Positions 1 through 64,000 of a stretch of DNA of 64,000 bases are shown in pieces. The notes beneath the pieces are model-generated. The model worked only from the letters and a program-made list of their open reading frames with translations. It was not told the origin of the DNA and searched no databases. The stretch covers positions 3,658,001-3,722,000 of the forward strand of contig NZ_CP079946.1 of NCBI RefSeq assembly GCF_019968905.1, given 5' to 3'. This DNA comes from Corallococcus sp. EGB (GTDB lineage: Bacteria; Myxococcota; Myxococcia; Myxococcales; Myxococcaceae). The position numbers were made by a program, and so were the translations under genes. Position 1 is the stretch's first letter, and each line of letters starts with the position of its first letter.

Positions 1-1
1 G

Positions 2-394
2 GCGGCGGAGGTGTCGGGGTGGAGCGCGCTTCGCAAGGAGCACGGCAAGGGCATGGCGGAGCGCCTGCTCGTCTACAGCGCGGTGGTGCTGGGGCAGACG
101 GTGCGTGAGGCGGACGCGGTGGCGCGGGTGGGCGACAGCCAGTTCGCCATGCTGCTGCCGGGCACGCCCGCGGAGGCGGTTCCGGAGGTGCTGGCCCGGG
201 TGGAGGCCCGCTTCGAGGCCGCCCGGTTCCAGCTGGACGGTCGCGTGGTGCGCACGGCGCTGGAGCTGGGGGCGGTGAGCTTCCCGGACACGGTGGGGGC
301 TCCCACGCAGCTGCTGGGCACGGCGCTGCGGACCTTGAGGCGGACACGCGAGCTTCGGCGGGTAGCCGGTCCAGCCCGCCTGATGTCGGTTTGA
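2..394 (+). CDS. Degenerate GGDEF-domain protein, C-terminal part (5' end outside window)
   Basis: The reading frame is open from the first bases, so the gene enters from the left; a GTG at 11 is probably internal. About 130 residues are visible and look like the second half of a GGDEF (diguanylate cyclase) fold: an H-G-x-G-x-x-x-A-E-R-L-L helix, then D-A-V-A-R-V-G-D-S-Q-F-A-M-L-L-P-G-T where active enzymes have R-x-G-G-D-E-F. The signature is therefore GDSQF, lacking the acidic metal-binding residues. By family knowledge this would not make c-di-GMP and may act as a binding or regulatory domain. It ends 46 bp before the start of the sigma-54 response regulator on the same strand, so the two could be co-transcribed. 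The N-terminal domain architecture cannot be seen. Confidence 0.6.
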   Translation, partial: AAEVSGWSALRKEHGKGMAERLLVYSAVVLGQTVREADAVARVGDSQFAMLLPGTPAEAVPEVLARVEARFEAARFQLDGRVVRTALELGAVSFPDTVGAPTQLLGTALRTLRRTRELRRVAGPARLMSV

Positions 395-440
395 TTCATT
401 TCACGAGGGTTTGATGCACAGGGCGAGTGGAGGCGAGGGG

Positions 441-2102
<1,662 letters not shown>

Positions 2103-2229
2103 GTCACGCGCCTGACACGCGTTTGAAGCCGTGAGGTGACGGCCCTTCTTCCGGATGACGGGAGGAGGGCCGCTCGCTTTTCGGGCCGGGCCTTGCGCGC
2201 CGCGGGCGTTGCCCGGTATCGCGGCGGAC

Positions 2230-3048
2230 ATGACGGCTCCGCTCCTCCTCCTTGGCTGTGGTTACACGCTCACGCGGCTGGCGGTGGCGGAGGCCCGTGC
2301 GGGCCGGGAGGTCCTGGCCACGACCCGGGACGCTTCCCGCCGCTCGGTGCTGGAGGGCGCGGGCGTCCGGGTGCTGACGATGGAGGACGCCCTGGCACGC
2401 GCGGAGGGCGCGCACGTCGTGGACTCCGTTCCTCCGGAGGCCGGGCTGGATGCGCGGTTGGCGGAGGCCCTGTCGCGCGCTCGTCCCTCGCGGTTCGTCT
2501 ACCTGTCCTCCACGGGCGTCTATGGCTCCGCGCGCGGGCTCGTGGATGAAGCGACGCCCGTTGATCGGACCTCCGCCGTCTCCCGTGCGCGACTGGACGC
2601 GGAGGACCGCTTCCTCCCCCTGGGCGCGAGCGTGATGCGCATCGCGGGCATCTACGGCCCGGGGCGTGGCACGTCCGGCCGCCTGAAGGCGGGCACGCTG
2701 CGCATCCCGGACTCGGGTGGGGGACGGCTCTCGCGCATCCACGTGGATGACCTGGTGGGCGCGGTGCGAGTGGTGCTCGAGCGCGGGGCCCCGGGTGAGG
2801 TGTATTGCGTGGCCGACCGCCGGCCCGCGACGCAGGAGGAGACGGCCTCGTGGCTGTGTGAGCGGCTGGGGCTCCCCATGCCGCCGCGCGTGCCCTTCGC
2901 GTCCCTCCATGAGTCCCTGCGCGGCGACCGCGCCATCCGCGCCGCGAAGCTGGAGGCCCTGGGCTGGACGCCTCGCTACCCGGACTTCACCACCGGGTTC
3001 CCCGCGGCCATGGAGGAGGACGCGCGCCAGGGACAGGGCGTGGGGTGA
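2230..3048 (+). CDS. NAD(P)-dependent epimerase/dehydratase, SDR (YeeZ-like)
   Basis: A 272-residue extended SDR protein. The Rossmann motif is L-L-G-C-G-Y-T-L-T-R-L-A directly after the start, close to the G-x-G-Y-x-x-x-x-L-A form of the YeeZ subgroup. Y-L-S-S-T-G-V-Y-G supplies the catalytic-region Ser and a following segment resembles sugar-nucleotide epimerases (R-I-A-G-I-Y-G-P-G-R-G). I start at ATG 2230 because upstream codons would place unrelated sequence before the first beta strand. The substrate cannot be read from sequence. It stands alone, with about 130 bp on each side. Confidence 0.85.
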   Translation: MTAPLLLLGCGYTLTRLAVAEARAGREVLATTRDASRRSVLEGAGVRVLTMEDALARAEGAHVVDSVPPEAGLDARLAEALSRARPSRFVYLSSTGVYGSARGLVDEATPVDRTSAVSRARLDAEDRFLPLGASVMRIAGIYGPGRGTSGRLKAGTLRIPDSGGGRLSRIHVDDLVGAVRVVLERGAPGEVYCVADRRPATQEETASWLCERLGLPMPPRVPFASLHESLRGDRAIRAAKLEALGWTPRYPDFTTGFPAAMEEDARQGQGVG

Positions 3049-3180
3049 CCTGACGTCCGCCGCATTCCGGACGCTCGCGGCGCTCGAGCCCCTCCGGTCG
3101 AACATGCGGCCAAGGAGCGGAGCCCGCGAGCGTTGGGAGGGACGACAGGGGCCGCGTCACGCCAAACGGCTCCCGGGGGG

Positions 3181-5934
3181 ATGCGCATGTGGATGTCCGT
3201 CGTGGTCGCGGTGCTTGTGTCCACGGTCGGCGAGCCCGGGCTGGTGGCCCGGGAGAACGCCGAGCCGGGCAGCGCGGAGTGGAGGCTCACCCGCGCCGCG
3301 GTGTCCCGGCAGCTGGAAGGCTACGCGGGCGCGACCAGCGTCCAACACGGGGCGTCCATCGACATCCACGCGCGGACCGACGGCAACCACACCGTGCGGT
3401 GGGAGCTGTACCGGATGGGCTACTACGACGGCCTGGGGTCCCGGAAGATGGCCACCGGCGGCCCGGTGAACGTCGGGCCCCAGGCGGATCCGGTACCGGA
3501 CCCCGCGACGGGGCTGGTGGAGTGCCGCTGGCCCACGTCCTTCACCCTCCAGACCCAGGCGACGTGGCCCAGCGGCGTCTACCTGCTCAAGCTCATCCGC
3601 GAGGACGGGCTCCAGTCCTACGTCCTCTTCGTGCTGCGCGCGGACGAGCGCAAGGGCGTGGCCCTGGTGCAGATCCCGTTCACCACCTTCCAGGCCTACA
3701 ACACCTGGGGCGGTGAGAGTCTCTACGAGGACGCGCTGGGCCTCACCGGAGGCCACGCGAAGATCGTCTCCTTCGACCGGCCGTTCGCGGATGGAGGAGG
3801 GGCGGGCGAGTACTTCTACTACGTGCACTCGTTCGTCCAGTGGGCCGAGTCCCGAGGCTATGAGCTGTCCTACGTGACGAACGTGGACCTGGACCGAGAC
3901 CCGTCGCTCGCCCGGGGTCAGAAGCTGTTCATCGCCGTGGGACACGACGAGTACTGGTCCCGGCCCGCGCGCGCGGCGGTGGAGGCCGCGCTGGCCTCCG
4001 GAGTGAACCTGGCGGCGCTCGCGGGCGACACCAGCTTCTGGCTCATCCGCCTGGAGCCCTCGGCCACGGGCGTCCCGTACCGCCGGCAGGTCTGTTACAA
4101 GGAATGGTCGATGAAGGAGGACCCGCGCGCGGGCTCCAACGTCACCACCGTGCGCTGGCGCGACGCGCCGATCAACGAGCCGGAGAACGGCCTGTTCGGC
4201 GTGATGTCGGACTCGTGGGGAGTGGTGGAGCAGCCGTTCGTGGTGACCCACGCGGAAGCCTGGCCCTTCGAGGGGACCGGCCTGGCCAACGGCGACACGC
4301 TGCCGTTCGTCGTGGGCTACGAGATGGACCGGGCCTTCACCAATGGCCGCACGCCCGCGGGCTTCACGCCGCTGGGGCACTCGCCGGTCATCAGCAACCT
4401 GGGCGTGGGCAACTGGCACGACGCGGGGCTGTACACCGCGCCATCGGGCGCGTTCGTCTTCGCCGTCGGCGGCATCGCGTGGTCGCGCGCCCTGTCGGCT
4501 CCCGGCTACGCGGATGCCCGGGTGCAGCGCATCACCAGCAACCTCTTCCAGCGCGCGGGCCTCGCGCCCGCGGGCCCGGGGGACACGTTTGGCTCGGAGA
4601 AGAGCCGGCCCGTGGACCGCACCGGGCAGGCGGCGGGCGTGGCGCTGTTCGCGGGCGCGCCCTTCCAGGAGGGGCGGGTGGACGGGCCCGCCTCCCTGGC
4701 GCGCTTCCGCCGGCCCGTGGGCCTGGCCGTGGACGCCTCGGGGAATGTGTTCGTCGCCGACACCGGGAACCACGTGGTGCGGATGATCGCCAACGACGCG
4801 GCGAGGACGGTGTCCACCCTCGCGGGCACCGGCGTCGCGGGCGTGGGCGAGGGCCCGGGCGCGAGCGCCGCGCTGCGCTCCCCGCAGGCTGTCGCGGTGG
4901 GGCCGGACTCGAGCCTGTACGTGGCGGACACCGGCAACCACCGCATCGTGCGCATCGCGCGGGACGGCCGCTGGACGGTGAGCACCTTCGCCGGCTCCCG
5001 CGAGGGGCGCTCCGGCAACGCGGAGGGCGTGGGGACCGCCGCGCGCTTCTCCACGCCCAGCGCGCTGGCCTTCTCCGGGAACGACCTCTATGTCGTGGAC
5101 ACCTTCAACCACCGGCTGGGCCGGGTGACGCCGGACGGGCGGCTCACCACCGTCGTCGGGAAGCGGGGCGTGGGCAGCACCGACGGCGCCGGAGCCCAGG
5201 CGCGCTTCAAGCGTCCCACGGGCCTCGCCGTGGGGGGCGGCGCGCTCTGGGTGGTGGACACCGGCAACCGGGCCGTGCGCCGCGTGGCGCTCGACGGCGC
5301 CTTCACCACCTCCACGCCCGTGGGCAACGGCGCGGGGGGCTTCGCGGACGGCGTGGGCAGCGCGGCGCGCTTCATGCCGCTGCTGGGCGCGGCGTGGGAC
5401 AACGGCCAGCTGCTCCTGACGGACACCGGCAACGAGCGCATCCGCGCGGTGGCGGACGGCCGGGCGCGCACGTTCGCGGGCACCGGCGCGCACGGTGCGA
5501 ACGATGGCGCCGCGGACAAGGCCACGTTCAGCCTGCCCACCGGCATCGCCCGGCTGCCGGATGGCACCGTGCTGGTGGTGGAGCAGGGGGCCTCCACGGT
5601 GCGCAGGCTCACGCGTGAGGGTGGAGGCGGGCCCTCCACCGGGCCCATCCCCATCATCTCCGGAGGCCCGTTCTCCGGCGCCCAGGCGCCCTTCGACGTC
5701 TTCCTGGACGGCACGCTCACCCGGACGGCGGAGCCCGGCGGGTGGATCCAACGCTTCCAATGGAACTTCGGGGACGGCACCCAGGCCGAGGTGGGCTACT
5801 CCACCCACTCCTTCCAATCGCCTGGCCGCTACACCGTCACCCTCACCGCGACGGACGGCAAGGGCGTGAGCGCGTCCGCGACGCAGGTGGTGACCGTGGG
5901 CGTGCCCGCGGCCGCCGGTGGCACCGGACGCTAG
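3181..5934 (+). CDS. Secreted DMF-amidase-beta-like / NHL-repeat / PKD protein
   Basis: A large exported protein of 917 residues. ATG 3181 begins a signal peptide (about residues 1-22). Residues of roughly 30-470 resemble the N,N-dimethylformamidase beta-subunit-like domain: A-Y-N-T-W-G-G, the F-Y-Y-V-H-S-F segment, and G-H-D-E-Y-W-S as typical landmarks. Then come about six NHL-type beta-propeller repeats (motifs such as F-V-A-D-T-G-N-H-V-V-R and L-Y-V-A-D-T-G-N-H-R-I-V-R), and a C-terminal PKD domain with F-Q-W-N-F-G-D-G-T and a Y-T-V-T-L-T-A strand. In this family the amidase-like domain is often of unknown substrate, so catalytic activity is inference. The propeller and PKD suggest binding of polymer or cell surface. 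It overlaps the convergent antiporter gene by 4 bp. Confidence 0.88.
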   Translation: MRMWMSVVVAVLVSTVGEPGLVARENAEPGSAEWRLTRAAVSRQLEGYAGATSVQHGASIDIHARTDGNHTVRWELYRMGYYDGLGSRKMATGGPVNVGPQADPVPDPATGLVECRWPTSFTLQTQATWPSGVYLLKLIREDGLQSYVLFVLRADERKGVALVQIPFTTFQAYNTWGGESLYEDALGLTGGHAKIVSFDRPFADGGGAGEYFYYVHSFVQWAESRGYELSYVTNVDLDRDPSLARGQKLFIAVGHDEYWSRPARAAVEAALASGVNLAALAGDTSFWLIRLEPSATGVPYRRQVCYKEWSMKEDPRAGSNVTTVRWRDAPINEPENGLFGVMSDSWGVVEQPFVVTHAEAWPFEGTGLANGDTLPFVVGYEMDRAFTNGRTPAGFTPLGHSPVISNLGVGNWHDAGLYTAPSGAFVFAVGGIAWSRALSAPGYADARVQRITSNLFQRAGLAPAGPGDTFGSEKSRPVDRTGQAAGVALFAGAPFQEGRVDGPASLARFRRPVGLAVDASGNVFVADTGNHVVRMIANDAARTVSTLAGTGVAGVGEGPGASAALRSPQAVAVGPDSSLYVADTGNHRIVRIARDGRWTVSTFAGSREGRSGNAEGVGTAARFSTPSALAFSGNDLYVVDTFNHRLGRVTPDGRLTTVVGKRGVGSTDGAGAQARFKRPTGLAVGGGALWVVDTGNRAVRRVALDGAFTTSTPVGNGAGGFADGVGSAARFMPLLGAAWDNGQLLLTDTGNERIRAVADGRARTFAGTGAHGANDGAADKATFSLPTGIARLPDGTVLVVEQGASTVRRLTREGGGGPSTGPIPIISGGPFSGAQAPFDVFLDGTLTRTAEPGGWIQRFQWNFGDGTQAEVGYSTHSFQSPGRYTVTLTATDGKGVSASATQVVTVGVPAAAGGTGR

Positions 5935-7538
5935 TCCGCGGCCTCCGCTCGCAGGATCTGTTGCAGGTCGAGCTCCGACCAGTCCAGCTCCTGCTCCACC
6001 TGCTGGAATGCCGCGTCTCCGATGGTGCCGTTCGCCCGGAGCTCCGCCAGCTTCCGCCGGCTCGCGGCCATCGCGGTGCGCACCGTCCGCGCGTCCTCCG
6101 TGGGGGGCCCCCAGGGGGAGCTGGGGCCGCCCGTGGCCGTGAGGGCATGCTCGTCCAGGCGCTGTCGCGCGCGCCGCAGCTGCAACTCGTAGCGGCGCCG
6201 GACCAGGACGGATATCTCCGTGCCCTGGAACTCCTGGGTGGCCTCCAGCCCCGCGCGCAGCGTCTCCACCCGGGCGAGCCGCACCTCGTGGTCCACCTCG
6301 TTGTCGTCGTCCAGCTTCAGCCGCGACATCAGGGGCCGGAGCGTCATCCCCTGCACCACGAGCGTCCCCAGCACCACGGAGAAGGACGTGAAGAGGATGA
6401 GGTCCCGGTAGGGGAAGGCGCCGGTCCCCTCGTGTCCCGTGGGCAGCGCCAGCGCCGCCGCGAGCGTCACGATGCCCCGCATCCCGCACCAGCCCACCAG
6501 CATGGACGCGCCCGGTGAGAGCGTGACGGGGCTGGACTTCGACTTGCGGTGGACCCAGCGGTTGAACGCCCCCGCCCCCATCACCCAGGCGAAGCGCGCG
6601 AGGATGGCCGCGCCCGTCACCACCGCGGCGATGGCGCCGTACTCCAGCCACAGCTCCCGGTCGAAGCGCGCGACGATGGTCTTCAGCTGGAAGCCCACGA
6701 GCACGAAGGCCAGCACGTTCAACACGAACGTCGCCACCTCCCACACCGCGTAGGACGGGATGCGGATCCGCGCGGGCGTCACGATGGAGGCCTGCCGGGA
6801 GATGGTCATCGCGTAGACCACCGTCGTCAGGATGCCGGACAGGTGGAGCCGCTCCGCGAGGATCCACACCGCGAACGTGCTGCCGAACTGGGTGATGACC
6901 GCCGTGGACACGTCCTCCACGCCGGCGTTGATGCGCAGGCTCACCCGCGACAGCACCACCCCCAACAGCGCGCTGCCCGCCGTGACGACGAGCAGCGTGG
7001 GCACCGCGCTCCAGCCCAGCACGCCGCCCGCGGCCATGGCGCCCAGCGCGAGCCGGTAGATGAGCAGGGCGCTCGCGTCGTTGAACAGGCTCTCCCCTTC
7101 CAGGATGACCAGCAGCCGGTGCGGAGGCCTCAGCGCCTTGAGCACCGCCGTGGCCGCCGCCGCGTCTGGGGGAGCGACGATGGCGCCCAGCGCGATGGCC
7201 GCGGCCCAGGGCATCGCCGGCACCCTCCACTTCACCGCCACCGCGACGGCGATGACCGTGAGCACCACCGCCCCCACCGCCAGGCCCGCCACCGGCCGCC
7301 AGTTCGCGCGCAGATCGCGCGGGGACGCGTCGAACGCCGCGTCCAGCAGCACCGGCGCGACGAACAAGGTGAGCGCCAGCTCCGGATCCAACACCAGCTC
7401 CGGGCTGCCCGGCACGAGCGCCAGCACCGCCCCGGCGAGCGCCACCAGCGCGGGGTAGGGCGTACCCATCCGCCGGGACAGCGCCGCCAGCCCCGCGCCG
7501 CCCAGCAGCAGCGCGATGACGATCTCGAACACCAGCAT
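5931..7538 (-). CDS. Na+/H+ antiporter, CPA1 (NhaP/SLC9-like) family
   Basis: A 535-residue polytopic membrane protein with about 12 hydrophobic segments in residues 1-410. The ion-binding core is typical of CPA1: A-P-P-D-A-A-A-A-T-A-V and E-G-E-S-L-F-N-D-A-S-A-L-L, which carries the conserved N-D pair. A charged cytoplasmic tail of about 120 residues follows (E-V-R-L-A-R-V-E-T-L-R and two more helices), as in bacterial antiporters thought to be regulated by pH or ligand. Role: exchange of external protons for internal Na+ or K+; ion specificity cannot be told. ATG 7538 starts directly with the first membrane helix. Its stop overlaps that of the convergent upstream gene by 4 bp. Confidence 0.92.
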   Translation of the reverse strand: MLVFEIVIALLLGGAGLAALSRRMGTPYPALVALAGAVLALVPGSPELVLDPELALTLFVAPVLLDAAFDASPRDLRANWRPVAGLAVGAVVLTVIAVAVAVKWRVPAMPWAAAIALGAIVAPPDAAAATAVLKALRPPHRLLVILEGESLFNDASALLIYRLALGAMAAGGVLGWSAVPTLLVVTAGSALLGVVLSRVSLRINAGVEDVSTAVITQFGSTFAVWILAERLHLSGILTTVVYAMTISRQASIVTPARIRIPSYAVWEVATFVLNVLAFVLVGFQLKTIVARFDRELWLEYGAIAAVVTGAAILARFAWVMGAGAFNRWVHRKSKSSPVTLSPGASMLVGWCGMRGIVTLAAALALPTGHEGTGAFPYRDLILFTSFSVVLGTLVVQGMTLRPLMSRLKLDDDNEVDHEVRLARVETLRAGLEATQEFQGTEISVLVRRRYELQLRRARQRLDEHALTATGGPSSPWGPPTEDARTVRTAMAASRRKLAELRANGTIGDAAFQQVEQELDWSELDLQQILRAEAAD

Positions 7539-7693
7539 GATGGCCTCGGGGGGAAGTCCGCCCTGGATTCCTGGCGACCTAGCCCAGGAGGGGTCGCTGG
7601 GGACAGTGGCGAATTCCGGACGGAGGAGACGGGCGTCGGGTGGCGCGCGGCCCGCGTCATCAGCGGAACGCGATGGGTCCCATCAGCCGGGAA

Positions 7694-7724
7694 GGGGGCC
7701 CGCCTTTGCGAGGCGTGGGCCCCC
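7694..7724. other. GC-rich hairpin between antiporter and TPR genes
   Basis: A near-perfect inverted repeat: 12-nt left arm at 7694-7705, loop TTGCG, right arm at 7711-7724 with one bulged T. No T-tract follows on either strand, so it is not a standard intrinsic terminator. It lies in the region upstream of both the minus-strand antiporter and the plus-strand TPR gene. Confidence 0.5.
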
Positions 7725-7743
7725 GGTGACACGCTTGCGCTTT

Positions 7744-7769
7744 CGGGCCGCGTGGGGATGCGCGGCCCG
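7744..7769. other. Second hairpin, 33 bp before the TPR gene start
   Basis: A perfect 9-bp inverted repeat (CGGGCCGCG, 8-nt loop, CGCGGCCCG) just after the first hairpin. It would fall in the 5' leader of the TPR gene at 7802 if transcription starts upstream. It could be an operator or a leader structure; nothing more can be said. Confidence 0.45.
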
Positions 7770-7801
7770 GAAGCGAACCCTTGCCCGATGGGGAACAGAC
7801 G

Positions 7802-8368
7802 ATGTCCAGGTCGTTGCTGTTGGCGGCGTTCAACGAGGGCGTCCACCGGTCCATGGCTGGCAACCACGAGGCCGCGCTCCAGTCGTTCGATCAGGTTCTC
7901 GCCGTGGATCCGCGCCACTTCCCCGCGCTCACCGCGAAGGCCTTCGCCCTCAAACAGCTGGGGCGCACCGAGGAGGCGCTGAAGGGCTTCCAACGCGCCA
8001 TCGAACTGGACCCCGACGCCGCGGACCCCCACCGGGAGGCCGCCCTCTGCCAGCTGGAGCTGGGCGAGCCGGAGGCCGCCTCCCTCCTGATGAACCGGGC
8101 GGTTCAGCTCAACCCCACCCCCGGCTACCGGGAGGCCTCCGCCATCGAGGTCTACCACCTGGGTAACGCGCTGTTGACCCAGGGCCGGCGGCCGGACAAG
8201 GCCCGCTACCGGCTGGCCCGTCAGGTCTTCGAACTGGCGCTGGAACTGTCGCCCGCCTACGTGGAGGCCGCCAAGGCCCTGGCGGACGTCTGGGAGCACC
8301 TGGGCGACCCTACCCAGCGGGAGCACTACACCCAGCTGGCGACCCGGCTGCGCCCCGCCTCCTCCTGA
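7802..8368 (+). CDS. TPR-repeat protein
   Basis: A 188-residue soluble helical protein. Three or four tetratricopeptide repeats are visible, with W/L-G-x-A-A-L-x-x-F-D-x-V-L-A-V-D-P and E-E-A-L-K-G-F-Q-R-A-I-E-L-D-P as clear examples; a last repeat holds E-L-S-P-A-Y-V-E-A-A-K-A-L-A-D. No signal peptide is visible, so it should be cytoplasmic and mediate protein-protein contacts. ATG 7802 is preferred to TTG 7781. Partners are unknown. Two hairpins sit directly upstream. Confidence 0.85.
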   Translation: MSRSLLLAAFNEGVHRSMAGNHEAALQSFDQVLAVDPRHFPALTAKAFALKQLGRTEEALKGFQRAIELDPDAADPHREAALCQLELGEPEAASLLMNRAVQLNPTPGYREASAIEVYHLGNALLTQGRRPDKARYRLARQVFELALELSPAYVEAAKALADVWEHLGDPTQREHYTQLATRLRPASS

Positions 8369-8466
8369 GGCGGCCCGCGTCATTTTCCATACGAATGCGG
8401 AGGGAAAGGGCGGGGCGCCGGTGTTGAATGCCGAAGCTGGCCCCCCTCAGCAGGAGAACCCTTCGC

Positions 8467-9603
8467 ATGATCGTGATGCTCGAGCCGGATTCCCCCGAAT
8501 CCGTCGTGAACGCCGTCCTCCAACTCGCTTCGCAATACGAGGGCGTCACCCCGCGTGCCCACGTGGTCCAGGGCGCCGAGTCCACCATCACGGAGCTGTA
8601 CCTGCTCGGCTCCACCGCGCAGGTGCCGCTGGAGCCGTTCCAGCAGCTGCCCGGCGTGCGTCAGGTGGTCCGCGTCTCGCAGAAGTACCGCATCATCGGC
8701 CGGCACGGCGGACAGCGCACCACGGCGGGCTTCGAGTACAACGGCGTCACCTTCGACGACAACTCGGTGAACCTGTTCGCGGGCCTGTGCGCGGTGGACT
8801 CGCCGGAGAGCGTGGACGCGATGATGGCGGCGCTCGCCCGCTGCGGCATCACCACCACGCGCATGGGCGCGTACAAGCCGCGCACCAACCCGTATGAGTT
8901 CCAGGGCCTGGGCGCGAAGTGCCTGCCCTACGTCTTCGAGTCCGCGGGCAAGCACGGCATCAAGGTCATCGCGATGGAGGTGACGCACCCGCGCCACATC
9001 GATGAGATCAACGACGCGCTGAAGAAGTCGGGCAGCCCCACGGGCGTGATGCTCCAGGTGGGCACGCGCAACGCGCAGAACTTCGAGCTGCTCAAGGTGA
9101 TTGGCCAGCAGCGCACCTTCCCGGTGCTCTTCAAGCGCGGCATGGGCATCACGCTGGAGGAGTCCCTCAACGCGTGCGAGTACGTGGCGAGCGAGGGCAA
9201 CCCGAAGATCGTCTTCTGCCTGCGCGGCGTGAAGACGCACCTGGGCGACCCGCACCGCAACATGGTGGACTTCGCGCACGTGCCGGTGGTGCGCCGCCTC
9301 ACGCGCATGCCGGTGTGCGTGGACCCCTCGCACGCCATTGGCCGCGCGGAGGCCCCGCCGGACGGGCTGCCGGACATCTTCCACGCGATTGGCCAGGGGC
9401 TCATCGCGGGCGCGTCCATGGTGCTGGTGGACTTCCACCCGACGCCGGAGAAGGCCCTGTGCGACGGGCCGCAGGCGCTGCGCCTGGAGCAGCTGGGCGC
9501 GCTCCAGCGTTACACGCAGATCGTCCGCACCGCGTACACGGAGGCCGTGCGCAACGGCGACGGGACGCAGGCCGCCGCGCCGGCCAAGGCCGTCAGTCGC
9601 TGA
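8467..9603 (+). CDS. DAHP synthase family protein, type I-beta (divergent)
   Basis: A 378-residue protein aligned with 3-deoxy-7-phosphoheptulonate synthase, first step of the shikimate pathway (PEP + erythrose 4-phosphate). Residues 1-80 form the small ferredoxin/ACT-like domain of the type I-beta group. The barrel carries K-P-R-T-N-P-Y-x-F-Q-G-L-G, K-R-G-M, V-D-P-S-H and H-P-x-P-E-K-A-L-C-D-G-P-Q. Several positions differ from the usual enzyme: A-G-L-C-A for A-G-P-C-S, R-M-G-A for R-G-G-A, G-T-R-N for G-A-R-N, and D-F-H-P where a metal-binding E-V-H-P is expected. The metal Cys, His and last Asp remain. AGGAG precedes ATG 8467; ATG 8428 would add 13 residues. Convergent prephenate dehydratase genes lie next to it (11-bp overlap), supporting an aromatic role. 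Confidence 0.85.
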   Translation: MIVMLEPDSPESVVNAVLQLASQYEGVTPRAHVVQGAESTITELYLLGSTAQVPLEPFQQLPGVRQVVRVSQKYRIIGRHGGQRTTAGFEYNGVTFDDNSVNLFAGLCAVDSPESVDAMMAALARCGITTTRMGAYKPRTNPYEFQGLGAKCLPYVFESAGKHGIKVIAMEVTHPRHIDEINDALKKSGSPTGVMLQVGTRNAQNFELLKVIGQQRTFPVLFKRGMGITLEESLNACEYVASEGNPKIVFCLRGVKTHLGDPHRNMVDFAHVPVVRRLTRMPVCVDPSHAIGRAEAPPDGLPDIFHAIGQGLIAGASMVLVDFHPTPEKALCDGPQALRLEQLGALQRYTQIVRTAYTEAVRNGDGTQAAAPAKAVSR

Positions 9604-10426
9604 GCGCGTAGCTGCCCAGGACCCGGAGCGACGTACAGGCGCTCCGGGCTTCGTCCAGGGCCGCCTTCACCGGCGCGGAGTCCACCGCGCCGTCCACGTC
9701 CAGGCACCAGCGGTAGTCCCAGGCGCGGACGCCGCCGGGCCGGGACTCCAGCCGCGCGACGTTCACCCCGTGCGCGGCGAAGGCCGTGAGCACGCCCGCG
9801 AGCGCCCCGGGGCCGTTGTCGAGCGTGAGCACCACGGACGTCTTCCACCGGGAGCCCAGGTTCGGCGGCACGGCGGGGCCCACTGCGAGGAAGCGGGTGG
9901 CGTTGTCCGGCGAGTCCGCGATGTCCTCCGCGAGCACGCTGAGGCCGTAGAGCTCCGCCGCGGTCCGGCTGGCGATGGCCGCCGTGCCGTCCAGGGCTTC
10001 TCGCGCCACGCGCCGCGCCGCCACGGCGGTGTTGGCCTCCGGGACGGGCTCCATGTGGTGCTTTCGCAGCCAGCCTCCGCACTGCGCCAGCGCCTGCGGA
10101 TGCGATAGCGCGCGCGTGAGGTCCTCCAGCGCGCGGCCCGGCGGCGCGAGCAGACAGTGGCGCACGCGCAGGCGCAGCTCGCCGGAGATGCGCGGGGTGA
10201 ACTCCAGGAGCAGGTCCACCACCTCCGCCACGGGCCCCGCGAGCGCGCTCTCCATGGGCACCACGCCGCCGTCCACCGCGCCCCGGGCCACGGCCTCGAA
10301 GACGGCGCGGAAGGTGGGGCAGGGGATGGGCGTCACGGTGGCGCCGAAGAAGGCGCCCGTGGCCTCGTCGCCGAACGCGCCGCGCTCACCCTGGAAGGCG
10401 ATGCGGCGGGGGACGGCGTCAGCCAT
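9593..10426 (-). CDS. Prephenate dehydratase with ACT domain
   Basis: A 277-residue prephenate dehydratase, converting prephenate to phenylpyruvate in phenylalanine synthesis. The N-terminal catalytic region starts with R-I-A-F-Q-G-E-R-G-A-F-G and includes V-V-P-M-E-S-A-L-A-G-P-V and the family's N-A-T-R-F motif with the catalytic Thr. The ACT regulatory domain (residues about 195-277) has G-A-L-A-G-V-L and L-E-S-R-P, the phenylalanine-sensing signature. There is no chorismate mutase domain. Its first 8 bp overlap the end of the fused CM-PDT gene upstream, so the two are translationally coupled. The two proteins share the S-H-P-Q-A-L-A-Q-C segment and look like tandem paralogs. Confidence 0.92.
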   Translation of the reverse strand: MADAVPRRIAFQGERGAFGDEATGAFFGATVTPIPCPTFRAVFEAVARGAVDGGVVPMESALAGPVAEVVDLLLEFTPRISGELRLRVRHCLLAPPGRALEDLTRALSHPQALAQCGGWLRKHHMEPVPEANTAVAARRVAREALDGTAAIASRTAAELYGLSVLAEDIADSPDNATRFLAVGPAVPPNLGSRWKTSVVLTLDNGPGALAGVLTAFAAHGVNVARLESRPGGVRAWDYRWCLDVDGAVDSAPVKAALDEARSACTSLRVLGSYALSD

Positions 10427-11561
10427 CGACGGGCTCCGCGCGCGGATACGTGCCCAGCACGCGCAGCGACGACGTGAGCGGGCGCAGGTCTTCCAGCGCG
10501 GCGGTCACCGCGGCGGAAGCGGCGTGGCCCTCGACGTCCAGATAGAAGCGGTACTTCCACGGCGCTCCGGGGATGGGGCGCGACTCCAGCTTGGAGAGGT
10601 TCACCCCGCGCTGCGTGAGCCGCTGCAGCACCTGGCCGAGCGCGCCCGGACGGTGCTCCAGGACGACGAGCAGCGACGTCTTGCACGGGACTTCGGGCGC
10701 GAGCGGCGTGGGCTGGCGCGTCACCTCCACGAAGCGCGTGAAGTCCGCGCCGGCGGGCTGCAGGTTGCTGGCGAGCACCACCAGCCCGAAGCGGCCCGCC
10801 GCGGACTCGCTGGCGATGGCGGCCACGGTCGGGTCGTTGCGGTCCGCGACCATCTGGGCGGCGATGGCGGTGTCCGGCCCCGGCACGGCGCGGGCCCAGG
10901 GCACGTGCGTGTGCAGGAAGTCCTCGCACTGCGCCAGCGCCTGCGGATGGGAGAGCACCTCGCGCAGGTCCTCCAGCTTCGCGCCCTTCACGCCCAGCAG
11001 CCGGTGGTCCACCTGGCTCACCACCTCGCCGGTGATGACGGCGTCGCCAGCGGCGAGCACGTCGTAGGTCTCATTCATGCTGCCGGCGGTGGTGTTCTCG
11101 ATGGGCAGGAGCAGCAGGTCCTGTTCGCCCTGCTTGAGGGCCTTCACGGCCTGGCGGGCGGAGTCGAAGCCGGTGAGGAGCACGCCGCCGGGCCGGTGGC
11201 CGTAGCGCTGACGGGCGGCCAGGTGGCTGTAGGAGCCCTCGACGCCCAGGTAGCCCACGCGCAGGGGCGTGGTGTCCAGCCGGGTGACCAGGGCCTGCTG
11301 CCGGGCCACGGACATGTCGAGGATGACGCGGTAGAGGCGCTCGACCTCATGCGGATCCAGGCCGCGCTCCGCCGCCCGGCCGCGCAGCTTGCGCAGGAGC
11401 AGGTCCTCGCGTTGGGGGTCCCGGAAGGGCCAGGCCGTCACCAGCTTGGCGCGCGCCACGTCGTCCGCCAGGGCCATGCGCCGCTGGAGGGCATCGAGGA
11501 TGTCCTCGTCGATGCGTTCGATTTGCGTCCGCAGGGTCTCCAGGGAGGGGATGTCCGCCAT
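10419..11561 (-). CDS. pheA: Chorismate mutase / prephenate dehydratase (P-protein)
   Basis: A 380-residue bifunctional enzyme. Residues 1-85 are an AroQ-type all-helical chorismate mutase (L-R-T-Q-I-E-R-I-D-E-D-I-L-D-A-L, with K39 after D-D-V-A-R-A). Residues about 95-280 are prephenate dehydratase, from V-G-Y-L-G-V-E-G-S-Y-S-H to the catalytic F-T-R-F; L-P-I-E-N-T-T-A-G-S is a family hallmark. Residues about 290-375 are an ACT domain (G-A-L-G-Q-V-L, L-E-S-R-P-I-P-G) for phenylalanine feedback. The length matches the family's usual 360-390. It is first in a two-gene unit with the monofunctional paralog downstream. Confidence 0.95.
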   Translation of the reverse strand: MADIPSLETLRTQIERIDEDILDALQRRMALADDVARAKLVTAWPFRDPQREDLLLRKLRGRAAERGLDPHEVERLYRVILDMSVARQQALVTRLDTTPLRVGYLGVEGSYSHLAARQRYGHRPGGVLLTGFDSARQAVKALKQGEQDLLLLPIENTTAGSMNETYDVLAAGDAVITGEVVSQVDHRLLGVKGAKLEDLREVLSHPQALAQCEDFLHTHVPWARAVPGPDTAIAAQMVADRNDPTVAAIASESAAGRFGLVVLASNLQPAGADFTRFVEVTRQPTPLAPEVPCKTSLLVVLEHRPGALGQVLQRLTQRGVNLSKLESRPIPGAPWKYRFYLDVEGHAASAAVTAALEDLRPLTSSLRVLGTYPRAEPVDG

Positions 11562-11613
11562 TGCAGGAACATAACAACTCGCGTCGAGTGCGCGGGCTTC
11601 TCTCTTGGGGCCG

Positions 11614-12204
11614 TCACATTCCCAGGCGGCGGGTGAGGTCCGGAGGGACCGGGTAGGCGGACTCCTTCGGCAGGTGGCGCGTGGCCTGGTCCGCGCGGCC
11701 GTCGTCCATGAGCTTGCGCAGCTTCTGGACCAGCGGGGTGAGGTCGGTGATGGAGACGGTCCAGTCCTCCACGAAGCGCTGGATGACGGCGCGGCTCAGG
11801 CCCACCTGGATGCTGTCGTGGGGCAGGCCCGCGCCGCGCAAGCTGCGCTCCGGGTCCCACTGGATGTGGACGGGCGCGGTGTCGAAGGCCTTGCGCCACG
11901 CGTCCGGCGAGCCGTGGGCCTTCGGCTCGTAACCGGTGAGGACGCCGGAGGCCAGGGCCTCTTCCCAGCCGGAGCGCTTGATGCGCACCGCGAGCGTGCG
12001 CTCCTGGCTGCTCTTCTTGCCCCAGTTGGAGCGGTGCATGAGCCACAGGAAGCTGGGTTTGATCCACGTCATCCGGCCCACGGAGAACGGCGGGCCGAAC
12101 TTCTGCTGCTTCACGGCCACGTCGGCGATGGCGTCCGAGTAGGCCTGATAGATGACGATGGTGGCTCGATCGAAGTCGGCGCGGACTTCGCGGGCAGCGC
12201 TCAT
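11614..12204 (-). CDS. DUF4291 family protein
   Basis: A 196-residue protein of the DUF4291 family, function unknown. Landmarks are I-V-I-Y-Q-A-Y near residue 20, [18 protein letters not shown] near residue 45, and V-H-I-Q-W-D-P-E-R and I-Q-V-G-L-S further on. No signal or membrane segment is present. ATG 12204 overlaps the stop of the upstream EVE gene in an ATGA junction, so the two are one operon. A longer reading to 12477 exists but only covers the EVE gene out of frame. The pairing with an EVE domain hints at nucleotide or RNA chemistry, which is inference. Confidence 0.88.
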
Positions 12205-12671
12205 GGGCGGGCCCTGGGTCTGGCCTTCGGCTTGGGCGACGGGGTCTTGGGCAGCTTGGTCTTGCCCATCTTGAGGACGAGTTCGAAGTGTTCGACGGGG
12301 GTGGGCGTCACGCTGAGGCGGCTGCGGGTGATCAGCGGGAAGTCCTTGAGCGCGGGCGTGGCCTTGATGGTGGCGAGCGTCACCGGCGTGGTGAAGGCGA
12401 CGACGGGCCCCACGTCCACGGAGGCCCAGTCCTCGCCGGGGGCGGTGGGGTCGGGGCCTGGATTCGACAGGACGCACGCCACGCCGACGACGGCCTTATC
12501 CTCATTGGAGTGGTAGTAGAGGCACAGGTCCCCGGGCGTCATGGCCCGGATGTTGTTGCGCGCCTCGAAGCTGCGCACGCCCGTCCACTCCGTCCTGCCG
12601 TCCTTCTCCAGCTGCGCGTACGCGTAGACGGAGGGCTCGCTCTTGATCAGCCAGTACCGCGGATTCGCCAT
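12201..12671 (-). CDS. EVE-domain protein
   Basis: A 156-residue protein, nearly all EVE domain (PUA-like fold). It opens with Y-W-L-I-K-S-E-P-S, the classic EVE start, followed by [12 protein letters not shown] and [11 protein letters not shown], which line the binding pocket in the family. EVE proteins bind modified bases or RNA. A lysine/proline-rich tail follows residue 140. ATG 12671 is chosen because the EVE fold starts two residues later. It is coupled to the DUF4291 gene by a 4-bp overlap. Confidence 0.92.
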
Positions 12672-12838
12672 GGCGGCGCACCCTAGCGCAGGGCGGCGTT
12701 TCGCGCGCCTGGGCCTCTTGCTGAACGACGGGGGCTGCCCACGCGCACGGGCCTCCGCGACTGGCGGTCCCGCGGTCACGACAACAGGGGGATGACCGCG
12801 AGGGTCAGGTCTGTCTGGTTCACGTCGTGTAGGGCGGA

Positions 12839-13675
12839 ATGGAAAAAGTGAGAGCGCGTCCGGTCGTGTCCCTGGCGGACGCGGCCATGAACAGGGCGTG
12901 GACGATCGAAGAGACGCGGCCTGATGACCGCAAGGCGCTCTACGAGGCGTACCTCGCGGCGGCGCGACTCGGGAAGATGGAGGCCATGACGAACGTGGGA
13001 CTCCATTTCCTCTACGGAGATGGCGTCCGGCGCGACCCGAAGCGCTCACGGATGTGGACGGAAAAGGCAGCCGCCCTGGGGGACGACATCGCGGCGTTCA
13101 ATCTGGGCCTCGCCTATGACAATGGACGAGGGGTCCGAAAGAACAAAGGGCTCGCGGAAGCCTGGTATCGCCGGTCCATCGCCCTGGGATTCGCCATCGC
13201 CGAGGACAACCTGGCGTATCTCCTGTTCCACGGAACCGAGACCCACCAGCAGGAGGAGGCGGTCCGGCTCTACCGGAAGCACGCAAGGCAGGGACACCCG
13301 ATTCCGGCCTACAACGTCGGCCTCGCGTATGAGCTGGGGAAGGGTGTCCGCAAGAACCTGAAGAGAGCCAACGCGTATTATGAAATGTCCGCGAAGGGTG
13401 GCTACGCGGAAGCCCAGCTGGCCCTGGGCTACAACTATTCCAATGGCGTGGGCCTGGTTCCAGACCCCTTGCGTGCCTTTGCCTGGTTTCGACTGGCGGC
13501 GGAGCAGGGCAATGCCAGTGCGTCGTTCAACCTGGGTTTGATGTTCGCGAACGGCGATGGCGTGCCCAGGTCCACGGCGCGAGCCCTGCGGCACTTTCGG
13601 GATGCCGCGAGCCTGGGCCACGCGAAGTCCGCCAGATGGGTGCGGAAGTTGATCACCCCACGTTCGTCTTGCTGA
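12839..13675 (+). CDS. Sel1-like repeat protein
   Basis: A 278-residue protein made of about six Sel1-like repeats, for example A-M-T-N-V-G-L-H-F-L-Y-G-D-G-V-R-R-D, A-A-F-N-L-G-L-A-Y-D-N-G-R-G-V and A-S-F-N-L-G-L-M-F-A-N-G-D-G-V. These form helical pairs used as scaffolds for protein complexes. No signal peptide is visible. The start at ATG 12839 lacks a strong ribosome site. Its last 23 bp overlap the convergent debranching enzyme gene, so transcripts from both would be complementary there. The specific partner is unknown. Confidence 0.85.
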   Translation: MEKVRARPVVSLADAAMNRAWTIEETRPDDRKALYEAYLAAARLGKMEAMTNVGLHFLYGDGVRRDPKRSRMWTEKAAALGDDIAAFNLGLAYDNGRGVRKNKGLAEAWYRRSIALGFAIAEDNLAYLLFHGTETHQQEEAVRLYRKHARQGHPIPAYNVGLAYELGKGVRKNLKRANAYYEMSAKGGYAEAQLALGYNYSNGVGLVPDPLRAFAWFRLAAEQGNASASFNLGLMFANGDGVPRSTARALRHFRDAASLGHAKSARWVRKLITPRSSC

Positions 13676-15686
13676 ACAACCGCAGCGCCTCCGCCACGCT
13701 CCAGGCCTGGGCGAAGCAACCGCGCGGGCGGTAGGGCTCCGTGGCGTCGAAGATCTCCGAAATCTGTCCAATGCACGCGTGCGACAGGTGGTCCTCCATT
13801 CCAGACAGGAGGGCCCTCGCGGCCTTCAGGTCCGGGGACACCTTCAACGTCGCGTCCACGTAGTGACCCATGAGCCAGCCCCACACCGTGCCCTGGTGGT
13901 AGGCCGCGTCGCGGGCTCGCAGGTCGCCGTCGTACCTGGGTTTGTAGTCCTTGCTCCCTGGCGCCAGGCTGCGCAGGCCCACCGGTGTCACCAACTCGCG
14001 CTTCACCACCTCCAGCACCTTCGCCCACTTGTCGCGCTGAAGCACCGGGTGCTTCAGCGAGATGGCGAAGACCTGGTTGGGCCGCACGTGCGCGTCCTCG
14101 CGGCCGTCCTCTCCGTCCACGATGTCGTAGAGGCATCCTCCCGCTTCGTTCCAGAAGCGCTGGTTGAAGCTGCCCTGCGCCTGCTCCGCCGAGGCCCGGT
14201 AAGGCCCCGAGTCCTGCCCCAGCCGCTCCGCCCAACCGGCCATCAGCCGCAGGGCGTTGAACCACAGCGCGTTGATCTCCACCGCCTTGCCCCGGCGGGG
14301 CGTCACCACCCAGCCGTCCACCTTCGCGTCCATCCAGGTGAGCTGGTAGCCCTCCTGCCCCTGCCGCAGGAGCCCGTCCGCCGGATCCACGCCGATGTTG
14401 AAGCGCGTGCCCTTCATGTGGTGCGCCACGATGTCTTGCAGCGTCGGGAACAGGTCGCGCAGCAGCGCTTCGTCTCCCGTCTCCTCCAGGTAGCGGTCCA
14501 CCGCGTGGAAGAACCAGAGCGTCGCGTCCGCCGTGTGGTAGACGCCCTCGTTCGCTCCGTCCGGGAAGTAGTTCGGAATCAGCCCGTCCCGCACGTTGTG
14601 CTGGAACGTGCGCAGGATGGCCGCCGCCTCGCGGTAGCGCCCCGTGGCCAGCGTCAGTCCGTCCAGGCTGATCATCGTGTCCCGGCCCCAGTCCGTGAAC
14701 CAGGGGTAGCCCGCGATGACGCTCCTCGCGTCCAGGCCCATTGACCGTGCCCTCACGGCGTCCGCCGGCCTTGGCGGCTCGATGATGAATTGATCCGCCG
14801 CCAGGACCAGACGTGCTGGGACGCCCGTGCGCCCATGCACCGGCGCCTGCTCCAGCAGACGTTGCTGCCGCAGCAACTCCCGCTCGAAGACCTCCGAGGG
14901 CTTGCGCTCCATCAAGTGGCCCGCGGGTCCCGTCGTGAGCCCGAAGTAGAGCGCCCCTCCCGGCTTCAGCGTCGCCGTGAAGTAGCCCGGCGAGTGCTGT
15001 ACCTCCGTGAAGTCATAGCCGCGCGCCTTCTCTATCCGCAGGTGCTGTGGCTGGGACGTCTCCGCCAGGCTGACGTACGGCGTGGGCCTGTCCGAATACA
15101 GCAGCATCCTCTGACGGGGACCGTCCTCGCCATTGCGCAGCTCCAGCAATGGTCCGCGCAGCGTGACGATGGGCTCGGGCACGGCCTTCAGCAGCGGTCC
15201 GTCGTGCGGACGCAGCACCGGGAACGGCCTCAGGTTCAGCGTCACCTCCGGGCCGGACAGGTGCGTCCACTCGATGAACACCGTGTCTTCGCCGTGCACC
15301 ATCACGAAGCGCCGTCGCAGGCGCGCACGGCCCACCGCGTACTCCCAGACGGGGATCAGCCCCTCCAGGTGGAAGTGGCGCAGGTGCCTGGCTCCGTCCT
15401 CCATCGTGCCGCCGTCCGCGTGCTCCTCGGACGTGAGCCGGTAGCGCCCTCCGTCAACCAGCGCCGCCTCCTCCAACCTCGCCATCAGCACCGTGCGGCC
15501 CAGCTTCTCCAGCGTGGGGATGAACAGCCCGTGGTAGCGGCGCGTGTTGCAGCCCACCACCGTGCCGGAGGCGTAGCCCCCTCGGCCGTTGGTCATCAGC
15601 CACTCGTGGTTCACGCCGGCGCTAAAGTCGGCGCCCTCCGGAAAGTCGAACGACAGTCGGGGCAGGGTAGGGGCTGGTTCGTTCAC
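13653..15686 (-). CDS. Amylo-alpha-1,6-glucosidase (glycogen debranching enzyme)
   Basis: A 677-residue enzyme of the archaeal/bacterial glycogen debranching type (GH133-like). Residues 1-290 are the N-terminal beta-rich domain (W-L-M-T-N-G-R-G-G-Y-A-S-G-T and the N-T-R-R-Y-H-G-L motif). The C-terminal (alpha/alpha)6 barrel includes G-Y-P-W-F-T-D-W-G-R-D-T-M-I-S-L-D-G-L, with the acidic residue expected for catalysis, and later Y-H-Q-G-T-V-W-G-W-L-M-G. It would trim alpha-1,6 branches of glycogen, a reserve that myxobacteria hold during development. ATG 15686 gives the full domain. A phospholipase D-like gene diverges from it 287 bp away. Confidence 0.93.
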   Translation of the reverse strand: MNEPAPTLPRLSFDFPEGADFSAGVNHEWLMTNGRGGYASGTVVGCNTRRYHGLFIPTLEKLGRTVLMARLEEAALVDGGRYRLTSEEHADGGTMEDGARHLRHFHLEGLIPVWEYAVGRARLRRRFVMVHGEDTVFIEWTHLSGPEVTLNLRPFPVLRPHDGPLLKAVPEPIVTLRGPLLELRNGEDGPRQRMLLYSDRPTPYVSLAETSQPQHLRIEKARGYDFTEVQHSPGYFTATLKPGGALYFGLTTGPAGHLMERKPSEVFERELLRQQRLLEQAPVHGRTGVPARLVLAADQFIIEPPRPADAVRARSMGLDARSVIAGYPWFTDWGRDTMISLDGLTLATGRYREAAAILRTFQHNVRDGLIPNYFPDGANEGVYHTADATLWFFHAVDRYLEETGDEALLRDLFPTLQDIVAHHMKGTRFNIGVDPADGLLRQGQEGYQLTWMDAKVDGWVVTPRRGKAVEINALWFNALRLMAGWAERLGQDSGPYRASAEQAQGSFNQRFWNEAGGCLYDIVDGEDGREDAHVRPNQVFAISLKHPVLQRDKWAKVLEVVKRELVTPVGLRSLAPGSKDYKPRYDGDLRARDAAYHQGTVWGWLMGHYVDATLKVSPDLKAARALLSGMEDHLSHACIGQISEIFDATEPYRPRGCFAQAWSVAEALRLFSKTNVG

Positions 15687-15972
15687 GCCTACGTCTCCTC
15701 CTTGCTCGTTGACGCGAGCGCGGTGGTCACCGCCCGTCCCCCTGTGCGGAGACGCGCGGGAAGGGTAGGAAGACGTTGCTCATGCAGCCCCGCTCCTCAC
15801 AGCGCATCCCCTGGCCCCTGGACTCGAGGGGAGGGCAGCCGGACGGACAGGCCCTCGCCGATGCCGGGCGCGCACCGGAATCCCTTCACACCGCGCCCTT
15901 GCGGTGGTCCTCCTGGAACCGCACCTCACCCAGGGTCTTCGGGTGCGCCCCGAAGTTTCGAGGAGACACCGC

Positions 15973-17529
15973 GTGGCCATCGTGAAGTCGTCGGGCATCA
16001 GCGGCCGACAGCATAACCTCGCCGAGCAGGTGTTCTCCCGCGCCGCGGGCGCGCCGCTCGTGCCCTCCAACGACGTGCGCCTCCTGCGCGACGCGCGCGA
16101 GAACTACCCCGCGTGGCTGCGCGCCATCCGCGAGGCCCAATGCTCCATCCTCTTCGAGAACTACATCATCGAGGACGACGAGGTGGGCCGCTCCTTCGCG
16201 GAGGCCCTGTGCGCCCGCGCCCGCGCCGGCGTGCAGGTCCGCGTCCTCTATGACTGGCTGGGCTGCCAGGGCACCGCGTCCCGCCGCTACTGGCGCGACC
16301 TGCGCGACGCAGGCGTGGAGGTGCGCTCCTTCAATCCCTTCCAGTTCGACAGGCCCCTCGCGTGGCTGGGCCGCAACCACCGCAAGACGCTCACCGTCGA
16401 CGGCGAGGTGGGCTTCGTCTCCGGCCTGTGCGTGAGCCACAAGTGGGTGGGCGACCCGGCGAAGGGCGTGGCTCCGTGGCGCGACACCGGCCTGGAGATT
16501 CGCGGCCCCGCGGTGGCGGACCTCGTGCGCGCCTTCGCCCAGGGGTGGAGCACCGTGGGCCCTCCCCTGGACGAGGAGGGCTGCCTGTCCTCCCGCGCCT
16601 CCCTGCCCATGGGCGACGTCGCCCTGCGCGTGGTGGCTGGCGTGCCGTGGAGCGCGGGCCTGTTCCGCGTGGATCAGCTCATCGCGTCGCTCGCGCGCAA
16701 GCGGCTGTGGCTCACCGACGCGTACTTCGTGGGCACCGCCACCTATGTGCAGGCGCTCCGGGCCGCGTCGCGCGACGGCGTGGATGTGCGGCTGCTCGTG
16801 CCTGGCAGCAGCGACATCCCCGCGCTGCGCCCGCTCACCCAGGCCGGCTACCGCCCCCTCCTGGAGGCCGGCATCCGCGTCTATGAATGGAACGGCACCA
16901 TGCTCCACGCGAAGACGGCCGTGGCGGATGGAACCTGGGCGCGCGTCGGGTCGTCCAACCTCAACCCCGCGAGCTGGCTGGGCAACTCCGAAATCGACGT
17001 CGCCGTGGAGGACGCCCGCTTCGCCCAGCAGATGGAGGCCATGTACCTCCAGGACCTGGAACATGCGACCGAGGTCGTACTCAGCGGGCGGGCCCGGCGC
17101 ATGAACGCCGCGCCTCCGTTGCCTCGCGCGCAGCGGGGGGCTCCTGGACGGCGGGGCAGCGTCAGCCGCGCGGCCGCGGGCGCGGTGCGCCTGGGCAACA
17201 CCGTGGGCGCCGCCGTCACCAACCACCGTGAGCTGGGCCGCACCGAATCCAAGGTCGTCTTCGGCGCGGGCGTGGTGCCCCTGGCCCTGGCCGGCGTGGC
17301 GCTCTACTGGCCGCATGTCGTGGCCGTGCCGGCGGCGATCGTGGGCGCGTGGGCGGGCATCGCCCTGTGGAGCCGGGCCCTGCGCCTGCGCCGTCAGGAG
17401 GCCCAGGGCACCGCACAGCAACCGCTTCCGGAGCAGGAGGTGCCGCCGCGTTCCACGGGTGGGGAACCGCGAGCCCTGCCAGAGGCGAACGCTTCCCATC
17501 CTCCGGAAGCCGGGCGCCACTCGCACTGA
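15973..17529 (+). CDS. Phospholipase D / cardiolipin synthase-like protein
   Basis: A 518-residue protein with two HKD motifs. The first is N-H-R-K-T-L-T-V-D-G with a downstream G-F-V-S-G; the second is L-H-A-K-T-A-V-A-D-G followed by G-S-S-N-L-N-P. Together they form the single active site of the PLD superfamily. The middle residues 30-420 are the two PLD halves. Near the C-terminus two hydrophobic segments at about residues 430-470 would anchor it in the membrane, and a basic tail ends it. Cardiolipin synthases usually have membrane helices at the N-terminus, so this C-terminal anchor is unusual. GTG 15973 follows a GAGGAGA ribosome site. Substrate (phosphatidylglycerol or other) is inference. 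Confidence 0.85.
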   Translation: MAIVKSSGISGRQHNLAEQVFSRAAGAPLVPSNDVRLLRDARENYPAWLRAIREAQCSILFENYIIEDDEVGRSFAEALCARARAGVQVRVLYDWLGCQGTASRRYWRDLRDAGVEVRSFNPFQFDRPLAWLGRNHRKTLTVDGEVGFVSGLCVSHKWVGDPAKGVAPWRDTGLEIRGPAVADLVRAFAQGWSTVGPPLDEEGCLSSRASLPMGDVALRVVAGVPWSAGLFRVDQLIASLARKRLWLTDAYFVGTATYVQALRAASRDGVDVRLLVPGSSDIPALRPLTQAGYRPLLEAGIRVYEWNGTMLHAKTAVADGTWARVGSSNLNPASWLGNSEIDVAVEDARFAQQMEAMYLQDLEHATEVVLSGRARRMNAAPPLPRAQRGAPGRRGSVSRAAAGAVRLGNTVGAAVTNHRELGRTESKVVFGAGVVPLALAGVALYWPHVVAVPAAIVGAWAGIALWSRALRLRRQEAQGTAQQPLPEQEVPPRSTGGEPRALPEANASHPPEAGRHSH

Positions 17530-17660
17530 GCTGAAGCGAACCCACGACATGACAAGGGCCCGCGGGCCGGCAGCGGGAGGAAGCCTGGCTTCCCTCTTCG
17601 CCGCTCCGGCCCGAAGGCCCTGTGTTTCCTACAGCGATCCAGACCGCGTTGGCGTGAGCG

Positions 17661-17852
17661 CTATGCCTGCTTCGCGACGCCCTCGGGCTCCGTCGCCTTG
17701 CCGCCCAACAGCGAACTGCCGCCGTACAGGGCCAGGCCCACCATGCCCAGCACGCCGGCTTCGACGCTGCCGCCCATCGTGGTCCCCAACAGCCCCACGA
17801 TGCTGGTTCCGAGCATGAAGACCACCCCCACCGCCCCTGCCACCTTGCCCAT
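17661..17852 (-). CDS. Small membrane protein, 63 residues
   Basis: A short gene with two hydrophobic stretches (G-A-V-G-V-V-F-M-L-G-T-S-I-V-G-L-L and G-V-L-G-M-V-G-L-A-L-Y-G-G-S-S-L-L) and a charged C-terminal tail. ATG 17852 is followed by a lysine and a hydrophobic run, as in small integral membrane proteins. I do not recognise a family. It lies between the PLD gene and the exoA upstream region, pointing away from exoA. Confidence 0.6.
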   Translation of the reverse strand: MGKVAGAVGVVFMLGTSIVGLLGTTMGGSVEAGVLGMVGLALYGGSSLLGGKATEPEGVAKQA

Positions 17853-18257
17853 CCGCTGTCCCCCTCTGGACTGAATTGGACCCCTGAACCCCAACCGCTG
17901 TTCGACGCCCATCCCTCTTCAAGTCCTGTGCCGAGCCTCCGGTGCGGGCGCCCCAGAGGGAGCACGAAGGAGCGTGGAAGATGCGTGGGTTGGGGTGGGC
18001 AATCCCCTTCCAACCCGTGGAAGCGATCGGCAGAAAGCACAGGGGAGAACACCGGTCCCGGACCGGAATTTTTCCCGGATGCGCGGATGTGCGCCTGATG
18101 TGGCACGCCGTAACCCACTGCATTCCAAGGGTTTTCCCTCCCCCCTGGCGCTGGCACACGCGCTGCTAAGAGCCACCGCCAGAAGCGAGCCACCCGGCCC
18201 TTCAGGGCGTGTGAGCGGTGGCTCTCGCGGACATCAGTGAACGAAGGAGAGCGGAAG
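17853..18257. other. Upstream region of exoA, no gene seen
   Basis: About 400 bp separates the small membrane protein (divergent) from exoA. It holds the sigma-54-type element at 18152-18167 and no reading frame I would support. A TGGCAC at 18101 lacks the matching -12 GC. Confidence 0.6.
18152..18167 (+). promoter_or_regulatory. Sigma-54-type -24/-12 promoter of exoA-exoI
   Basis: TGGCACACGCGCTGCT matches the sigma-54 consensus TGGCACGNNNNTTGCW with only two changes, and the GG and GC are exactly 10 nt apart as required. The start of transcription would fall near 18178, leaving an 80-nt leader before ATG 18258. It agrees with the M. xanthus finding, as I recall it, that an NtrC-type activator (Nla6) controls the exo operon. 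Confidence 0.65.
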
Positions 18258-18833
18258 ATGGGAATGCGGCGCACGGGGTTCTGGACGGTGATGGGGATGC
18301 TCCTCCTGTCGGGTTGTGCTCATCAGCAGGCGCTGAAGGTCGACAATTCGGATCAGCCGTACCGCATCGGGCGTGAGGACGTGCTCGACGTGAGCGTCTG
18401 GCGCGACCAGGAGCTGTCGCGCACGGTGCCGGTGCGCCCCGACGGCTTCATCTCCATTCCGATGGTGGGTGAGGTGCAGGCCGCGGGCAAGACGCCCACG
18501 GAGCTGGCGGAGATGCTCAAGACGGGCCTCCAGCAGTACGTGCAGGAGCCGCGCGTGACGGTCATCGTCCGCGAGGTCAACAGCAGCCGCGTCTTCGTGA
18601 CGGGCGAGGTGGCCCACCCGGGCGCCTACCCGCTGCGCGGCCGCGTGTCGCTCCTGCAGGCCATCGCGCTGGCCGGCGGCTTCACGGACTTCGCCAACTC
18701 CGACGGCATCGTCGTCATCCGCACGGACGGCAAGGGCGGGCAGATCCCGGTGCGCTACAGCGACCTGGTCTCCGCCTCCGCCGAGAACGAAGGCGTCATC
18801 CTGCGGCCGGGTGACACCGTCGTCGTCCCGTGA
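18258..18833 (+). CDS. exoA: Polysaccharide export lipoprotein ExoA (Wza-like)
   Basis: A 191-residue outer-membrane-type export protein. Residues 1-19 are a lipoprotein signal ending in the lipobox L-S-G-C. A polysaccharide-export (Poly_export) domain follows (Y-R-I-G-R-E-D-V-L-D-V-S-V-W), then an SLBB domain (V-F-V-T-G-E-V-A-H-P-G-A-Y-P-L). Classical Wza is about 380 residues; this one ends after a single SLBB and lacks the C-terminal barrel-forming helix, so another protein, probably ExoB, must provide the outer-membrane pore. ATG 18258 has AAGGAGAG before it. It heads nine genes in the order of M. xanthus exoA-exoI (exoA is also called fdgA), which build spore-coat glycan. A sigma-54-type element lies about 95 bp upstream. 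Confidence 0.9.
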   Translation: MGMRRTGFWTVMGMLLLSGCAHQQALKVDNSDQPYRIGREDVLDVSVWRDQELSRTVPVRPDGFISIPMVGEVQAAGKTPTELAEMLKTGLQQYVQEPRVTVIVREVNSSRVFVTGEVAHPGAYPLRGRVSLLQAIALAGGFTDFANSDGIVVIRTDGKGGQIPVRYSDLVSASAENEGVILRPGDTVVVP

Positions 18834-18919
18834 GCCGAGGACGGCGCGGGCGCTTCAAAGATAGACATGGGGAAGCAGCGGACGTGGGCGCGGGCGTGGG
18901 CAAGGATGGGAGGGCGGCG

Positions 18920-20068
18920 GTGAGGGGCAATTGGAAGCGGGCAGTGATTGCAGGCTGTCTCGTCGTCGCGCCGGCCGCGCAGGCGGCCACCCTGCTGCAG
19001 CCGCGGCTGCGCCTGGCGGCGGAGGAGCGCTTCGACAACGACATCCGTCTGGGCGGCACCGGCACCAACGGACAGTTCATGACGAAGCTGTCCCCGCGGC
19101 TGGGGCTGGACGTGATGAACGAGCAGCTGACGCTCGAGTCCTTCTACGCCACGGACCTGCTCGCGCGGCACGGCTCCGGAACGACGACGCTCGACCACCG
19201 CGCGGGCGTGGGCCTGAAGAACGTGCTGTCCCGCCGGCTGCGGCTGGACGCCACCGCGAAGGTGTTCCGGGTCACCGACCCCACGTCGCTGCCGCGCGAC
19301 GGCCTGGCGCGCTCCACGGCGCCGACCTTCTATGCGCAGACGAAGGTGGGGCTCACGGGGCGCGTCACGGACCGCATGGACGTGCGCGGCAACTACACGT
19401 TCGAAGCGACGCGCATCATCGAGCCGGGACGGGTCGCGGGCTACGCGCACACCCCGTCCTTGGAGCTGTGGTACCGCGCCACGCGCCGGCTGGCCCTGGG
19501 CGTGGACTACCGCTACCAGGGCTTCCTGTATGACGGCGACTACAGCCAGGCGCATGGCGCTTCCGTGGCCCTGCGCTACCGGCTGACGCGGCCCACCACG
19601 CTCACCCTTCGGGGCGGGCCGGTGCGCTACCTGCCGCCGGACGCGTCGCGCGGCGGGTGGCTGCCCCGCGTGGGGCTGGAGGTGATGCGCGAGGGTGAGC
19701 GCAGCGACTTCGGCTTCGCCATGGGCCACGACCTGGTGGGCGCGAGCGGTTTCTCCGGCGCGGTGTGGGCGGACTACGCGTCGTTGATGGGGGCGCACCG
19801 GTTCAGCCAGAAGCTGTCTGCCTTTGGGGCGGCCAGCTTCTTCCGGAACGGGACGGCTCCCGGGCTTCACTACACGGAGTGGCGTAACACCACGAACGTG
19901 TCGCAGGGCTATGCGGTGGGAGGTGGCGTCGAGTACCGGCTGAGCCGGAAGCTCGCGCTGCAGGGCGCGTTCGACCGCATCGCCCAGGTGGGCGCGGCGG
20001 ATGTCGCTGGGGCGGGGGACCTGACACGCAACGTGTTCGCCCTCCGTCTGGTCATGACTGCTTGGTAG
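18920..20068 (+). CDS. exoB: Outer-membrane beta-barrel protein ExoB
   Basis: A 382-residue exported protein. GTG 18920, with GGGAGG upstream, begins a clean signal peptide cut after A-Q-A. The rest is made of alternating amphipathic strands with frequent aromatic ends (Y-R-A-T-R-R-L-A-L-G-V-D-Y-R-Y-Q-G-F-L-Y), ending in R-N-V-F-A-L-R-L-V-M-T-A-W, consistent with a beta-barrel. An earlier GTG at 18830 would overlap the exoA stop as GTGA; it adds 30 residues ahead of the signal and seems less likely. Its place next to a short Wza-like protein suggests that it forms or assists the export pore, which is inference. Confidence 0.8.
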   Translation: MRGNWKRAVIAGCLVVAPAAQAATLLQPRLRLAAEERFDNDIRLGGTGTNGQFMTKLSPRLGLDVMNEQLTLESFYATDLLARHGSGTTTLDHRAGVGLKNVLSRRLRLDATAKVFRVTDPTSLPRDGLARSTAPTFYAQTKVGLTGRVTDRMDVRGNYTFEATRIIEPGRVAGYAHTPSLELWYRATRRLALGVDYRYQGFLYDGDYSQAHGASVALRYRLTRPTTLTLRGGPVRYLPPDASRGGWLPRVGLEVMREGERSDFGFAMGHDLVGASGFSGAVWADYASLMGAHRFSQKLSAFGAASFFRNGTAPGLHYTEWRNTTNVSQGYAVGGGVEYRLSRKLALQGAFDRIAQVGAADVAGAGDLTRNVFALRLVMTAW

Positions 20069-20106
20069 GCAACTTTCGAAAGAGTACGAGGATGGAGGAG
20101 CGGATC

Positions 20107-21516
20107 ATGGAGCGTGGGATGACGGCGGACCAGTTGCTTTCGGCGCTGTGGCGCCGCAAGGCCCTGGTGGGGGCGATCGCTGCAGCAATCTTCGTGTTGG
20201 GTGCGGCCATCGTGATGACGCGGCCGAGCATTTATGAGGCGTCCGTGGTGGTGCGCGTGGAGCCGCAGCGCCCCGGCGAGGAGATGGTCCAGCGCACGGT
20301 GAGCGAGCTCATCGAGCAGCGGCTCGTCACCGTCCGCCAGGAGCTCCTGGCGAGGCCGGTGCTGCAGAAGGCCATCGAGGAGATGAACCTCTATCCGGAG
20401 CTGGTGTCGGAGAAGGGCATCGAGGCGGCGGTCGAGCAGATGCGCAAGGACATCACCGTGCGCGTCGAGGGTGAGACGGCCTTCGAGCTCACCTACGCGG
20501 GCCGCGACCCGCAGGTGGTGGCGCAGGTGGCCAACCGCCTGCCGGCCATCTTCTCCGAGGAGACGCTGAAGATCCGCCAGGCGCAGGCGGCCCGCGCCAC
20601 CGACCTCTTCAACGAGGAGATGGTGTCCATGGGCAAGGCCGTGTCCGCGTGGGAGTCGAAGATCTCCAAGTTCAAGGTGGACCACCTGGGCGAGCTGCCC
20701 GAGCAGCTGGAGATGAACATGCGCGGCCTGGAGCGCATTGGCGCCCAGCTGCAGACGAAGTCCGAGGAGCTGCGCATGGCCGAGGCGCGCCGCTCCGACC
20801 TGGCCCGCGCCCGCAACGCCGCGGACAGCGAGGCCGGCCGGCTGGAGGCCGCGGAGAGCGGGCTGGCTCGCACCCTCACCCAGGCCAAGACGCAGTGGAC
20901 CGAGGACCACCCGGAGGTGAAGCGGATGGCGCGTGAGCTGAGCGACATCGCCGCCCAGCGCAAGGACGCGGAAGGCCGCATGGTCGCCGAGCGCAACGAG
21001 CGCACCCGCGTGGCCACGCTCATCACCAACATCCAGAAGGACATCGTGGATCTCCAGAAGCAGGCCGAGGCGTACCAGGCGCGGCTGAACAACACCCCGC
21101 GCTGGGCCCAGGACCTGGCGGTCATGAACCGGGACTACGAAATCGCCCGCACCAAGTACCAGAGCGTGGTGAGCCGCAAGGTGGAGGCGGAGATCGCCCA
21201 GGAGCTGGAGGCCAAGAGCGCCAAGAGCCTGTTCAACGTCATCTCGCCCGCCGGGGTGCCCTCCTCGCCCGCCCGCCCGGACCGCATGAGCGGTCTGCTC
21301 ATCGCCGCGCTGGCGGCCCTGGCCCTGGGGGTCCTCACCGGCACCGTCCTGGAGATGCGCGACGACAGCCTGCGCGACGGCACCGAGGTCCGCGAGCGCC
21401 TGACGCTGCCTGTCCTGGCGGTGGTCCCGAACATGCAAGGCAAGACGGAGAAGCGGATCCTGATGCCGATGGCTGGGAGCAAGAACAGCGTCTCCGCACC
21501 GACTTCCCTGAACTAA
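20107..21516 (+). CDS. exoC: Chain-length determinant protein ExoC (Wzz, polysaccharide copolymerase)
   Basis: A 469-residue inner-membrane protein of the Wzz family. The first membrane helix lies at about residues 20-40 (V-G-A-I-A-A-A-I-F-V-L-G-A-A-I-V-M), the second near residue 400 (G-L-L-I-A-A-L-A-A-L-A-L-G-V-L). Between them is a long periplasmic part with coiled coil. A C-terminal kinase domain, found in fused Wzc proteins, is absent: the kinase is the separate next gene. ATG 20107 is preferred because GGAGGAG is placed 6 bases upstream; ATG 20092 is also possible. It would set polymer length with the Wzy polymerase, which is not in this window. Confidence 0.9.
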   Translation: MERGMTADQLLSALWRRKALVGAIAAAIFVLGAAIVMTRPSIYEASVVVRVEPQRPGEEMVQRTVSELIEQRLVTVRQELLARPVLQKAIEEMNLYPELVSEKGIEAAVEQMRKDITVRVEGETAFELTYAGRDPQVVAQVANRLPAIFSEETLKIRQAQAARATDLFNEEMVSMGKAVSAWESKISKFKVDHLGELPEQLEMNMRGLERIGAQLQTKSEELRMAEARRSDLARARNAADSEAGRLEAAESGLARTLTQAKTQWTEDHPEVKRMARELSDIAAQRKDAEGRMVAERNERTRVATLITNIQKDIVDLQKQAEAYQARLNNTPRWAQDLAVMNRDYEIARTKYQSVVSRKVEAEIAQELEAKSAKSLFNVISPAGVPSSPARPDRMSGLLIAALAALALGVLTGTVLEMRDDSLRDGTEVRERLTLPVLAVVPNMQGKTEKRILMPMAGSKNSVSAPTSLN

Positions 21517-21552
21517 TTGCCGACCCTCTACGGAAAGGATTGGAGAACTCAG

Positions 21553-22290
21553 ATGGACTCGACGATGGAGCGGGCCGGTAATTTCCTCCCCCGCGTGGAC
21601 GACAGCGCGGCTTCCTCGAACGCGGTGGACCGCCGGGTGGTGACGCTCACGGCCCCTGCTTCCGCGGCCGCCGAACAGTACCGCACCCTGTACTACCGCC
21701 TGGAGCGGATGCGCGAGCAGCGCCCGATGAAGGTGGTGGCGCTCACCTCCGCGATGCCCGGCGAGGGCAAGACGGTGACGAGCGTGAACCTGGCCCTGGC
21801 CGCCGCCCGGGCGAACCCGGAGCGCCGCATCCTGCTGGTGGACGCGGACCTGCGCCGGGGGCAGGTGGCTCCCACGCTGGGCATGCGCAACAAGCAGGGC
21901 CTGGCGGAGCTCCTGGCGGGTGAGTGCGACGTGCGCGACGTGGTGCGCCGCTTCAACGCCACGCGGCTGGCGGTCATCCCCGCCGGCGCCACGCCGGAGG
22001 AGAGCACCCAGGTGCTGGCAAGCGCCCGCATGAAGCAGTTCCTCAAGGCGGTGCGCGACGGCTTCGACGAGGTGTACGTGGACCTGCCGCCCACGCTGCC
22101 GTTCGCGGACGCGGCCATCCTGGGCCACCAGATGGACGGCGTGCTGATGGTCATCCGCGCCAACGTCACCCCCTCCAAGGTGGTGAACCAGGCGGTGGAG
22201 CAGCTGGCGGGCGCGGCGCTGGTGGGCTGTGTCCTCAACGGGGCGGAAGTGAACGCGACCCCATACCTGAAGAACTACGTGAGGAAGTAG
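21553..22290 (+). CDS. exoD: BY-kinase ExoD (bacterial tyrosine kinase, BtkA-like)
   Basis: A 245-residue cytoplasmic ATPase of the bacterial tyrosine kinase family. Walker A is S-A-M-P-G-E-G-K-T, Walker A' is I-L-L-V-D-A-D-L-R-R-G, Walker B is V-Y-V-D-L-P-P-T. It acts with the Wzz protein ExoC, which supplies the activating membrane segment. The C-terminus has only two tyrosines (P-Y-L-K-N-Y-V-R-K) rather than the usual Tyr-rich cluster. ATG 21553 has GGAG 7 bases before it. In M. xanthus the counterpart is, as I recall, BtkA, needed for spore formation. Confidence 0.9.
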   Translation: MDSTMERAGNFLPRVDDSAASSNAVDRRVVTLTAPASAAAEQYRTLYYRLERMREQRPMKVVALTSAMPGEGKTVTSVNLALAAARANPERRILLVDADLRRGQVAPTLGMRNKQGLAELLAGECDVRDVVRRFNATRLAVIPAGATPEESTQVLASARMKQFLKAVRDGFDEVYVDLPPTLPFADAAILGHQMDGVLMVIRANVTPSKVVNQAVEQLAGAALVGCVLNGAEVNATPYLKNYVRK

Positions 22291-22327
22291 CGGTGTGGCG
22301 GTGAGGTGAAGTGTTTCGCGGCCCGAC

Positions 22328-22360
22328 CCGCTCCTCGCCCTGATGAGGGGTGAGGGGCGG
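22328..22360 (+). other. Hairpin between exoD and exoE
   Basis: In a 110-bp gap within the operon, CCGCTCCTC at 22328-22336 pairs with GAGGGGCGG at 22352-22360 (one G-U), with an inner CCCT/AGGG. No T-tract follows, so readthrough is expected; it could lower downstream expression or mark an RNA-processing site. Confidence 0.4.
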
Positions 22361-22400
22361 GGGGCCTGGAGCGGCGGCGGGTTGGGGTTGGAGGAGTCAC

Positions 22401-23768
22401 GTGCTTCGCGTTTTCCACCACTATTTTTCAGCCAAGAAACTGACGTTCTTCCTCGCCGAGTCCTCGGCGATCGCGTTGGCCTGTGTCGCGGGTGCCGCGG
22501 CCTGCGCGGCCCTCTTCGCACCCCTGGGCACCCAGCCTCCGTTCGCCACGCTGTGGCCCACGCTGGTGGGGCTGGGCCTGGCCTTCGTCGTGACGTTCCA
22601 GTTCACGCTGTACCTGCTGGACCTCTACGATTTGCGCATCGCCGCGGAGGACCGGACGCGCGGCTACCGCTTCCTCAAGGCCGCGGGCGTCACCGCGATG
22701 GTGGCGGGCGGGGTGATGCTGCTCCTGCCGCTCATGCTCCCGGTGGTGCTGCCTCCCGGGACGCTGCTGGGCGGCGCGATGGGCGCCCTGGCCGGCACGC
22801 TGGTGGTGCGCGTCTCCATCCGGGCGCTGGTGGGTGAGCCCGACGCGGTGCTCGTCGTCGGGGATGGCCTCAAGGCCCGCGCGGTGGCGAGCGCCATCGA
22901 AGACGGCGGCGAGGGGTCCTTCCGCGTGGTGGCCCTGGTGGACCCGCGCAAGGTGGAGGAGCGGCTGGACGCGATGGCGGCCCGCCTCAACGCCTCCTAC
23001 GTGGTGCAGGCCGCGGACGACATGCGCGGCGCCAACTGGGTGGATTCGCTCTTGCGCTGCCGGCTGGACGGGCGGCGGGTGTACGACGCGGCGGGCTTCT
23101 GCGAGCGCGTGCTGCGCCGCATCCCGGTGCAGTTCCTGCGCGCCAGCGACTTCGCCTTCGCGGATGAGATGACGGTGTCGCCCCTTCGCCGGGCCTTCAA
23201 GCGCGTGTTCGACGTGGCGGTGGCGTCGCTGCTCCTGCTGATGGCCTCGCCCTTCCTGGTGCTGGTGGCCATCGCCATCAAGCTGGATTCGAAGGGCCCC
23301 GTCTTCTACCGGCAGGACCGCGTGGGCCTGGGCGGCAGGGCGTATCCGCTCTGGAAGTTCCGCAGCATGCGCACCGACGCGGAGAAGAACGGCGCCGTGT
23401 GGGCGCGCTCCAACGACGACCGCGTCACCCGGGTGGGACGGTTCATCCGCAAGACGCGCATCGACGAGATTCCGCAGGTGTTCAACGTGCTCCTGGGCCA
23501 CATGAGCTTCGTGGGGCCGCGTCCGGAGCGCCCGGTGTTCACGGAGCAGCTCAAGCAGCAGATTCCGTTCTACGGCCTGCGCGAGGCGGTGAAGCCGGGC
23601 ATCACGGGCTGGGCGCAGATCCGCTACCCCTACGGCGCTTCGGTGGAGGATGCGCGCAACAAGCTGGAGTTCGACCTGTACTACGTGAAGAACGGGTCGC
23701 TCTTCCTGGACGTCGGCATCATCTTCCACACGGTGCGGCACGTGCTGCTGGGGCGGGGGGCCCGGTAG
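22401..23768 (+). CDS. exoE: Polyprenyl-phosphate sugar-1-phosphate transferase ExoE
   Basis: A 455-residue initiating enzyme of the WbaP/PHPT family that loads the first sugar phosphate on undecaprenyl phosphate. The N-terminal part (residues about 10-145) has four membrane helices, followed by a Rossmann-like CoA-binding region. The C-terminal catalytic domain starts at the membrane hairpin near residue 275 and carries K-R-V-F-D-V-A, G-P-V-F-Y-R-Q-D-R-V-G, F-R-S-M-R-T-D-A, R-K-T-R-I-D-E-I-P-Q and M-S-F-V-G-P-R-P-E-R-P. GTG 22401 is preceded by GGAGGAG. It gives the operon its committed step. Confidence 0.93.
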   Translation: MLRVFHHYFSAKKLTFFLAESSAIALACVAGAAACAALFAPLGTQPPFATLWPTLVGLGLAFVVTFQFTLYLLDLYDLRIAAEDRTRGYRFLKAAGVTAMVAGGVMLLLPLMLPVVLPPGTLLGGAMGALAGTLVVRVSIRALVGEPDAVLVVGDGLKARAVASAIEDGGEGSFRVVALVDPRKVEERLDAMAARLNASYVVQAADDMRGANWVDSLLRCRLDGRRVYDAAGFCERVLRRIPVQFLRASDFAFADEMTVSPLRRAFKRVFDVAVASLLLLMASPFLVLVAIAIKLDSKGPVFYRQDRVGLGGRAYPLWKFRSMRTDAEKNGAVWARSNDDRVTRVGRFIRKTRIDEIPQVFNVLLGHMSFVGPRPERPVFTEQLKQQIPFYGLREAVKPGITGWAQIRYPYGASVEDARNKLEFDLYYVKNGSLFLDVGIIFHTVRHVLLGRGAR

Positions 23769-23876
23769 GACAGTTCGTCAGTGGATGTCGGGGACGGTCC
23801 GCGGCCTCCGGTTGTGGGGGGAGGCCGGGATGCGAAGGGTGGAGCCATGGATTGGGGTGGGCGAGGGGGTTGGAAC

Positions 23877-24959
23877 ATGGTGGGCATGGACGTGGACGCG
23901 CCGTTCTCAGAGCAGTGGAGCCAGGACGACGCGCGCAACAAGCAGCAGGGCGTGGAGCGCAACGAGCTGCTGCAGGCGCCGAAGAACCGTCCCACGCGCA
24001 TCGTCGCGATGGGGGGCGGCACGGGCCTGCCCATGGTGCTCAAGGGGCTGGCCCGCCGCGCGGCCCCCAAGGCGGGGCAGCCCGGCGTGGACATCACCGC
24101 GGTCGTGGCGATGAGCGACGACGGCGGCAGCTCCGGCCGCCTGCGCCGGCTGCACGGCGCGCTGCCCCCGGGCGACATCCGCAACTGCCTGGTGGCGCTC
24201 GCGGGCGGCAAGAGCGCGCTGAAGGACGTGTTCCAGTACCGCTTCGGCGGCGCGCGGGGCCTGGCCGGCCACGCGGTGGGCAACCTGCTCATCGCGGCGC
24301 TCGCGGAGCTGAGGGGTGACTTCCTGGAGGCGGTGCGGCTGTCCGGGGAGCTGTTGGGCGCAAAGGGCCATGTGCTGCCGAGCACGCTCGCGTCGGTGCA
24401 GCTGGTGGCCCAGATGCACGACGACACGGAGGTGGTGGGCGAGCGCAACATCTGCCGCGCCGAGGGCCGCGTGCGCCGCGTGTCGCTGAGCCCCCGTTCG
24501 CCTCCGCCGGTGGACGGCCTGCTGGAGGCCATCTACTCGGCGGACCTCATCGCCATCGGGCCGGGCTCGCTGTACTCGAGCGTGCTGCCCAACCTGCTGG
24601 TGGACGGCGTGGCCCAGGCGCTGAAGGAGACGCGCGCGCTGAAGGTCATGGTGGCCAACCTGATGACCCAGCCGGGTGAGACGGACGGCATGAACTGCCT
24701 GGACCACGTGCAGGCCGTCATCGACCACGTGGGGCCGGTGCTGGACGCGGTGCTCGTCAACGGCCGGATGCCCACGGAGGAGTCCATCCAGCGCTATGCG
24801 CGCAAGGGCTCCTTCATGGTCACGGCGGAGGCGCGGGAGCTGTTGTCCTCCGGCGTGATTCCGGTGCAGGCGGACCTGCTCAAGGAGGGGTCCAAGATCC
24901 GACACGACAGCCGCAAGGTCGCCGCGTGCCTGCTGAAGATGGCGCGCAGCGGGTTGTAG
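23877..24959 (+). CDS. exoF: YvcK/CofD-like protein ExoF
   Basis: A protein of about 360 residues of the YvcK (gluconeogenesis factor) family, related to CofD transferases. The nucleotide site is V-A-M-G-G-G-T-G-L-P, followed by A-V-V-A-M-S-D-D-G-G-S-S-G-R-L-R, P-P-G-D-I-R-N-C-L, and I-A-I-G-P-G-S-L-Y-S-S-V-L-P-N-L. In Firmicutes YvcK binds UDP-sugars and acts on cell-wall growth; its use here in a polysaccharide operon fits UDP-sugar sensing, which is inference. The start is uncertain: ATG 23877 has GAGGGGG about 7 bases upstream, while ATG 23847 and GTG 23781 would extend it. Confidence 0.88.
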   Translation: MVGMDVDAPFSEQWSQDDARNKQQGVERNELLQAPKNRPTRIVAMGGGTGLPMVLKGLARRAAPKAGQPGVDITAVVAMSDDGGSSGRLRRLHGALPPGDIRNCLVALAGGKSALKDVFQYRFGGARGLAGHAVGNLLIAALAELRGDFLEAVRLSGELLGAKGHVLPSTLASVQLVAQMHDDTEVVGERNICRAEGRVRRVSLSPRSPPPVDGLLEAIYSADLIAIGPGSLYSSVLPNLLVDGVAQALKETRALKVMVANLMTQPGETDGMNCLDHVQAVIDHVGPVLDAVLVNGRMPTEESIQRYARKGSFMVTAEARELLSSGVIPVQADLLKEGSKIRHDSRKVAACLLKMARSGL

Positions 24960-24996
24960 GCCACCTCTTCCATCACCACCTTGGGGGCCCGCGAAT

Positions 24997-26115
24997 ATGG
25001 AAGCCATCAACCTTGCCGCCGTCCCACGCGTCGTGGAGATCAACGACCGGGCGGCCTTCATGACCCTGGAAGCCGAGTGGAACGTGCTCGTGGAGCAGAC
25101 CTCCAACGAGCTCTTCTACCGGCACGAGTTCCTGCGGCTGTGGCTGGACAACTTCGCCGCCGGGGCGCGCATGCGCGTGCTGACCCTGCGCGGTGCGGAT
25201 GGCGCGCTCGCCGCCGCGCTGCCTCTGGTGGAGGAGCGCACGTCGATGTACGGCGTGCCCGTGCGCCAGCTCACCTCCGCGGCCAACGCGCACTCCTGCC
25301 GCTTCGACATGCTGGCGCGGGAGCCGGACGCCGCGGCCCGGACCTTCCTCGCGCACCTGCGCGCGACGGGTGGCTGGGACGTGCTGCGGCTGACGGACGT
25401 GCCGGACGGCGGGGCGGGCTTCCTCCTGCTGGAGGCCGCGAGGCAGGCCCGGATGCCGGTGGGCGAGTGGGAGTCCCTGCGGTCTCCGTACGTGCCGCTG
25501 CCCGCGACGAAGGACGCGTACTTCGCGAAGCTGCCGTCCAAGTTCAAGGCCAACTGCCGCCGCCGGCGCCGCAAGCTGGAGGAGAAGGGGAAGGTCACCT
25601 TCGAGCGCATCTCCGGCGGGCTGGACCTGGAGGGCACGCTGGAGGAGGGGCTGCTCCTGGAGCAGAGCGGCTGGAAGGGCGCCAACGGCACGGCCATGGC
25701 GCAGGACGCGAAGACGCGCGGCTTCTACACGGAGCTGGCGCGCGACGCGGCCTACCGCGACCGGCTGGCGCTGTACTTCCTGCGCGTGGACGGGCGCGCG
25801 GTGGCGTTCCAGTACGGCCTGGAATACGGCGGCCGCTACTTCCTCTTGAAGCCCGGCTACGACGAGAACCTGAAGGAGTGCAGCCCGGGGCAGCTCCTGG
25901 TGGAAGAGGTGCTGGGGGACTGCCTGGAGCGGGGGCTCACCGAGTTCGATTTCCTGGGGCCGGACATGGTGTGGAAGCGCGACTGGACGGATCAGGTCCG
26001 GCGGCACACCTGGCTCTACGTGTTCAATGACACCGCCTTTGGCCGGGCCCTGTGCGCGGCGAAGTTCCGGTGGGTGCCGGCTGCGAAAGAGGTGATGGCG
26101 CGATGGAAGCGGTGA
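24997..26115 (+). CDS. exoG: GNAT-fold acyltransferase ExoG
   Basis: A 372-residue protein of the GNAT/FemAB-like (CelD, BcsL) group often found in polysaccharide operons. The N-terminal half starts E-A-E-W-N-V-L-V-E-Q-T; the C-terminal half has K-F-K-A-N-C-R-R-R-R-R-K-L and the acyl-CoA region Y-F-L-L-K-P-G-Y-D, then S-P-G-Q-L-L and F-D-F-L-G. It is likely to acylate an amino sugar on the repeat unit; the sugar and acyl group are unknown. The next gene starts 13 bp before its end. It resembles ExoI, so the operon has two of these. Confidence 0.85.
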   Translation: MEAINLAAVPRVVEINDRAAFMTLEAEWNVLVEQTSNELFYRHEFLRLWLDNFAAGARMRVLTLRGADGALAAALPLVEERTSMYGVPVRQLTSAANAHSCRFDMLAREPDAAARTFLAHLRATGGWDVLRLTDVPDGGAGFLLLEAARQARMPVGEWESLRSPYVPLPATKDAYFAKLPSKFKANCRRRRRKLEEKGKVTFERISGGLDLEGTLEEGLLLEQSGWKGANGTAMAQDAKTRGFYTELARDAAYRDRLALYFLRVDGRAVAFQYGLEYGGRYFLLKPGYDENLKECSPGQLLVEEVLGDCLERGLTEFDFLGPDMVWKRDWTDQVRRHTWLYVFNDTAFGRALCAAKFRWVPAAKEVMARWKR

Positions 26116-27281
26116 AGACAACTGACAAGCTGTTCGTTCCCTCCCTGCCCACGTTGTGGCCGGGCATGCTGGTGGCTCCGCGGCGCCCGGGGGCGCTGCC
26201 GCCGTTCTCCTCTTCCAACGCGCGTTACTTCTACTTCGCGCGCAACGCCATCTGGCTGGCCATCAAGATGCTGCGCCTGGATGGCGGCGAGGTGCTGATG
26301 CCCGCCTACCACCACGGCGTGGAGGTGGAGGCGGTGGTGGACGCGGGCGCGACGCCGCGCTTCTACCGCGTGGGCAGCCGCTGGGACGTGGACCTGGCGG
26401 ACGTGGCCCGGCGCATCACGCCGAAGACGCGCGCGCTCTACCTCACGCACTACGCGGGCTTCCCGGGCCCGGTGGCCGAGATGCGCAAGCTGGCGGACGA
26501 GCACGGCATCCCGTTGATCGAGGACTGCGCGCTGTCCCTGCTGTCATCCGACGGTACGACGCCGCTGGGCACCACGGGCGACGTGGGCATCTTCTGCCTC
26601 TACAAGACCCTTCCGGTACCCAATGGGGGTGCGCTGGTCGTCAATGGCAAGCGCTCGTACAGCCTGCCGGAGCCGCCGGCGCCGCCGCTGGCGTCCACCT
26701 TCAGCCACACCGTGTCCGCGCTGCTGCAGAACCTGGAGCTGCGCGGCGGGGCGGTGGGCCGGGGGCTGCGCGGCCTGGTGCGCTCGGTGGGGCACGGCAC
26801 GGTGAAGGCCGCGAGCATCGAGCGCGTGGCCACGGGCACGCAGCACTTCGACCGGCGGCACGTGGACCTGGGCATGAGCCCGTTGACGAAGCGGATCGCG
26901 CTGGCGCAGGACCTGGATTCCATCGTCGAGGCGCGCCGCCGCAACTACTTCCTCCTGCTGAGCCGGCTGCGCGACGTGTCTCCGCCGCTCTTCAACCAGC
27001 TGCCTCCGGGCGTCAGCCCCCTGTTCTACCCGATGCTGGTGCAGGACAAGGAGGCGCTGCTGGCGAGGCTGCGGGAGAGGGGCATCGACGCCATCGACTT
27101 CTGGAAGCGCTTCCATCCCGCGTGCGACCCGGCGGAGTTCCCGGAGGTGGCGCAGCTGCGCCGCACCATCCTGGAGATTCCGTGCCACCAGGACTTGTCG
27201 CCGGAGGTGATGGGGCAGGTGGCGGACGTGGTGCGGGAGGTGCTGAAGACGGAGCGCCAGCCGAGCAAGCGCGCGTCGTGA
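26103..27281 (+). CDS. exoH: DegT/DnrJ-type aminotransferase ExoH
   Basis: A 392-residue PLP enzyme of the sugar aminotransferase group. Visible landmarks are A-R-N-A-I-W-L-A, V-L-M-P-A-Y-H-H-G, P-L-I-E-D-C-A-L-S and F-C-L-Y-K-T-L-P-V-P-N-G-G-A-L, in which the Lys would bind PLP. It could make the amino sugar that ExoG or ExoI acylate, which is inference from order. ATG 26103 overlaps exoG by 13 bp; its TGA overlaps the next start in a GTGA junction. An extension to 26052 is unlikely since it only re-reads exoG. Confidence 0.88.
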   Translation: MEAVKTTDKLFVPSLPTLWPGMLVAPRRPGALPPFSSSNARYFYFARNAIWLAIKMLRLDGGEVLMPAYHHGVEVEAVVDAGATPRFYRVGSRWDVDLADVARRITPKTRALYLTHYAGFPGPVAEMRKLADEHGIPLIEDCALSLLSSDGTTPLGTTGDVGIFCLYKTLPVPNGGALVVNGKRSYSLPEPPAPPLASTFSHTVSALLQNLELRGGAVGRGLRGLVRSVGHGTVKAASIERVATGTQHFDRRHVDLGMSPLTKRIALAQDLDSIVEARRRNYFLLLSRLRDVSPPLFNQLPPGVSPLFYPMLVQDKEALLARLRERGIDAIDFWKRFHPACDPAEFPEVAQLRRTILEIPCHQDLSPEVMGQVADVVREVLKTERQPSKRAS

Positions 27282-28558
27282 GGGACCAGGAACTGGCGCC
27301 CGGGTTGCAATGGCCCCCGGGTGCCGGGGAAGTGCTTCGGGAAAGGCATCAGGGTGACGCGGTGATCCGCGAGGACGAGTTGACGTCGGGGCCGAGGTTG
27401 TCGCCGCGGTTGGACGTGGCGGCGGTGGGCAATGCCTCTCAGCTGGCGGGGATGCGGGCGGAGTGGAACGCGCTGCTGGACGCGAGCACGGCCGGTCCGT
27501 TCAACGCATGGGAGTGGCTGTATCCGTGGTGCCGGCGCATCGCGCCCGACGTGCGGCCGCTGGTGCTGACGGCGCGAGACAGGCTGGGCACGCTGGTGGG
27601 CCTGCTGCCGCTGGGGCTGGAGCACCGCTGGGTGAACGGGGTGCGCGTGCGGCGCCTGGGCTTCCTGGGGGAGACGCACGTGGGCAGCGACTACCTGGAC
27701 GTGGTGGCGCGCAAGGGCCGCGAGGCGGAGGTGGCCCGGGCGTTCTTCCAGGTGCTCCAGGGGCTTCGCGACGAGTGGGATGTGTTGGATTTGACGGACC
27801 TGCGTGAGGGTTCGACGACGCTCGGCGTGGCGCGCGAGGTGTTTGGCGACGTGCGCGTGTCGGAGCGCTACGTGTGCCCCTACGAGACGCTGGTGCCGGG
27901 CGAGCCGTTCGATGCCTTCCTCAAGCGCACGGGCCGGCGGGACAACTACCTGCGCCGGCGCAAGTGGCTGGAGAAGCAGGACGGCTACCGCATCGAGCGC
28001 ACGGACGCGCCGGGTGGGTTGGCCGGTCCGATGACGGACTTCCTCCGGCTGCACGCGCTGCGCTGGTCCTCGGATGGCGGGTCGCAGGGCATCAAGGGCG
28101 CTGGGGTGGAGGCGTTCCACCGGGATGCGACGCAGTGGCTGGCGGAGCGGGGCCGGCTGCGGATGTACACGATGAAGGTGGGCGGCCAGGCGGTGGCGTC
28201 CGTGTACGGCATCCTCCATGGCCAGACGTTCGTGTACTTCCAGTCCGGCTATGACCCGGCGTGGCGCAACCGCAGCGTGGGGCTGGTGCTGGTGGGCGAG
28301 ACGTTCAAGGACGCCATCGAGATGGGCCTGACGGAGTACGACTTCCTGCGGGGCACGGAGACGTACAAGTCCGACTGGGTGACGAAGCAGCGGCAGACGG
28401 TGTCGCTGCGCGTGCACGGCGCGGGCTTCGCGGGCGGGTGGTTCACGCGCTCCGAGGCGTGGGCCCGCCAGACGCGCAACGCGGTGAAGGGGGTGCTGTC
28501 CGACGCGCTGGTGGAGAAGGTGCGCCGGTTCCGTCGGAGGAAGGCCGCGGTGCATTGA
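27278..28558 (+). CDS. exoI: GNAT-fold acyltransferase ExoI
   Basis: A protein of about 426 residues, same family as ExoG: W-N-A-L-L-D near the start, W-L-Y-P-W-C, G-E-T-H-V-G-S-D-Y-L-D-V, then R-D-N-Y-L-R-R-R-K-W-L, Y-F-Q-S-G-Y-D-P and Y-D-F-L-R-G-T-E-T-Y-K. The start is uncertain. GTG 27278 overlaps the exoH stop (GTGA), the usual junction in this region; GTG 27362 would remove 28 residues that look unconserved. The frame is open far upstream, but that stretch is exoH read out of frame. It is the last gene of the first exo block. Confidence 0.85.
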   Translation: MRDQELAPGLQWPPGAGEVLRERHQGDAVIREDELTSGPRLSPRLDVAAVGNASQLAGMRAEWNALLDASTAGPFNAWEWLYPWCRRIAPDVRPLVLTARDRLGTLVGLLPLGLEHRWVNGVRVRRLGFLGETHVGSDYLDVVARKGREAEVARAFFQVLQGLRDEWDVLDLTDLREGSTTLGVAREVFGDVRVSERYVCPYETLVPGEPFDAFLKRTGRRDNYLRRRKWLEKQDGYRIERTDAPGGLAGPMTDFLRLHALRWSSDGGSQGIKGAGVEAFHRDATQWLAERGRLRMYTMKVGGQAVASVYGILHGQTFVYFQSGYDPAWRNRSVGLVLVGETFKDAIEMGLTEYDFLRGTETYKSDWVTKQRQTVSLRVHGAGFAGGWFTRSEAWARQTRNAVKGVLSDALVEKVRRFRRRKAAVH

Positions 28559-28596
28559 CGCCCGGGGGGGCACGGGCCGAGGTGACGGTGGGGAGG

Positions 28597-28611
28597 CGGG
28601 CCGGAGGCCCG
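28597..28611. terminator. Possible bidirectional terminator hairpin
   Basis: CGGGCC-GGA-GGCCCG lies in the 78-bp gap between the convergent exoI and cycH-like genes. No T-tract, so this is a weak call. Confidence 0.3.
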
Positions 28612-28636
28612 GCCCTTCACGACGCACACCGTAGCG

Positions 28637-29590
28637 CTACGGCTGCGCGACCTCCGCGCGCAGCTGGGCGATGGCGGGGGCCAGCTGCGGGGGCTGCATG
28701 TTCTTGGGCACTTCCACCGTGAAGCGTTCGAAATGCGCCAGCGCGCCTGCCTTGTCGCCCCGGCGCAGCGACAGGCTGCCCAGGAAGATGAGCGCCTCCT
28801 GTGCGTCCGGCCACGTGTCCACCAGCTCCGTCAGCTCCTGCTCCGCGCCCTGCAGGTCGCCCTGCGATGTCGCGCGCAGCACGCCCCGGTGCACCCGCAG
28901 CTCCACGTTGAACGGATCCACCGCCAGGCCCTTCAGCGTCACCTTCATCGCTTCGTCGAACTGCTGCTGGCGGATGAGCTCGTGGCTCAGCATCGACGCG
29001 GCCTCCACGTCGCCCGGGTTCGACGCCAGCCGCTGGCGCGCCTGCTCCAGTTCGTCGTTCTCCTCGGGCAGCTGCGCCTGCTGCTGGGCCATGCCCGGCG
29101 GCGTCGCGCCCGTGCCCATCTGCCCTTCCTCGCGCGGCTTCTGCTCGGACACGAGCAGGTAGCTCAGCCCTCCGAAGAAGACCACGATGCCCGCGCCCCA
29201 CATCGCGCCCACCAGCTGCGGATTGCGCGACGCCCAGCCCGTGGGCGCCGGCACGTTGCGCGCGGGTGACCTCTCTCCCGCCGCCTGCCGCTTCTGGTGC
29301 TCGTCCTTCGCGCGCAGCGCGGCGGCCGCCTCCTTCTCCAGGCGCGCCTTCTCCGCCGTGTAGTGCTCCGCGCTGAAGTGGTGCTTCTCCGCCTCCAGCG
29401 TCCGCAGCTGCTCGATGAGCGACTGCGCCCGCTGCGCCAGGTCGTCCGCCGTACCGTCCGCCCTGGGCGGGGTGTCCGGCAGCGCGCTCCCCGTCTTCAT
29501 CTTCATGTAGAGGAGCCACGCGGCCGCCAGCACGAAGGCGACCGACAGGACGATGATTCCGGGCAACCAGTTGGTGGGCTCGGGCTGCAT
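28637..29590 (-). CDS. Cytochrome c biogenesis TPR protein (CcmI/CycH-like)
   Basis: A 317-residue membrane-anchored protein. Two hydrophobic segments are seen: residues about 10-28 (I-I-V-L-S-V-A-F-V-L-A-A-A-W-L) and about 128-147. Between them is a charged helical loop (L-E-A-E-K-H-H-F-S-A-E-H-Y). The C-terminal 150 residues are TPR-like (A-S-M-L-S-H-E-L-I-R-Q-Q-Q-F-D-E-A). This is the layout of CcmI/CycH, which holds apocytochrome c for heme ligation. It is the last gene of the ccm operon, 3 bp after ccmH. Confidence 0.8.
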   Translation of the reverse strand: MQPEPTNWLPGIIVLSVAFVLAAAWLLYMKMKTGSALPDTPPRADGTADDLAQRAQSLIEQLRTLEAEKHHFSAEHYTAEKARLEKEAAAALRAKDEHQKRQAAGERSPARNVPAPTGWASRNPQLVGAMWGAGIVVFFGGLSYLLVSEQKPREEGQMGTGATPPGMAQQQAQLPEENDELEQARQRLASNPGDVEAASMLSHELIRQQQFDEAMKVTLKGLAVDPFNVELRVHRGVLRATSQGDLQGAEQELTELVDTWPDAQEALIFLGSLSLRRGDKAGALAHFERFTVEVPKNMQPPQLAPAIAQLRAEVAQP

Positions 29591-29593
29591 GGC

Positions 29594-30097
29594 TTAGCGC
29601 TCCAGCTCCCGGCGCACGGCCTGGAGGTAGGGGTCCGCGTCGTCCGGAGACGGCGCGGGTGTGGAAGGGGAGGGGACCTGCGCGGCTTCCGCGGGCGCGG
29701 CGCCCTCGGGCAAGGGCTGACGCTGTTTCAGGATGACGAAGAGGCCGCCCAGCACCAGCGCCACCGGTCCCAGCCACACGAACCAGTTGAAGCCCTCCGC
29801 GCGCGGCTCCAGCAACACCCACTCGCCGTAGCGCGCCACGAAGTAGTCGACGATCTCCGTGTCCGTCTTGCCCGCGGAGACCAGCTCGCGCACCTTGTCC
29901 AACTGGGCGCGCGCCATGGAGGACGGGCTGTCCGCCACCGACAGGCCCTGGCACACCGCGCAGCGCAGCTTCTTCGCCAGCTGCTGCACCCGGACTTCCT
30001 GCTCCGGCGCGAGCGGCTCACTCGCGGCCTGCTGCGGCGCGAACTGCCCCGTGGCAAGGCTCAGGGCGAGGGTCAACGAGACGAGGACGGCATTCAT
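29594..30097 (-). CDS. ccmH: Cytochrome c maturation protein CcmH
   Basis: A 167-residue protein of the CcmH/CycL family. A signal peptide (residues 1-17) is followed by the thioredox motif L-R-C-A-V-C and the family's I-V-D-Y-F-V-A-R-Y-G-E-W-V-L-L-E-P. A membrane helix at about residues 107-125 (F-V-W-L-G-P-V-A-L-V-L-G-G-L-F-V) and a short tail end it. It keeps apocytochrome c cysteines reduced for heme attachment, with CcmG and CcmF. It is coupled to the CcmI-like gene downstream. Confidence 0.93.
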   Translation of the reverse strand: MNAVLVSLTLALSLATGQFAPQQAASEPLAPEQEVRVQQLAKKLRCAVCQGLSVADSPSSMARAQLDKVRELVSAGKTDTEIVDYFVARYGEWVLLEPRAEGFNWFVWLGPVALVLGGLFVILKQRQPLPEGAAPAEAAQVPSPSTPAPSPDDADPYLQAVRRELER

Positions 30098-30212
30098 CGG
30101 GGGCTCCAGCGGGGGCCGTCCCTAACTACCGCCCCCTGACGGGTATTGCACAGGGATTCCTGGGCCGCACGCCCGCCGCTCGGGCAGCCCCCCTTTGGCA
30201 CTTCCGAAGGCC

Positions 30213-31448
30213 TCAGCCCCGGTACGCCGGGTCCTGCTCGGTCTCCAGGTCCTGGTCCGGGTCGTAGGGGTCCTCGTCCGGTGGCAGGTACCCGGCCGGC
30301 TCGTCCCGGCCCAGCGCCTGGCGCACGGCATGGAAGCCCACCGCCCCCAGGCCCACGAGGAACGCGAGGGGCCCCACCGCGAGCTTCACCCCCGCGAGCG
30401 CCCAGAGCAGGCTCACGCTCACCGCGCCCACCGGCGCCCACCGCAGGAAGGCCGGGCGCTCCACGTCCGGCCGCAGCGCCGCGAGCACCAGCACCGACAG
30501 GAGCACCAGCAGCGGCAGCTCCGACAGGGGCAGGTCCCAGCCCGAGCGCGACGCGACGCCGCCCCCCGCGCTGTAGAGCGAATCATCCGAGGCCTGCGTC
30601 GTGGGAATCACGCGCAGCTCCGGTGGCCCGGCGCGCACGCTGCCGGGCACCGGCGCGTTGTCCGGCAGGGGCGAGCCGTCCGCCATCACCTTGCCCCAGG
30701 GCAGGTAGAGCGCCGCCACGCACACCGCCACGCCCGCCAGCGCCAGCACCCGGGGGAAGCCCAGCAGCGAGCGCCACTCGAAGTGGCGGCCCACGCCATC
30801 CGGCTCCGCGATGACCCGCCGGTACTGCTCCACGGCGATGAGCGCCGTCCCCGCCGCCCAGAGGGGGAAGAGCAGGTTGAAGCCGGAGAGCAGCCGCACC
30901 GACAGCGCCAGGAGCAGCAGCGTGAACGCGGCGGGCACCTCCGGCCGCATCAGCGCCAGCGGCACGGAGTCCACCCAGCCGGGCGCGTCGCCACTGCGCC
31001 GCAGCTCCCGCGCGGCGAGCGCCACGCAGCCCACCAGCGTCAGCAGCGTCCCCAGCACGCCCACGCTGGGGAAGAAGGGGAGGATGGACAGCACCAACGA
31101 GAACGCCACCAGCCCCACGCCCAGCACGCTCTGCGAGTGGCCCGGCACGTCCTTCAGCCAGCGCGGGCCCGTGTACGGCTCCTCGTCCTCGTACTCCTCG
31201 GGGGGAGGCTGTGCGCGGGAGCCACGCGGGGGCGGCGTGTCGCGGCCCTGCCGCGCGTCGTCCTCCTCCTCGTCCATGATCTCCGACGCATAGGCCGGCT
31301 CGGACGCGGGGCGGCTGGGGCGCTGGCTCTTCTTCGCGCTGGTCGCGCGAGGGGGCGGGAGCTGGCGTGCCGGCATCTTCGCGCCGCAGTTCTCGCAGTA
31401 GGCCAGGCGGACGTCCGCCGCGTTCTCACCGCACTCGGGGCACTGCAT
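30213..31448 (-). CDS. Zinc-ribbon membrane protein
   Basis: A 411-residue protein. It opens with a zinc ribbon (M-Q-C-P-E-C-G and Y-C-E-N-C-G-A), then a long charged, proline-rich and presumably disordered part (residues 30-115), and then about eight hydrophobic segments (for example V-L-G-V-G-L-V-A-F-S-L-V-L-S-I-L and L-L-V-L-L-S-V-L-V-L-A-A-L). The C-terminus is acidic. I do not recognise a named family. It lies in the ccm operon between ccmG and ccmH, where classical operons have nothing, so it may be a lineage-specific addition or an unrelated passenger. Confidence 0.75.
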   Translation of the reverse strand: MQCPECGENAADVRLAYCENCGAKMPARQLPPPRATSAKKSQRPSRPASEPAYASEIMDEEEDDARQGRDTPPPRGSRAQPPPEEYEDEEPYTGPRWLKDVPGHSQSVLGVGLVAFSLVLSILPFFPSVGVLGTLLTLVGCVALAARELRRSGDAPGWVDSVPLALMRPEVPAAFTLLLLALSVRLLSGFNLLFPLWAAGTALIAVEQYRRVIAEPDGVGRHFEWRSLLGFPRVLALAGVAVCVAALYLPWGKVMADGSPLPDNAPVPGSVRAGPPELRVIPTTQASDDSLYSAGGGVASRSGWDLPLSELPLLVLLSVLVLAALRPDVERPAFLRWAPVGAVSVSLLWALAGVKLAVGPLAFLVGLGAVGFHAVRQALGRDEPAGYLPPDEDPYDPDQDLETEQDPAYRG

Positions 31449-31601
31449 GGAAGCCCACCTCGCTGGGACCGGGGCCGGGGGAAGCCCCTGCGCACGACGC
31501 CGACAGCAGGGACTTACTACGGAAGCCGCGCTTGCCGCGAGGCGGCCCCGGGAGGTCCCTCCCTGCTCCCGGGGGCCTGCCGTCCGAGCGGGCAGCGTGA
31601 C

Positions 31602-32162
31602 TCAGTTTTGACGCGCGGCTTCCGCGGTGGAGCTGGCCAGGGGCTGGGTCAGCTCCTTCACCCGCTGCGCCAGCGTCTGCGGATCGATGGGACCCACGTG
31701 CTTGCCGCGGATGATGCCCTTCGCGTCGATGAAGTACGTCTCCGGCACGCCCGCGACGCCGTAGTCCACCGCCATGCGCGAGCGCTCGTCCATCAGCTGC
31801 GGGAAGCTCGCGCCCATGCGGCGCAGGAAGTCGCGGGCGTTGGGCTCCGTGTCCTCGAAGACGACGCCCATGAACACGGCCTGCGCGCCCAGCTCGCGCG
31901 AACCCCACTCGAGCACCGGGTGCTCGTACTTGCAGGGCCCGCACCACGACGCCCAGAAGTTGATGACCGCCGGGCGGCCCTGGAGGTCCGCGAGCTTCAC
32001 GGGGTCTCCGCCGTCCAGCGGCTTGAGCGTGAAGTCCGGCGCGGACGTGCCCTTCAGCATGAAGGGGACCTCGTGCGGATCCCGCCCGAAGCCCTGGTAG
32101 AGCACGGCGAGCAGCGCCGCGCCCGCCACGGTGAACAGCAGGGGAAGCCGCCAGCGCTTCAT
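31602..32162 (-). CDS. ccmG: Thiol:disulfide interchange protein CcmG/DsbE (TlpA-like)
   Basis: A 186-residue thioredoxin-fold protein anchored by one N-terminal membrane helix (residues about 7-22). The redox site is F-W-A-S-W-C-G-P-C-K, and V-A-G-V-P-E-T-Y-F-I-D contains the cis-Pro. It passes electrons to CcmH or apocytochrome c in the periplasm. ATG 32162 overlaps the ccmF stop by 4 bp (ATGA), so the two are coupled. Confidence 0.93.
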   Translation of the reverse strand: MKRWRLPLLFTVAGAALLAVLYQGFGRDPHEVPFMLKGTSAPDFTLKPLDGGDPVKLADLQGRPAVINFWASWCGPCKYEHPVLEWGSRELGAQAVFMGVVFEDTEPNARDFLRRMGASFPQLMDERSRMAVDYGVAGVPETYFIDAKGIIRGKHVGPIDPQTLAQRVKELTQPLASSTAEAARQN

Positions 32163-34183
32163 GCCGCACCCCGCTCGGCGTCACCGCTGGCCAGGGGAGG
32201 GGAGGCCCCCACCGTCGGCGCGTCCGCGCGCAGCACCGCGGCCCGGCGCTGCGGCCACACGGCGATGAGCGTGCCCAGGAGCAGGAGCGGCAGGCTGTAC
32301 CAGATCCATCCCACCAGCGGGAACACCCAGACGTTGAAGCTCGCCGTGCCCGTCGTCTCGCTGAAGGCCATCAGGGAGATGTAGAGGTCCTCCTTCGGCG
32401 ACTCGCGCACCGCGGGCGTGCCCACGGGGTCCGTGCTCCGCTCGTAGTAGTTCATGCGCGGGCGCAGCTCGCTCACCGTGCCGTTGGGCGCCGTCACCTC
32501 CAGGCGCGCGGCGACGAAGGTGCGGTGCGGCTCCTCGCCGCTGGACAGGCCCACGTACTTCAGCTGGTAGCCGTCCAGCATCATCGTGCCGTCCTTCTTC
32601 AGCGTGCCGGACGTGTGCTTCACGTACGCGCTGGAGGCCGCCACGGCGACGATGATGAGCACGATGCCCAGGTGCACCACGTAGCCGCCGAAGCGGCGGC
32701 GCGCCTTGCCCGTCGCGGTGGCGAGCGCCGTGACGAAGCCCTCCTTGCGCTCCGTCATGCGCACGCGCACCGGCACCACCAGCTCGCGCAGCGTGATGAC
32801 GGTGACGAAGCCGGCCAGCCCGAACGTGAGCAGCGGGTACACGCCGCGCAGCCCCGCCGCGTAGCAGGCCACCGTGATGACCACGCCCACCGCCGCGGGG
32901 ATGAGGAACTGCCGGCGCAGCGTGGCCTTGTCCGGCGTGCCCCAGGGCAGCACCGGGCCCACGCCCATGAGGAAGAGCACCGCGATGCCGCCCGGCACCG
33001 CCATCTTGTTGAAGTACGGCTCGCCCACGCTCACGCGGATGCCGCGCACGGCCTCCGACACCAGCGGGTAGAGCGTGCCCAACAGCACCGTGAAGGTGAT
33101 GGCCACGAAGACCAGGTTGTTCACCAGGATGCTCGCCTCGCGAGACATCATGGACGACAGCCGGCCCTCCGGCGCCAGGAGGTGGCCGCGCGTGGCCAGG
33201 AGGCCGATGCACACCACCAGCAGGATGCCGATGAAGACGAGGAACGTGGGCCCGATGTCCGACTGGGTGAACGAGTGCACCGAGTTGAAGATGCCGGAGC
33301 GGGTCATGAACGTGCCCAGGATGGTGAGCACGAACGACGCCAGCGCGAGGCTCAGCGTCCACAGCTTCAGCATCCGCTTGCGCTCCTGGACCATGGTGGA
33401 GTGCATGAACGCCGTGGCCGTCAGCCACGGCAGGAACGACGCGTTCTCCACCGGATCCCACGCCCAGTAGCCGCCCCAGCCCAAGACGGCGTACGCCCAC
33501 CACGAGCCCAGCACGATGCCCAGCGTGAGGAACATCCACGCGATGAGCGTCCAGCGCCGCAGCGGCGCCATCCACGCCTCGCCAATCTCCCCGCGCAAGA
33601 GGCCCGCCACGGCGACGCCGAAAGGCACCGTCATGCCCACGTAGCCCGCGTAGAGCATGGGCGGGTGGATGATCATCAGGAAGTGGTTCTGCAAAAGCGG
33701 GTTGGGGCCCGGACCGTCCGCCGGCACCGGCGACACCGCGCCCCAGGGGTTCGCGGGGCCCGCGATGAGGAAGGCGAAGAAGACGCCCACGGCCAGCATG
33801 GTGCCCAGCGCCAGCTGCATGTAGCGCGCGTGCTCCTTGCGGTGCACCCAGGCGAACGCCGCCACGTACGTGCCCATGATGAGGCCCCAGAAGAGGATGG
33901 ACCCCTCCAGCGCGCTCCAGAGCGACACGATGGTGTAGATGAGCGGCGTGGCGCGGCTGCCCACCTGGGCCACGTACTTCACGCTGAAGTCGTGGCGGAT
34001 GAGCGCCTCCACCATCACCAGGTTGCTGCCGATCATGCACGCGGCGAAGCCCCACACCGCGCGCAGCACCCACGGATAGCTGGCGTCGTTGCGGCGCAGG
34101 CCGCCCACCAGTCCCAGGACCGCGCCGAACGCCGCGAAGGCCAGGCCCGCGAGGACCAGCCCGTAACCCAGCATCCCGTTCAC
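32159..34183 (-). CDS. ccmF: Cytochrome c heme lyase subunit CcmF
   Basis: A 674-residue polytopic membrane protein with about 15 helices. The heme-handling WWD motif is L-G-W-G-G-Y-W-A-W-D-P-V-E-N, and H-P-P-M-L-Y-A-G-Y is another family mark. It attaches heme from CcmE to apocytochrome c together with CcmH. GTG 34183 overlaps the ccmE stop (GTGA), the usual coupling here; ATG 34174 is the alternative. A longer start at 34243 lies inside ccmE and is rejected. The C-terminus of about 20 residues is soluble. Confidence 0.95.
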   Translation of the reverse strand: MNGMLGYGLVLAGLAFAAFGAVLGLVGGLRRNDASYPWVLRAVWGFAACMIGSNLVMVEALIRHDFSVKYVAQVGSRATPLIYTIVSLWSALEGSILFWGLIMGTYVAAFAWVHRKEHARYMQLALGTMLAVGVFFAFLIAGPANPWGAVSPVPADGPGPNPLLQNHFLMIIHPPMLYAGYVGMTVPFGVAVAGLLRGEIGEAWMAPLRRWTLIAWMFLTLGIVLGSWWAYAVLGWGGYWAWDPVENASFLPWLTATAFMHSTMVQERKRMLKLWTLSLALASFVLTILGTFMTRSGIFNSVHSFTQSDIGPTFLVFIGILLVVCIGLLATRGHLLAPEGRLSSMMSREASILVNNLVFVAITFTVLLGTLYPLVSEAVRGIRVSVGEPYFNKMAVPGGIAVLFLMGVGPVLPWGTPDKATLRRQFLIPAAVGVVITVACYAAGLRGVYPLLTFGLAGFVTVITLRELVVPVRVRMTERKEGFVTALATATGKARRRFGGYVVHLGIVLIIVAVAASSAYVKHTSGTLKKDGTMMLDGYQLKYVGLSSGEEPHRTFVAARLEVTAPNGTVSELRPRMNYYERSTDPVGTPAVRESPKEDLYISLMAFSETTGTASFNVWVFPLVGWIWYSLPLLLLGTLIAVWPQRRAAVLRADAPTVGASPPLASGDAERGAA

Positions 34184-34674
34184 GGCGCCCCCGGCGGCGT
34201 CGCGGCCGCGGTGGTGGCGCCTTCGGACAGCGTGTCCTGCCACTTGCGCGGGGACTCGCCTTCCTTGGGCGCGCGGTACTCGTTGGAGTGGTTCACCATC
34301 AGCCGGTTGGACGTGAAGACGCCGGACTTGTCATAGGTGCCCTCCACCACGACGCCGATCTTCTCTCGGAACATCTGCGGCGGCGTCTCCAGCGAGCGCA
34401 CGTGCACGCTCGTCGCGTCCGCGTGCGCGTTGTCCGCCACGCGGAAGTCCAGCGTGGTGTGGGACTCGTTCCACTGGATGCTGCCCGGCTGCACCACGCC
34501 GCCCAGGCGGATGGTGGCCGTGTAGGCCTTGTCCCCGTTGGCGACCAGCTCCGACGGGCTCCAGTAGTAGACGAGGTTGTCCCCGATGTTGCCGAAGGCG
34601 ATGAAGCCCAGGCCCGCGCCGGCGAAGAGCAGGGCTCCCAGCGCGATGAGGCGGTTGCGGTTGACGGGCGTCAT
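34180..34674 (-). CDS. ccmE: Heme chaperone CcmE
   Basis: A 164-residue periplasmic heme chaperone with one membrane anchor (residues about 9-28). The OB-fold part has I-R-L-G-G-V-V-Q-P-G-S-I, and the heme-binding HxxxY motif is H129-S-N-E-Y133. The His binds heme covalently and hands it to CcmF. ATG 34674 has AAGGAG 7 bases upstream, which lies at the end of the small ccmD gene. The frame is open to 34806, but that stretch covers ccmD out of frame. Confidence 0.95.
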   Translation of the reverse strand: MTPVNRNRLIALGALLFAGAGLGFIAFGNIGDNLVYYWSPSELVANGDKAYTATIRLGGVVQPGSIQWNESHTTLDFRVADNAHADATSVHVRSLETPPQMFREKIGVVVEGTYDKSGVFTSNRLMVNHSNEYRAPKEGESPRKWQDTLSEGATTAAATPPGAP

Positions 34675-34678
34675 GGGC

Positions 34679-34849
34679 TCACTCCTTCGAATCAGCGGAG
34701 GCGCGGGGACGGCGCGCCCAGAGGGAAACCGAGTAGAGCACGAAGGCGGCCACGGAGATGCCGTAGCACGCCTGCACGTACCCCCAACCACCCTGGAGAC
34801 GGCCACTGCCCACCTGGGCCAGCAGCATCAGCGACGTCAGCGAGGTCAT
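34679..34849 (-). CDS. ccmD: Heme exporter small protein CcmD
   Basis: A 56-residue gene in the 177-bp gap between ccmC and ccmE. It runs from ATG 34849 to TGA 34679-34681 and encodes one membrane helix (G-I-S-V-A-A-F-V-L-Y-S-V-S-L-W-A) preceded by Y-V-Q-A-C-Y and followed by R-R-P-R. That is the plan of CcmD (Y-V-x-x-A/C-Y before the helix and a basic patch after it). CcmD stabilises the CcmABC-CcmE complex and helps release holo-CcmE. Its ATG is 2 bp after the ccmC stop, and its end holds the ccmE ribosome site. Its size makes it easy to miss. Confidence 0.85.
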   Translation of the reverse strand: MTSLTSLMLLAQVGSGRLQGGWGYVQACYGISVAAFVLYSVSLWARRPRASADSKE

Positions 34850-34851
34850 GT

Positions 34852-35565
34852 TCAGGCCACCTTCGAGGAATGGGACGCGCGCACCGCGGGATCATCCGTG
34901 GGCAGCGCGTCCGGCAGCGCCACCTCCGCCTTCCGATCCGCCAGCGCGATGCGGTAGCGGTGCACCATGAAGAGGATGAGCAGCGCCAGCATGCCGAACG
35001 CGGCCACGCGCAGCGGCAGCACCATGTTCGGGTCCACCGTCTTGGGGCTGGACTGCACCTGGTGGAGGCTGCGCCACCACCGCACGGAGAACCACACGAT
35101 GGGCAGGTTGATGGCCCCGATGATGGCCACCACCGCGCTCCACACCGCGCGCTTCTCCGGGTCCTCCACGAAGCGCCGCAGCACCAGGTAGCCCGTGTAG
35201 GACACCAGCAGGATGGCCTCCGACGTCAGGCGCGGGTCCCACGACCAGTACACGCCCCACGTGGGGCGGCCCCAGATGGAGCCCGTAATCATGCCCAGCG
35301 TGCCGAAGAGCAGGCCGACCTCCGCGGAGGCCTCCGCCATCGCGTCCGTCTTCCACGACGGACGCATCAGGTACGTCACCGCGGCCACGAAGTTGATGAA
35401 CATGGCCATCATGGCCATCCACTGGAGCGGCACGTGGACGTACATGATGCGCTGCACGTCACCCATCTCCCGGTCCGGCGGCGCCCACGCAAGGCCCAGC
35501 CACCAGCCCGCGCCCAGCAGTGCCAGCGCCAGCGCCGGCAAGCCAAACTTGACGAACTTGTTCAT
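34852..35565 (-). CDS. ccmC: Heme transporter/delivery protein CcmC
   Basis: A 237-residue membrane protein with six predicted helices. It has the tryptophan-rich WWD heme motif W-G-V-Y-W-S-W-D-P-R-L-T and the conserved His in Y-V-H-V-P at the first periplasmic loop. It loads heme on CcmE in the periplasm. It starts 3 bp after ccmB and runs straight into ccmD. Confidence 0.95.
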   Translation of the reverse strand: MNKFVKFGLPALALALLGAGWWLGLAWAPPDREMGDVQRIMYVHVPLQWMAMMAMFINFVAAVTYLMRPSWKTDAMAEASAEVGLLFGTLGMITGSIWGRPTWGVYWSWDPRLTSEAILLVSYTGYLVLRRFVEDPEKRAVWSAVVAIIGAINLPIVWFSVRWWRSLHQVQSSPKTVDPNMVLPLRVAAFGMLALLILFMVHRYRIALADRKAEVALPDALPTDDPAVRASHSSKVA

Positions 35566-35568
35566 CCT

Positions 35569-36273
35569 TCAGTCCTCGATGACTCGGGGAAACAGCACGA
35601 AGCCTACGCCCCAGTAAATCAGATTGAACCCCAGCAGCAGCCCCTGCCATGAGCCCAGCTGCTGCATCGGGTCACCCTGGAGTACGAGCGTGGTCCCCTT
35701 GGCAGCGGACAGGAGGGCCGGGATGACGAGCGGGAACAATAGCAGAGGCAGCAGCACATCTCGGGCCCGGGCGTTGCTGGAGATGGCCGCATACACGGTC
35801 CCCGGGGCGCTGAGCGCCAGGCTGCCCAGGACCAGGATGCCCGCCAGGTCACCGAGCCCGGTGACGATGCGCACGCCGTAGAGGGCCACCATCACCGGCA
35901 CCAGCAGCATCCCCAGGGCCAACAGCAGCAGGGCGTTGCCCAGCGCCTTGGACAGGAAGATGGCGCGCGCGTCCGCGGGGGCCAGGCGCACGCCGTCCAG
36001 GCAGGCGTTCTCCGTCTCCACGCGGAAGGACTCGCCCAGGGACAGCACGCTGGCGAAGAGGATGGCCAGCCACAGGTAGCCGCCCGCGTTGCGCTCCAGG
36101 AGCTTCGTGTCCGGGCCCAGCGCGAAGGAGAAGAGCAGCAGCGTGGCCATGGCGAAGAACACCAGCGCGTTGAGCCGCGCGCGGGTGCGCCATTCGATGA
36201 GCAGGTCCTTGCGCAGGAGGACGAGCGTCGTCGTCAGCAGGCCCGGACGGCGCTTCGGGGTCGGCGCGCTCAT
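35569..36273 (-). CDS. ccmB: Heme ABC transporter permease CcmB
   Basis: A 234-residue membrane protein with six hydrophobic segments, in the CcmB pattern: R-K-D-L-L-I-E-W-R-T near the start and F-S-F-A-L-G-P as a family mark. It forms the CcmABC(D) complex that releases holo-CcmE with ATP energy. ATG 36273 overlaps the ccmA stop by 4 bp. The open frame to 36864 only re-reads ccmA. Confidence 0.93.
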   Translation of the reverse strand: MSAPTPKRRPGLLTTTLVLLRKDLLIEWRTRARLNALVFFAMATLLLFSFALGPDTKLLERNAGGYLWLAILFASVLSLGESFRVETENACLDGVRLAPADARAIFLSKALGNALLLLALGMLLVPVMVALYGVRIVTGLGDLAGILVLGSLALSAPGTVYAAISSNARARDVLLPLLLFPLVIPALLSAAKGTTLVLQGDPMQQLGSWQGLLLGFNLIYWGVGFVLFPRVIED

Positions 36274-36935
36274 GCCGCCACCGCCCGGCCGTCCTGCAGG
36301 TGCAGCCGCTCCTCGCACAGGCTCAATCCCTGTTCGATGAGGTGCGTGGCCAGCACCACCGTGGTCCCCGCCGCCTTCAATTCCGCGATGACGCGCTCCA
36401 TGTCCCCGATGCCCGCGGGGTCCAGCTCTCCAAAGGGCTCGTCCAACAGCGCCAGGGCGGGGGCCTTCATCAGGAGCCGCGCGATGGCCAGGCGCTTGCG
36501 CATGCCCGCGCTGAAGCCTCGCACCGGGCTGTCCGTGCGGCGCGTCAGGCCCACCCGGTTGAGCAGCGCGTCCGCGACGTCCTGCGGCGCGTCCACGCCC
36601 AGCAGGCGCCCCAGCACCATCAGGTTCTGCTGCGCGGTGAGGTCCTCGTAGAGGAAGCTGGCGTGGGACAGGAGCGCCACGTCGCGGCGCACCGCATCGC
36701 GGTCCCGCACGGCGTCCCGGCCCAGCACCTCCACGCGGCCCGCGGTGGGCCCGAGCGCGGTGGCCACGAGGCGCAGGAGCGTCGTCTTCCCGGAGCCGTT
36801 GTGGCCGGTGAGCAGCAGCGAACGGCCAGCGGGCAGCGCGTAGGTGAGGCGCGCGAGCGCCCACCGACGCCCATAGCGCTTGCTCACGTCGTGGAGGGCG
36901 ATCGCGGGCGCTGATCCAGAGGGGAGAGGGGGCAT
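36270..36935 (-). CDS. ccmA: Heme ABC transporter ATP-binding protein CcmA
   Basis: A 221-residue ABC ATPase. Walker A is G-H-N-G-S-G-K-T-T, the signature is F-S-A-G-M-R-K-R-L, Walker B is A-L-A-L-L-D-E-P-F, and T-H is the H-loop (A-T-H-L-I-E-Q-G-L). It heads the ccm operon. ATG 36935 gives a short N-terminal lead of about 12 residues before the ABC fold; extension to 37196 has no domain content. Confidence 0.93.
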   Translation of the reverse strand: MPPLPSGSAPAIALHDVSKRYGRRWALARLTYALPAGRSLLLTGHNGSGKTTLLRLVATALGPTAGRVEVLGRDAVRDRDAVRRDVALLSHASFLYEDLTAQQNLMVLGRLLGVDAPQDVADALLNRVGLTRRTDSPVRGFSAGMRKRLAIARLLMKAPALALLDEPFGELDPAGIGDMERVIAELKAAGTTVVLATHLIEQGLSLCEERLHLQDGRAVAA

Positions 36936-37267
36936 CGGCGGGCCGTTTCGTAGCCGGAAAACCCGCTGTTCACCAGTGAAACCCCAGGGGCCGGCCGCAC
37001 GAGGACAAGAAGTTTTTACGCCTGCTTCTTCCGCTGCTTTCGCTGCAGGACTGAAAGGTTTTCCCCATGGGGGGGCTCCAGACTGCCCTGGTACCCCCAG
37101 GTACGACTCACATCGGCCCCTGTCTGCCCCTGAAGGCACCGGGTTTCCCCGGGTTACGGAGGATTTCCACCACCTTCCTGCCCTGGCATCCAGCATGCAA
37201 CCACTCGCGCCGGGGTTCGCTCCATAGTGGGGAGCGGGCAGACGGCGAAAACCGCGAGGGAGGCGTG
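36936..37267. other. Divergent upstream region of ccmA and exoL
   Basis: About 330 bp between the two opposite units. It holds the sigma-54-type element at 37184-37199 facing exoL and, presumably, the ccm promoter, which I could not place. No gene seen. Confidence 0.6.
37184..37199 (+). promoter_or_regulatory. Sigma-54-type -24/-12 promoter of exoL-exoP
   Basis: TGGCATCCAGCATGCA has GG and GC 10 nt apart and fits TGGCAYRNNNNTTGCW except at two places. Transcription would start near 37210, about 60 nt before ATG 37268. It mirrors the element before exoA. As I recall, the equivalent M. xanthus operon (MXAN3259) and the exo operon share the activator Nla6. Confidence 0.55.
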
Positions 37268-38593
37268 ATGGCAGGCAGGGTGTTGCGGCGGGCGGCGAAG
37301 GCGGCGGCGGCGGGATTCCTCCACTACAGCGGGGTGCGCAAGGCGATGGCGGCGTACCGCCGTTCCCAGTCGGGGGGGCGGCGCATCCTCATTGTGAGCT
37401 ACCACCGCGTGGTGAGCGATTTCACGGGGGAGCTTCAGCGCTCCATCCCGGGTCTGCTCATCTCCCAGGAGACCTTCCGTCGCCACATGGAAGAGGCGCA
37501 CGCCGCGGGCTTCGAGCTGGCGAGCCTGGGCGACGCGCTGGACGTGATGGCGGGCCGGCGCGCGGCGAAGAAGGACCAGTTCGTGGTGACGTTCGATGAC
37601 GGCTACCGCGACGTGTACCGGTACGCGTACCCGGTGCTGAAGCAGATGGGCGTGCCGGCCATCACCTATCTGCCCACGGCGTTCATCAACACGGACAAGC
37701 GCTTCAACCACGACCGGCTGTTCCACTTGCTGCGCCGCGTGCAGGAGCGCCGGTTCCGTCCGGACTACTCCGCCATGCCCGGCGCGTCGGTGGAACTGCT
37801 GGGGCCCATCCTCTCCGGGCGGAAGACGGCGTCCGCGGCGCTGGACGACTTCATCGGCGAGCACCCGACGCGCGTGCTCACGGGCATCATCGACGCGCTG
37901 GAGCAGCAGCTGGGCGGCGGCTCGGACCTGACGCCCGAGCAGGGCGACGTCATGAACTGGGACGAGGTGCGCCAGATGGCGCGCGACGGCTTCGAGTTCG
38001 GCGCGCACACGCTGGGCCACACGGTGCTGACGCTGGAGCCCACCGCGGTGGTGGAGAAGGAGATCCTGGAGTCCAAGCAGACCATCGAGCGCGAGGTGGG
38101 CATCCAGGTGAAGGACTTCGCGTACTGCAATGGCTGGTACTCGGATGAGATGATCCGCGTGCTCAGCCAGAACGGCTTCCGCTCCGGCGTCACCACGGAG
38201 GACCTGCCCAACCGCGTGGGCGGCGACCCGTTCACCCTCAAGCGCAAGGTGATGTGGGAGAACTTCAGCCTGGGCCTGATGGGGGACTACTCGTCGTCGC
38301 TCACGGTGTGCCAGTTCGACGACTGCTTCGGCTTGCTGGGCATGAGCCATCCGGTGCTGGGCCACCGGCCCCACGTGTTCTCGCAGTCGAGCGGCGCCAA
38401 CGTGCTCGCCCAGCCGCCGGCCATCACGAGCACGGTGCTGGGCAAGGTGACGCCGGTGGACGTCGTGGACGTGACAGCGCAGGTGATCGTGAAGGACCCC
38501 CGGGTTGCCGCGGCGGTGACGGGTGCGCAGGTCGTGGTGGCGCCGAACGTGGCCCTTGCCTCGGAGGCGGCGAAGCCGGAGGAGATCCAGTGA
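37268..38593 (+). CDS. exoL: Polysaccharide deacetylase ExoL
   Basis: A 441-residue NodB-type deacetylase. Its N-terminal part begins near R-I-L-I-V-S-Y-H-R-V-V-S. The metal site includes T-F-D-D-G-Y-R-D and the H-x-x-x-H of G-A-H-T-L-G-H-T, and a third conserved block is D-F-A-Y-C-N-G. It should remove acetyl groups from N-acetyl amino sugars of the coat polymer. The C-terminal 120 residues have no domain I recognise. ATG 37268 follows a purine-rich G-A-G-G-G-A-G-G-C-G stretch. The block exoL-P corresponds in order to the M. xanthus genes I recall as MXAN_3259-3263. Confidence 0.9.
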   Translation: MAGRVLRRAAKAAAAGFLHYSGVRKAMAAYRRSQSGGRRILIVSYHRVVSDFTGELQRSIPGLLISQETFRRHMEEAHAAGFELASLGDALDVMAGRRAAKKDQFVVTFDDGYRDVYRYAYPVLKQMGVPAITYLPTAFINTDKRFNHDRLFHLLRRVQERRFRPDYSAMPGASVELLGPILSGRKTASAALDDFIGEHPTRVLTGIIDALEQQLGGGSDLTPEQGDVMNWDEVRQMARDGFEFGAHTLGHTVLTLEPTAVVEKEILESKQTIEREVGIQVKDFAYCNGWYSDEMIRVLSQNGFRSGVTTEDLPNRVGGDPFTLKRKVMWENFSLGLMGDYSSSLTVCQFDDCFGLLGMSHPVLGHRPHVFSQSSGANVLAQPPAITSTVLGKVTPVDVVDVTAQVIVKDPRVAAAVTGAQVVVAPNVALASEAAKPEEIQ

Positions 38594-40107
38594 GTGCGTC
38601 ACCCAAGCCGGCCGCGGCCCCGTCGTTCCTGGGGCGGGCCGGCCCGTTGGTGTTGGCCCGGTTGTTCACCGCCGGGCTGACGCTGTCCATTCCGCTCGTG
38701 CTGGCCCGGGTGCTGCGCCTGGACGAGTACGGCACCTACTACCAACTGTTCCTCATCGCCACGACGCTGTCGTACGTGCTGCCCTTCGGCGTGGCGCAGA
38801 GCCTCTACTACTTCCTGCCCCGCGCGGAAGCGAAGCGGCCCTACCTGGGGCACGCGCTGCTCTTCGTGACGGGGGCGGGCATCGTGGCCGCGGGCCTGGT
38901 GTGGGCCTTCCTGGGCCACGTGGCCGCCTACTTCAACAACCCGGCGCTGATGGAGCACCGCGCGGCGCTGGCGCTCTACACGGCGCTCTTCCTGGGCGCC
39001 TACCCGCTGGAGATCTCGCTCACCAGCCAGGGGAAGACGAAGGCGTCCGCGGTGGTGTACCTGGCGTCGGACGCGGTGCGCTCGGGCGTGATGGTGGTGC
39101 CGCCGCTGTTGGGCTTCTCCCTGCACGGGATGATGATCGCCGTGGCCTGCTTCGCGGGGCTTCGCTACGTGGCCACGTGGGTGGTGTCGCTGCGCGGCTC
39201 CACCGGTCCGCTGGTGGACTGGAAGCTCTTCAAGGAACAGCTGGTGTACGCGGCGCCCTTTGGCGCGGCCATGTGCCTGGCCATCCCCCAGCAGAACGCG
39301 CACATGTACGCGGTGGCGGGCGTGGTGGCCCCCGCGGTGTACGCGCTCTACCGGGTGGGCTGCTTCCAGCTGCCGGTGGTGGACCTGCTCTACACGCCCA
39401 CCAGTGAGGTGCTGATGGTGCGCCTGGGCGAGCTGGAGCGCGAGGGCCGGCTGGAGGAGGGCGTGGAGGCCTTCCGGGAGGCGGCCGGCAAGCTCGCGTA
39501 CGTGTTCCTGCCCTTCGCGGCGTTCCTCTTCGCGGCGGCGCCGGAGTTCGTGGGGGGCATGTTCGGCCAGAAGTTCCTGCCGGCGGTCCCCATCTTCCGG
39601 GTGAGCGTGCTGGGCGTGATGCTGTCCATCCTGCCCATGGACGGGACGCTGCGGGCCCGGGGCCAGACGCGGGCCATCTTCGCGTCATACCTGGTGAAGG
39701 CAGTGGTGACGGTGCCGCTGCTCTGGGTGGGCGTGAGGCAGTTCGGGATGATGGGCGGCATCGCGTCCTGGGCGCTGGCGGAGATGGTGGGCAAGGGCAT
39801 GCTGCTCATCCGCGTGCCCAGGGCTCTGTCCACGCCCGAGCGGAAGCTGGGACTGCGGGACGTCATCCCATGGCGGGAGCTGGGACAGGCGTCGCTGGCG
39901 GCGGTCGCGGCGGGCGGGAGCATCTTCCTGCTTCGCACCGGCGTGCACGACGCGTGGGTGAACCTGCCCACGGGCTTCCTGTGGCGGGTGCTGCCGCTGG
40001 CGGTGGCGGGGCTGACGTTCGTGGTGGGGTACGTGGTGGGCCTGTATGCGCAGGGCGTTCGCCCGTGGAGCGCACTGCAGTCCCTGCGTCCCCGCCGGGC
40101 GGCCTGA
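38590..40107 (+). CDS. exoM: Wzx-type polysaccharide flippase ExoM
   Basis: A 505-residue polytopic protein of the MOP flippase superfamily (Wzx/RfbX), with about 12-14 hydrophobic segments. The opening motif A-R-L-F-T-A-G-L-T-L-S-I-P-L-V-L-A-R and Y-G-T-Y-Y-Q-L-F fits Wzx. It would flip the lipid-linked repeat unit across the inner membrane. GTG 38590 overlaps the exoL stop as GTGA, with GGAGGAG just upstream. Confidence 0.92.
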   Translation: MSASPKPAAAPSFLGRAGPLVLARLFTAGLTLSIPLVLARVLRLDEYGTYYQLFLIATTLSYVLPFGVAQSLYYFLPRAEAKRPYLGHALLFVTGAGIVAAGLVWAFLGHVAAYFNNPALMEHRAALALYTALFLGAYPLEISLTSQGKTKASAVVYLASDAVRSGVMVVPPLLGFSLHGMMIAVACFAGLRYVATWVVSLRGSTGPLVDWKLFKEQLVYAAPFGAAMCLAIPQQNAHMYAVAGVVAPAVYALYRVGCFQLPVVDLLYTPTSEVLMVRLGELEREGRLEEGVEAFREAAGKLAYVFLPFAAFLFAAAPEFVGGMFGQKFLPAVPIFRVSVLGVMLSILPMDGTLRARGQTRAIFASYLVKAVVTVPLLWVGVRQFGMMGGIASWALAEMVGKGMLLIRVPRALSTPERKLGLRDVIPWRELGQASLAAVAAGGSIFLLRTGVHDAWVNLPTGFLWRVLPLAVAGLTFVVGYVVGLYAQGVRPWSALQSLRPRRAA

Positions 40108-40125
40108 TCCACCGTCGGGTACTGG

Positions 40126-40156
40126 ACGCGTGGGGAGCACTTCCCTCTCCACGCGT
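40126..40156 (+). other. Strong hairpin between exoM and exoN
   Basis: A 12-bp stem: ACGCGTGGGGAG at 40126-40137 pairs with CTCTCCACGCGT at 40145-40156 with one G-U pair and a 7-nt loop. No T-tract follows. It could mark an RNA-processing point or partial terminator inside the operon, since exoN starts only 55 bp later. Confidence 0.5.
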
Positions 40157-40210
40157 GGGTACCTACCTTCCGGGCGTCACGGATTTCGGGTGAGGGCGAG
40201 GAGAGGCGTG

Positions 40211-40741
40211 ATGGGATTCGACGCGATGACGTTGTACCGGCTGGCGCATGGGCTGAAGAAGCGCGGAGTGCCGTTGCTTCCTGCGGTGTTGCGCAAGGCC
40301 ATCTACTACCTGCACAGCTCCTACATCCCCGAGGACGCGCAGCTGGGGGAGGGCACGCAGCTGGGCTACGGCGGCATCGGCGTGGTCATCCACAAGGCGG
40401 CGCAGGTGGGCCGCCACGTCCTCATCTCGCAGCAGGTCACGATTGGCGGACGCTCCGGGCTGGAGGGCGCGCCGGTGATTGGCGACTACGTGCGCATCGG
40501 CGCGGGCGCCAAGGTGCTGGGCAACATCCGCGTGGGCGACTTCGCGGTGATTGGGGCCAACGCGGTGGTGGTGAAGGACGTGCCGGCGGGCGCGGTCGTC
40601 GCGGGCGTGCCCGCGAGGGTCATCCGCCAGGACGCGGACCCGCTCACCACGTACCAGCGCGAGATGGGCCTGTTGCCCACGCGCGCGCCGCCGAAGCTCA
40701 CCCAGGTTCCCCGGCACTCCTCGCAGGCGTCCCTGCGCTAG
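40211..40741 (+). CDS. exoN: Serine O-acetyltransferase-like hexapeptide protein ExoN
   Basis: A 176-residue left-handed beta-helix acetyltransferase resembling serine acetyltransferase. The hexapeptide coils run from H-S-S-Y-I-P-E-D-A-Q-L-G to V-G-D-F-A-V-I-G-A-N-A-V-V, with I-G-A-G-A-K-V-L-G-N-I as an internal repeat. Acceptor is unknown; in a sugar operon an O-acetyltransferase for the polysaccharide is more likely than cysteine synthesis. ATG 40211 has GAGGAGAGG upstream. Confidence 0.88.
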   Translation: MGFDAMTLYRLAHGLKKRGVPLLPAVLRKAIYYLHSSYIPEDAQLGEGTQLGYGGIGVVIHKAAQVGRHVLISQQVTIGGRSGLEGAPVIGDYVRIGAGAKVLGNIRVGDFAVIGANAVVVKDVPAGAVVAGVPARVIRQDADPLTTYQREMGLLPTRAPPKLTQVPRHSSQASLR

Positions 40742-40773
40742 CCACCGGTTCCATGGACAAGGGGGCTTCGTTC

Positions 40774-41835
40774 ATGCGCGTGCTGCTCGTCGGGGACTAT
40801 CCGCCGCCGTACGGGGGCGTGGCCATCCACGTCCGTCAACTCCATCAATTCCTGCGCGACCGCGGGGTCGAGGCGAAGGTGCTCGACATCGGGAAGGGGG
40901 GCCGGCCGGCTCCGGACGTCCTCCCGGTGCACGGCGCCGCCGCCTTCGGCCTGCGGCTCGCGGGGTTCACCTCCGCGGGCTGGACGGTCCACCTGCACAC
41001 CAGCGGCAACAACCCGAAGGCGTGGGTGCTGGCGGCGCTGGTGGGCACGATGCCCGGGCCGCGCTCGCCGCGGGTCATCACGCTGCACTCCGGGTTGATT
41101 CCGGACTACCTGGCGGAGTCGCAGGCCCGGCGCGTGTTCGCGCGCACGGCGCTGGCGGGCTACGCGCGGGTGGTGGCGGTGTCCCCGGCGGTGCGCGACG
41201 CGGTGGTCGCGTGCGGCGTGCCGGAGGAGAGGGTCCTGGTGCATCCGGCCTTCTGTGCCTCCCAGGTGCAGCCGGGGCCGGTGACGCCGGAGGTGGAGGC
41301 CGCGCGGGCCCGGCGCAGTCCGCTGCTCGCGATGGCGCACCACCCGTCGCCCGTGTACGGGCGCATGCAGATGTTCCGCGCGCTGAAGCTCGTGGCGGAG
41401 ACGCATCCGGGCGTGGGGCTGGCGCTCTTCGGCCCGGGCACGCGTTCTGAAGAGTTCATCCGCGACGCGCGCAACCTGGGCGTGGCGGGGCTCTTGGAGG
41501 ACCTGGGCGAATTGGAGCACGCGAAGGCGCTGGGGCTGCTGTCCCGGAGCGACGTCTTCATCCGGCCCACGACGCATGACGGGGACTCGCTGTCCGTGCG
41601 CGAGGCGCTGGCGCTGGGCGTGCCGTGCGTGGCCAGCGACGTGTGCGCGCGGCCGGAGGGCACGCGGTTGTTCAAGGCCGGGGACGAGCGGGCGCTGGCG
41701 CAGGCGGTGCGCGACGCGCTGGCGGCGGGCCCGGCGAAGGTGATGGCCCCGGATGCGGGGCCGGTGATGCTGGACCTGTACGCGGGGCTGCTGCCGTCCG
41801 GCATGTCGGGTGCGGGGACCGTGAACGCGGCGTGA
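40774..41835 (+). CDS. exoO: Glycosyltransferase family 4 protein ExoO
   Basis: A 353-residue GT-B fold enzyme. The N-terminal nucleotide-sugar domain opens with R-V-L-L-V-G-D-Y-P-P-P-Y-G-G, and the C-terminal domain has L-A-L-F-G-P-G-T-R-S, D-V-F-I-R-P-T-T-H-D and S-V-R-E-A-L-A-L-G-V-P with the catalytic-region Glu. It should add a sugar to the lipid-linked repeat. ATG 40774 has AGGGGG about 8 bases before it; ATG 40753 would add 7 residues and lacks a ribosome site. Confidence 0.9.
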   Translation: MRVLLVGDYPPPYGGVAIHVRQLHQFLRDRGVEAKVLDIGKGGRPAPDVLPVHGAAAFGLRLAGFTSAGWTVHLHTSGNNPKAWVLAALVGTMPGPRSPRVITLHSGLIPDYLAESQARRVFARTALAGYARVVAVSPAVRDAVVACGVPEERVLVHPAFCASQVQPGPVTPEVEAARARRSPLLAMAHHPSPVYGRMQMFRALKLVAETHPGVGLALFGPGTRSEEFIRDARNLGVAGLLEDLGELEHAKALGLLSRSDVFIRPTTHDGDSLSVREALALGVPCVASDVCARPEGTRLFKAGDERALAQAVRDALAAGPAKVMAPDAGPVMLDLYAGLLPSGMSGAGTVNAA

Positions 41836-41925
41836 GCGGGCGGGGACGGGGTTGGGGCGCCTGCGTGATGCGGGCGCGCTCCAGGGGCTTTCAGCACGGG
41901 GTTTTGATTTCAGGAGAAGAAGACG

Positions 41926-43128
41926 ATGCGTCGCAGTGAAGAAATGGATTTGTCGAAGCGGGCCCTTCGCGGCCGGGACCTGGTGGTGTTCTCCAACGAC
42001 TGGGATGGGGACCCGCTGTCGAAGGTCCACATCATGCGGATCCTCTCCCGGGACAACCGCGTGCTGTGGGTGAACAGCATCGGCAACCGGGCGCCCAAGG
42101 CGAACGCGCACGACGCGCAGCGGATCATCAAGAAGCTGAAGACGTTCACCCAGGGCATCCGTGAAGTGGAGCCCAACCTGCACGTGCTCGCGCCGCTGGC
42201 GATTCCGTTCTACGGCTCGGAGACGGTGCGCCAGGCGAACCGCCACCTCCTGCGCCTCCAGGTGCTGCGCGCGATGAAGCAGCTGAAGTTCGAGCGCCCC
42301 ATCTCCTGGAGCTTCCTGCCGGCTTCCGCGCCGGTGTCCGGCACGCTGGGCGAGGACTTCGTCGTGTACCACTGCGTGGACGAGTTCTCCGCGTTCAGCG
42401 ACACGAACGGCAAGCACATCGCGGAGCTGGAGGAGCGCCTGTTGCGCCGCGCGGACATGTGCATCACGTCCGCGGAGCGCCTGTATGAGAACAAGAAGCG
42501 CATCAACCCGCGCACGGTGCTGGTGCGCCACGGCACGGACTTCTCGCACTTCGTGAAGGCGTGCGACCCGGCGACGAGGATTCCGGAGGACATCGCGAAG
42601 CTGCCCAGGCCCATCATCGGCTTCTTCGGGCTGGTGGCGGACTGGATTGATCAGGACGCCATCATCGCGTGCGCGAAGGCGCACCCCGAGGGCTCGGTGG
42701 TCATCGTGGGCAAGACGACGCCGGACTGCGACGACAGCCGGCTGCGCGCGGTGCCCAACATCCACATGCTGGGGCGCAAGCCGTACGCGGACCTGCCGGG
42801 CTACAACAAGGCGTTCGACGTGGCGCTCAACCCGTTCGTCATCAACGAGCTGACGCTCAACTCCAACCCGCTGAAGGTGCGCGAGTACCTGGCGTCCGGC
42901 CTGCCGGTGGTGTCGTCCGACCTCCCGGAGGTCCGCAAGGTGGGCCTGTGCCGCATCGCCACCACGCCCGAGGACTACGTGAAGCAGGTCAACGCGGCGC
43001 TGGCGGACAACCCGGGCCCGAACCGGGAGCGCGCGGAGAAGATCTTCCACGAGAGCTGGGAGGCGCGCGTCGCGGAGATCCGCCAGCACGTGGGTGAGGC
43101 GATGCTCGCGGCGGGCAAGAAGCTGTAG
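41926..43128 (+). CDS. exoP: Glycosyltransferase ExoP
   Basis: A 400-residue GT-B glycosyltransferase. It starts with V-V-F-S-N-D-W-D-G-D-P-L-S-K-V-H-I, then H-C-V-D-E-F-S-A-F. The C-terminal domain has I-I-G-F-F-G, M-L-G-R-K-P-Y-A-D-L-P-G and L-K-V-R-E-Y-L-A-S-G-L-P-V-V. It would extend the repeat unit. AGGAGAAG stands before ATG 41926. It is the last gene of the second exo block, 90 bp after exoO. The Wzy polymerase and a further enzyme (exoJ, exoK in M. xanthus) are not in this window. Confidence 0.9.
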   Translation: MRRSEEMDLSKRALRGRDLVVFSNDWDGDPLSKVHIMRILSRDNRVLWVNSIGNRAPKANAHDAQRIIKKLKTFTQGIREVEPNLHVLAPLAIPFYGSETVRQANRHLLRLQVLRAMKQLKFERPISWSFLPASAPVSGTLGEDFVVYHCVDEFSAFSDTNGKHIAELEERLLRRADMCITSAERLYENKKRINPRTVLVRHGTDFSHFVKACDPATRIPEDIAKLPRPIIGFFGLVADWIDQDAIIACAKAHPEGSVVIVGKTTPDCDDSRLRAVPNIHMLGRKPYADLPGYNKAFDVALNPFVINELTLNSNPLKVREYLASGLPVVSSDLPEVRKVGLCRIATTPEDYVKQVNAALADNPGPNRERAEKIFHESWEARVAEIRQHVGEAMLAAGKKL

Positions 43129-43200
43129 GTCCGGTCCGGTACCGGGCGACAAGAGGGCGCGGGTCCGGGGCGTGCGAGCGCGCTCAGGCCCGCGTCTTCG

Positions 43201-44385
43201 TCATTCGCGGGGGGCGTCCGCGCGGCCCGTCACGCGACGCTCCAGGAGGGCGTAGCGGCGCGCGAGGCGGGTGTAGTCCGCGGGGCGGATGGGCGCGCGC
43301 TCCTTCGTGCGCAGGAGGTCGTCCTTCGCGTCCAGGTAGTCGCGCGCGGGCACGCCGCAGGTCTCCTCCAACAGGCGCGCGGCCTCCGCGTCCGGCAGGG
43401 ACGGAGCGATGCCCAGGCGCTCCTGCATCAAGCGGCGCAGGCTGCCGTCGAGCTCCGGCAACAGCTCCGCCTCCACCTTCGCGCGGCGCATGAGCCAGCC
43501 CAGGGAGCGCACGTATTCGCGCGACGAACGGTGGCGTTCCACGCGCACGGGGCGGGGCGCGCCGAAGCGCGTGCCTCGGGAGACGGCGTAGACGAGCCCC
43601 GCGGCGAGGCTCTGGGCAATGAACACCCAGAGGCCCTGGGAGAGGGGCGGGCGCGTGACGACGGCGTGGTGGAACTCGTCGAAGCGCAGGGGCCCCCGCG
43701 CGGCGAGCGCATCCCAGAAGCGCAGGTTGTCGAGCAGCTCCAGGCGCCGGTTCTCCGCGAGGTCCGGGCCCGCGGCGACGTAGACCTCGCCCTGGCCCAG
43801 GCCCCAGCGCCACAGCACGCCCGCGCTGCCCAGGCCCGCGAGCGGCACCGCGTCCTCGTGCTCCATCCGCAGGCTTCGATCCCGTGCCACGCGCAGCAGC
43901 GACAGGTCGCGCAGCGCGCCGGTGGGCAGCCACACGTCCACGCTGACTCCGGAGGGGTCCACCCATTCGGAGGCCAGGCCCTGGTGGTTCGTGCCGGGCA
44001 GGGCGCCGGAGACGATGCGCAGCCACTCCTCCATGCCCGGCTGGTGTTCGCCCAGCACGTGCGGAGACAGGTACACGAGCGTGCCGCCGCTGTGGACGAA
44101 GCGCTCCAGCGCGGCGACCTCCTCCTTCGTGACGGGCTGGGCCTGCGGCGCGGCGATGACCAGCGTGCGGGTGTCCGCGGGGACCGCGTCCAGGGACTTC
44201 GTCTGCGCGCTGACGTTCCGTCCGCGTTCCCGCAGGTAGACGAAGAGGGCCTTGAGCCCCAGGGGCCCCGGGTTCGAGATGGACGGAACGGGCGAGTCCG
44301 GCGGGGCCTCGTGTGAGGCCAGGCCCACCGCCAGCGCCACGGCGATCATCAAGCCCAGGACGACGGCGACGCGCGCGTTCCTCAC
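43201..44385 (-). CDS. DUF4350 family membrane protein
   Basis: A 394-residue protein. An N-terminal membrane helix (A-V-V-L-G-L-M-I-A-V-A-L-A-V-G-L) is followed by a Rossmann-like DUF4350 domain with G-P-L-G-L-K-A-L-F-V-Y-L-R-E-R-G and L-E-R-F-V-H-S-G-G-T-L-V-Y-L-S-P. A second membrane segment is near residue 255 (L-W-V-F-I-A-Q-S-L-A-A-G-L-V-Y). A cytoplasmic tail ends it. In many genomes DUF4350 sits beside a MoxR ATPase and DUF4129/DUF58 proteins. Here the DUF4129 gene precedes it with a 4-bp overlap, but no MoxR is in the window. Confidence 0.88.
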   Translation of the reverse strand: MRNARVAVVLGLMIAVALAVGLASHEAPPDSPVPSISNPGPLGLKALFVYLRERGRNVSAQTKSLDAVPADTRTLVIAAPQAQPVTKEEVAALERFVHSGGTLVYLSPHVLGEHQPGMEEWLRIVSGALPGTNHQGLASEWVDPSGVSVDVWLPTGALRDLSLLRVARDRSLRMEHEDAVPLAGLGSAGVLWRWGLGQGEVYVAAGPDLAENRRLELLDNLRFWDALAARGPLRFDEFHHAVVTRPPLSQGLWVFIAQSLAAGLVYAVSRGTRFGAPRPVRVERHRSSREYVRSLGWLMRRAKVEAELLPELDGSLRRLMQERLGIAPSLPDAEAARLLEETCGVPARDYLDAKDDLLRTKERAPIRPADYTRLARRYALLERRVTGRADAPRE

Positions 44386-45266
44386 GGCCGGCCCTCCGCG
44401 AGCGAGCCGTGCAACTGCTCCACGGACTCCACGAAGCGGGTGGCCTCCTCCCGCGACACGGGCTCCAGCGAATAGAAGGCCCGGTCGTACCAGCAGACCA
44501 GCCGCTCCACCTCGCCCGTGACGCGCGCGGGGGCGCCTCGCGACGGCAGCTCCGCGGCGAGCTCGCGGTTGGTCTTCACGCGGTCCGGCCTTGCCAACCG
44601 GCGCTGCTCCAGCGTGGACAGCAGGCCCAGCAAGCCTTCGCGGATGGCCTCGCGCGCGTCCTCCGTCTCCAGGGCCGTGCGCGCGCGGCCCAGGTGTTCT
44701 CCAGGCGTGTCCAGCTCCAGGGGCGCGGCTTCGCCCTCCACTCCCTGCGCGGTGGCGGCCTTGCGGCTCCGGCGCCAGCGCACCCTCAGCACACCGAACA
44801 GCACCACCGCCAGCGCCACGCCCAGCATCACCGCGCGCGTGGCCACCGCGAAGCCCTGCGCGCCCCGGGACTCGAAGAGTCCTTCCAACCAGCTCTGCAA
44901 TTCGCGCAGCAGGCGCGTCAGCAGGTCGCTGTTGCGCTGACGGGCCCTCGCGAACTCCGGCCGGTCGAGGATGGCGCGCAGCCGCTCCGGCTCACTCGTC
45001 ACCACAGGGGACGCCGTCGGCTCCGCGTCCAGCGCGCACACGGCCTCCAGGTACACGGAGAGCTGCCGGGCCCGCTCCGGCGCCGTCTGTCCGGAGGACC
45101 CGGGCGGCAGGGGCAGGCCGTCCAGCGCCTCCACCAGCCGGTTCACCTCCGCGTTGAAGGCGTCCGGGCGCGAGCGCGCCGTGTCCTCGAGCCGGCGCGA
45201 CACGGCCTCCCGTTCCGCGCAGGGGGGCAGTGCGGCCAGCAGCAGGAGCAGGGGCAGGGCGGGCAC
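44382..45266 (-). CDS. DUF4129 domain membrane protein
   Basis: A 294-residue protein. A signal peptide (P-A-L-P-L-L-L-L-L-A-A-L) opens it, a membrane helix is near residue 155 (V-M-L-G-V-A-L-A-V-V-L-F-G-V-L), and the C-terminal DUF4129 part has A-R-P-D-R-V-K-T-N-R-E-L-A and V-C-W-Y-D-R-A-F-Y. DUF4129 occurs at the end of transglutaminase-like and MoxR-linked proteins. The function is unknown. GTG 45266 is used as start. It is coupled to the DUF4350 gene and follows a membrane protein gene by 6 bp. Confidence 0.85.
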   Translation of the reverse strand: MPALPLLLLLAALPPCAEREAVSRRLEDTARSRPDAFNAEVNRLVEALDGLPLPPGSSGQTAPERARQLSVYLEAVCALDAEPTASPVVTSEPERLRAILDRPEFARARQRNSDLLTRLLRELQSWLEGLFESRGAQGFAVATRAVMLGVALAVVLFGVLRVRWRRSRKAATAQGVEGEAAPLELDTPGEHLGRARTALETEDAREAIREGLLGLLSTLEQRRLARPDRVKTNRELAAELPSRGAPARVTGEVERLVCWYDRAFYSLEPVSREEATRFVESVEQLHGSLAEGRP

Positions 45267-45272
45267 GGGAGC

Positions 45273-46319
45273 TCAGGGGGACGGCGGCGCCGGCTCCACG
45301 GTCGCGATCCGCCGCTCCAGGTCCAGGCCCTCGCGGCGCACGCGCATGTCCACGTAGAAGAACGCGGTCACCACGAAGCTCAGCGGCGTGAAGAAGGACT
45401 GCCCGACCACCTGCAACAGCTCCGCGGGGACGAGCAGCGCCTGCGGAATGGCCGCCTGGGCCGCCGGATCCAACAGGTTGCCGCCATAGGCCAGCCGGAC
45501 GATCCACGCGGGCAGGCCCGAAACCAGGCTCACCGCGATGAGGATGCCGCCCACCACCGTGGACAGCACCATGGCCCGCACCGTGCCCCGGCCCAGGAAG
45601 CCCTGTTCGACGCGGCCCTTGAGCAGGGCCCCGGAGCGCTTGAACGCCGCCCACGCGCCCACGTCCTCCATGGCCAGCACCGGAGGCAGGAGCATGAAGC
45701 GAAGGAAGTACCAGAGCACCGCCGCCAGGGCGCCCAGGCCCAGCACGATGGCGCCGATGATGATCAACGCGACGCTCAGCGCCGTGCTCCCGCCCGAGCC
45801 CTTCCCGGTGACGGCCGCGACCACGCCCAGCCCCAGGACGAAGGACCCGGGCAGGCACAAGACGACCGCCACGCCCATGAACCACAGGCTGGACAGCAGG
45901 TACGTCCCGGTCAGCGTGCCCAGGCGCGACGCCGCCCGCCGCAGGCCTTCCGAGGGACGCACCGGCTCCCCCAGCTGCGCGGGCACCACGTACCGGGCCG
46001 CCGCCGTGGTGGCGACCCAGAAGTTCCACACCAGGACCACGTACAGCACGAGCATCAACCCGAGCAGGGTGCCGGACTGCGCCAACGCCTGCGTGGGGGC
46101 CGTGCCCGCGGGAGCCTGGCTCCCCATTCCGGGCAAGACGCCCACCGTGCGCGTCATCACGACCGTGAAGGCCTTCACCGCGATGTAGTTGAGCAGGTCG
46201 AACCCCAGACACAGCACGAACAGGGGCTTGAGGTGCGCGCGCCAGAACGTCGCCGCGCGGTCGATGATTTCTCCGAGGGCGAGCGGGCGCAGCTCAACGG
46301 AGGTCGGGGAGGGCGTCAC
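45273..46319 (-). CDS. Polytopic membrane protein of unknown function
   Basis: A 348-residue protein with about six to seven hydrophobic segments and L-A-L-G-E-I-I-D-R-A at its start, a common opening in the glycerophosphoryl diester phosphodiesterase membrane-domain type families. The C-terminus ends in F-F-Y-V-D-M-R-V-R-R-E-G-L-D-L-E. It has no catalytic motif. First gene of the DUF4129/DUF4350 unit; the three probably act as one membrane complex, which is inference. GTG 46319 is used. Confidence 0.8.
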   Translation of the reverse strand: MTPSPTSVELRPLALGEIIDRAATFWRAHLKPLFVLCLGFDLLNYIAVKAFTVVMTRTVGVLPGMGSQAPAGTAPTQALAQSGTLLGLMLVLYVVLVWNFWVATTAAARYVVPAQLGEPVRPSEGLRRAASRLGTLTGTYLLSSLWFMGVAVVLCLPGSFVLGLGVVAAVTGKGSGGSTALSVALIIIGAIVLGLGALAAVLWYFLRFMLLPPVLAMEDVGAWAAFKRSGALLKGRVEQGFLGRGTVRAMVLSTVVGGILIAVSLVSGLPAWIVRLAYGGNLLDPAAQAAIPQALLVPAELLQVVGQSFFTPLSFVVTAFFYVDMRVRREGLDLERRIATVEPAPPSP

Positions 46320-46347
46320 GGCCGCGCAGCATAGCGCCGCCTCGGGC

Positions 46348-46956
46348 TCACGGGGGCGCGCGGACGTCCAACAACGCCTGGGCCGCCGCGCGCGGATCCT
46401 CGGCCTCCAGCACGGCGGAGATGACCGCGACGCCCCAGGCCTCCGGTACCTCCCGAGCGCGCTCCGGAGTCATCCCGCCCAGCGCCAGGGCCGGGCAGGG
46501 CAGCCGCCGCGCGAGCCCCCGGAACCCATGCGGGCCCAGCGTGTCGCGCGTGTCCCCCGGCTTGGAGCCGGGCGCGAACACGGGGCTCACCAGCGCCAGG
46601 TCCGCTCCGGCCGCGGCCTCCGCCTCGCGCGCGTCGTGCACCGCCACGCTCACCCACCGGTCCGCGGAGAGGAACGGGCGCACGTCTCGAGGCGCAGGGC
46701 CCGACGCGGGCAGGTGCAGGTGCGCGCCCACGAGCAGCGCGACGTCCAGCCTCCCGTTCACGAACAGCGTCCGGCCCCGGCACACCTCCGCCAGGAGCCG
46801 CGCCTCCTCCAGGAACAGCCGCCCGGGGGCCTCCGGGTGGCGGTGCTGCACGGCGACGTCCGGCCCCGCCTCCAGCGCCCGCTCCAGCGCGGTCAACAAC
46901 CGCGCCCGGGGCAGCCGCCAGTCCGTGATGACCACGAGGCGGGGCAGGGGGGGCAC
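46348..46956 (-). CDS. ThiE/TenI-family protein
   Basis: A 202-residue TIM-barrel protein of the thiamine phosphate synthase/TenI family, the third gene of thiS-thiG-thiE/tenI. Conserved shape: L-V-V-I-T-D-W-R-L-P at the start, L-V-S-P-V-F-A-P-G-S-K-P-G for the phosphate site, and L-A-L-G-G-M-T-P near the end. Several catalytic residues of thiamine phosphate synthase look altered: N-G where an N-D metal site is expected, and V-Q-H-R-H-P for the usual Q-x-R-E-K. It may be the thiazole tautomerase TenI, which works on the ThiG product, rather than ThiE. GTG 46956 follows the thiG stop by 2 bp. Confidence 0.75.
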   Translation of the reverse strand: MPPLPRLVVITDWRLPRARLLTALERALEAGPDVAVQHRHPEAPGRLFLEEARLLAEVCRGRTLFVNGRLDVALLVGAHLHLPASGPAPRDVRPFLSADRWVSVAVHDAREAEAAAGADLALVSPVFAPGSKPGDTRDTLGPHGFRGLARRLPCPALALGGMTPERAREVPEAWGVAVISAVLEAEDPRAAAQALLDVRAPP

Positions 46957-46958
46957 CG

Positions 46959-47744
46959 CTACTCCACGAGCCCTTCGATGGGGCTGGACGCGGAGCCGTA
47001 CGCCTTGCGCGGGATGCGGCCCGCCAGGAACGCGTCGCGGCCGGCCTCCACGGCCTTCTTCATGGCCACGGCCATGCGCACCGGATCCTTCGCGCCCGCG
47101 ATGGCGGTGTTCATGAGCAGCGCGTCCACGCCCAGCTCCATCGCGATGGCCGCGTCGGACGCCGTGCCCACGCCCGCGTCCACGATGACCGGCACCTTCA
47201 CCACCTCGCGGATGAGCCGCAGGTTGTGCGGGTTGCGGATGCCCAGCCCGCTGCCGATGGGCGCCGCCAGCGGCATCACCGCCGCGCAGCCCGCGTCCTC
47301 CAGCTTGCGCGCGGTGATGGGGTCGTCGCTGGTGTACGGCAGCACCGTGAAGCCCTCCTTCACCAGGATGCGCGCCGCCTTCACCGTCTCCTCGACGTCC
47401 GGGTAGAGCGTCTTCTCGTCGCCCAGGACCTCCAGCTTCACCCACTTGCTCATGCCCAGCTCTTCCGCCAGCCGGCACGTGCGCACCGCGTCCTCCGCCG
47501 TGTAGCAGAGCGCCGTGTTGGGCAGGAGCCGCATCCGGGTGCGGTCGATCCAGTTCATCAGCGACGCCTCACCCGTCGCCTTCAGGTCCAACCGCCGCAC
47601 CGCCACCGTGACGAGCTCCGCGCCCGACGCTTCGTGGCACTGCTTCATCACCTCGTGACTGGGGTACTTCCCCGTCCCCACGATGAGCCGCGAGGAGAAC
47701 GTCACCCCCGCCAGCGTGAAAGGCTTGTCCGCGATGCCGCTCAT
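46959..47744 (-). CDS. thiG: Thiazole synthase ThiG
   Basis: A 261-residue TIM-barrel enzyme that builds the thiazole phosphate of thiamine from deoxyxylulose 5-phosphate, dehydroglycine and ThiS-thiocarboxylate. Marks: [16 protein letters not shown], the Schiff-base Lys in W-V-K-L-E-V-L-G-D, and [10 protein letters not shown]. The length is standard. ATG 47744 is 26 bp after thiS. Confidence 0.96.
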
Positions 47745-47770
47745 GACCGTCTCCTCTCCAGTGCCTGCGC

Positions 47771-47974
47771 TCACCCGCCACCGACGAAGGTGACGATCTC
47801 CACCCGGTCCCCGTCCTGGAGCCGGTGCTCGGCGTGACGGGCGCGGCGCACCACCTCCGCGTTCACCTCCACAGCCACCCCGGGGCCACTGCCCAGGTTC
47901 AACAGCGCCAGCAGGGACGAAAGGGTGCTGCCCTCCGGCAGCGTCCGGGCTTCTCCGTTGACCCACACGTTCAC
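47771..47974 (-). CDS. thiS: Sulfur carrier protein ThiS
   Basis: A 67-residue ubiquitin-fold carrier. It starts [10 protein letters not shown], and ends with the required Gly-Gly (T-F-V-G-G-G), on which ThiF-type enzymes form a thiocarboxylate. GTG 47974 has AAGGAG about 10 bases upstream; ATG 48031 would add 19 unneeded residues. It is first in the thiS-thiG-thiE/tenI unit. Confidence 0.9.
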
Positions 47975-48299
47975 GGCCTCGCGGCTCCTTCCGGCCCCCT
48001 CCACGGACGGGACCCGCCGCTGCCAGTACAAGGGCGGTTCTGCCCTGTCAACGCACAGCCTCCCCCACGCAGCAGCCCCGCTTCAGCGCACCGGAACGGA
48101 TTTTTCGCGCCCGGATGCGTTTTGTTCCGCTACCCCAGCAGGCAGGGGGCCAGGCCCTCCCCCTGACGCCTTCCGCCCCTGCGCATGGCCCCGCGCGCTG
48201 ACAAGCGCTGTGCAGGGGCGGGGGGAACGACCAGTTTCTGCCCAACGCCGGGGAACAAATCACCGGCATCGAGAACACACTCACAGGGGGCGGTCACAC
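47975..48299. other. Divergent upstream region of thiS and lipoprotein gene
   Basis: A 325-bp stretch between divergent genes. I see no gene and no TPP riboswitch core (no CTGAGA and no GATC-GGATAATGCC-like element on the minus strand). Promoters for both directions should lie here but I cannot place them. Confidence 0.5.
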
Positions 48300-48896
48300 A
48301 TGCGGAAGCTCATGATTGCGGTCACGGCGGTCGCGGGTCTGACGATGGTCACCGGTTGCAAGCGGGATGATGTCCAGGCGCAGCGCGAGGATGTGGCCGA
48401 GGCCCGTCAGGAAGCCGCGCACGAGACGGCGGAGGCGCGCCGGGACGAGAGCAAGGAAGTGGCCTCGGCGCAGCAGAACGCCAACGAGGACATCGCGGAG
48501 GCGCACCGGGACGCCAACGAGAAGATCGCCAGCGCCAATGACGACGTGCGCGACGAGGAGAAGGACCTGGCCGAGGCCCAGTCCAACCGCAACGCGGACC
48601 TGGCCGAGGGCGGCTCCGGCATGGCCGGCACCACCAGCGCCGCGGCGGCCACCACCGTCAACGGCCGCGTGCTGTCCAAGTCCGGCGACACGCTGACGCT
48701 GGTGGACAGCACCAACAAGGAGCTGAAGATCAAGACCAACGACAAGACCGCGGTGATGGACAACGCCAGCCGCGCGGTGAAGCTGGACGACATCAAGGAA
48801 GGCTCGCAGGTGCGCGCCTCCTACGTGATGGACGGCAAGGACATGGTCGCCCGCGACGTCACCCTGGTGGCGCCGGTGAAGAAGATGGACAAGTAG
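48300..48896 (+). CDS. Alanine/glutamate-rich lipoprotein
   Basis: A 198-residue exported lipoprotein. Signal peptide with lipobox V-T-G-C at residues 17-20. A charged helical stretch follows (residues 22-105, repeats such as E-D-V-A-E-A-R-Q-E-A and E-D-I-A-E-A-H-R-D-A). The last 80 residues form a small beta domain (T-V-N-G-R-V-L-S-K-S-G-D-T-L-T-L-V) like DUF5666-type domains. Function unknown; the helical part could be a periplasmic spacer. It is followed by a strong terminator. Confidence 0.85.
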   Translation: MRKLMIAVTAVAGLTMVTGCKRDDVQAQREDVAEARQEAAHETAEARRDESKEVASAQQNANEDIAEAHRDANEKIASANDDVRDEEKDLAEAQSNRNADLAEGGSGMAGTTSAAAATTVNGRVLSKSGDTLTLVDSTNKELKIKTNDKTAVMDNASRAVKLDDIKEGSQVRASYVMDGKDMVARDVTLVAPVKKMDK

Positions 48897-48953
48897 CCCC
48901 GCGCCTCACGCGCCTGACGTCCCGAGCGGACAGGGGAAGTACTTGAAAGGCAG

Positions 48954-48991
48954 CGGCTCCCACCTTCGCGGTGGGGGCCGTTTCCTTTTTT
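48954..48991 (+). terminator. Intrinsic terminator after the lipoprotein gene
   Basis: An 11-bp stem (48954-48964 with 48970-48980, one G-U pair) with loop TTCGC, followed directly by TTTCCTTTTTT. The clearest intrinsic terminator in the window. Confidence 0.85.
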
Positions 48992-49116
48992 GTCGGGGAG
49001 CTGCCCGGTGGGGTCGGATGGGAATGTCTGACCCGGGTGGTAGGACGCGTGCGTGAGGAATTCCTCATGCCTTCCCGCCCCCGGGAAGCGCCACTCCCGT
49101 CAGGAGCGTCACCGCG

Positions 49117-50250
49117 ATGGCCACCCATCCCCCCGCGTCTTCCGCGTCCCGGCCCTTCATCCTCTTCACCACCGGGGCCACGTCCTATGAGCTGGTGCGC
49201 TACCTGGGGTCGCGCGCCGGCGGGGAGCTGCTGCTCGCCCGCCGGCACTACGCGCGCACGCCGGGCGGGCTGGTGCTGATCAAACGCCTGCGCGACGTGA
49301 CGGATGACGTGGCGCGGGCGCGGCTGCGCGAAGAGGTGAAGCTGCTCATGCGGCTGTCCCACCCGGCCATCGCGCCGGTGTACCTGGTGCGGGTGCACGA
49401 CGGCGCGCCCCACCTGGTGACGGAGTACGTGGACGGGCCGTGCCTGGAGACGCTGTCCAGCTTCGCGGCGCTGCGGCGGCGGCCCTTCTCGGAGGCCTTC
49501 GCCGCGTACGTGGGCGCGGAGGTGGCGGACGCGCTCCACCACGCCCATTCGCTGGAGGACGCGCGCGGCCTGCCGGTGGGCGTGGTCCACCGCGACGTCA
49601 GCCCCCGCTCGCTGCGCGTGGACGTGCACGGGCGGGTGCGGCTGTCGGACTTCGCGCTCGCGTGGTCGCGGCTGCCCGGGCGCGTGGTGACGGAGCCGGG
49701 GCTCGTGCGCGGGGACGTGGCCTATGCGTCGCCGGAGGCGCTGGAGGGGCTGCCGTTGGATGGCCGCGCGGACCTGTTCTCCCTGGGCATGGTGCTGCTG
49801 GAGCTGCTCACCGGCCTGCACCTGCTGGACCTGGAGGACGTGGAGCGCGCCGCGCAGCAGGCCCAGCCCGTGCCCGGGACGCGCGGGCTGTGCGCGGAGA
49901 CGCCCAGCTGGCTCCCCGCGCCGCTGATGGCCGCGCGCATGGCGTGCCTGACGCCGGCGCACGTGGAGCAGGCCACGCGGGGGCTGTCGCCGGGCATGCG
50001 GGCCGTGCTCCAGCAGGTGCTCCAGCGCGACCGCGACCTGCGCTTCCAGACGGGCGCGCAGCTGCGGGACGCGCTCCGGGACCTGCTGAACGCGCAAGGC
50101 CGGCCCTATGGTCCTCACGAAGCGCTGCGCGAGGTGGCGGAGGTGCGTACGGACGCGCTCGTGGGCCCGGCGGGGGAGGCGGAGGCGGGGCTCCCGCTGG
50201 AGGACGACCTCTGGGATGGCTGCGATGACGATGGCGCGGAGTGGACGTGA
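49117..50250 (+). CDS. Ser/Thr protein kinase-like protein (atypical)
   Basis: A 377-residue protein with a Hanks-type kinase fold at residues about 25-335. The ATP lysine is K56 (V-L-I-K-R-L-R), alpha-C Glu in R-E-E-V-K-L-L, HRD is at 158-160. Two core positions are altered: the HRD loop is H-R-D-V-S-P-R-S-L, with Ser for the metal-binding Asn (residue 165), and DFG is D178-F-A180. D160 and D178 remain, so weak activity is possible, but a pseudokinase role is plausible. The S-P-E-A-L motif ends the activation loop. The C-terminus is acidic and short, with no membrane helix. ATG 49117 sits downstream of a TGA-rich leader. Confidence 0.85.
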   Translation: MATHPPASSASRPFILFTTGATSYELVRYLGSRAGGELLLARRHYARTPGGLVLIKRLRDVTDDVARARLREEVKLLMRLSHPAIAPVYLVRVHDGAPHLVTEYVDGPCLETLSSFAALRRRPFSEAFAAYVGAEVADALHHAHSLEDARGLPVGVVHRDVSPRSLRVDVHGRVRLSDFALAWSRLPGRVVTEPGLVRGDVAYASPEALEGLPLDGRADLFSLGMVLLELLTGLHLLDLEDVERAAQQAQPVPGTRGLCAETPSWLPAPLMAARMACLTPAHVEQATRGLSPGMRAVLQQVLQRDRDLRFQTGAQLRDALRDLLNAQGRPYGPHEALREVAEVRTDALVGPAGEAEAGLPLEDDLWDGCDDDGAEWT

Positions 50251-50314
50251 GGCGTGATGGACGGGGGGCCCGGGGCGCTTGTCATCCCGGGAGGCCGTGG
50301 CGAAGACTGCTGGC

Positions 50315-51322
50315 ATGGGTGACGTGAAGGAGCTGCACCGTCAGTGGTGCATCGCGGACGGGCACGCGGACTCGTTGATGTGGAACCGCGACCTGTGCGA
50401 GCGGTCCTCGGAGGGGCACGTGGACTTCCCCCGCCTGCGCGAGGCGGGGGTGAAGCTGCAGTGCTTCACGCTGGTGACCCGGGGCTTCCCGTTCATTGGC
50501 GGCTTCCCGCTGTTCGCCGCGTGGCGCAAGTGGCCCCGCGAGGCGCGCGGCAGCGAGTGGACGCGCGCGCTCTGGCAGATTGGACGGCTGGACGCCTTCT
50601 GCGCCCGCTCCGGGGACACCGTGCGCATCGCCACCACCGGGGCGGGGCTGGAGGACAACCTCGCCCACGGGCGGCTGTCGGCGGTGCTCGGCGTGGAGGG
50701 GGGCCACGCGATTGAAGGCCAGGTGGAGCGGCTCGCGGAGCTGCACCGGCGCGGCGTGCGCTTCATGGGGCTCACGCACCTGTCCAACAACGCCCTGGGC
50801 GGTTCGTCCTTTCCCATGATGGGCAACCGCGGGCTGACGGCCCTGGGCCACCAGGTGATGGAGGAGATGGCCCGCCTGGGCATGAGCGTGGACGTGGCGC
50901 ACGCCTCCGAGCAGACGCTCGCGGACCTCTTCGCGCACCCCACGGTGCGCTACTTCTGTTCGCACACGGGGGTGCGCGCCGCGGGCGGTGGCTGGCGCAA
51001 CCTGTCCGACGAGGCGCTGCGCACCATTGCCCGGCGCGGCGGCGTGGTGGGCATCATCCTGGCGCCGGTGTACCTGGGCGGCGACACGTGGGACGACGTC
51101 GTCCGCCACGTGGAGCACGCGGTGGACATCATGGGCGAGGAGGGCGTGGGCGTGGGCTCGGACTACGACGGCATGGTGGCGCTGCCCCGGGGCATGCGGG
51201 ACGTGACGGATTTGCCGCGACTCACGGAAGCCCTGCTCAAACGGCACCCGGAGTCCTGGGTGGAACGTGTGATGGGTGGCAACTTGCGGCGTTACTTCCG
51301 CGAGACGCTCGGCGGCGGTTGA
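50315..51322 (+). CDS. Membrane dipeptidase (renal dipeptidase family M19)
   Basis: A 335-residue zinc dipeptidase. Metal ligands are visible: D-G-H-A-D-S (His and Asp), V-E-G-G-H-A-I-E-G (Glu), V-A-H-A-S-E (His), S-H-T-G-V-R (His), and G-S-D-Y-D-G (Asp). All six expected residues are present, so it should be active on dipeptides, possibly with D-residues or beta-lactam-like bonds. No signal peptide is seen, so it is probably cytoplasmic despite the name. ATG 50315 lacks a strong ribosome site; GTG 50297 and TTG 50279 are alternatives. Confidence 0.93.
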   Translation: MGDVKELHRQWCIADGHADSLMWNRDLCERSSEGHVDFPRLREAGVKLQCFTLVTRGFPFIGGFPLFAAWRKWPREARGSEWTRALWQIGRLDAFCARSGDTVRIATTGAGLEDNLAHGRLSAVLGVEGGHAIEGQVERLAELHRRGVRFMGLTHLSNNALGGSSFPMMGNRGLTALGHQVMEEMARLGMSVDVAHASEQTLADLFAHPTVRYFCSHTGVRAAGGGWRNLSDEALRTIARRGGVVGIILAPVYLGGDTWDDVVRHVEHAVDIMGEEGVGVGSDYDGMVALPRGMRDVTDLPRLTEALLKRHPESWVERVMGGNLRRYFRETLGGG

Positions 51323-51358
51323 CAGCGAAAAACCGGTCGAAAAGAGTCGCCGGCACTC

Positions 51359-51739
51359 ATGAACCGCCTTCCTCTCGCGCTCCTGTCCCTCGTCGGTTTC
51401 CTCCTCCTTCCCGGCTGTGGCGGGCCGAGCTCGGGCGACTCGTGCAGTGACCGTGACTTCGTGTGCCAGGACGGCGCGCAGGCGCTGGAGTGCCGCAACG
51501 GCACCTGGCGTCCGCTGGCGTGCCGCGGGCCGCTGGGATGCCGGGAGCTGGCGGACAGCGTGCGGTGCGACACGTCCCTCAACCAGGAGAACGACGGCTG
51601 CGCGATGTCCGCCGAGGGCAAGGGCGTGTGCAGCCCGAACGGGCGCGCGCTCCTCACCTGCAAGCAGGGCGTGCTGGTGAAGACGGCGGATTGCTCCTCG
51701 TGCGCCGTGCAGGACAACCAGGCCGTCTGCCAGCCGTGA
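51359..51739 (+). CDS. Cysteine-rich lipoprotein
   Basis: A 126-residue exported lipoprotein. The lipobox L-P-G-C ends the signal near residue 20. Thirteen or so cysteines follow in the mature part (C-S-D-R-D-F-V-C, R-P-L-A-C-R-G-P-L-G-C, A-D-C-S-S-C), suggesting disulfide-linked small repeats like many myxobacterial surface lipoproteins. Function unknown. It ends 2 bp before the convergent AhpD-like gene. Confidence 0.85.
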   Translation: MNRLPLALLSLVGFLLLPGCGGPSSGDSCSDRDFVCQDGAQALECRNGTWRPLACRGPLGCRELADSVRCDTSLNQENDGCAMSAEGKGVCSPNGRALLTCKQGVLVKTADCSSCAVQDNQAVCQP

Positions 51740-51741
51740 CG

Positions 51742-52404
51742 TCAGCGCTCGGGGTCCCCTCCGGAGGCCGGCGGTGGGGCTCCCGGCGGCGGCGCGGGCA
51801 GGTAGCCGCCCGCGGCCATGCGCTTCCCGGACCGCTCGTACATGGCCGGTGAGAGGCCCTGGACGCCGGTGCCGTCAATCCACCGGTTGTAGAAGTTGAA
51901 GAGGGCGCAGACGGAGACGGCGTCGTAGACGGCCTCATCCGACCAGCCGGCCACCTTCAGGCGCTCCACGTCCTCGCGGCGCACGTCACCGGGCGTGTCG
52001 TTGAGCCGGTCCACGAAGGCGAACAACGCCTTCTCGGCCTCCGGGATGGGGGCCGTCTTCACGTCGTCCAGCACCGCCTGCACGTGCTGCGTGCTGCCCA
52101 GCAATTCCGCCGCGACCGCGGCGTGTGAGCCCGTTCAAAACACGCAGGCGTTGCGCCTCGACGTGTACGCGGCGATGAGCTCCCGCAGGCCCGCGGACAG
52201 CGGGGACGGGCCGCGCATCACCTCGTGGGTGAAGGCGGACAGCGCGTCCGTCATGCGCGGCTTGAACGCGAACAGGTGCCAGATGCCCGGTGGCGTCATG
52301 CCCCCGGCCCGCGCCATGGCGATCATCGTCCCGTAGGTTCCGTCGGATTCATGCGACTCGACGTCGGGCAGGTACATGCTTTGCGGAGCGGGGGACGGCT
52401 TCAT
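51742..52404 (-). CDS. AhpD-like protein, probable selenoprotein (in-frame UGA as Sec90)
   Basis: One continuous frame of 220 codons from ATG 52404, interrupted by a single TGA at 52135-52137. Before it the protein reads A-Y-T-S-R-R-N-A-C-V-F, after it T-G-S-H-A-A-V-A-A-E-L-L-G. With the UGA as Sec the motif is C87-V-F-U90-T-G-S-H94, the C-x-x-C-x-x-x-H catalytic motif of AhpD-like/carboxymuconolactone decarboxylase-type peroxidases (COG2128) with Sec for the second Cys. Both sides belong to one family: P-R-M-T-D-A-L-S-A-F-T-H-E-V-M-R-G upstream, and A-F-V-D-R-L-N-D-T-P and L-F-N-F-Y-N-R-W-I-D downstream. A SECIS-like hairpin follows the UGA. AhpD-like selenoproteins are known in bacteria. 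Alternatives: a nonsense mutation or a base error. Role: thiol-dependent peroxide removal. Without Sec insertion only 89 residues would be made. Confidence 0.75.
52108..52123 (-). promoter_or_regulatory. Bacterial SECIS-like hairpin
   Basis: Directly downstream of the UGA in the mRNA: CGCCGC, loop GGUC, GCGGCG, a perfect 6-bp stem. The first loop base is 17 nt after the UGA, within the 16-37 nt range of bacterial SECIS elements and close to E. coli fdhF (about 18 nt, same GGUC loop, from memory). GC-rich coding could form such a stem by chance. Confidence 0.6.
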
Positions 52405-52438
52405 CGCACTTCCTGGCGAAAGGGCAGCAGGTGCCCCA

Positions 52439-53224
52439 TCAGGCCAGCGACGCGAGGAAGCTGTCCAGCACCGCGTTGAAGGCCTCCGGCTGTTCCTGGT
52501 TGGGCAGGTGCGCCGCGCCTGGAATGACCTCCAGCCGCGCGCCCTGCACCAGGTCCGCCATCTGCTTCGCCTTCGTCAGGGGCGTCACGGTGTCGTGCTC
52601 GCCGACGACAACGAGCGCGGGCCCCGCGTAGCGCGCGAGCAGGTCCTTGCTGTCCAGCCGCAGCGCCATGCCCCGCTGCGCGGCGGCGATGGACTCCGGC
52701 GACACGGACATGCCCAGCTTCGTCACCTCGCGGCCCACCGGGGACTCCGGCCCCGCGTGGACCAGCTTGGGCACCAGCCCCGGGATGACGGACGCCGTGC
52801 CCTCCTTCAGCGCCTGCTGCGCGGTGGCCTCGCGCTTGTCCTTCCCCGCGGCGTCGTCCGCGGTGCACTGCGTGTCCGAAAGCACCAGCCCGCGCACCCG
52901 GCCCGCGTCCTCGCGCAGGAGCGCCAGCGCCGCGTAGCCGCCCATGGACACGCCGCCCACCACCGCGGAGTCGATGTTCAGCGCGTCCAGCAGCGCGAGC
53001 GCGTCCTGCGCCAGCTTGCGCATCTCCGTGGGGCCTTCGCCCAGGCGGCTCTGCCCGAAGCCTCTCAGGTCCGGCACGAGGAAGCGGTAGCGCCCGGACA
53101 GCGCGGACACCTGCCGGTCGAACGCGGAGCCATCCAGCGGGAAGGCGTGCATGAGGAGCACCGGCAGCCCCTGGCCCACGTCCCGGTAGTGCAGCGGAAT
53201 CCCATCCACGGCGACCGTCAGCAT
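52439..53224 (-). CDS. Alpha/beta hydrolase (enol-lactonase/peroxidase-like)
   Basis: A 261-residue alpha/beta hydrolase. The nucleophile elbow is V-G-G-V-S-M-G-G-Y, the oxyanion region is L-M-H-A-F-P-L-D, and the catalytic Asp/His are in V-V-G-E-H-D-T-V-T-P and G-A-A-H-L-P-N-Q-E-Q-P. The closest known types are 3-oxoadipate enol-lactonase and non-heme chloroperoxidase; the substrate is not defined. It lies 34 bp upstream of the AhpD-like gene on the same strand, so the two are probably co-transcribed, which would fit oxidative-stress or peroxide chemistry. Confidence 0.88.
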   Translation of the reverse strand: MLTVAVDGIPLHYRDVGQGLPVLLMHAFPLDGSAFDRQVSALSGRYRFLVPDLRGFGQSRLGEGPTEMRKLAQDALALLDALNIDSAVVGGVSMGGYAALALLREDAGRVRGLVLSDTQCTADDAAGKDKREATAQQALKEGTASVIPGLVPKLVHAGPESPVGREVTKLGMSVSPESIAAAQRGMALRLDSKDLLARYAGPALVVVGEHDTVTPLTKAKQMADLVQGARLEVIPGAAHLPNQEQPEAFNAVLDSFLASLA

Positions 53225-53259
53225 GCGTGCCTCCTCGCGGCCCGTCTCAGGGTGCGGCG

Positions 53260-54201
53260 TCAGATCCACTTCTTGTACTTGAACCAGGCGACGAGCCCCA
53301 GCGGGAAGCCCACCATGGTCGCCCACATGGCGGTGTACCAGCCCCGTCCCGTCAACTGCTCGAAGTTCTGCCCGAAGAAACCCACGATGAAGGACAGGGG
53401 CAGGAAGAGGGTGGCGAAGATGGTGAGCTGCTTGCTGATGTCGTTGGTGCGGTTGGCCACCATGGACAGGTAGCCGTCCATCACGTTGCCCACGACGTCG
53501 CGGCTGGAGTCGATCTGCTCGTACAGCCGCACCAGGTGGTCGTAGACGTCGCGGAAGTACAGCGTCGTCTTCTCCTGGATCTGCGGGATGCCCCGGCGCG
53601 ACAGCATGCCCACCACGTCCCGCTGCGGGGACAGCACGCGGCGCAGCGTCACCAGCGCGCGCTTGAGCGCGAAGATGCGCTGGAGGTGCTCCGGATCCGG
53701 CTCCGCGAAGATGGCGTCCTCCAGGTCGTCCAGCTGGTCGCTGAAGTCGTCCATGATGGGGAACTGCGCGTCCACGAGCGCGTCCGCGAGCAGGTACAGG
53801 ATGACGTCCACGCCCCGGCCCAGCGTGCCCGCGGGGTCGTCCATCACGCGCCGCCGGACGCCTTCATGGCTGGGCAGCTTCAGCGCGTGCACGCTGATGA
53901 TCCAGTCCTGCGCGAGGAAGAAGTGCTGCTCGTGCAGCGTGAGCTCCGTGACGTCCGGCCCGCAGCTGAAGCCCTGCAGCACGATGAACTGGTGGTGCGG
54001 GTACTCCTCCAGCTTGGGCCGCTGGTCCAGCGTCAGGCAGTCCTCCACGGCCAGGCGGTGGAGCTGGAAGCGCTCGGCCAGCCGGCCCATCACCTCCGCG
54101 TCCGGCTCCAGCACGTCGATCCACTTGGTCCCCGGCCGGTCGAGCAGTTCTTCGCCCCCCGAGACAGCCCTGCCGTCCTCCCACAGACAGACCTGGATCA
54201 T
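53260..54201 (-). CDS. corA: CorA-type divalent cation transporter
   Basis: A 313-residue CorA-family protein. A long cytoplasmic N-terminal part (W-I-D-V-L-E-P-D, E-D-C-L-T-L-D-Q-R-P-K, I-F-A-L-K-R-A-L) ends in the stalk helix, then two membrane segments: T-I-F-A-T-L-F-L-P-L-S-F-I-V-G and A-M-W-A-T-M-V-G-F-P-L-G-L. The signature loop reads F-F-G-Q-N-F instead of the usual Y-G-M-N-F, so the GMN filter is GQN. It ends in the basic K-Y-K-K-W-I. Mg2+ is the usual ion; the altered loop makes the selectivity uncertain. ATG 54201 is followed by I-Q-V-C-L-W. Confidence 0.9.
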   Translation of the reverse strand: MIQVCLWEDGRAVSGGEELLDRPGTKWIDVLEPDAEVMGRLAERFQLHRLAVEDCLTLDQRPKLEEYPHHQFIVLQGFSCGPDVTELTLHEQHFFLAQDWIISVHALKLPSHEGVRRRVMDDPAGTLGRGVDVILYLLADALVDAQFPIMDDFSDQLDDLEDAIFAEPDPEHLQRIFALKRALVTLRRVLSPQRDVVGMLSRRGIPQIQEKTTLYFRDVYDHLVRLYEQIDSSRDVVGNVMDGYLSMVANRTNDISKQLTIFATLFLPLSFIVGFFGQNFEQLTGRGWYTAMWATMVGFPLGLVAWFKYKKWI

Positions 54202-54289
54202 TTCCGTGGACTCCCCGGCCCGACAGTTGGGCCCGGGACGCTTGCTAGAACTCCCCGGACGCGATGTCGAGCGGTAGAGTGGGGGCAAC

Positions 54290-55432
54290 GTGTCCGCTGC
54301 CGCCGAGAATCCCCCGCCGGCCTCCCTGACCCCGAGGCTCGAACAAATCCTCCAGTCGCTGCCCGACCGCGCCTTCGCCGCGCGGCTGCGCGCGGTGTAC
54401 CTCGCCGCGGCCCAGGCCATCTCCCGGCTGAGCGACCTGGACCTGGTGAAGTATGAAACACCGGTCGTCGACGCCAGCCCCGACCTGTCGCTGTGGGAGG
54501 AGATGGCGCCCGTCATCCGCGACACGGTGATGGACGTCAACGGGCTGCTCAACGTCATCCGCGAGCAGTTCCCCGGCGCGCCGCCGCCGTCCGCGTCACG
54601 CAAGGGCCCCGGGGACGTGCCGGCCATGCTCCAGGACGGGATGGCGCGGCTCGCCCAGAGCATCACCCAGCTGGGCGAGGCCATGCGAAACCCGTCCGTG
54701 GTGAGCGACCGCTGGCAGCTGTTGGCGGAAATCCAACGCTTCCGGTCCGACTACCGCGAACAGATGAGCCAGCTCGTCTTCGAGTCCGCGAGCACCTTCG
54801 GCGAGGTGTCGCGCGCCCAGGTGGTGCCCGGCTACGAGGCGGAGGTGAAGGCGGCCGTCACGGTGCGCGCCATCACGTCCGACCTGTCGCGCATCGTCGC
54901 GGCGCGGCTCAACAAGGTGCGCGACGCGAAGCCGGAGGAGGTGCTGTGGAACGCGCAGCAGCTCCAGACGGAGCTGGACGCCTTCGGCCGCACCGCGGCG
55001 TACCGGAACCTGCGCGCCCAGGACAAGCGCCACATCGTGGAGGCCCGCGCGGAGGTGGGCGCGCTCGCGCTGGAGTCCGCCCCGGAGAAGCAGCGGCTGC
55101 TCACGTTGACGCAAGCGCTGGAGGAGCTGGTGCGAGGCCTGTCCGCGATGAACCAGCGCCAGCTGCTCATCCTCCACGACCGCGAGGTCTGGGCCGCGTG
55201 CGGCGTGCGCCTGGAGCGAGCGCTGTCCCAGTCCAAGAAGGACCCGGTCGCGTCCGCCAAGGCGCTGGCGGAGGCCGCGGCCAGCGCGCAGTCGCTCTAC
55301 GGGCGGGATCCCACGATGGATGCGTTCCTGCGCAAGGCGCGCAAGCTGAAGCTCGCCGCGCTCACCGGCCCGGAGCTGCTCTCCACCATCGAGTCCTTCC
55401 AGGCCCAGCTCGCGCAACTGGATGTGATGTGA
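54290..55432 (+). CDS. Helical protein of unknown function
   Basis: A 380-residue, mostly alpha-helical cytoplasmic protein, with long heptad-like stretches (Q-L-Q-T-E-L-D-A-F and L-A-Q-S-I-T-Q-L-G-E-A-M) and no signal peptide. I do not recognise a family. Its GTG start at 54290 follows G-G-G-G-C-A-A-C. Its stop overlaps the HAD gene start as GTGA, so the pair is translationally coupled and may be functionally linked. Confidence 0.75.
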   Translation: MSAAAENPPPASLTPRLEQILQSLPDRAFAARLRAVYLAAAQAISRLSDLDLVKYETPVVDASPDLSLWEEMAPVIRDTVMDVNGLLNVIREQFPGAPPPSASRKGPGDVPAMLQDGMARLAQSITQLGEAMRNPSVVSDRWQLLAEIQRFRSDYREQMSQLVFESASTFGEVSRAQVVPGYEAEVKAAVTVRAITSDLSRIVAARLNKVRDAKPEEVLWNAQQLQTELDAFGRTAAYRNLRAQDKRHIVEARAEVGALALESAPEKQRLLTLTQALEELVRGLSAMNQRQLLILHDREVWAACGVRLERALSQSKKDPVASAKALAEAAASAQSLYGRDPTMDAFLRKARKLKLAALTGPELLSTIESFQAQLAQLDVM

Positions 55433-56271
55433 CGGCCGCGAGGAAACTGGAGGTCGTGGAGCCGCGTCCCCTGCGGCAGGCGGACCTGTCCGGCGTGCAG
55501 GGCGTCTTCACCGACGTGGACGGCACGCTGACGACGGGCCACAAGCTGCGCAGCCAGACGGTGCGCGCCCTGGAGCAGCTCACGGAGTCCGGACTGCGCG
55601 TGGTGCTGGTGAGCGGCCGCCCGGCGGGGTGGGGCGAGGCCTGGGCCCGGCAGCTCCCGGTGGACGGCGTCGTCGTGGAGAACGGCGGGCTGTTCTTCCT
55701 CAAGGACGCGAAGGGGCAGCTGCGCAAGGTGTACCTGGAGCCGCCCGCGCAGCGCGTGGCCAACCGCCAGCGCCTGGAGCAGGAGGTCCAGCGGGTGCTC
55801 GCCCAGGTGCCGGGGGCGCGGCTGTCCGTGGACAGCCGCTACACGGAAGTGGACCTGGCGGTGGATTACAACGAGGAGGCCCGGCTGGGGGATGAAGGGG
55901 CCACCCGCATCGAGTCGCTCCTGCGGGCGCGGGGCGTGACGGCGGTGCGCTCGTCGGTGCACATCAACTGCTGGCTGGGCCGCTTCGACAAGCTCTCCGC
56001 GTCGCGCCGCTTCGCGAAGGTGGCGTGGGGCGAGACGCTGGACCCCGCGGACGGGCGGTATGTCTACGCGGGGGATTCTTTCAACGACGCTCCGATGTTC
56101 CAGGCGTTCAAGCTGGGCGTGGGCGTGGCCAACGTGCGCGCGGTGTTGGATCGCATCGACGCGCCGCCGGCCTTCATCACCCGGGCGCCCGAGGGGCGGG
56201 GCTTCGAGGAGCTGGCTCGCGCCCTCCTCGCCCGCCGCCGGACGGCCCGCAGTCGAGGAGTTTCAACGTGA
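55429..56271 (+). CDS. HAD-superfamily phosphatase (type IIB, sucrose/mannosyl-phosphatase-like)
   Basis: A 280-residue HAD hydrolase. Motif I is F-T-D-V-D-G-T-L-T, motif II is V-V-L-V-S-G-R-P, and motif IV is Y-V-Y-A-G-D-S-F-N-D-A-P-M-F. A cap region lies between residues about 85 and 195. It resembles mannosyl-3-phosphoglycerate or sucrose-phosphate phosphatases; substrate unknown. GTG 55429 overlaps the stop of the helical gene, and its own stop overlaps the methyltransferase start (GTGA). Confidence 0.9.
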   Translation: MTAARKLEVVEPRPLRQADLSGVQGVFTDVDGTLTTGHKLRSQTVRALEQLTESGLRVVLVSGRPAGWGEAWARQLPVDGVVVENGGLFFLKDAKGQLRKVYLEPPAQRVANRQRLEQEVQRVLAQVPGARLSVDSRYTEVDLAVDYNEEARLGDEGATRIESLLRARGVTAVRSSVHINCWLGRFDKLSASRRFAKVAWGETLDPADGRYVYAGDSFNDAPMFQAFKLGVGVANVRAVLDRIDAPPAFITRAPEGRGFEELARALLARRRTARSRGVST

Positions 56272-57464
56272 ATGTCGTGAAGCTGGAGCTGGCCCGGGGC
56301 CTGGGGCGTCACCTGCGCGCGGGGCACCCGTGGGTGTTCCGCAAGGCCCTGGAGCACGTGCCGCGGATTCCGCCCGGCAGCGTGGTGGACCTGACGGAGA
56401 ACGGGAAGTTCGTCGCGCGCGGGTACTACGACCCGCACTCGGCCATCGCGGTGCGCGTGCTCACGCGGGACTCGCGCGAGACGGTGGACGCGCGCTTCAT
56501 CACCCAGCGCGTGCAGCGCGCCCTGGCCGCGCGCACGGCGCTCATCGACCTGAAGGACACGGACAGCTACCGCCTCATCCACGGCGAGGGCGACGGCCTG
56601 CCCGGCGTGGTGGTGGACCTGTACGCGGGCTGGGCGGTCATGAAGCTCTACTCCGCGGGCCTCACCCCGTACCGGCCCCTCATCGTGGAGGCGCTGAAGG
56701 CGGGCGTCCCGGGCCTCAAGGGCATCATCGGCCGCGACGAGGTGGGGCGCGACGACGTGGAGGAGGATGACGGGCGCGGCAGCGGGAAGATGCTGTGGGG
56801 CGAGGAGGCCCCGGAGCTCATCCCCATCCGCGAGCGCGGCGCCATCTTCCTGGTGGACGCGTGGAAGGGACAGAAGACGGGCTTCTTCCTGGACCAGCGT
56901 GAGAACCGCTTCCTCATCCGCCGCCTGGGACAGGGGAGGGACGTGCTCAACTGCTTCAGCTTCAGCGGCGGCTTCTCCGTGAACGCGGCGCTCGGCGGCG
57001 CCAACAGCGTCTTCTCCGTGGATCAGGACCCGGAGGCCATCGCGCTGGCGCGGGAGAACTTCACGCGCAACGGGCTGCCCGCGGCGAAGCACGACTTCCT
57101 GGCGGCGGACGTCTTCGCCCTCATCCAATCGTTCAAGGAGGAGGGCCGCACCTTCGACCTCATCATCCTGGACCCGCCCGCCTTCGCGAAGAGCCAGCGC
57201 GCGGTGGAGGCGGCCGTGGACGGCTACGCGTCCCTCAACCGGCAGGCCCTGGCGCTGCTGCGCCCCGGCGGCCTCCTGGCCACGGCGTCGTGCTCCGCGC
57301 GCGTGACGGGGGACATGTTCATGGGCGCCGTGCGCGAGGCGGGCTTCAAGGCCGGCGTGGACCTGGCCCTGGTGGAGGAGCGCTACCAGCCGCCGGACCA
57401 CCCCGTGCGCCTGCAGTTCCCGGAAGGGAAGTACCTCAAGTTCTACGTGATGCAGTCGGTGTAG
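56268..57464 (+). CDS. RlmI-like 23S rRNA (cytosine-C5) methyltransferase
   Basis: A 398-residue SAM-dependent methyltransferase. Residues 1-75 are a PUA domain (G-R-H-L-R-A-G-H-P-W-V-F), and the Rossmann domain has F-F-L-D-Q-R-E-N-R, F-S-F-S-G-G-F-S-V, S-V-D-Q-D-P-E-A-I and catalytic D-P-P-A-F-A-K-S. This is the RlmI/RlmK layout. GTG 56268 follows GAGGAG; it overlaps the HAD gene stop. By family it modifies a base of 23S rRNA; which one cannot be told. Confidence 0.9.
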   Translation: MNVVKLELARGLGRHLRAGHPWVFRKALEHVPRIPPGSVVDLTENGKFVARGYYDPHSAIAVRVLTRDSRETVDARFITQRVQRALAARTALIDLKDTDSYRLIHGEGDGLPGVVVDLYAGWAVMKLYSAGLTPYRPLIVEALKAGVPGLKGIIGRDEVGRDDVEEDDGRGSGKMLWGEEAPELIPIRERGAIFLVDAWKGQKTGFFLDQRENRFLIRRLGQGRDVLNCFSFSGGFSVNAALGGANSVFSVDQDPEAIALARENFTRNGLPAAKHDFLAADVFALIQSFKEEGRTFDLIILDPPAFAKSQRAVEAAVDGYASLNRQALALLRPGGLLATASCSARVTGDMFMGAVREAGFKAGVDLALVEERYQPPDHPVRLQFPEGKYLKFYVMQSV

Positions 57465-57528
57465 CGGGAGCCTCCAGCCCTCGGGGCGCGCCGGCCATCG
57501 GGCGCGCCTCCCAGGGGGCGTGGGGGGC

Positions 57529-57951
57529 TCAGGTGCCGAAGACCTTGTGGGCCACGCGGTCCAGCACGTCCTTGCCCCAGACGATGCTGGCCTTGCCCAG
57601 CCGGTCCAGGTCGCGGGTGAACTCGCGGCCGTCCGGCACGACTTCGTAGGTGCGGGTCAGGAAGAGGTTGCCGGTGGCGGGCTCGAAGTCCACGTTGCCG
57701 CCGCCGGTGTCCGTGCCTTCCTCCTGCTGCTGCCGGAAGCCCTCGATGATGCCGGGCTTGGGCGGCTCGCGGAACCGGTAGATGAGGGCGCTGCACTTGA
57801 GCGCGGGCGGGGACTCGACGTGCTCGAAGGCGTACTGGCCCTCGCCGTTCATCATCCCGCCCAGGCCCTCGGCGTTGAGGCCCTCGGTGACGCCGGCGCC
57901 CTGGGACTGGAGGTACCACTTCACCAGCTGCCGGGCCGCGTCGCGCGTCAT
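57529..57951 (-). CDS. Small tandem paralog A (unknown family)
   Basis: A 140-residue soluble protein that aligns along its length with the next gene upstream: both have G-L-N-A-x-G-x-G-G, L-K-C-S-A-L-I-Y-R-F-R, G-T-D-T-G-G-G and A-S-x-V-W-G. ATG 57951 matches the paralog's start region (M-T-R-D-A-A-R-Q-L-V); a GTG at 58035 overlapping the paralog's stop is an alternative that adds 28 residues. Its helix-strand-helix outline resembles secretion-chaperone-like folds, but I cannot place it. It precedes the RlmI-like gene in convergent orientation. Confidence 0.7.
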   Translation of the reverse strand: MTRDAARQLVKWYLQSQGAGVTEGLNAEGLGGMMNGEGQYAFEHVESPPALKCSALIYRFREPPKPGIIEGFRQQQEEGTDTGGGNVDFEPATGNLFLTRTYEVVPDGREFTRDLDRLGKASIVWGKDVLDRVAHKVFGT

Positions 57952-58031
57952 CGGCCCCCCCGAAGGCGGCGCGGGACGCGCCAGGCCCATGGAGGACAGC
58001 AGCCACTGAATCTTGCTGGAGAAGGAGCTGA

Positions 58032-58472
58032 TCACTTCGCGGGGATGACGCGGTCCGCGACGCGGTTGAACACTTCGTCGCCCCACACGAGGCTGGCTTC
58101 CACGAGCCGGTCCACGTCTTCCTTGAACTGCTGCTGCGCGGGCAGCACGCCGTAGATGCGGCTCAGGAAGAGGCTCTTGTTCTCGGACTCGTAGTCCACC
58201 TTGCCGCCGCCGGTGTCCGTGCCCTTCTTCTCTTCGTCACGGAACCCGTCGATGACGCCCGGACGGGGCGCGTCGCGGAAGCGGTAGATGAGGGCGCTGC
58301 ACTTCAGCGCCCCCGTGTCCTTCACATGCTCGAAGTAGACCTGGGCTTCGCCAAGAGCGGCGCCGCCAAATCCCTTCGCGTTCAGCCCGGAAGCCTGTGC
58401 ATCGCCTCCGTGGGCCTGGATGAATGACTGCACCAGTCGCTGGGCATCTTCGAGCGTCATACGTGCAGTCAT
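58032..58472 (-). CDS. Small tandem paralog B (unknown family)
   Basis: A 146-residue protein and paralog of its downstream neighbour (shared R-F-R-x-x-P-x-P-G-x-I-x-G-F and T-D-T-G-G-G). It begins M-T-A-R-M-T-L-E-D-A-Q-R-L-V-Q-S-F-I. No signal or membrane segment. It lies 24 bp from the stop of the lipase-like gene. Function unknown; small partner or chaperone roles are only inference. Confidence 0.75.
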   Translation of the reverse strand: MTARMTLEDAQRLVQSFIQAHGGDAQASGLNAKGFGGAALGEAQVYFEHVKDTGALKCSALIYRFRDAPRPGVIDGFRDEEKKGTDTGGGKVDYESENKSLFLSRIYGVLPAQQQFKEDVDRLVEASLVWGDEVFNRVADRVIPAK

Positions 58473-58496
58473 ACCAGTCCAGGCCCAGGATGAGAA

Positions 58497-59438
58497 CTAG
58501 CCCGCGCGCGCCTGGTCGAACGGGACGCGCTGGTTGAGGTACGTGTCGTTGATGTTGTGCGCGCCGGAGAAGATGCTCTTCTCGGAGAAGTAGCGGATCT
58601 TCGCGTCCTTGCCCGCGTGCTTCAGCAGGTCCAGGGGGCCCTTGCCGCTGGTGCCCAGGCCGAAGAGGCCGGGGACGGGGTCCTTGTCGTTGACGTAGTG
58701 GACGTACTTGGGGCCGTCCGGGTAGGTCGCCGCCGCGGCGCCGAAGGTCTCCACGGAGACCTTGCCCAGCTTCTCCTGGACCTGGGCGGGGGACATCCCG
58801 TCTTCGATGCGCAGCCGCTTGGCCACGTCGCTCAGCGCGCGGCTGGTGATGAGGCCACCCTGGCTGTGCGCCATCAGGTGCACGTCACGGCCGGCCTTCA
58901 GCTCCGTGTAGAGCGAGTCCGCCAGCGTGTCCACGGCCGGGTTCTTGCCCTTGTCCATCTTGTCCGTGATGCACTGGCCCAGGTCCTTGAAGAAGCCCTC
59001 GGTGGAGTTGTGGATGCCGATGGTCTTCTGGCCCGTCTTGTCCGCGATGGCCTGCAGCGTGGCCTCCTGGCCCGCCTTGTCCGTCATCATGCCGTTCACG
59101 TAGATGATGGTGCCCGGCTGCTTCACGCCGTTCTTGGGCTCGTAGGCGGGGATCTGGCTCAGCGGGGTGCTGGCGTCGAAGGCCTGCCCGCCCTTGCCGA
59201 CAATCTTGCCGTCATAGGCCTTGTCCTTCGCGCCGGCCGGAGCGGTGAAGACGCCCGTGGGGGCCACGGTGCGCACCGCGCTGTTCGTCGACTTGGCGTC
59301 GAACCCGTCCTTCACGGTGTTGGCCGGCTTCGCCGTCGCCGGGGCGGCCGGCTTGGCCGCGGGGGCCGTGTTGGTCGTCCCCGTCGTCGAAGGGGTGCGC
59401 GCGATGGTGTTGTTGGAGGTGCGCCCGATGGTTCCCAT
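58497..59438 (-). CDS. Lipase-like alpha/beta hydrolase with disordered N-terminus
   Basis: A 313-residue protein. Residues 1-85 are low-complexity, rich in Thr, Ala, Pro and Asn (P-S-T-T-G-T-T-N-T, A-P-A-A-K-P-A-A-P). The rest is an alpha/beta hydrolase: I-I-Y-V-N-G-M, then the nucleophile elbow L-M-A-H-S-Q-G-G-L-I, and H-Y-V-N-D-K-D-P-V-P-G. ATG 59438 has AGGAG 9 bases before it; ATG 59504 is less likely. No signal peptide is seen; the disordered N-terminus could be a non-classical export tag, which is inference. It is followed by the two small paralogs on the same strand. Confidence 0.8.
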   Translation of the reverse strand: MGTIGRTSNNTIARTPSTTGTTNTAPAAKPAAPATAKPANTVKDGFDAKSTNSAVRTVAPTGVFTAPAGAKDKAYDGKIVGKGGQAFDASTPLSQIPAYEPKNGVKQPGTIIYVNGMMTDKAGQEATLQAIADKTGQKTIGIHNSTEGFFKDLGQCITDKMDKGKNPAVDTLADSLYTELKAGRDVHLMAHSQGGLITSRALSDVAKRLRIEDGMSPAQVQEKLGKVSVETFGAAAATYPDGPKYVHYVNDKDPVPGLFGLGTSGKGPLDLLKHAGKDAKIRYFSEKSIFSGAHNINDTYLNQRVPFDQARAG

Positions 59439-59639
59439 GGCTTGAGGCTCCTGCGGTGTGCGGATTTTTGAAGGGAGGGGGGAAAGCGTATTGCGTTGAT
59501 CCATTCTCCCCCGAACCGCCGAAAAGTTGCGAGCAGGTCACGGAATGTGCGTAACGCGATGCGGCGCGGGAAATCCAGAAGGGGACGGCGGCGGGAATCC
59601 GCTCCGAGCGGGACCCAGGGGGGCGATTAAGGTGGGGGC

Positions 59640-60275
59640 ATGGTCCAGAAAGGTCAGTTCCTGGAGCGCTCCACGCTCATCCCGGTGGGCTCGGACGGCG
59701 CGGTGATGGAGGGCACGGTGCACCGGGGCCAGAAGTCGCCGCCGCTGCTCATCCTGCCGCCCCGGCCGGAGGAGGGCGGGGGGATGGACCACGTCGTGGC
59801 GGCGGAGCTGGCCTTCGCGGTGGCGAGGGCGGGTTTTCCCACCCTGCGCTTCAACCACCGGGGCGTGGGGGCCAGCCAGGGCGCACGGGGCACCGGCGGG
59901 GCGCTGGTGGAGGATGCGGAGGCCGCGATGCGGGTGGCGCTGGAGAACGCGGGGACGACGGCGCTCGCGGTGGCGTCGCTGCACGGCGGGGCCCGGGTGG
60001 CGCTGGCGCTCCAGGAGCGGCACCCGGCGGTGGGCGGACTGTGTCTGGTGGCGCCGGATGTGGACCCGCTGTCGCTCGTGCGACTGTCGTGTCCGCTGCT
60101 GGTGATCGTGGGGGAGGCGGACACGCGGGTGCCCCGGGCGGCGCTGGCCGCCGCTGTCGCGGAGGCCGGGGGCGATTTAGAGGTCATCGATGATGCCGGG
60201 CCCACCTTCCATCGCAACCTTCCGCAGGTGGGGCGGGCGGCGGCGGCGTGGCTCCAGCGGCTGTCGGGTGGGTAG
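59640..60275 (+). CDS. Alpha/beta hydrolase-fold protein without usual nucleophile
   Basis: A 211-residue protein of the small alpha/beta hydrolase type (like the YuxL/KaiC-associated hydrolases), with L-I-L-P-P-R-P, L-R-F-N-H-R-G-V-G-A-S-Q-G and a Ser-to-His change at the elbow: A-S-L-H-G-G, where G-x-S-x-G is usual. D-P-L-S-L and E-A-D-T-R-V-P fill the acid position. The residue change suggests a non-catalytic or altered role. No partner gene is evident. Confidence 0.75.
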   Translation: MVQKGQFLERSTLIPVGSDGAVMEGTVHRGQKSPPLLILPPRPEEGGGMDHVVAAELAFAVARAGFPTLRFNHRGVGASQGARGTGGALVEDAEAAMRVALENAGTTALAVASLHGGARVALALQERHPAVGGLCLVAPDVDPLSLVRLSCPLLVIVGEADTRVPRAALAAAVAEAGGDLEVIDDAGPTFHRNLPQVGRAAAAWLQRLSGG

Positions 60276-60433
60276 GTCGGTGGCGTGCAAACCGTTGGAC
60301 TTCTTCACCTTTCTTCATCCCCTGTGCCTTGCACGGCCGGCCTGGGGGCGGACAGACTGAAAGCGCAGACCCAATCGTCCCGCCGTGCGTTCGTAGTGGG
60401 TCTTCGAGGCGTCTTCGTTCAAGGAGTGTCCCG

Positions 60434-62251
60434 ATGCGGATGAGGCGATGGAACGTGGTTCTCGCGGCGCTGGCCTTGTCGGCCTCGGCGTGTGCTTCCG
60501 CGTCGAGGGAGCCGGAGGCCCCGGCCAGGCAGGACCTGGCAGCCGCGGAGGCGGAGGTGTCCCGGGCGGTGGCGGAGGGCTCGGACGACGTGGTGTCCGG
60601 CGCCATCGTGGTGGACTTCAAGGACGGCACCACGAAGGAACAGTTCGACGCCTGGGAGCAGGAGTGGGGCGTGGACCTGGAGTTCAACTCCGTGGAGGGC
60701 CCCCAGTCGGGCGTCACGCTGGCGGTGGGCGTGGACGACGTGGAGTCCGTGCTCCAGCGCATCCGGCAGAACCCGGCGGTGGAGTCCGCCGAGCCGCTCA
60801 TGCAACTGCGCACCAGCTACACGCCGAACGACCCCCAGTTCGAGGCCCAGTGGAACCTCCGGATGATCGACATGCCGAAGGCGTGGGACGGCAACCGGGG
60901 CAAGGGCGTGGTGGTGGCGGTCATCGACACGGGCATCGCCTACGAGGACTACGGCGACTTCAAGCAGGTGCCGGACCTCAAGGGCGTGTCGTTCGTGAAG
61001 GGCTATGACTTCGTCAACGACGACGAGCACGCCAACGACGACCACGGCCACGGCACGCACGTGGCGGGCACCATCGCGCAGGCCACCAACAATGGCGAGG
61101 GCGTGGCGGGCGTGGCCTTCGAAGCGACGCTGATGCCGCTCAAGGTGCTCAACCACTTCGGCAGCGGCACCAGCGCGGACATCGCGGACGCCATCCGCTT
61201 CGCGGCGGACCACGACGCGAAGGTCATCAACATGTCGCTGGGCGGCGGCCTGTACTCGCAGGTCATGGCCAGCGCGGTGGACTACGCGCGCAAGAAGGGC
61301 GTCACCGTGGTGGCCGCGGCGGGCAACACCGGGCGGGGCCGGGTGGAGTTCCCCGCGGCGTACCCGGGCGCGGTGGCGGTGAGCGCGGTGGGCCCGTCCG
61401 GCACGCGCGCGCCGTACTCCTCCTACGGCAAGGAGCTGGACATCGCGGCGCCCGGTGGTGACAAGAGCCAGGGCGAGACGGGCGGCATCCTGCAGAACAC
61501 CATCGACCCGCGGGATCCCTCGCGCTCCATCTACGCCTGGTACCAGGGCACCAGCATGGCCGCGCCGCACGTGGCCGCCGTCGCCGCGATGCTCTACGGC
61601 GCGGGCGCCACGACGCCGGACGAGGTGGAGCAGGCGCTCTACACCGGCGCGAAGGCGACGGAGAATCAGGCCTGGTCTGAGGAGTACGGCCACGGCGTGC
61701 TCAACGCCAACGCGTCGCTGCAGGCCTTCAACCAGGGCGCCGGTCCCCGCTGGCCTCCGCTGGGCTGGGCCGCGGTGCTGCTCGCGGTGGTGTTGCTCAC
61801 GCTGCGCGGCCGTGAGCGTCCGGGCTACCTCAACGTGCTCTTCCGCCCGACGTTCCTCGTGTCGCTGGTGCTCTCCACGGTGGGCTTCTTCTTCCTGCGC
61901 ACCTGGTTCGCGGGCGCGGCCGGCCCGGCCCACGACGTGGTGAGCGTGGCATCGCTGCCCATCCCGGACTGGCAGAAGATCATCTTCGGCCGGAACACAG
62001 TGAACCCGCTGTTCTACAGCGCGCTCATCCCGCTGGTGCTGTCGCTGCCGGCCATCGCGTGGCGGGGCTTCCGTCCGGCGGTGGGCGGCCTGGCGCTGGG
62101 CTTCGCGGGCTTCCTTTCCTACGCGGCGTGGGTGGGCGCTCCGGCGCTCGCATGGATGCCCTTCACCTTCCTGGCGAAGCCGTGGCTGGGCTTCAACACG
62201 GTGGTGTGCCTCGTCATCGCTCGCGCGATGCTCAAGCGGGAGGACGCATGA
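60434..62251 (+). CDS. Subtilisin-like serine protease (S8) with C-terminal membrane domain
   Basis: A 605-residue exported protease. Signal peptide with lipobox-like S-A-C near residue 20. Residues about 50-120 form an inhibitor I9-like propeptide, then the S8 catalytic domain: V-I-D-T-G (Asp), H-G-H-G-T-H-V-A-G (His), V-A-A-A-G-N (oxyanion Asn), and G-T-S-M-A-A-P-H (Ser). After residue 440 about five hydrophobic helices follow (W-A-A-V-L-L-A-V-V-L-L, F-L-V-S-L-V-L-S-T-V-G). The membrane tail is unusual for S8 enzymes. ATG 60434 has AAGGAG upstream. Its stop overlaps the next small gene as ATGA. Confidence 0.92.
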   Translation: MRMRRWNVVLAALALSASACASASREPEAPARQDLAAAEAEVSRAVAEGSDDVVSGAIVVDFKDGTTKEQFDAWEQEWGVDLEFNSVEGPQSGVTLAVGVDDVESVLQRIRQNPAVESAEPLMQLRTSYTPNDPQFEAQWNLRMIDMPKAWDGNRGKGVVVAVIDTGIAYEDYGDFKQVPDLKGVSFVKGYDFVNDDEHANDDHGHGTHVAGTIAQATNNGEGVAGVAFEATLMPLKVLNHFGSGTSADIADAIRFAADHDAKVINMSLGGGLYSQVMASAVDYARKKGVTVVAAAGNTGRGRVEFPAAYPGAVAVSAVGPSGTRAPYSSYGKELDIAAPGGDKSQGETGGILQNTIDPRDPSRSIYAWYQGTSMAAPHVAAVAAMLYGAGATTPDEVEQALYTGAKATENQAWSEEYGHGVLNANASLQAFNQGAGPRWPPLGWAAVLLAVVLLTLRGRERPGYLNVLFRPTFLVSLVLSTVGFFFLRTWFAGAAGPAHDVVSVASLPIPDWQKIIFGRNTVNPLFYSALIPLVLSLPAIAWRGFRPAVGGLALGFAGFLSYAAWVGAPALAWMPFTFLAKPWLGFNTVVCLVIARAMLKREDA

Positions 62252-62463
62252 AGCTCTCCGGCACGGTGCAGTACCAGGACCTGGAGGGCGGTGTGTGGGT
62301 GCTGAAGGCCGACGACGGCCGGACGTACCAACTCGCGGGCGGTGACCGGAAGATCAAGAAGGACGGTCAGCGCATCACGGCCGAAGGCAGCATCCAGCGT
62401 GACGCCGTCACCGCCGCCATGGTGGGGCCGGTGTTCCACGTCTCGTCGTACAAGCCGGACTGA
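62248..62463 (+). CDS. Small protein (DUF5818-like)
   Basis: A 71-residue protein starting by an ATGA overlap with the protease stop, so co-translated. It has a beta-rich outline: L-S-G-T-V-Q-Y-Q-D-L-E-G-G-V-W-V-L and Y-Q-L-A-G-G-D-R-K-I-K-K. This resembles DUF5818-type small domains. No signal peptide; a link with the protease is inferred from coupling only. Confidence 0.7.
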   Translation: MKLSGTVQYQDLEGGVWVLKADDGRTYQLAGGDRKIKKDGQRITAEGSIQRDAVTAAMVGPVFHVSSYKPD

Positions 62464-62502
62464 AACGGCGTCCGGCTCTGGAGTGAAGGGACGGCCCTGC
62501 CC

Positions 62503-63675
62503 TCAGCGGCGGGGCTTGTCCTTGGCGGGGGCCTGGCCCTCCGACTGCCGGAGCCGCTCTTCTTCGTAGGCCTCCATGGGCACCTCGCCCCGGCGCGCGG
62601 CCGCGCGAAGCTGCCGCAGGGCCTTGCGCTCCGCCTGGAGCGCCGGGTCCGCGTCCTTGCCCAGCGGCTCCACCGGGTGCTGGACGTCGTAGACGCTCAG
62701 GGACACGCCGCGCCCGTCCACGAGGCCCAGCCCCACCAGCGACAGCGTGGCCGCCACCACCCAGGGCACCAATTGGACGGCGAAGAGGGGCGCGGGCTTC
62801 GTGGCGCGCACCTCCTCGGCGCTGGCAGCCCTGCCTCGCCCCCACACGGAGGGGAAGTGCCGGGACGCGGCGCGCAGCCCCAACAGCGCCGACCAGCCGA
62901 ACAGCGCCAGCCCCACCACCGCGCGCCAGTCCGTCACGTCGTCCGAGCCCCCTTCGTTCCCGAGGCCCGAGTGCGTGGCGATGAGGAACAGCGCCGACGA
63001 CACGATGTTGTTCGCCGCGTGCGCGGCGATGCCCGGCCACAGCGAGCCGGTGCGCAGGAAGAGCCAGCCGAACAGCAGCCCCAGCTCCGCCCGCGCGAGG
63101 AAGCCCACCGGATCCAGGTGGAAGGCGCTGAACACCACGGACGTGATGATCAGCGCGCGCCAGGGGGAAGCCGGGGCCGGCGGCGTCAGGGCGCGCTGGA
63201 AGAGGCCGCGGAAGAAGAACTCCTCGCACAGCGGCGCGGCCACGGACACGCCGCCCAGGAGCAGCGCCAGCTCCACGGGTGACTGGCCCTCGAAGAGGCG
63301 CGAGGCGTCGAACATCTCCCGCAGCCACTCGGGGGCCACCCGCTGCGCGAGGAACTGCACGGGCACCACCACGGCGATGAAGTTCGCCATGCCCAGCAGG
63401 AAGCCGAACAGGGCGGCAGGCCCCTGGAACGGCGTGAGGCCCGTGTACGCAGCGGGCCGGAACCCGGAGTCGCGCAGGATGATCCACGCGAGGCCGAGGA
63501 AGAGGAACACCTCCGTGAACCACACGCCGAAGGCGGGGTTGAGCAACTGGACGACCGCGCCCAGCGTCACAAAGAGGCCAAAGGCCACGGCCGCGGCGAG
63601 CACGGGGTGGGGCGGCGACAGCGGCCCGGGGGCCTCCGCCGGCCGCGGGTCGCTGGGAGGGGAGGCTTCGTCCAC
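62503..63675 (-). CDS. CPBP-family intramembrane glutamic endopeptidase
   Basis: A 390-residue membrane protein. The CPBP (Abi/Rce1-like) motif is P-L-C-E-E-F-F-F-R-G-L, with F-S-A-F-H-L-D and the A-A-H-A-A-N-N segment for the other two catalytic motifs. About eight membrane helices; a charged C-terminal tail of about 60 residues (R-K-A-L-R-Q-L-R-A-A). GTG 63675 is the only start before the first helix. It probably cleaves or processes membrane-bound peptides; substrate unknown. Confidence 0.88.
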   Translation of the reverse strand: MDEASPPSDPRPAEAPGPLSPPHPVLAAAVAFGLFVTLGAVVQLLNPAFGVWFTEVFLFLGLAWIILRDSGFRPAAYTGLTPFQGPAALFGFLLGMANFIAVVVPVQFLAQRVAPEWLREMFDASRLFEGQSPVELALLLGGVSVAAPLCEEFFFRGLFQRALTPPAPASPWRALIITSVVFSAFHLDPVGFLARAELGLLFGWLFLRTGSLWPGIAAHAANNIVSSALFLIATHSGLGNEGGSDDVTDWRAVVGLALFGWSALLGLRAASRHFPSVWGRGRAASAEEVRATKPAPLFAVQLVPWVVAATLSLVGLGLVDGRGVSLSVYDVQHPVEPLGKDADPALQAERKALRQLRAAARRGEVPMEAYEEERLRQSEGQAPAKDKPRR

Positions 63676-63754
63676 CGTGTCGTCTCCTGCCCCCCTTTCC
63701 GTCAGGCGGAAGAGGGGTGGGGTGCCGCGTTCGCTTCGAGGGACGGGCGCTGCT

Positions 63755-64000
63755 TCAGGCCCGGTGGAGGTAGCCGCGGATCTCCTCCGCGAGCGGGTTC
63801 TTCCGGGGCAGCTCCGCCGCCGCGGCCGGGTCTCCCAGCCGCAGCTTCTTGTCCTCCTCCACGAGGATGCGCTGATCCAACAGGTACTCCACCGCGTTCT
63901 CCAGCGTCGTCTTCGCCAGCGACTCGGCGGCGGTGATGCGGCCGGCGTTGTACTCGCCGCGCCCCGTCTCCAGCGCCAGCTTGACGAACGACTTGCGGTC
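63755..64000 (-). CDS. C-terminal fragment of a protein running out of the window
   Basis: On the minus strand, an open frame of 81 codons enters from the right edge and ends at TGA 63755-63757. It reads K-S-F-V-K-L-A-L-E-T-G-R-G-E, T-T-L-E-N-A-V-E-Y-L-L-D-Q-R-I-L and E-E-I-R-G-Y-L-H-R-A at the end. The E-N-A-x-x-x-L-x-D-Q pattern is reminiscent of the C-terminus of glycerol-3-phosphate acyltransferase (PlsB type), but this is tentative. Confidence 0.55.
   Translation of the reverse strand, partial: DRKSFVKLALETGRGEYNAGRITAAESLAKTTLENAVEYLLDQRILVEEDKKLRLGDPAAAAELPRKNPLAEEIRGYLHRA

Follow-up and report, generated by a model that had tools for sequence, protein, structure and literature searches.

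Two short open reading frames (ORFs) on the minus strand of Corallococcus DNA very probably form one intact enzyme in which a UGA codon is read as selenocysteine (Sec) at the active site. The explanation that we favor, with high confidence, is that the locus encodes a single AhpD-like (TIGR01926) protein, that SelB and a hairpin next to the codon would direct the decoding of UGA as Sec, and that the product presumably acts as a peroxidase or reductase. An earlier note on this DNA had read the locus as a hidden selenoprotein, a reading that our analysis supports; no potential refutation that was checked went against it.

An AhpD-like gene with an internal TGA

The gene occupies positions 51742-52404 (minus strand) of the window, the 64,000-nucleotide stretch of DNA that was analyzed, which comes from a genome of 9.43 Mb in one contig. 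From 52404 to 51745, a single frame is interrupted solely by a TGA at 52135-52137; it is closed by a terminal TGA at 51742-51744, giving a predicted 220-residue protein whose residue 90 is Sec. Both minus-strand fragments described in the earlier note, said to share one frame and to be separated by one TGA, were found: an ORF of 89 amino acids at 52135-52404 that ends with the internal TGA, and one of 120 amino acids at 51742-52104 that begins from an internal TTG in the same frame. The joined protein matches the TIGR01926 "peroxidase-related enzyme" (AhpD-like) model with 107.2 bits, above the cut-off of 81.8, and has a Pfam CMD match, so the label AhpD-like is right.

The UGA (52135-52137, minus strand; U90) aligns with the second Cys of the CxxC motif in Cys-containing homologs. 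The surrounding motif is N-A-C87-V-F-U90-T-G-S-H94, and in the pattern E-x11-C-x2-C-x3-H the TGA stands in for the second Cys, which bears out the earlier placement of the codon in a C-x-x-C-x-x-x-H motif. Nearby on the same strand lie the codons for Glu75 (52180-52182), Cys87 (52144-52146), and His94 (52123-52125), which we propose to encode a proton-relay residue, the resolving cysteine, and a catalytic-base histidine, respectively.

Directly downstream of the UGA is a candidate bacterial SECIS hairpin (52108-52123, minus strand), CGCCGC-GGUC-GCGGCG when read from 52123 to 52108. Published bSECIS constraints, as given in PMC13188914, comprise a loop of 3-9 nt, a stem of 4-16 bp, a G within the first two loop nucleotides, a spacing of 16-37 nt, and a minimum free energy of at most -7.5; the hairpin passes each of them, with a 4-nt loop beginning GG, a 6-bp stem, a distance of 17 nt from UGA to loop, and -10.8 kcal/mol. 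The stem, loop, and spacing reported earlier as matching bacterial SECIS rules are confirmed to that extent. For the 16-nt hairpin, 193 of 200 shuffled sequences fold less well (z -2.53); over longer stretches, stability is no better than that of shuffles at 60 nt (z 0.07) and has a z of -0.73 at 34 nt. Moreover, if this gene is recoded synonymously, six pairs are expected in 16.8% of the versions, such a hairpin being favored because the coding is rich in Ala and Val in GC-rich DNA. Judged on a single sequence, the hairpin carries little weight. An Rfam search of 51500-52700 gave no SECIS-type match, although Rfam may or may not contain a bacterial SECIS model; two sub-threshold matches in that region have no meaning here.

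Conservation of the codon and its hairpin

Whether homologs carry Sec or Cys at this place, a question raised by the earlier note, is answered by 95 distinct genes in which the homologous codon is TGA in 93, TGC in one, and TGT in one. Before removal of duplicates, the alignment held 110 rows, of which 30 were loci from the class (of 40 matching genomes) and 80 came from named records (the best-matching 80 among 175 relatives), with TGA in 108, TGC in L078, and TGT in L101; the distinct genes are fewer because some contigs stand twice among the rows. None of the 95 differs at the equivalents of Arg74, Glu75, Asn85, Cys87, and His94. Further Cys-form genes (L131, L134, L135, L136, and L143-L148) have TGC at the site. 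This comparison shows that the UGA behaves as a sense codon, conserved and exchangeable with Cys.

Surveys of genomes point the same way. At E <= 1e-30, 40 of 147 genomes of the class match the gene, each with an internal TGA, and 107 have no match; the location of the TGA was confirmed at the codon for the 30 that contributed loci. A single TGA is present in 37 of the 40, two TGAs in G055 and G080, and a TGA plus a TAG in G045, with one TGA in each of these three falling within the TIGR01926 profile range. The extra stops in these genomes and in 12 of the 110 rows are consistent with the normal end of the frame, 112-136 codons past the site; 6 of the 110 rows reach a contig end. Across 195 genomes of the phylum, a hand count found 95 TIGR01926 matches, 47 with one internal TGA (including six weaker ones in which the place of the TGA is unchecked: G051, G092, G128, G133, G136, and G137) and 48 with no stop. 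None of the 95 has an internal TAA or TAG. Scattered nonsense changes in relatives, which the earlier note had suggested would count against its reading, were looked for and not found among these matches, where an internal stop, if present, is always a single TGA. Finally, dN/dS (NG86, seven hand-picked relatives) is below 1 on either side of the TGA in 7/7 comparisons, indicating purifying selection.

The hairpin is conserved far beyond chance across the homologs compared. Among 76 distinct TGA sequences (distinct 48-mers from the 108 TGA rows), which are not independent because homologs share ancestry, 72 retain six pairs and 4 retain five, at a constant position downstream of the TGA. Synonymous resampling (n = 1000) yielded six pairs in a mean of 13.6 sequences and a maximum of 27, versus the 72 observed. 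A criterion of at least five of six pairs gave a synonymous mean of 50.3 and a maximum of 63 versus 76 observed; it discriminates poorly, and we therefore rely on the six-pair count. Sliding the hairpin in steps of 3 gave five pairs in 21/76 sequences at +18 and in 0-2 at the other testable shifts (-9 to +15). The loop starts with GG or AG in all 76. In one homolog, L077, two pairs are altered on both sides and the amino acids are changed too, yet six pairs are kept.

Genes with Cys at the site served as controls. None of 12 has six pairs and three have five, the individual counts being 4 for L078, 4 for L101, 0 for L131, 5 for L134, 3 for L135, 5 for L136, 3 for L143, 4 for L144, 3 for L145, 4 for L146, 5 for L147, and 3 for L148. 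Within the L143-L148 group, L146 was placed by alignment and the rest by motif; for a further sequence, L132, neither an alignment across the site nor the motif was obtained. The Cys gene L134, from Streptomyces, has four stacked pairs and a GGCC loop at the same place as the hairpin of Sec forms. A separate Sec-form TIGR01926 member, L149 (genome G190), carries its TGA in a C-F-Y-U-T context and has five of six pairs but a different best hairpin, which counts against a single universal element; it may stand for a Sec lineage of the phylum that arose independently.

A tree was built from 83 of the 95 genes plus two outgroups, with 12 genes left out; 56 of its 85 rows are titled Acidobacteriota. 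The TGT homolog L101 is nested in a supported clade (95/82) whose other members are Sec forms; this suggests that it lost Sec, although the branch is long and the placement insecure. The TGC homolog L078 sits at the base of the tree and says little. Myxobacterial sequences group together at 83/92, below the full-support mark of the tool. Among them is L080 (BNCN01000010.1), titled Comamonas sp. KCTC 72670, whose gene order and sequence are Myxococcus-like; this record is probably mislabeled. L116 and L127, Sec forms whose bins bear the titles Cyanobacteria and Chthoniobacterales, lie inside the Acidobacteriota part of the tree, reflecting either wrong binning or transfer. The gene is also found on a 1.04-Mb plasmid, Gemmatirosa kalamazoonensis plasmid 2 (NZ_CP007130.1), where two places match; in the one that was read, the Sec codon is TGA and six hairpin pairs form. 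We raise, tentatively and with more doubt than conviction, the idea of a soil Sec-AhpD clade (Myxococcaceae, Acidobacteriota, Gemmatimonadota, and others) in which an almost fixed dual-use stretch would encode H-A-A-V-A-A as well as the SECIS element, constraining the protein across phyla, and in which this enzyme would be among the main reasons why soil bacteria with a largely aerobic life retain their Sec machinery.

Selenocysteine machinery and neighboring genes

The selA, selB, selC (tRNA-Sec), and selD genes that the earlier note had proposed to look for are all present in the same genome. The matches to selA (565 bits), selB (319 bits), and selD (388 bits) each exceed their cut-offs. A tRNA-Sec scores 70.5 bits, and ARAGORN also calls a tRNA-SeC with anticodon TCA; the tRNA-Sec family search gave 7 matches in this genome, a second one of them at 47.6 bits, barely above the gathering score of 47. 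Within the class, selA is matched in 130 of 147 genomes (E <= 1e-60). It is present in 40/40 genomes that carry the AhpD-like gene, and the gene occurs in 0/17 genomes without a selA match at this threshold, both being raw counts that ignore kinship and genome incompleteness. Two of those 17, G050 and G076, have TIGR01926 matches that are stop-free.

Against this background, two accounts that dispense with Sec can be weighed. If the TGA were an ordinary nonsense mutation in a pseudogene, or an error of sequencing, the two fragments would be dead, and the stop codon that interrupts the frame would be explained. We give this essentially no credence, and regard it as ruled out by conservation: the internal TGA occurs in every matching class genome and at this very codon in nearly every distinct gene, the phylum matches are free of internal TAA and TAG, the extra stops of some longer alignments fit the normal frame end, and selection persists downstream of the TGA. 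Sequencing error, in particular, is untenable because the TGA recurs in 16/16 genomes of the genus and 40/40 matching genomes of the class. Scarcely more probable is that the UGA is recoded or read through, but by near-cognate readthrough or with another amino acid, and that the hairpin merely follows from Ala and Val codons. The protein sequence does partly predict the hairpin and some Cys forms show partial ones, as this account would have it; it is at odds, however, with a site that coincides with the catalytic Cys position and is replaced by Cys codons only, with the full sel machinery in the genome, with the lack of the gene in the 17 class genomes that have no selA match, and with six pairs in 72/76 TGA sequences versus 0/12 Cys genes. 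Sec insertion remains the reading that we favor.

Upstream of the gene, at 52439-53326 on the same strand, is an alpha/beta hydrolase (Pfam Abhydrolase_1) whose stop is 34 bases from the AhpD start. The two genes may be co-transcribed, the hydrolase having no part in the recoding. Among 80 named loci, 15 have this neighbor, and each of the 15 belongs to the Corallococcus/Myxococcus/Pyxidicoccus group by title or sequence, with the Comamonas-titled L080 assigned on sequence; for this reason a functional link between the two is uncertain. Loci outside the myxobacteria show no steady partner gene; the clusters, judged by eye, are broad families of TonB-type receptors, MFS transporters, and kinases.

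Elsewhere in the same genome, an FdhA-like molybdopterin oxidoreductase has a TGA at C1:9358358 (position 1921 of locus L141) followed by H-A-S-T-V and accompanied by a hairpin with a GGUCU loop. This UGA presumably sits where the formate dehydrogenases of E. coli carry Sec. Although its score is below the curated cut-off of the Fdh-alpha model, the gene is a probable second selenoprotein of this genome, judging from its sequence. A formate-dehydrogenase-like gene at about C1 5280164 (L137 and L138) switches frame, matching the profile over 1-346 and then 350-672 in parts two bases apart, which points to a frameshift, a misassembly, or a gene that is broken.

Predicted function and relation to known AhpD-like proteins

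An AlphaFold2 model of the protein, computed from an alignment of 30 sequences, is all-helical with a mean pLDDT of 92.6. The nearest solved structures are 6k40, 2prr, 2oyo, 3c1l, and 2pfx (Z 20.6-21.4, with 21.4 to 6k40), and the positions of the Glu, the Cys, the Cys or Sec, and the His align with those of 6k40 and 2pfx. The protein thereby combines an AhpD-core fold with the Glu, CxxU, and His (E75, C87, and H94) that are invariant in the 95 genes.

In AhpD, the second Cys attacks peroxide with the help of a Glu-His relay. We propose by analogy that the same second-position attack takes place here, with Sec. The hairpin immediately 3' of the codon would guide SelB and selenocysteyl-tRNA-Sec to read the internal UGA as Sec, and the resulting protein would be an all-helical AhpD-fold peroxidase or reductase. 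The attack would come from Sec90, activated through a relay of Glu75 and His94; the role of Glu75 is one that we take to carry over from M. tuberculosis AhpD. Cys87 may then resolve Sec90 as a selenenyl-sulfide, which some thiol donor would re-reduce.

The protein could alternatively contain Sec without being a peroxidase, for example as a CMD-fold decarboxylase or dehalogenase-like enzyme tied to the upstream hydrolase, as in pcaC/pcaD pairs. The resemblance of that hydrolase to 3-oxoadipate enol-lactonase (139.7 bits, below the cut-off of 255.85) and the shared fold of the debrominase Bmp8 (Z 16.5) lend this some plausibility. We consider it unlikely in view of the restriction of the hydrolase neighbor to 15/80 named loci and of the closest folds and TIGR01926, which are peroxidase-related by name.

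The gene indicates that Corallococcus, Myxococcus, and their relatives very probably make selenoproteins, and it provides a Sec enzyme amenable to testing in bacteria that are open to growth and manipulation. The homologs, with their unusually constant SECIS element, form a set useful for studies of SelB recognition and of Sec/Cys exchange.

The Cys-form structures 6k40 (AhpD of D. radiodurans), 2oyo, 2pfx, 3c1l, and 2prr have the fold in common with our protein over 183-189 residues at 22-28% identity; in the alignments to 6k40 and 2pfx, the E-x11-C-x2-C-x3-H spacing is the same, with Cys where Sec stands here. M. tuberculosis AhpD (1knc and 1gu9), which works with AhpC and lipoamide, has the same core (Z 11.6-11.8 over 134-136 residues) at 12-13% identity. 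The model NF041238 (AhpD_rel_CFYUT, AhpD-related (seleno)protein) gives a weak match of 50.4 bits against a cut-off of 175, and only positions 185-334 of its 357 are matched.

That AhpD-like selenoproteins are established in other bacteria, as the earlier note had maintained, holds: the selenoprotein family table of PMC13188914 lists "AhpD-like protein, TIGR01926, CxxU," and the same family appears as COG2128 in PMC9312934. An AhpD-like family with a predicted SECIS 3' of the UGA was reported from the Sargasso Sea (PMC1088965), "AhpD-like 1" was counted 299 times in PMC2398784, and PMC1794560 gives an AhpD-like selenoprotein found twice in bacterial genomes. The last of these also documents Sec use in the myxobacterium Anaeromyxobacter dehalogenans, where the 11 selenoproteins listed include none that is AhpD-like. 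Selenoprotein genes are often missed or annotated as truncated, according to PMC13188914. Among the matches listed, no paper on a myxobacterial AhpD-like selenoprotein was apparent by title and abstract opening, which is not a claim of absence from print; the terms "Myxococc" and "AhpD" are absent from the main text of PMC5029168. The family model, the CxxU motif, and the single Sec are the same here as in the known family. The lineage is different: apart from the example protein MCB9421940.1, the sources named for that family in these reports are metagenomes from the sea or other waters and a small number of genomes, Alkaliphilus metalliredigenes among them, whereas the present gene belongs to the Myxococcaceae, has relatives titled Acidobacteria, Gemmatimonadetes, and Planctomycetes, and shares with them one nearly fixed hairpin. 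Because an AhpD-like CxxU family is already listed (PMC13188914), the Corallococcus gene is a good new example rather than a new kind.
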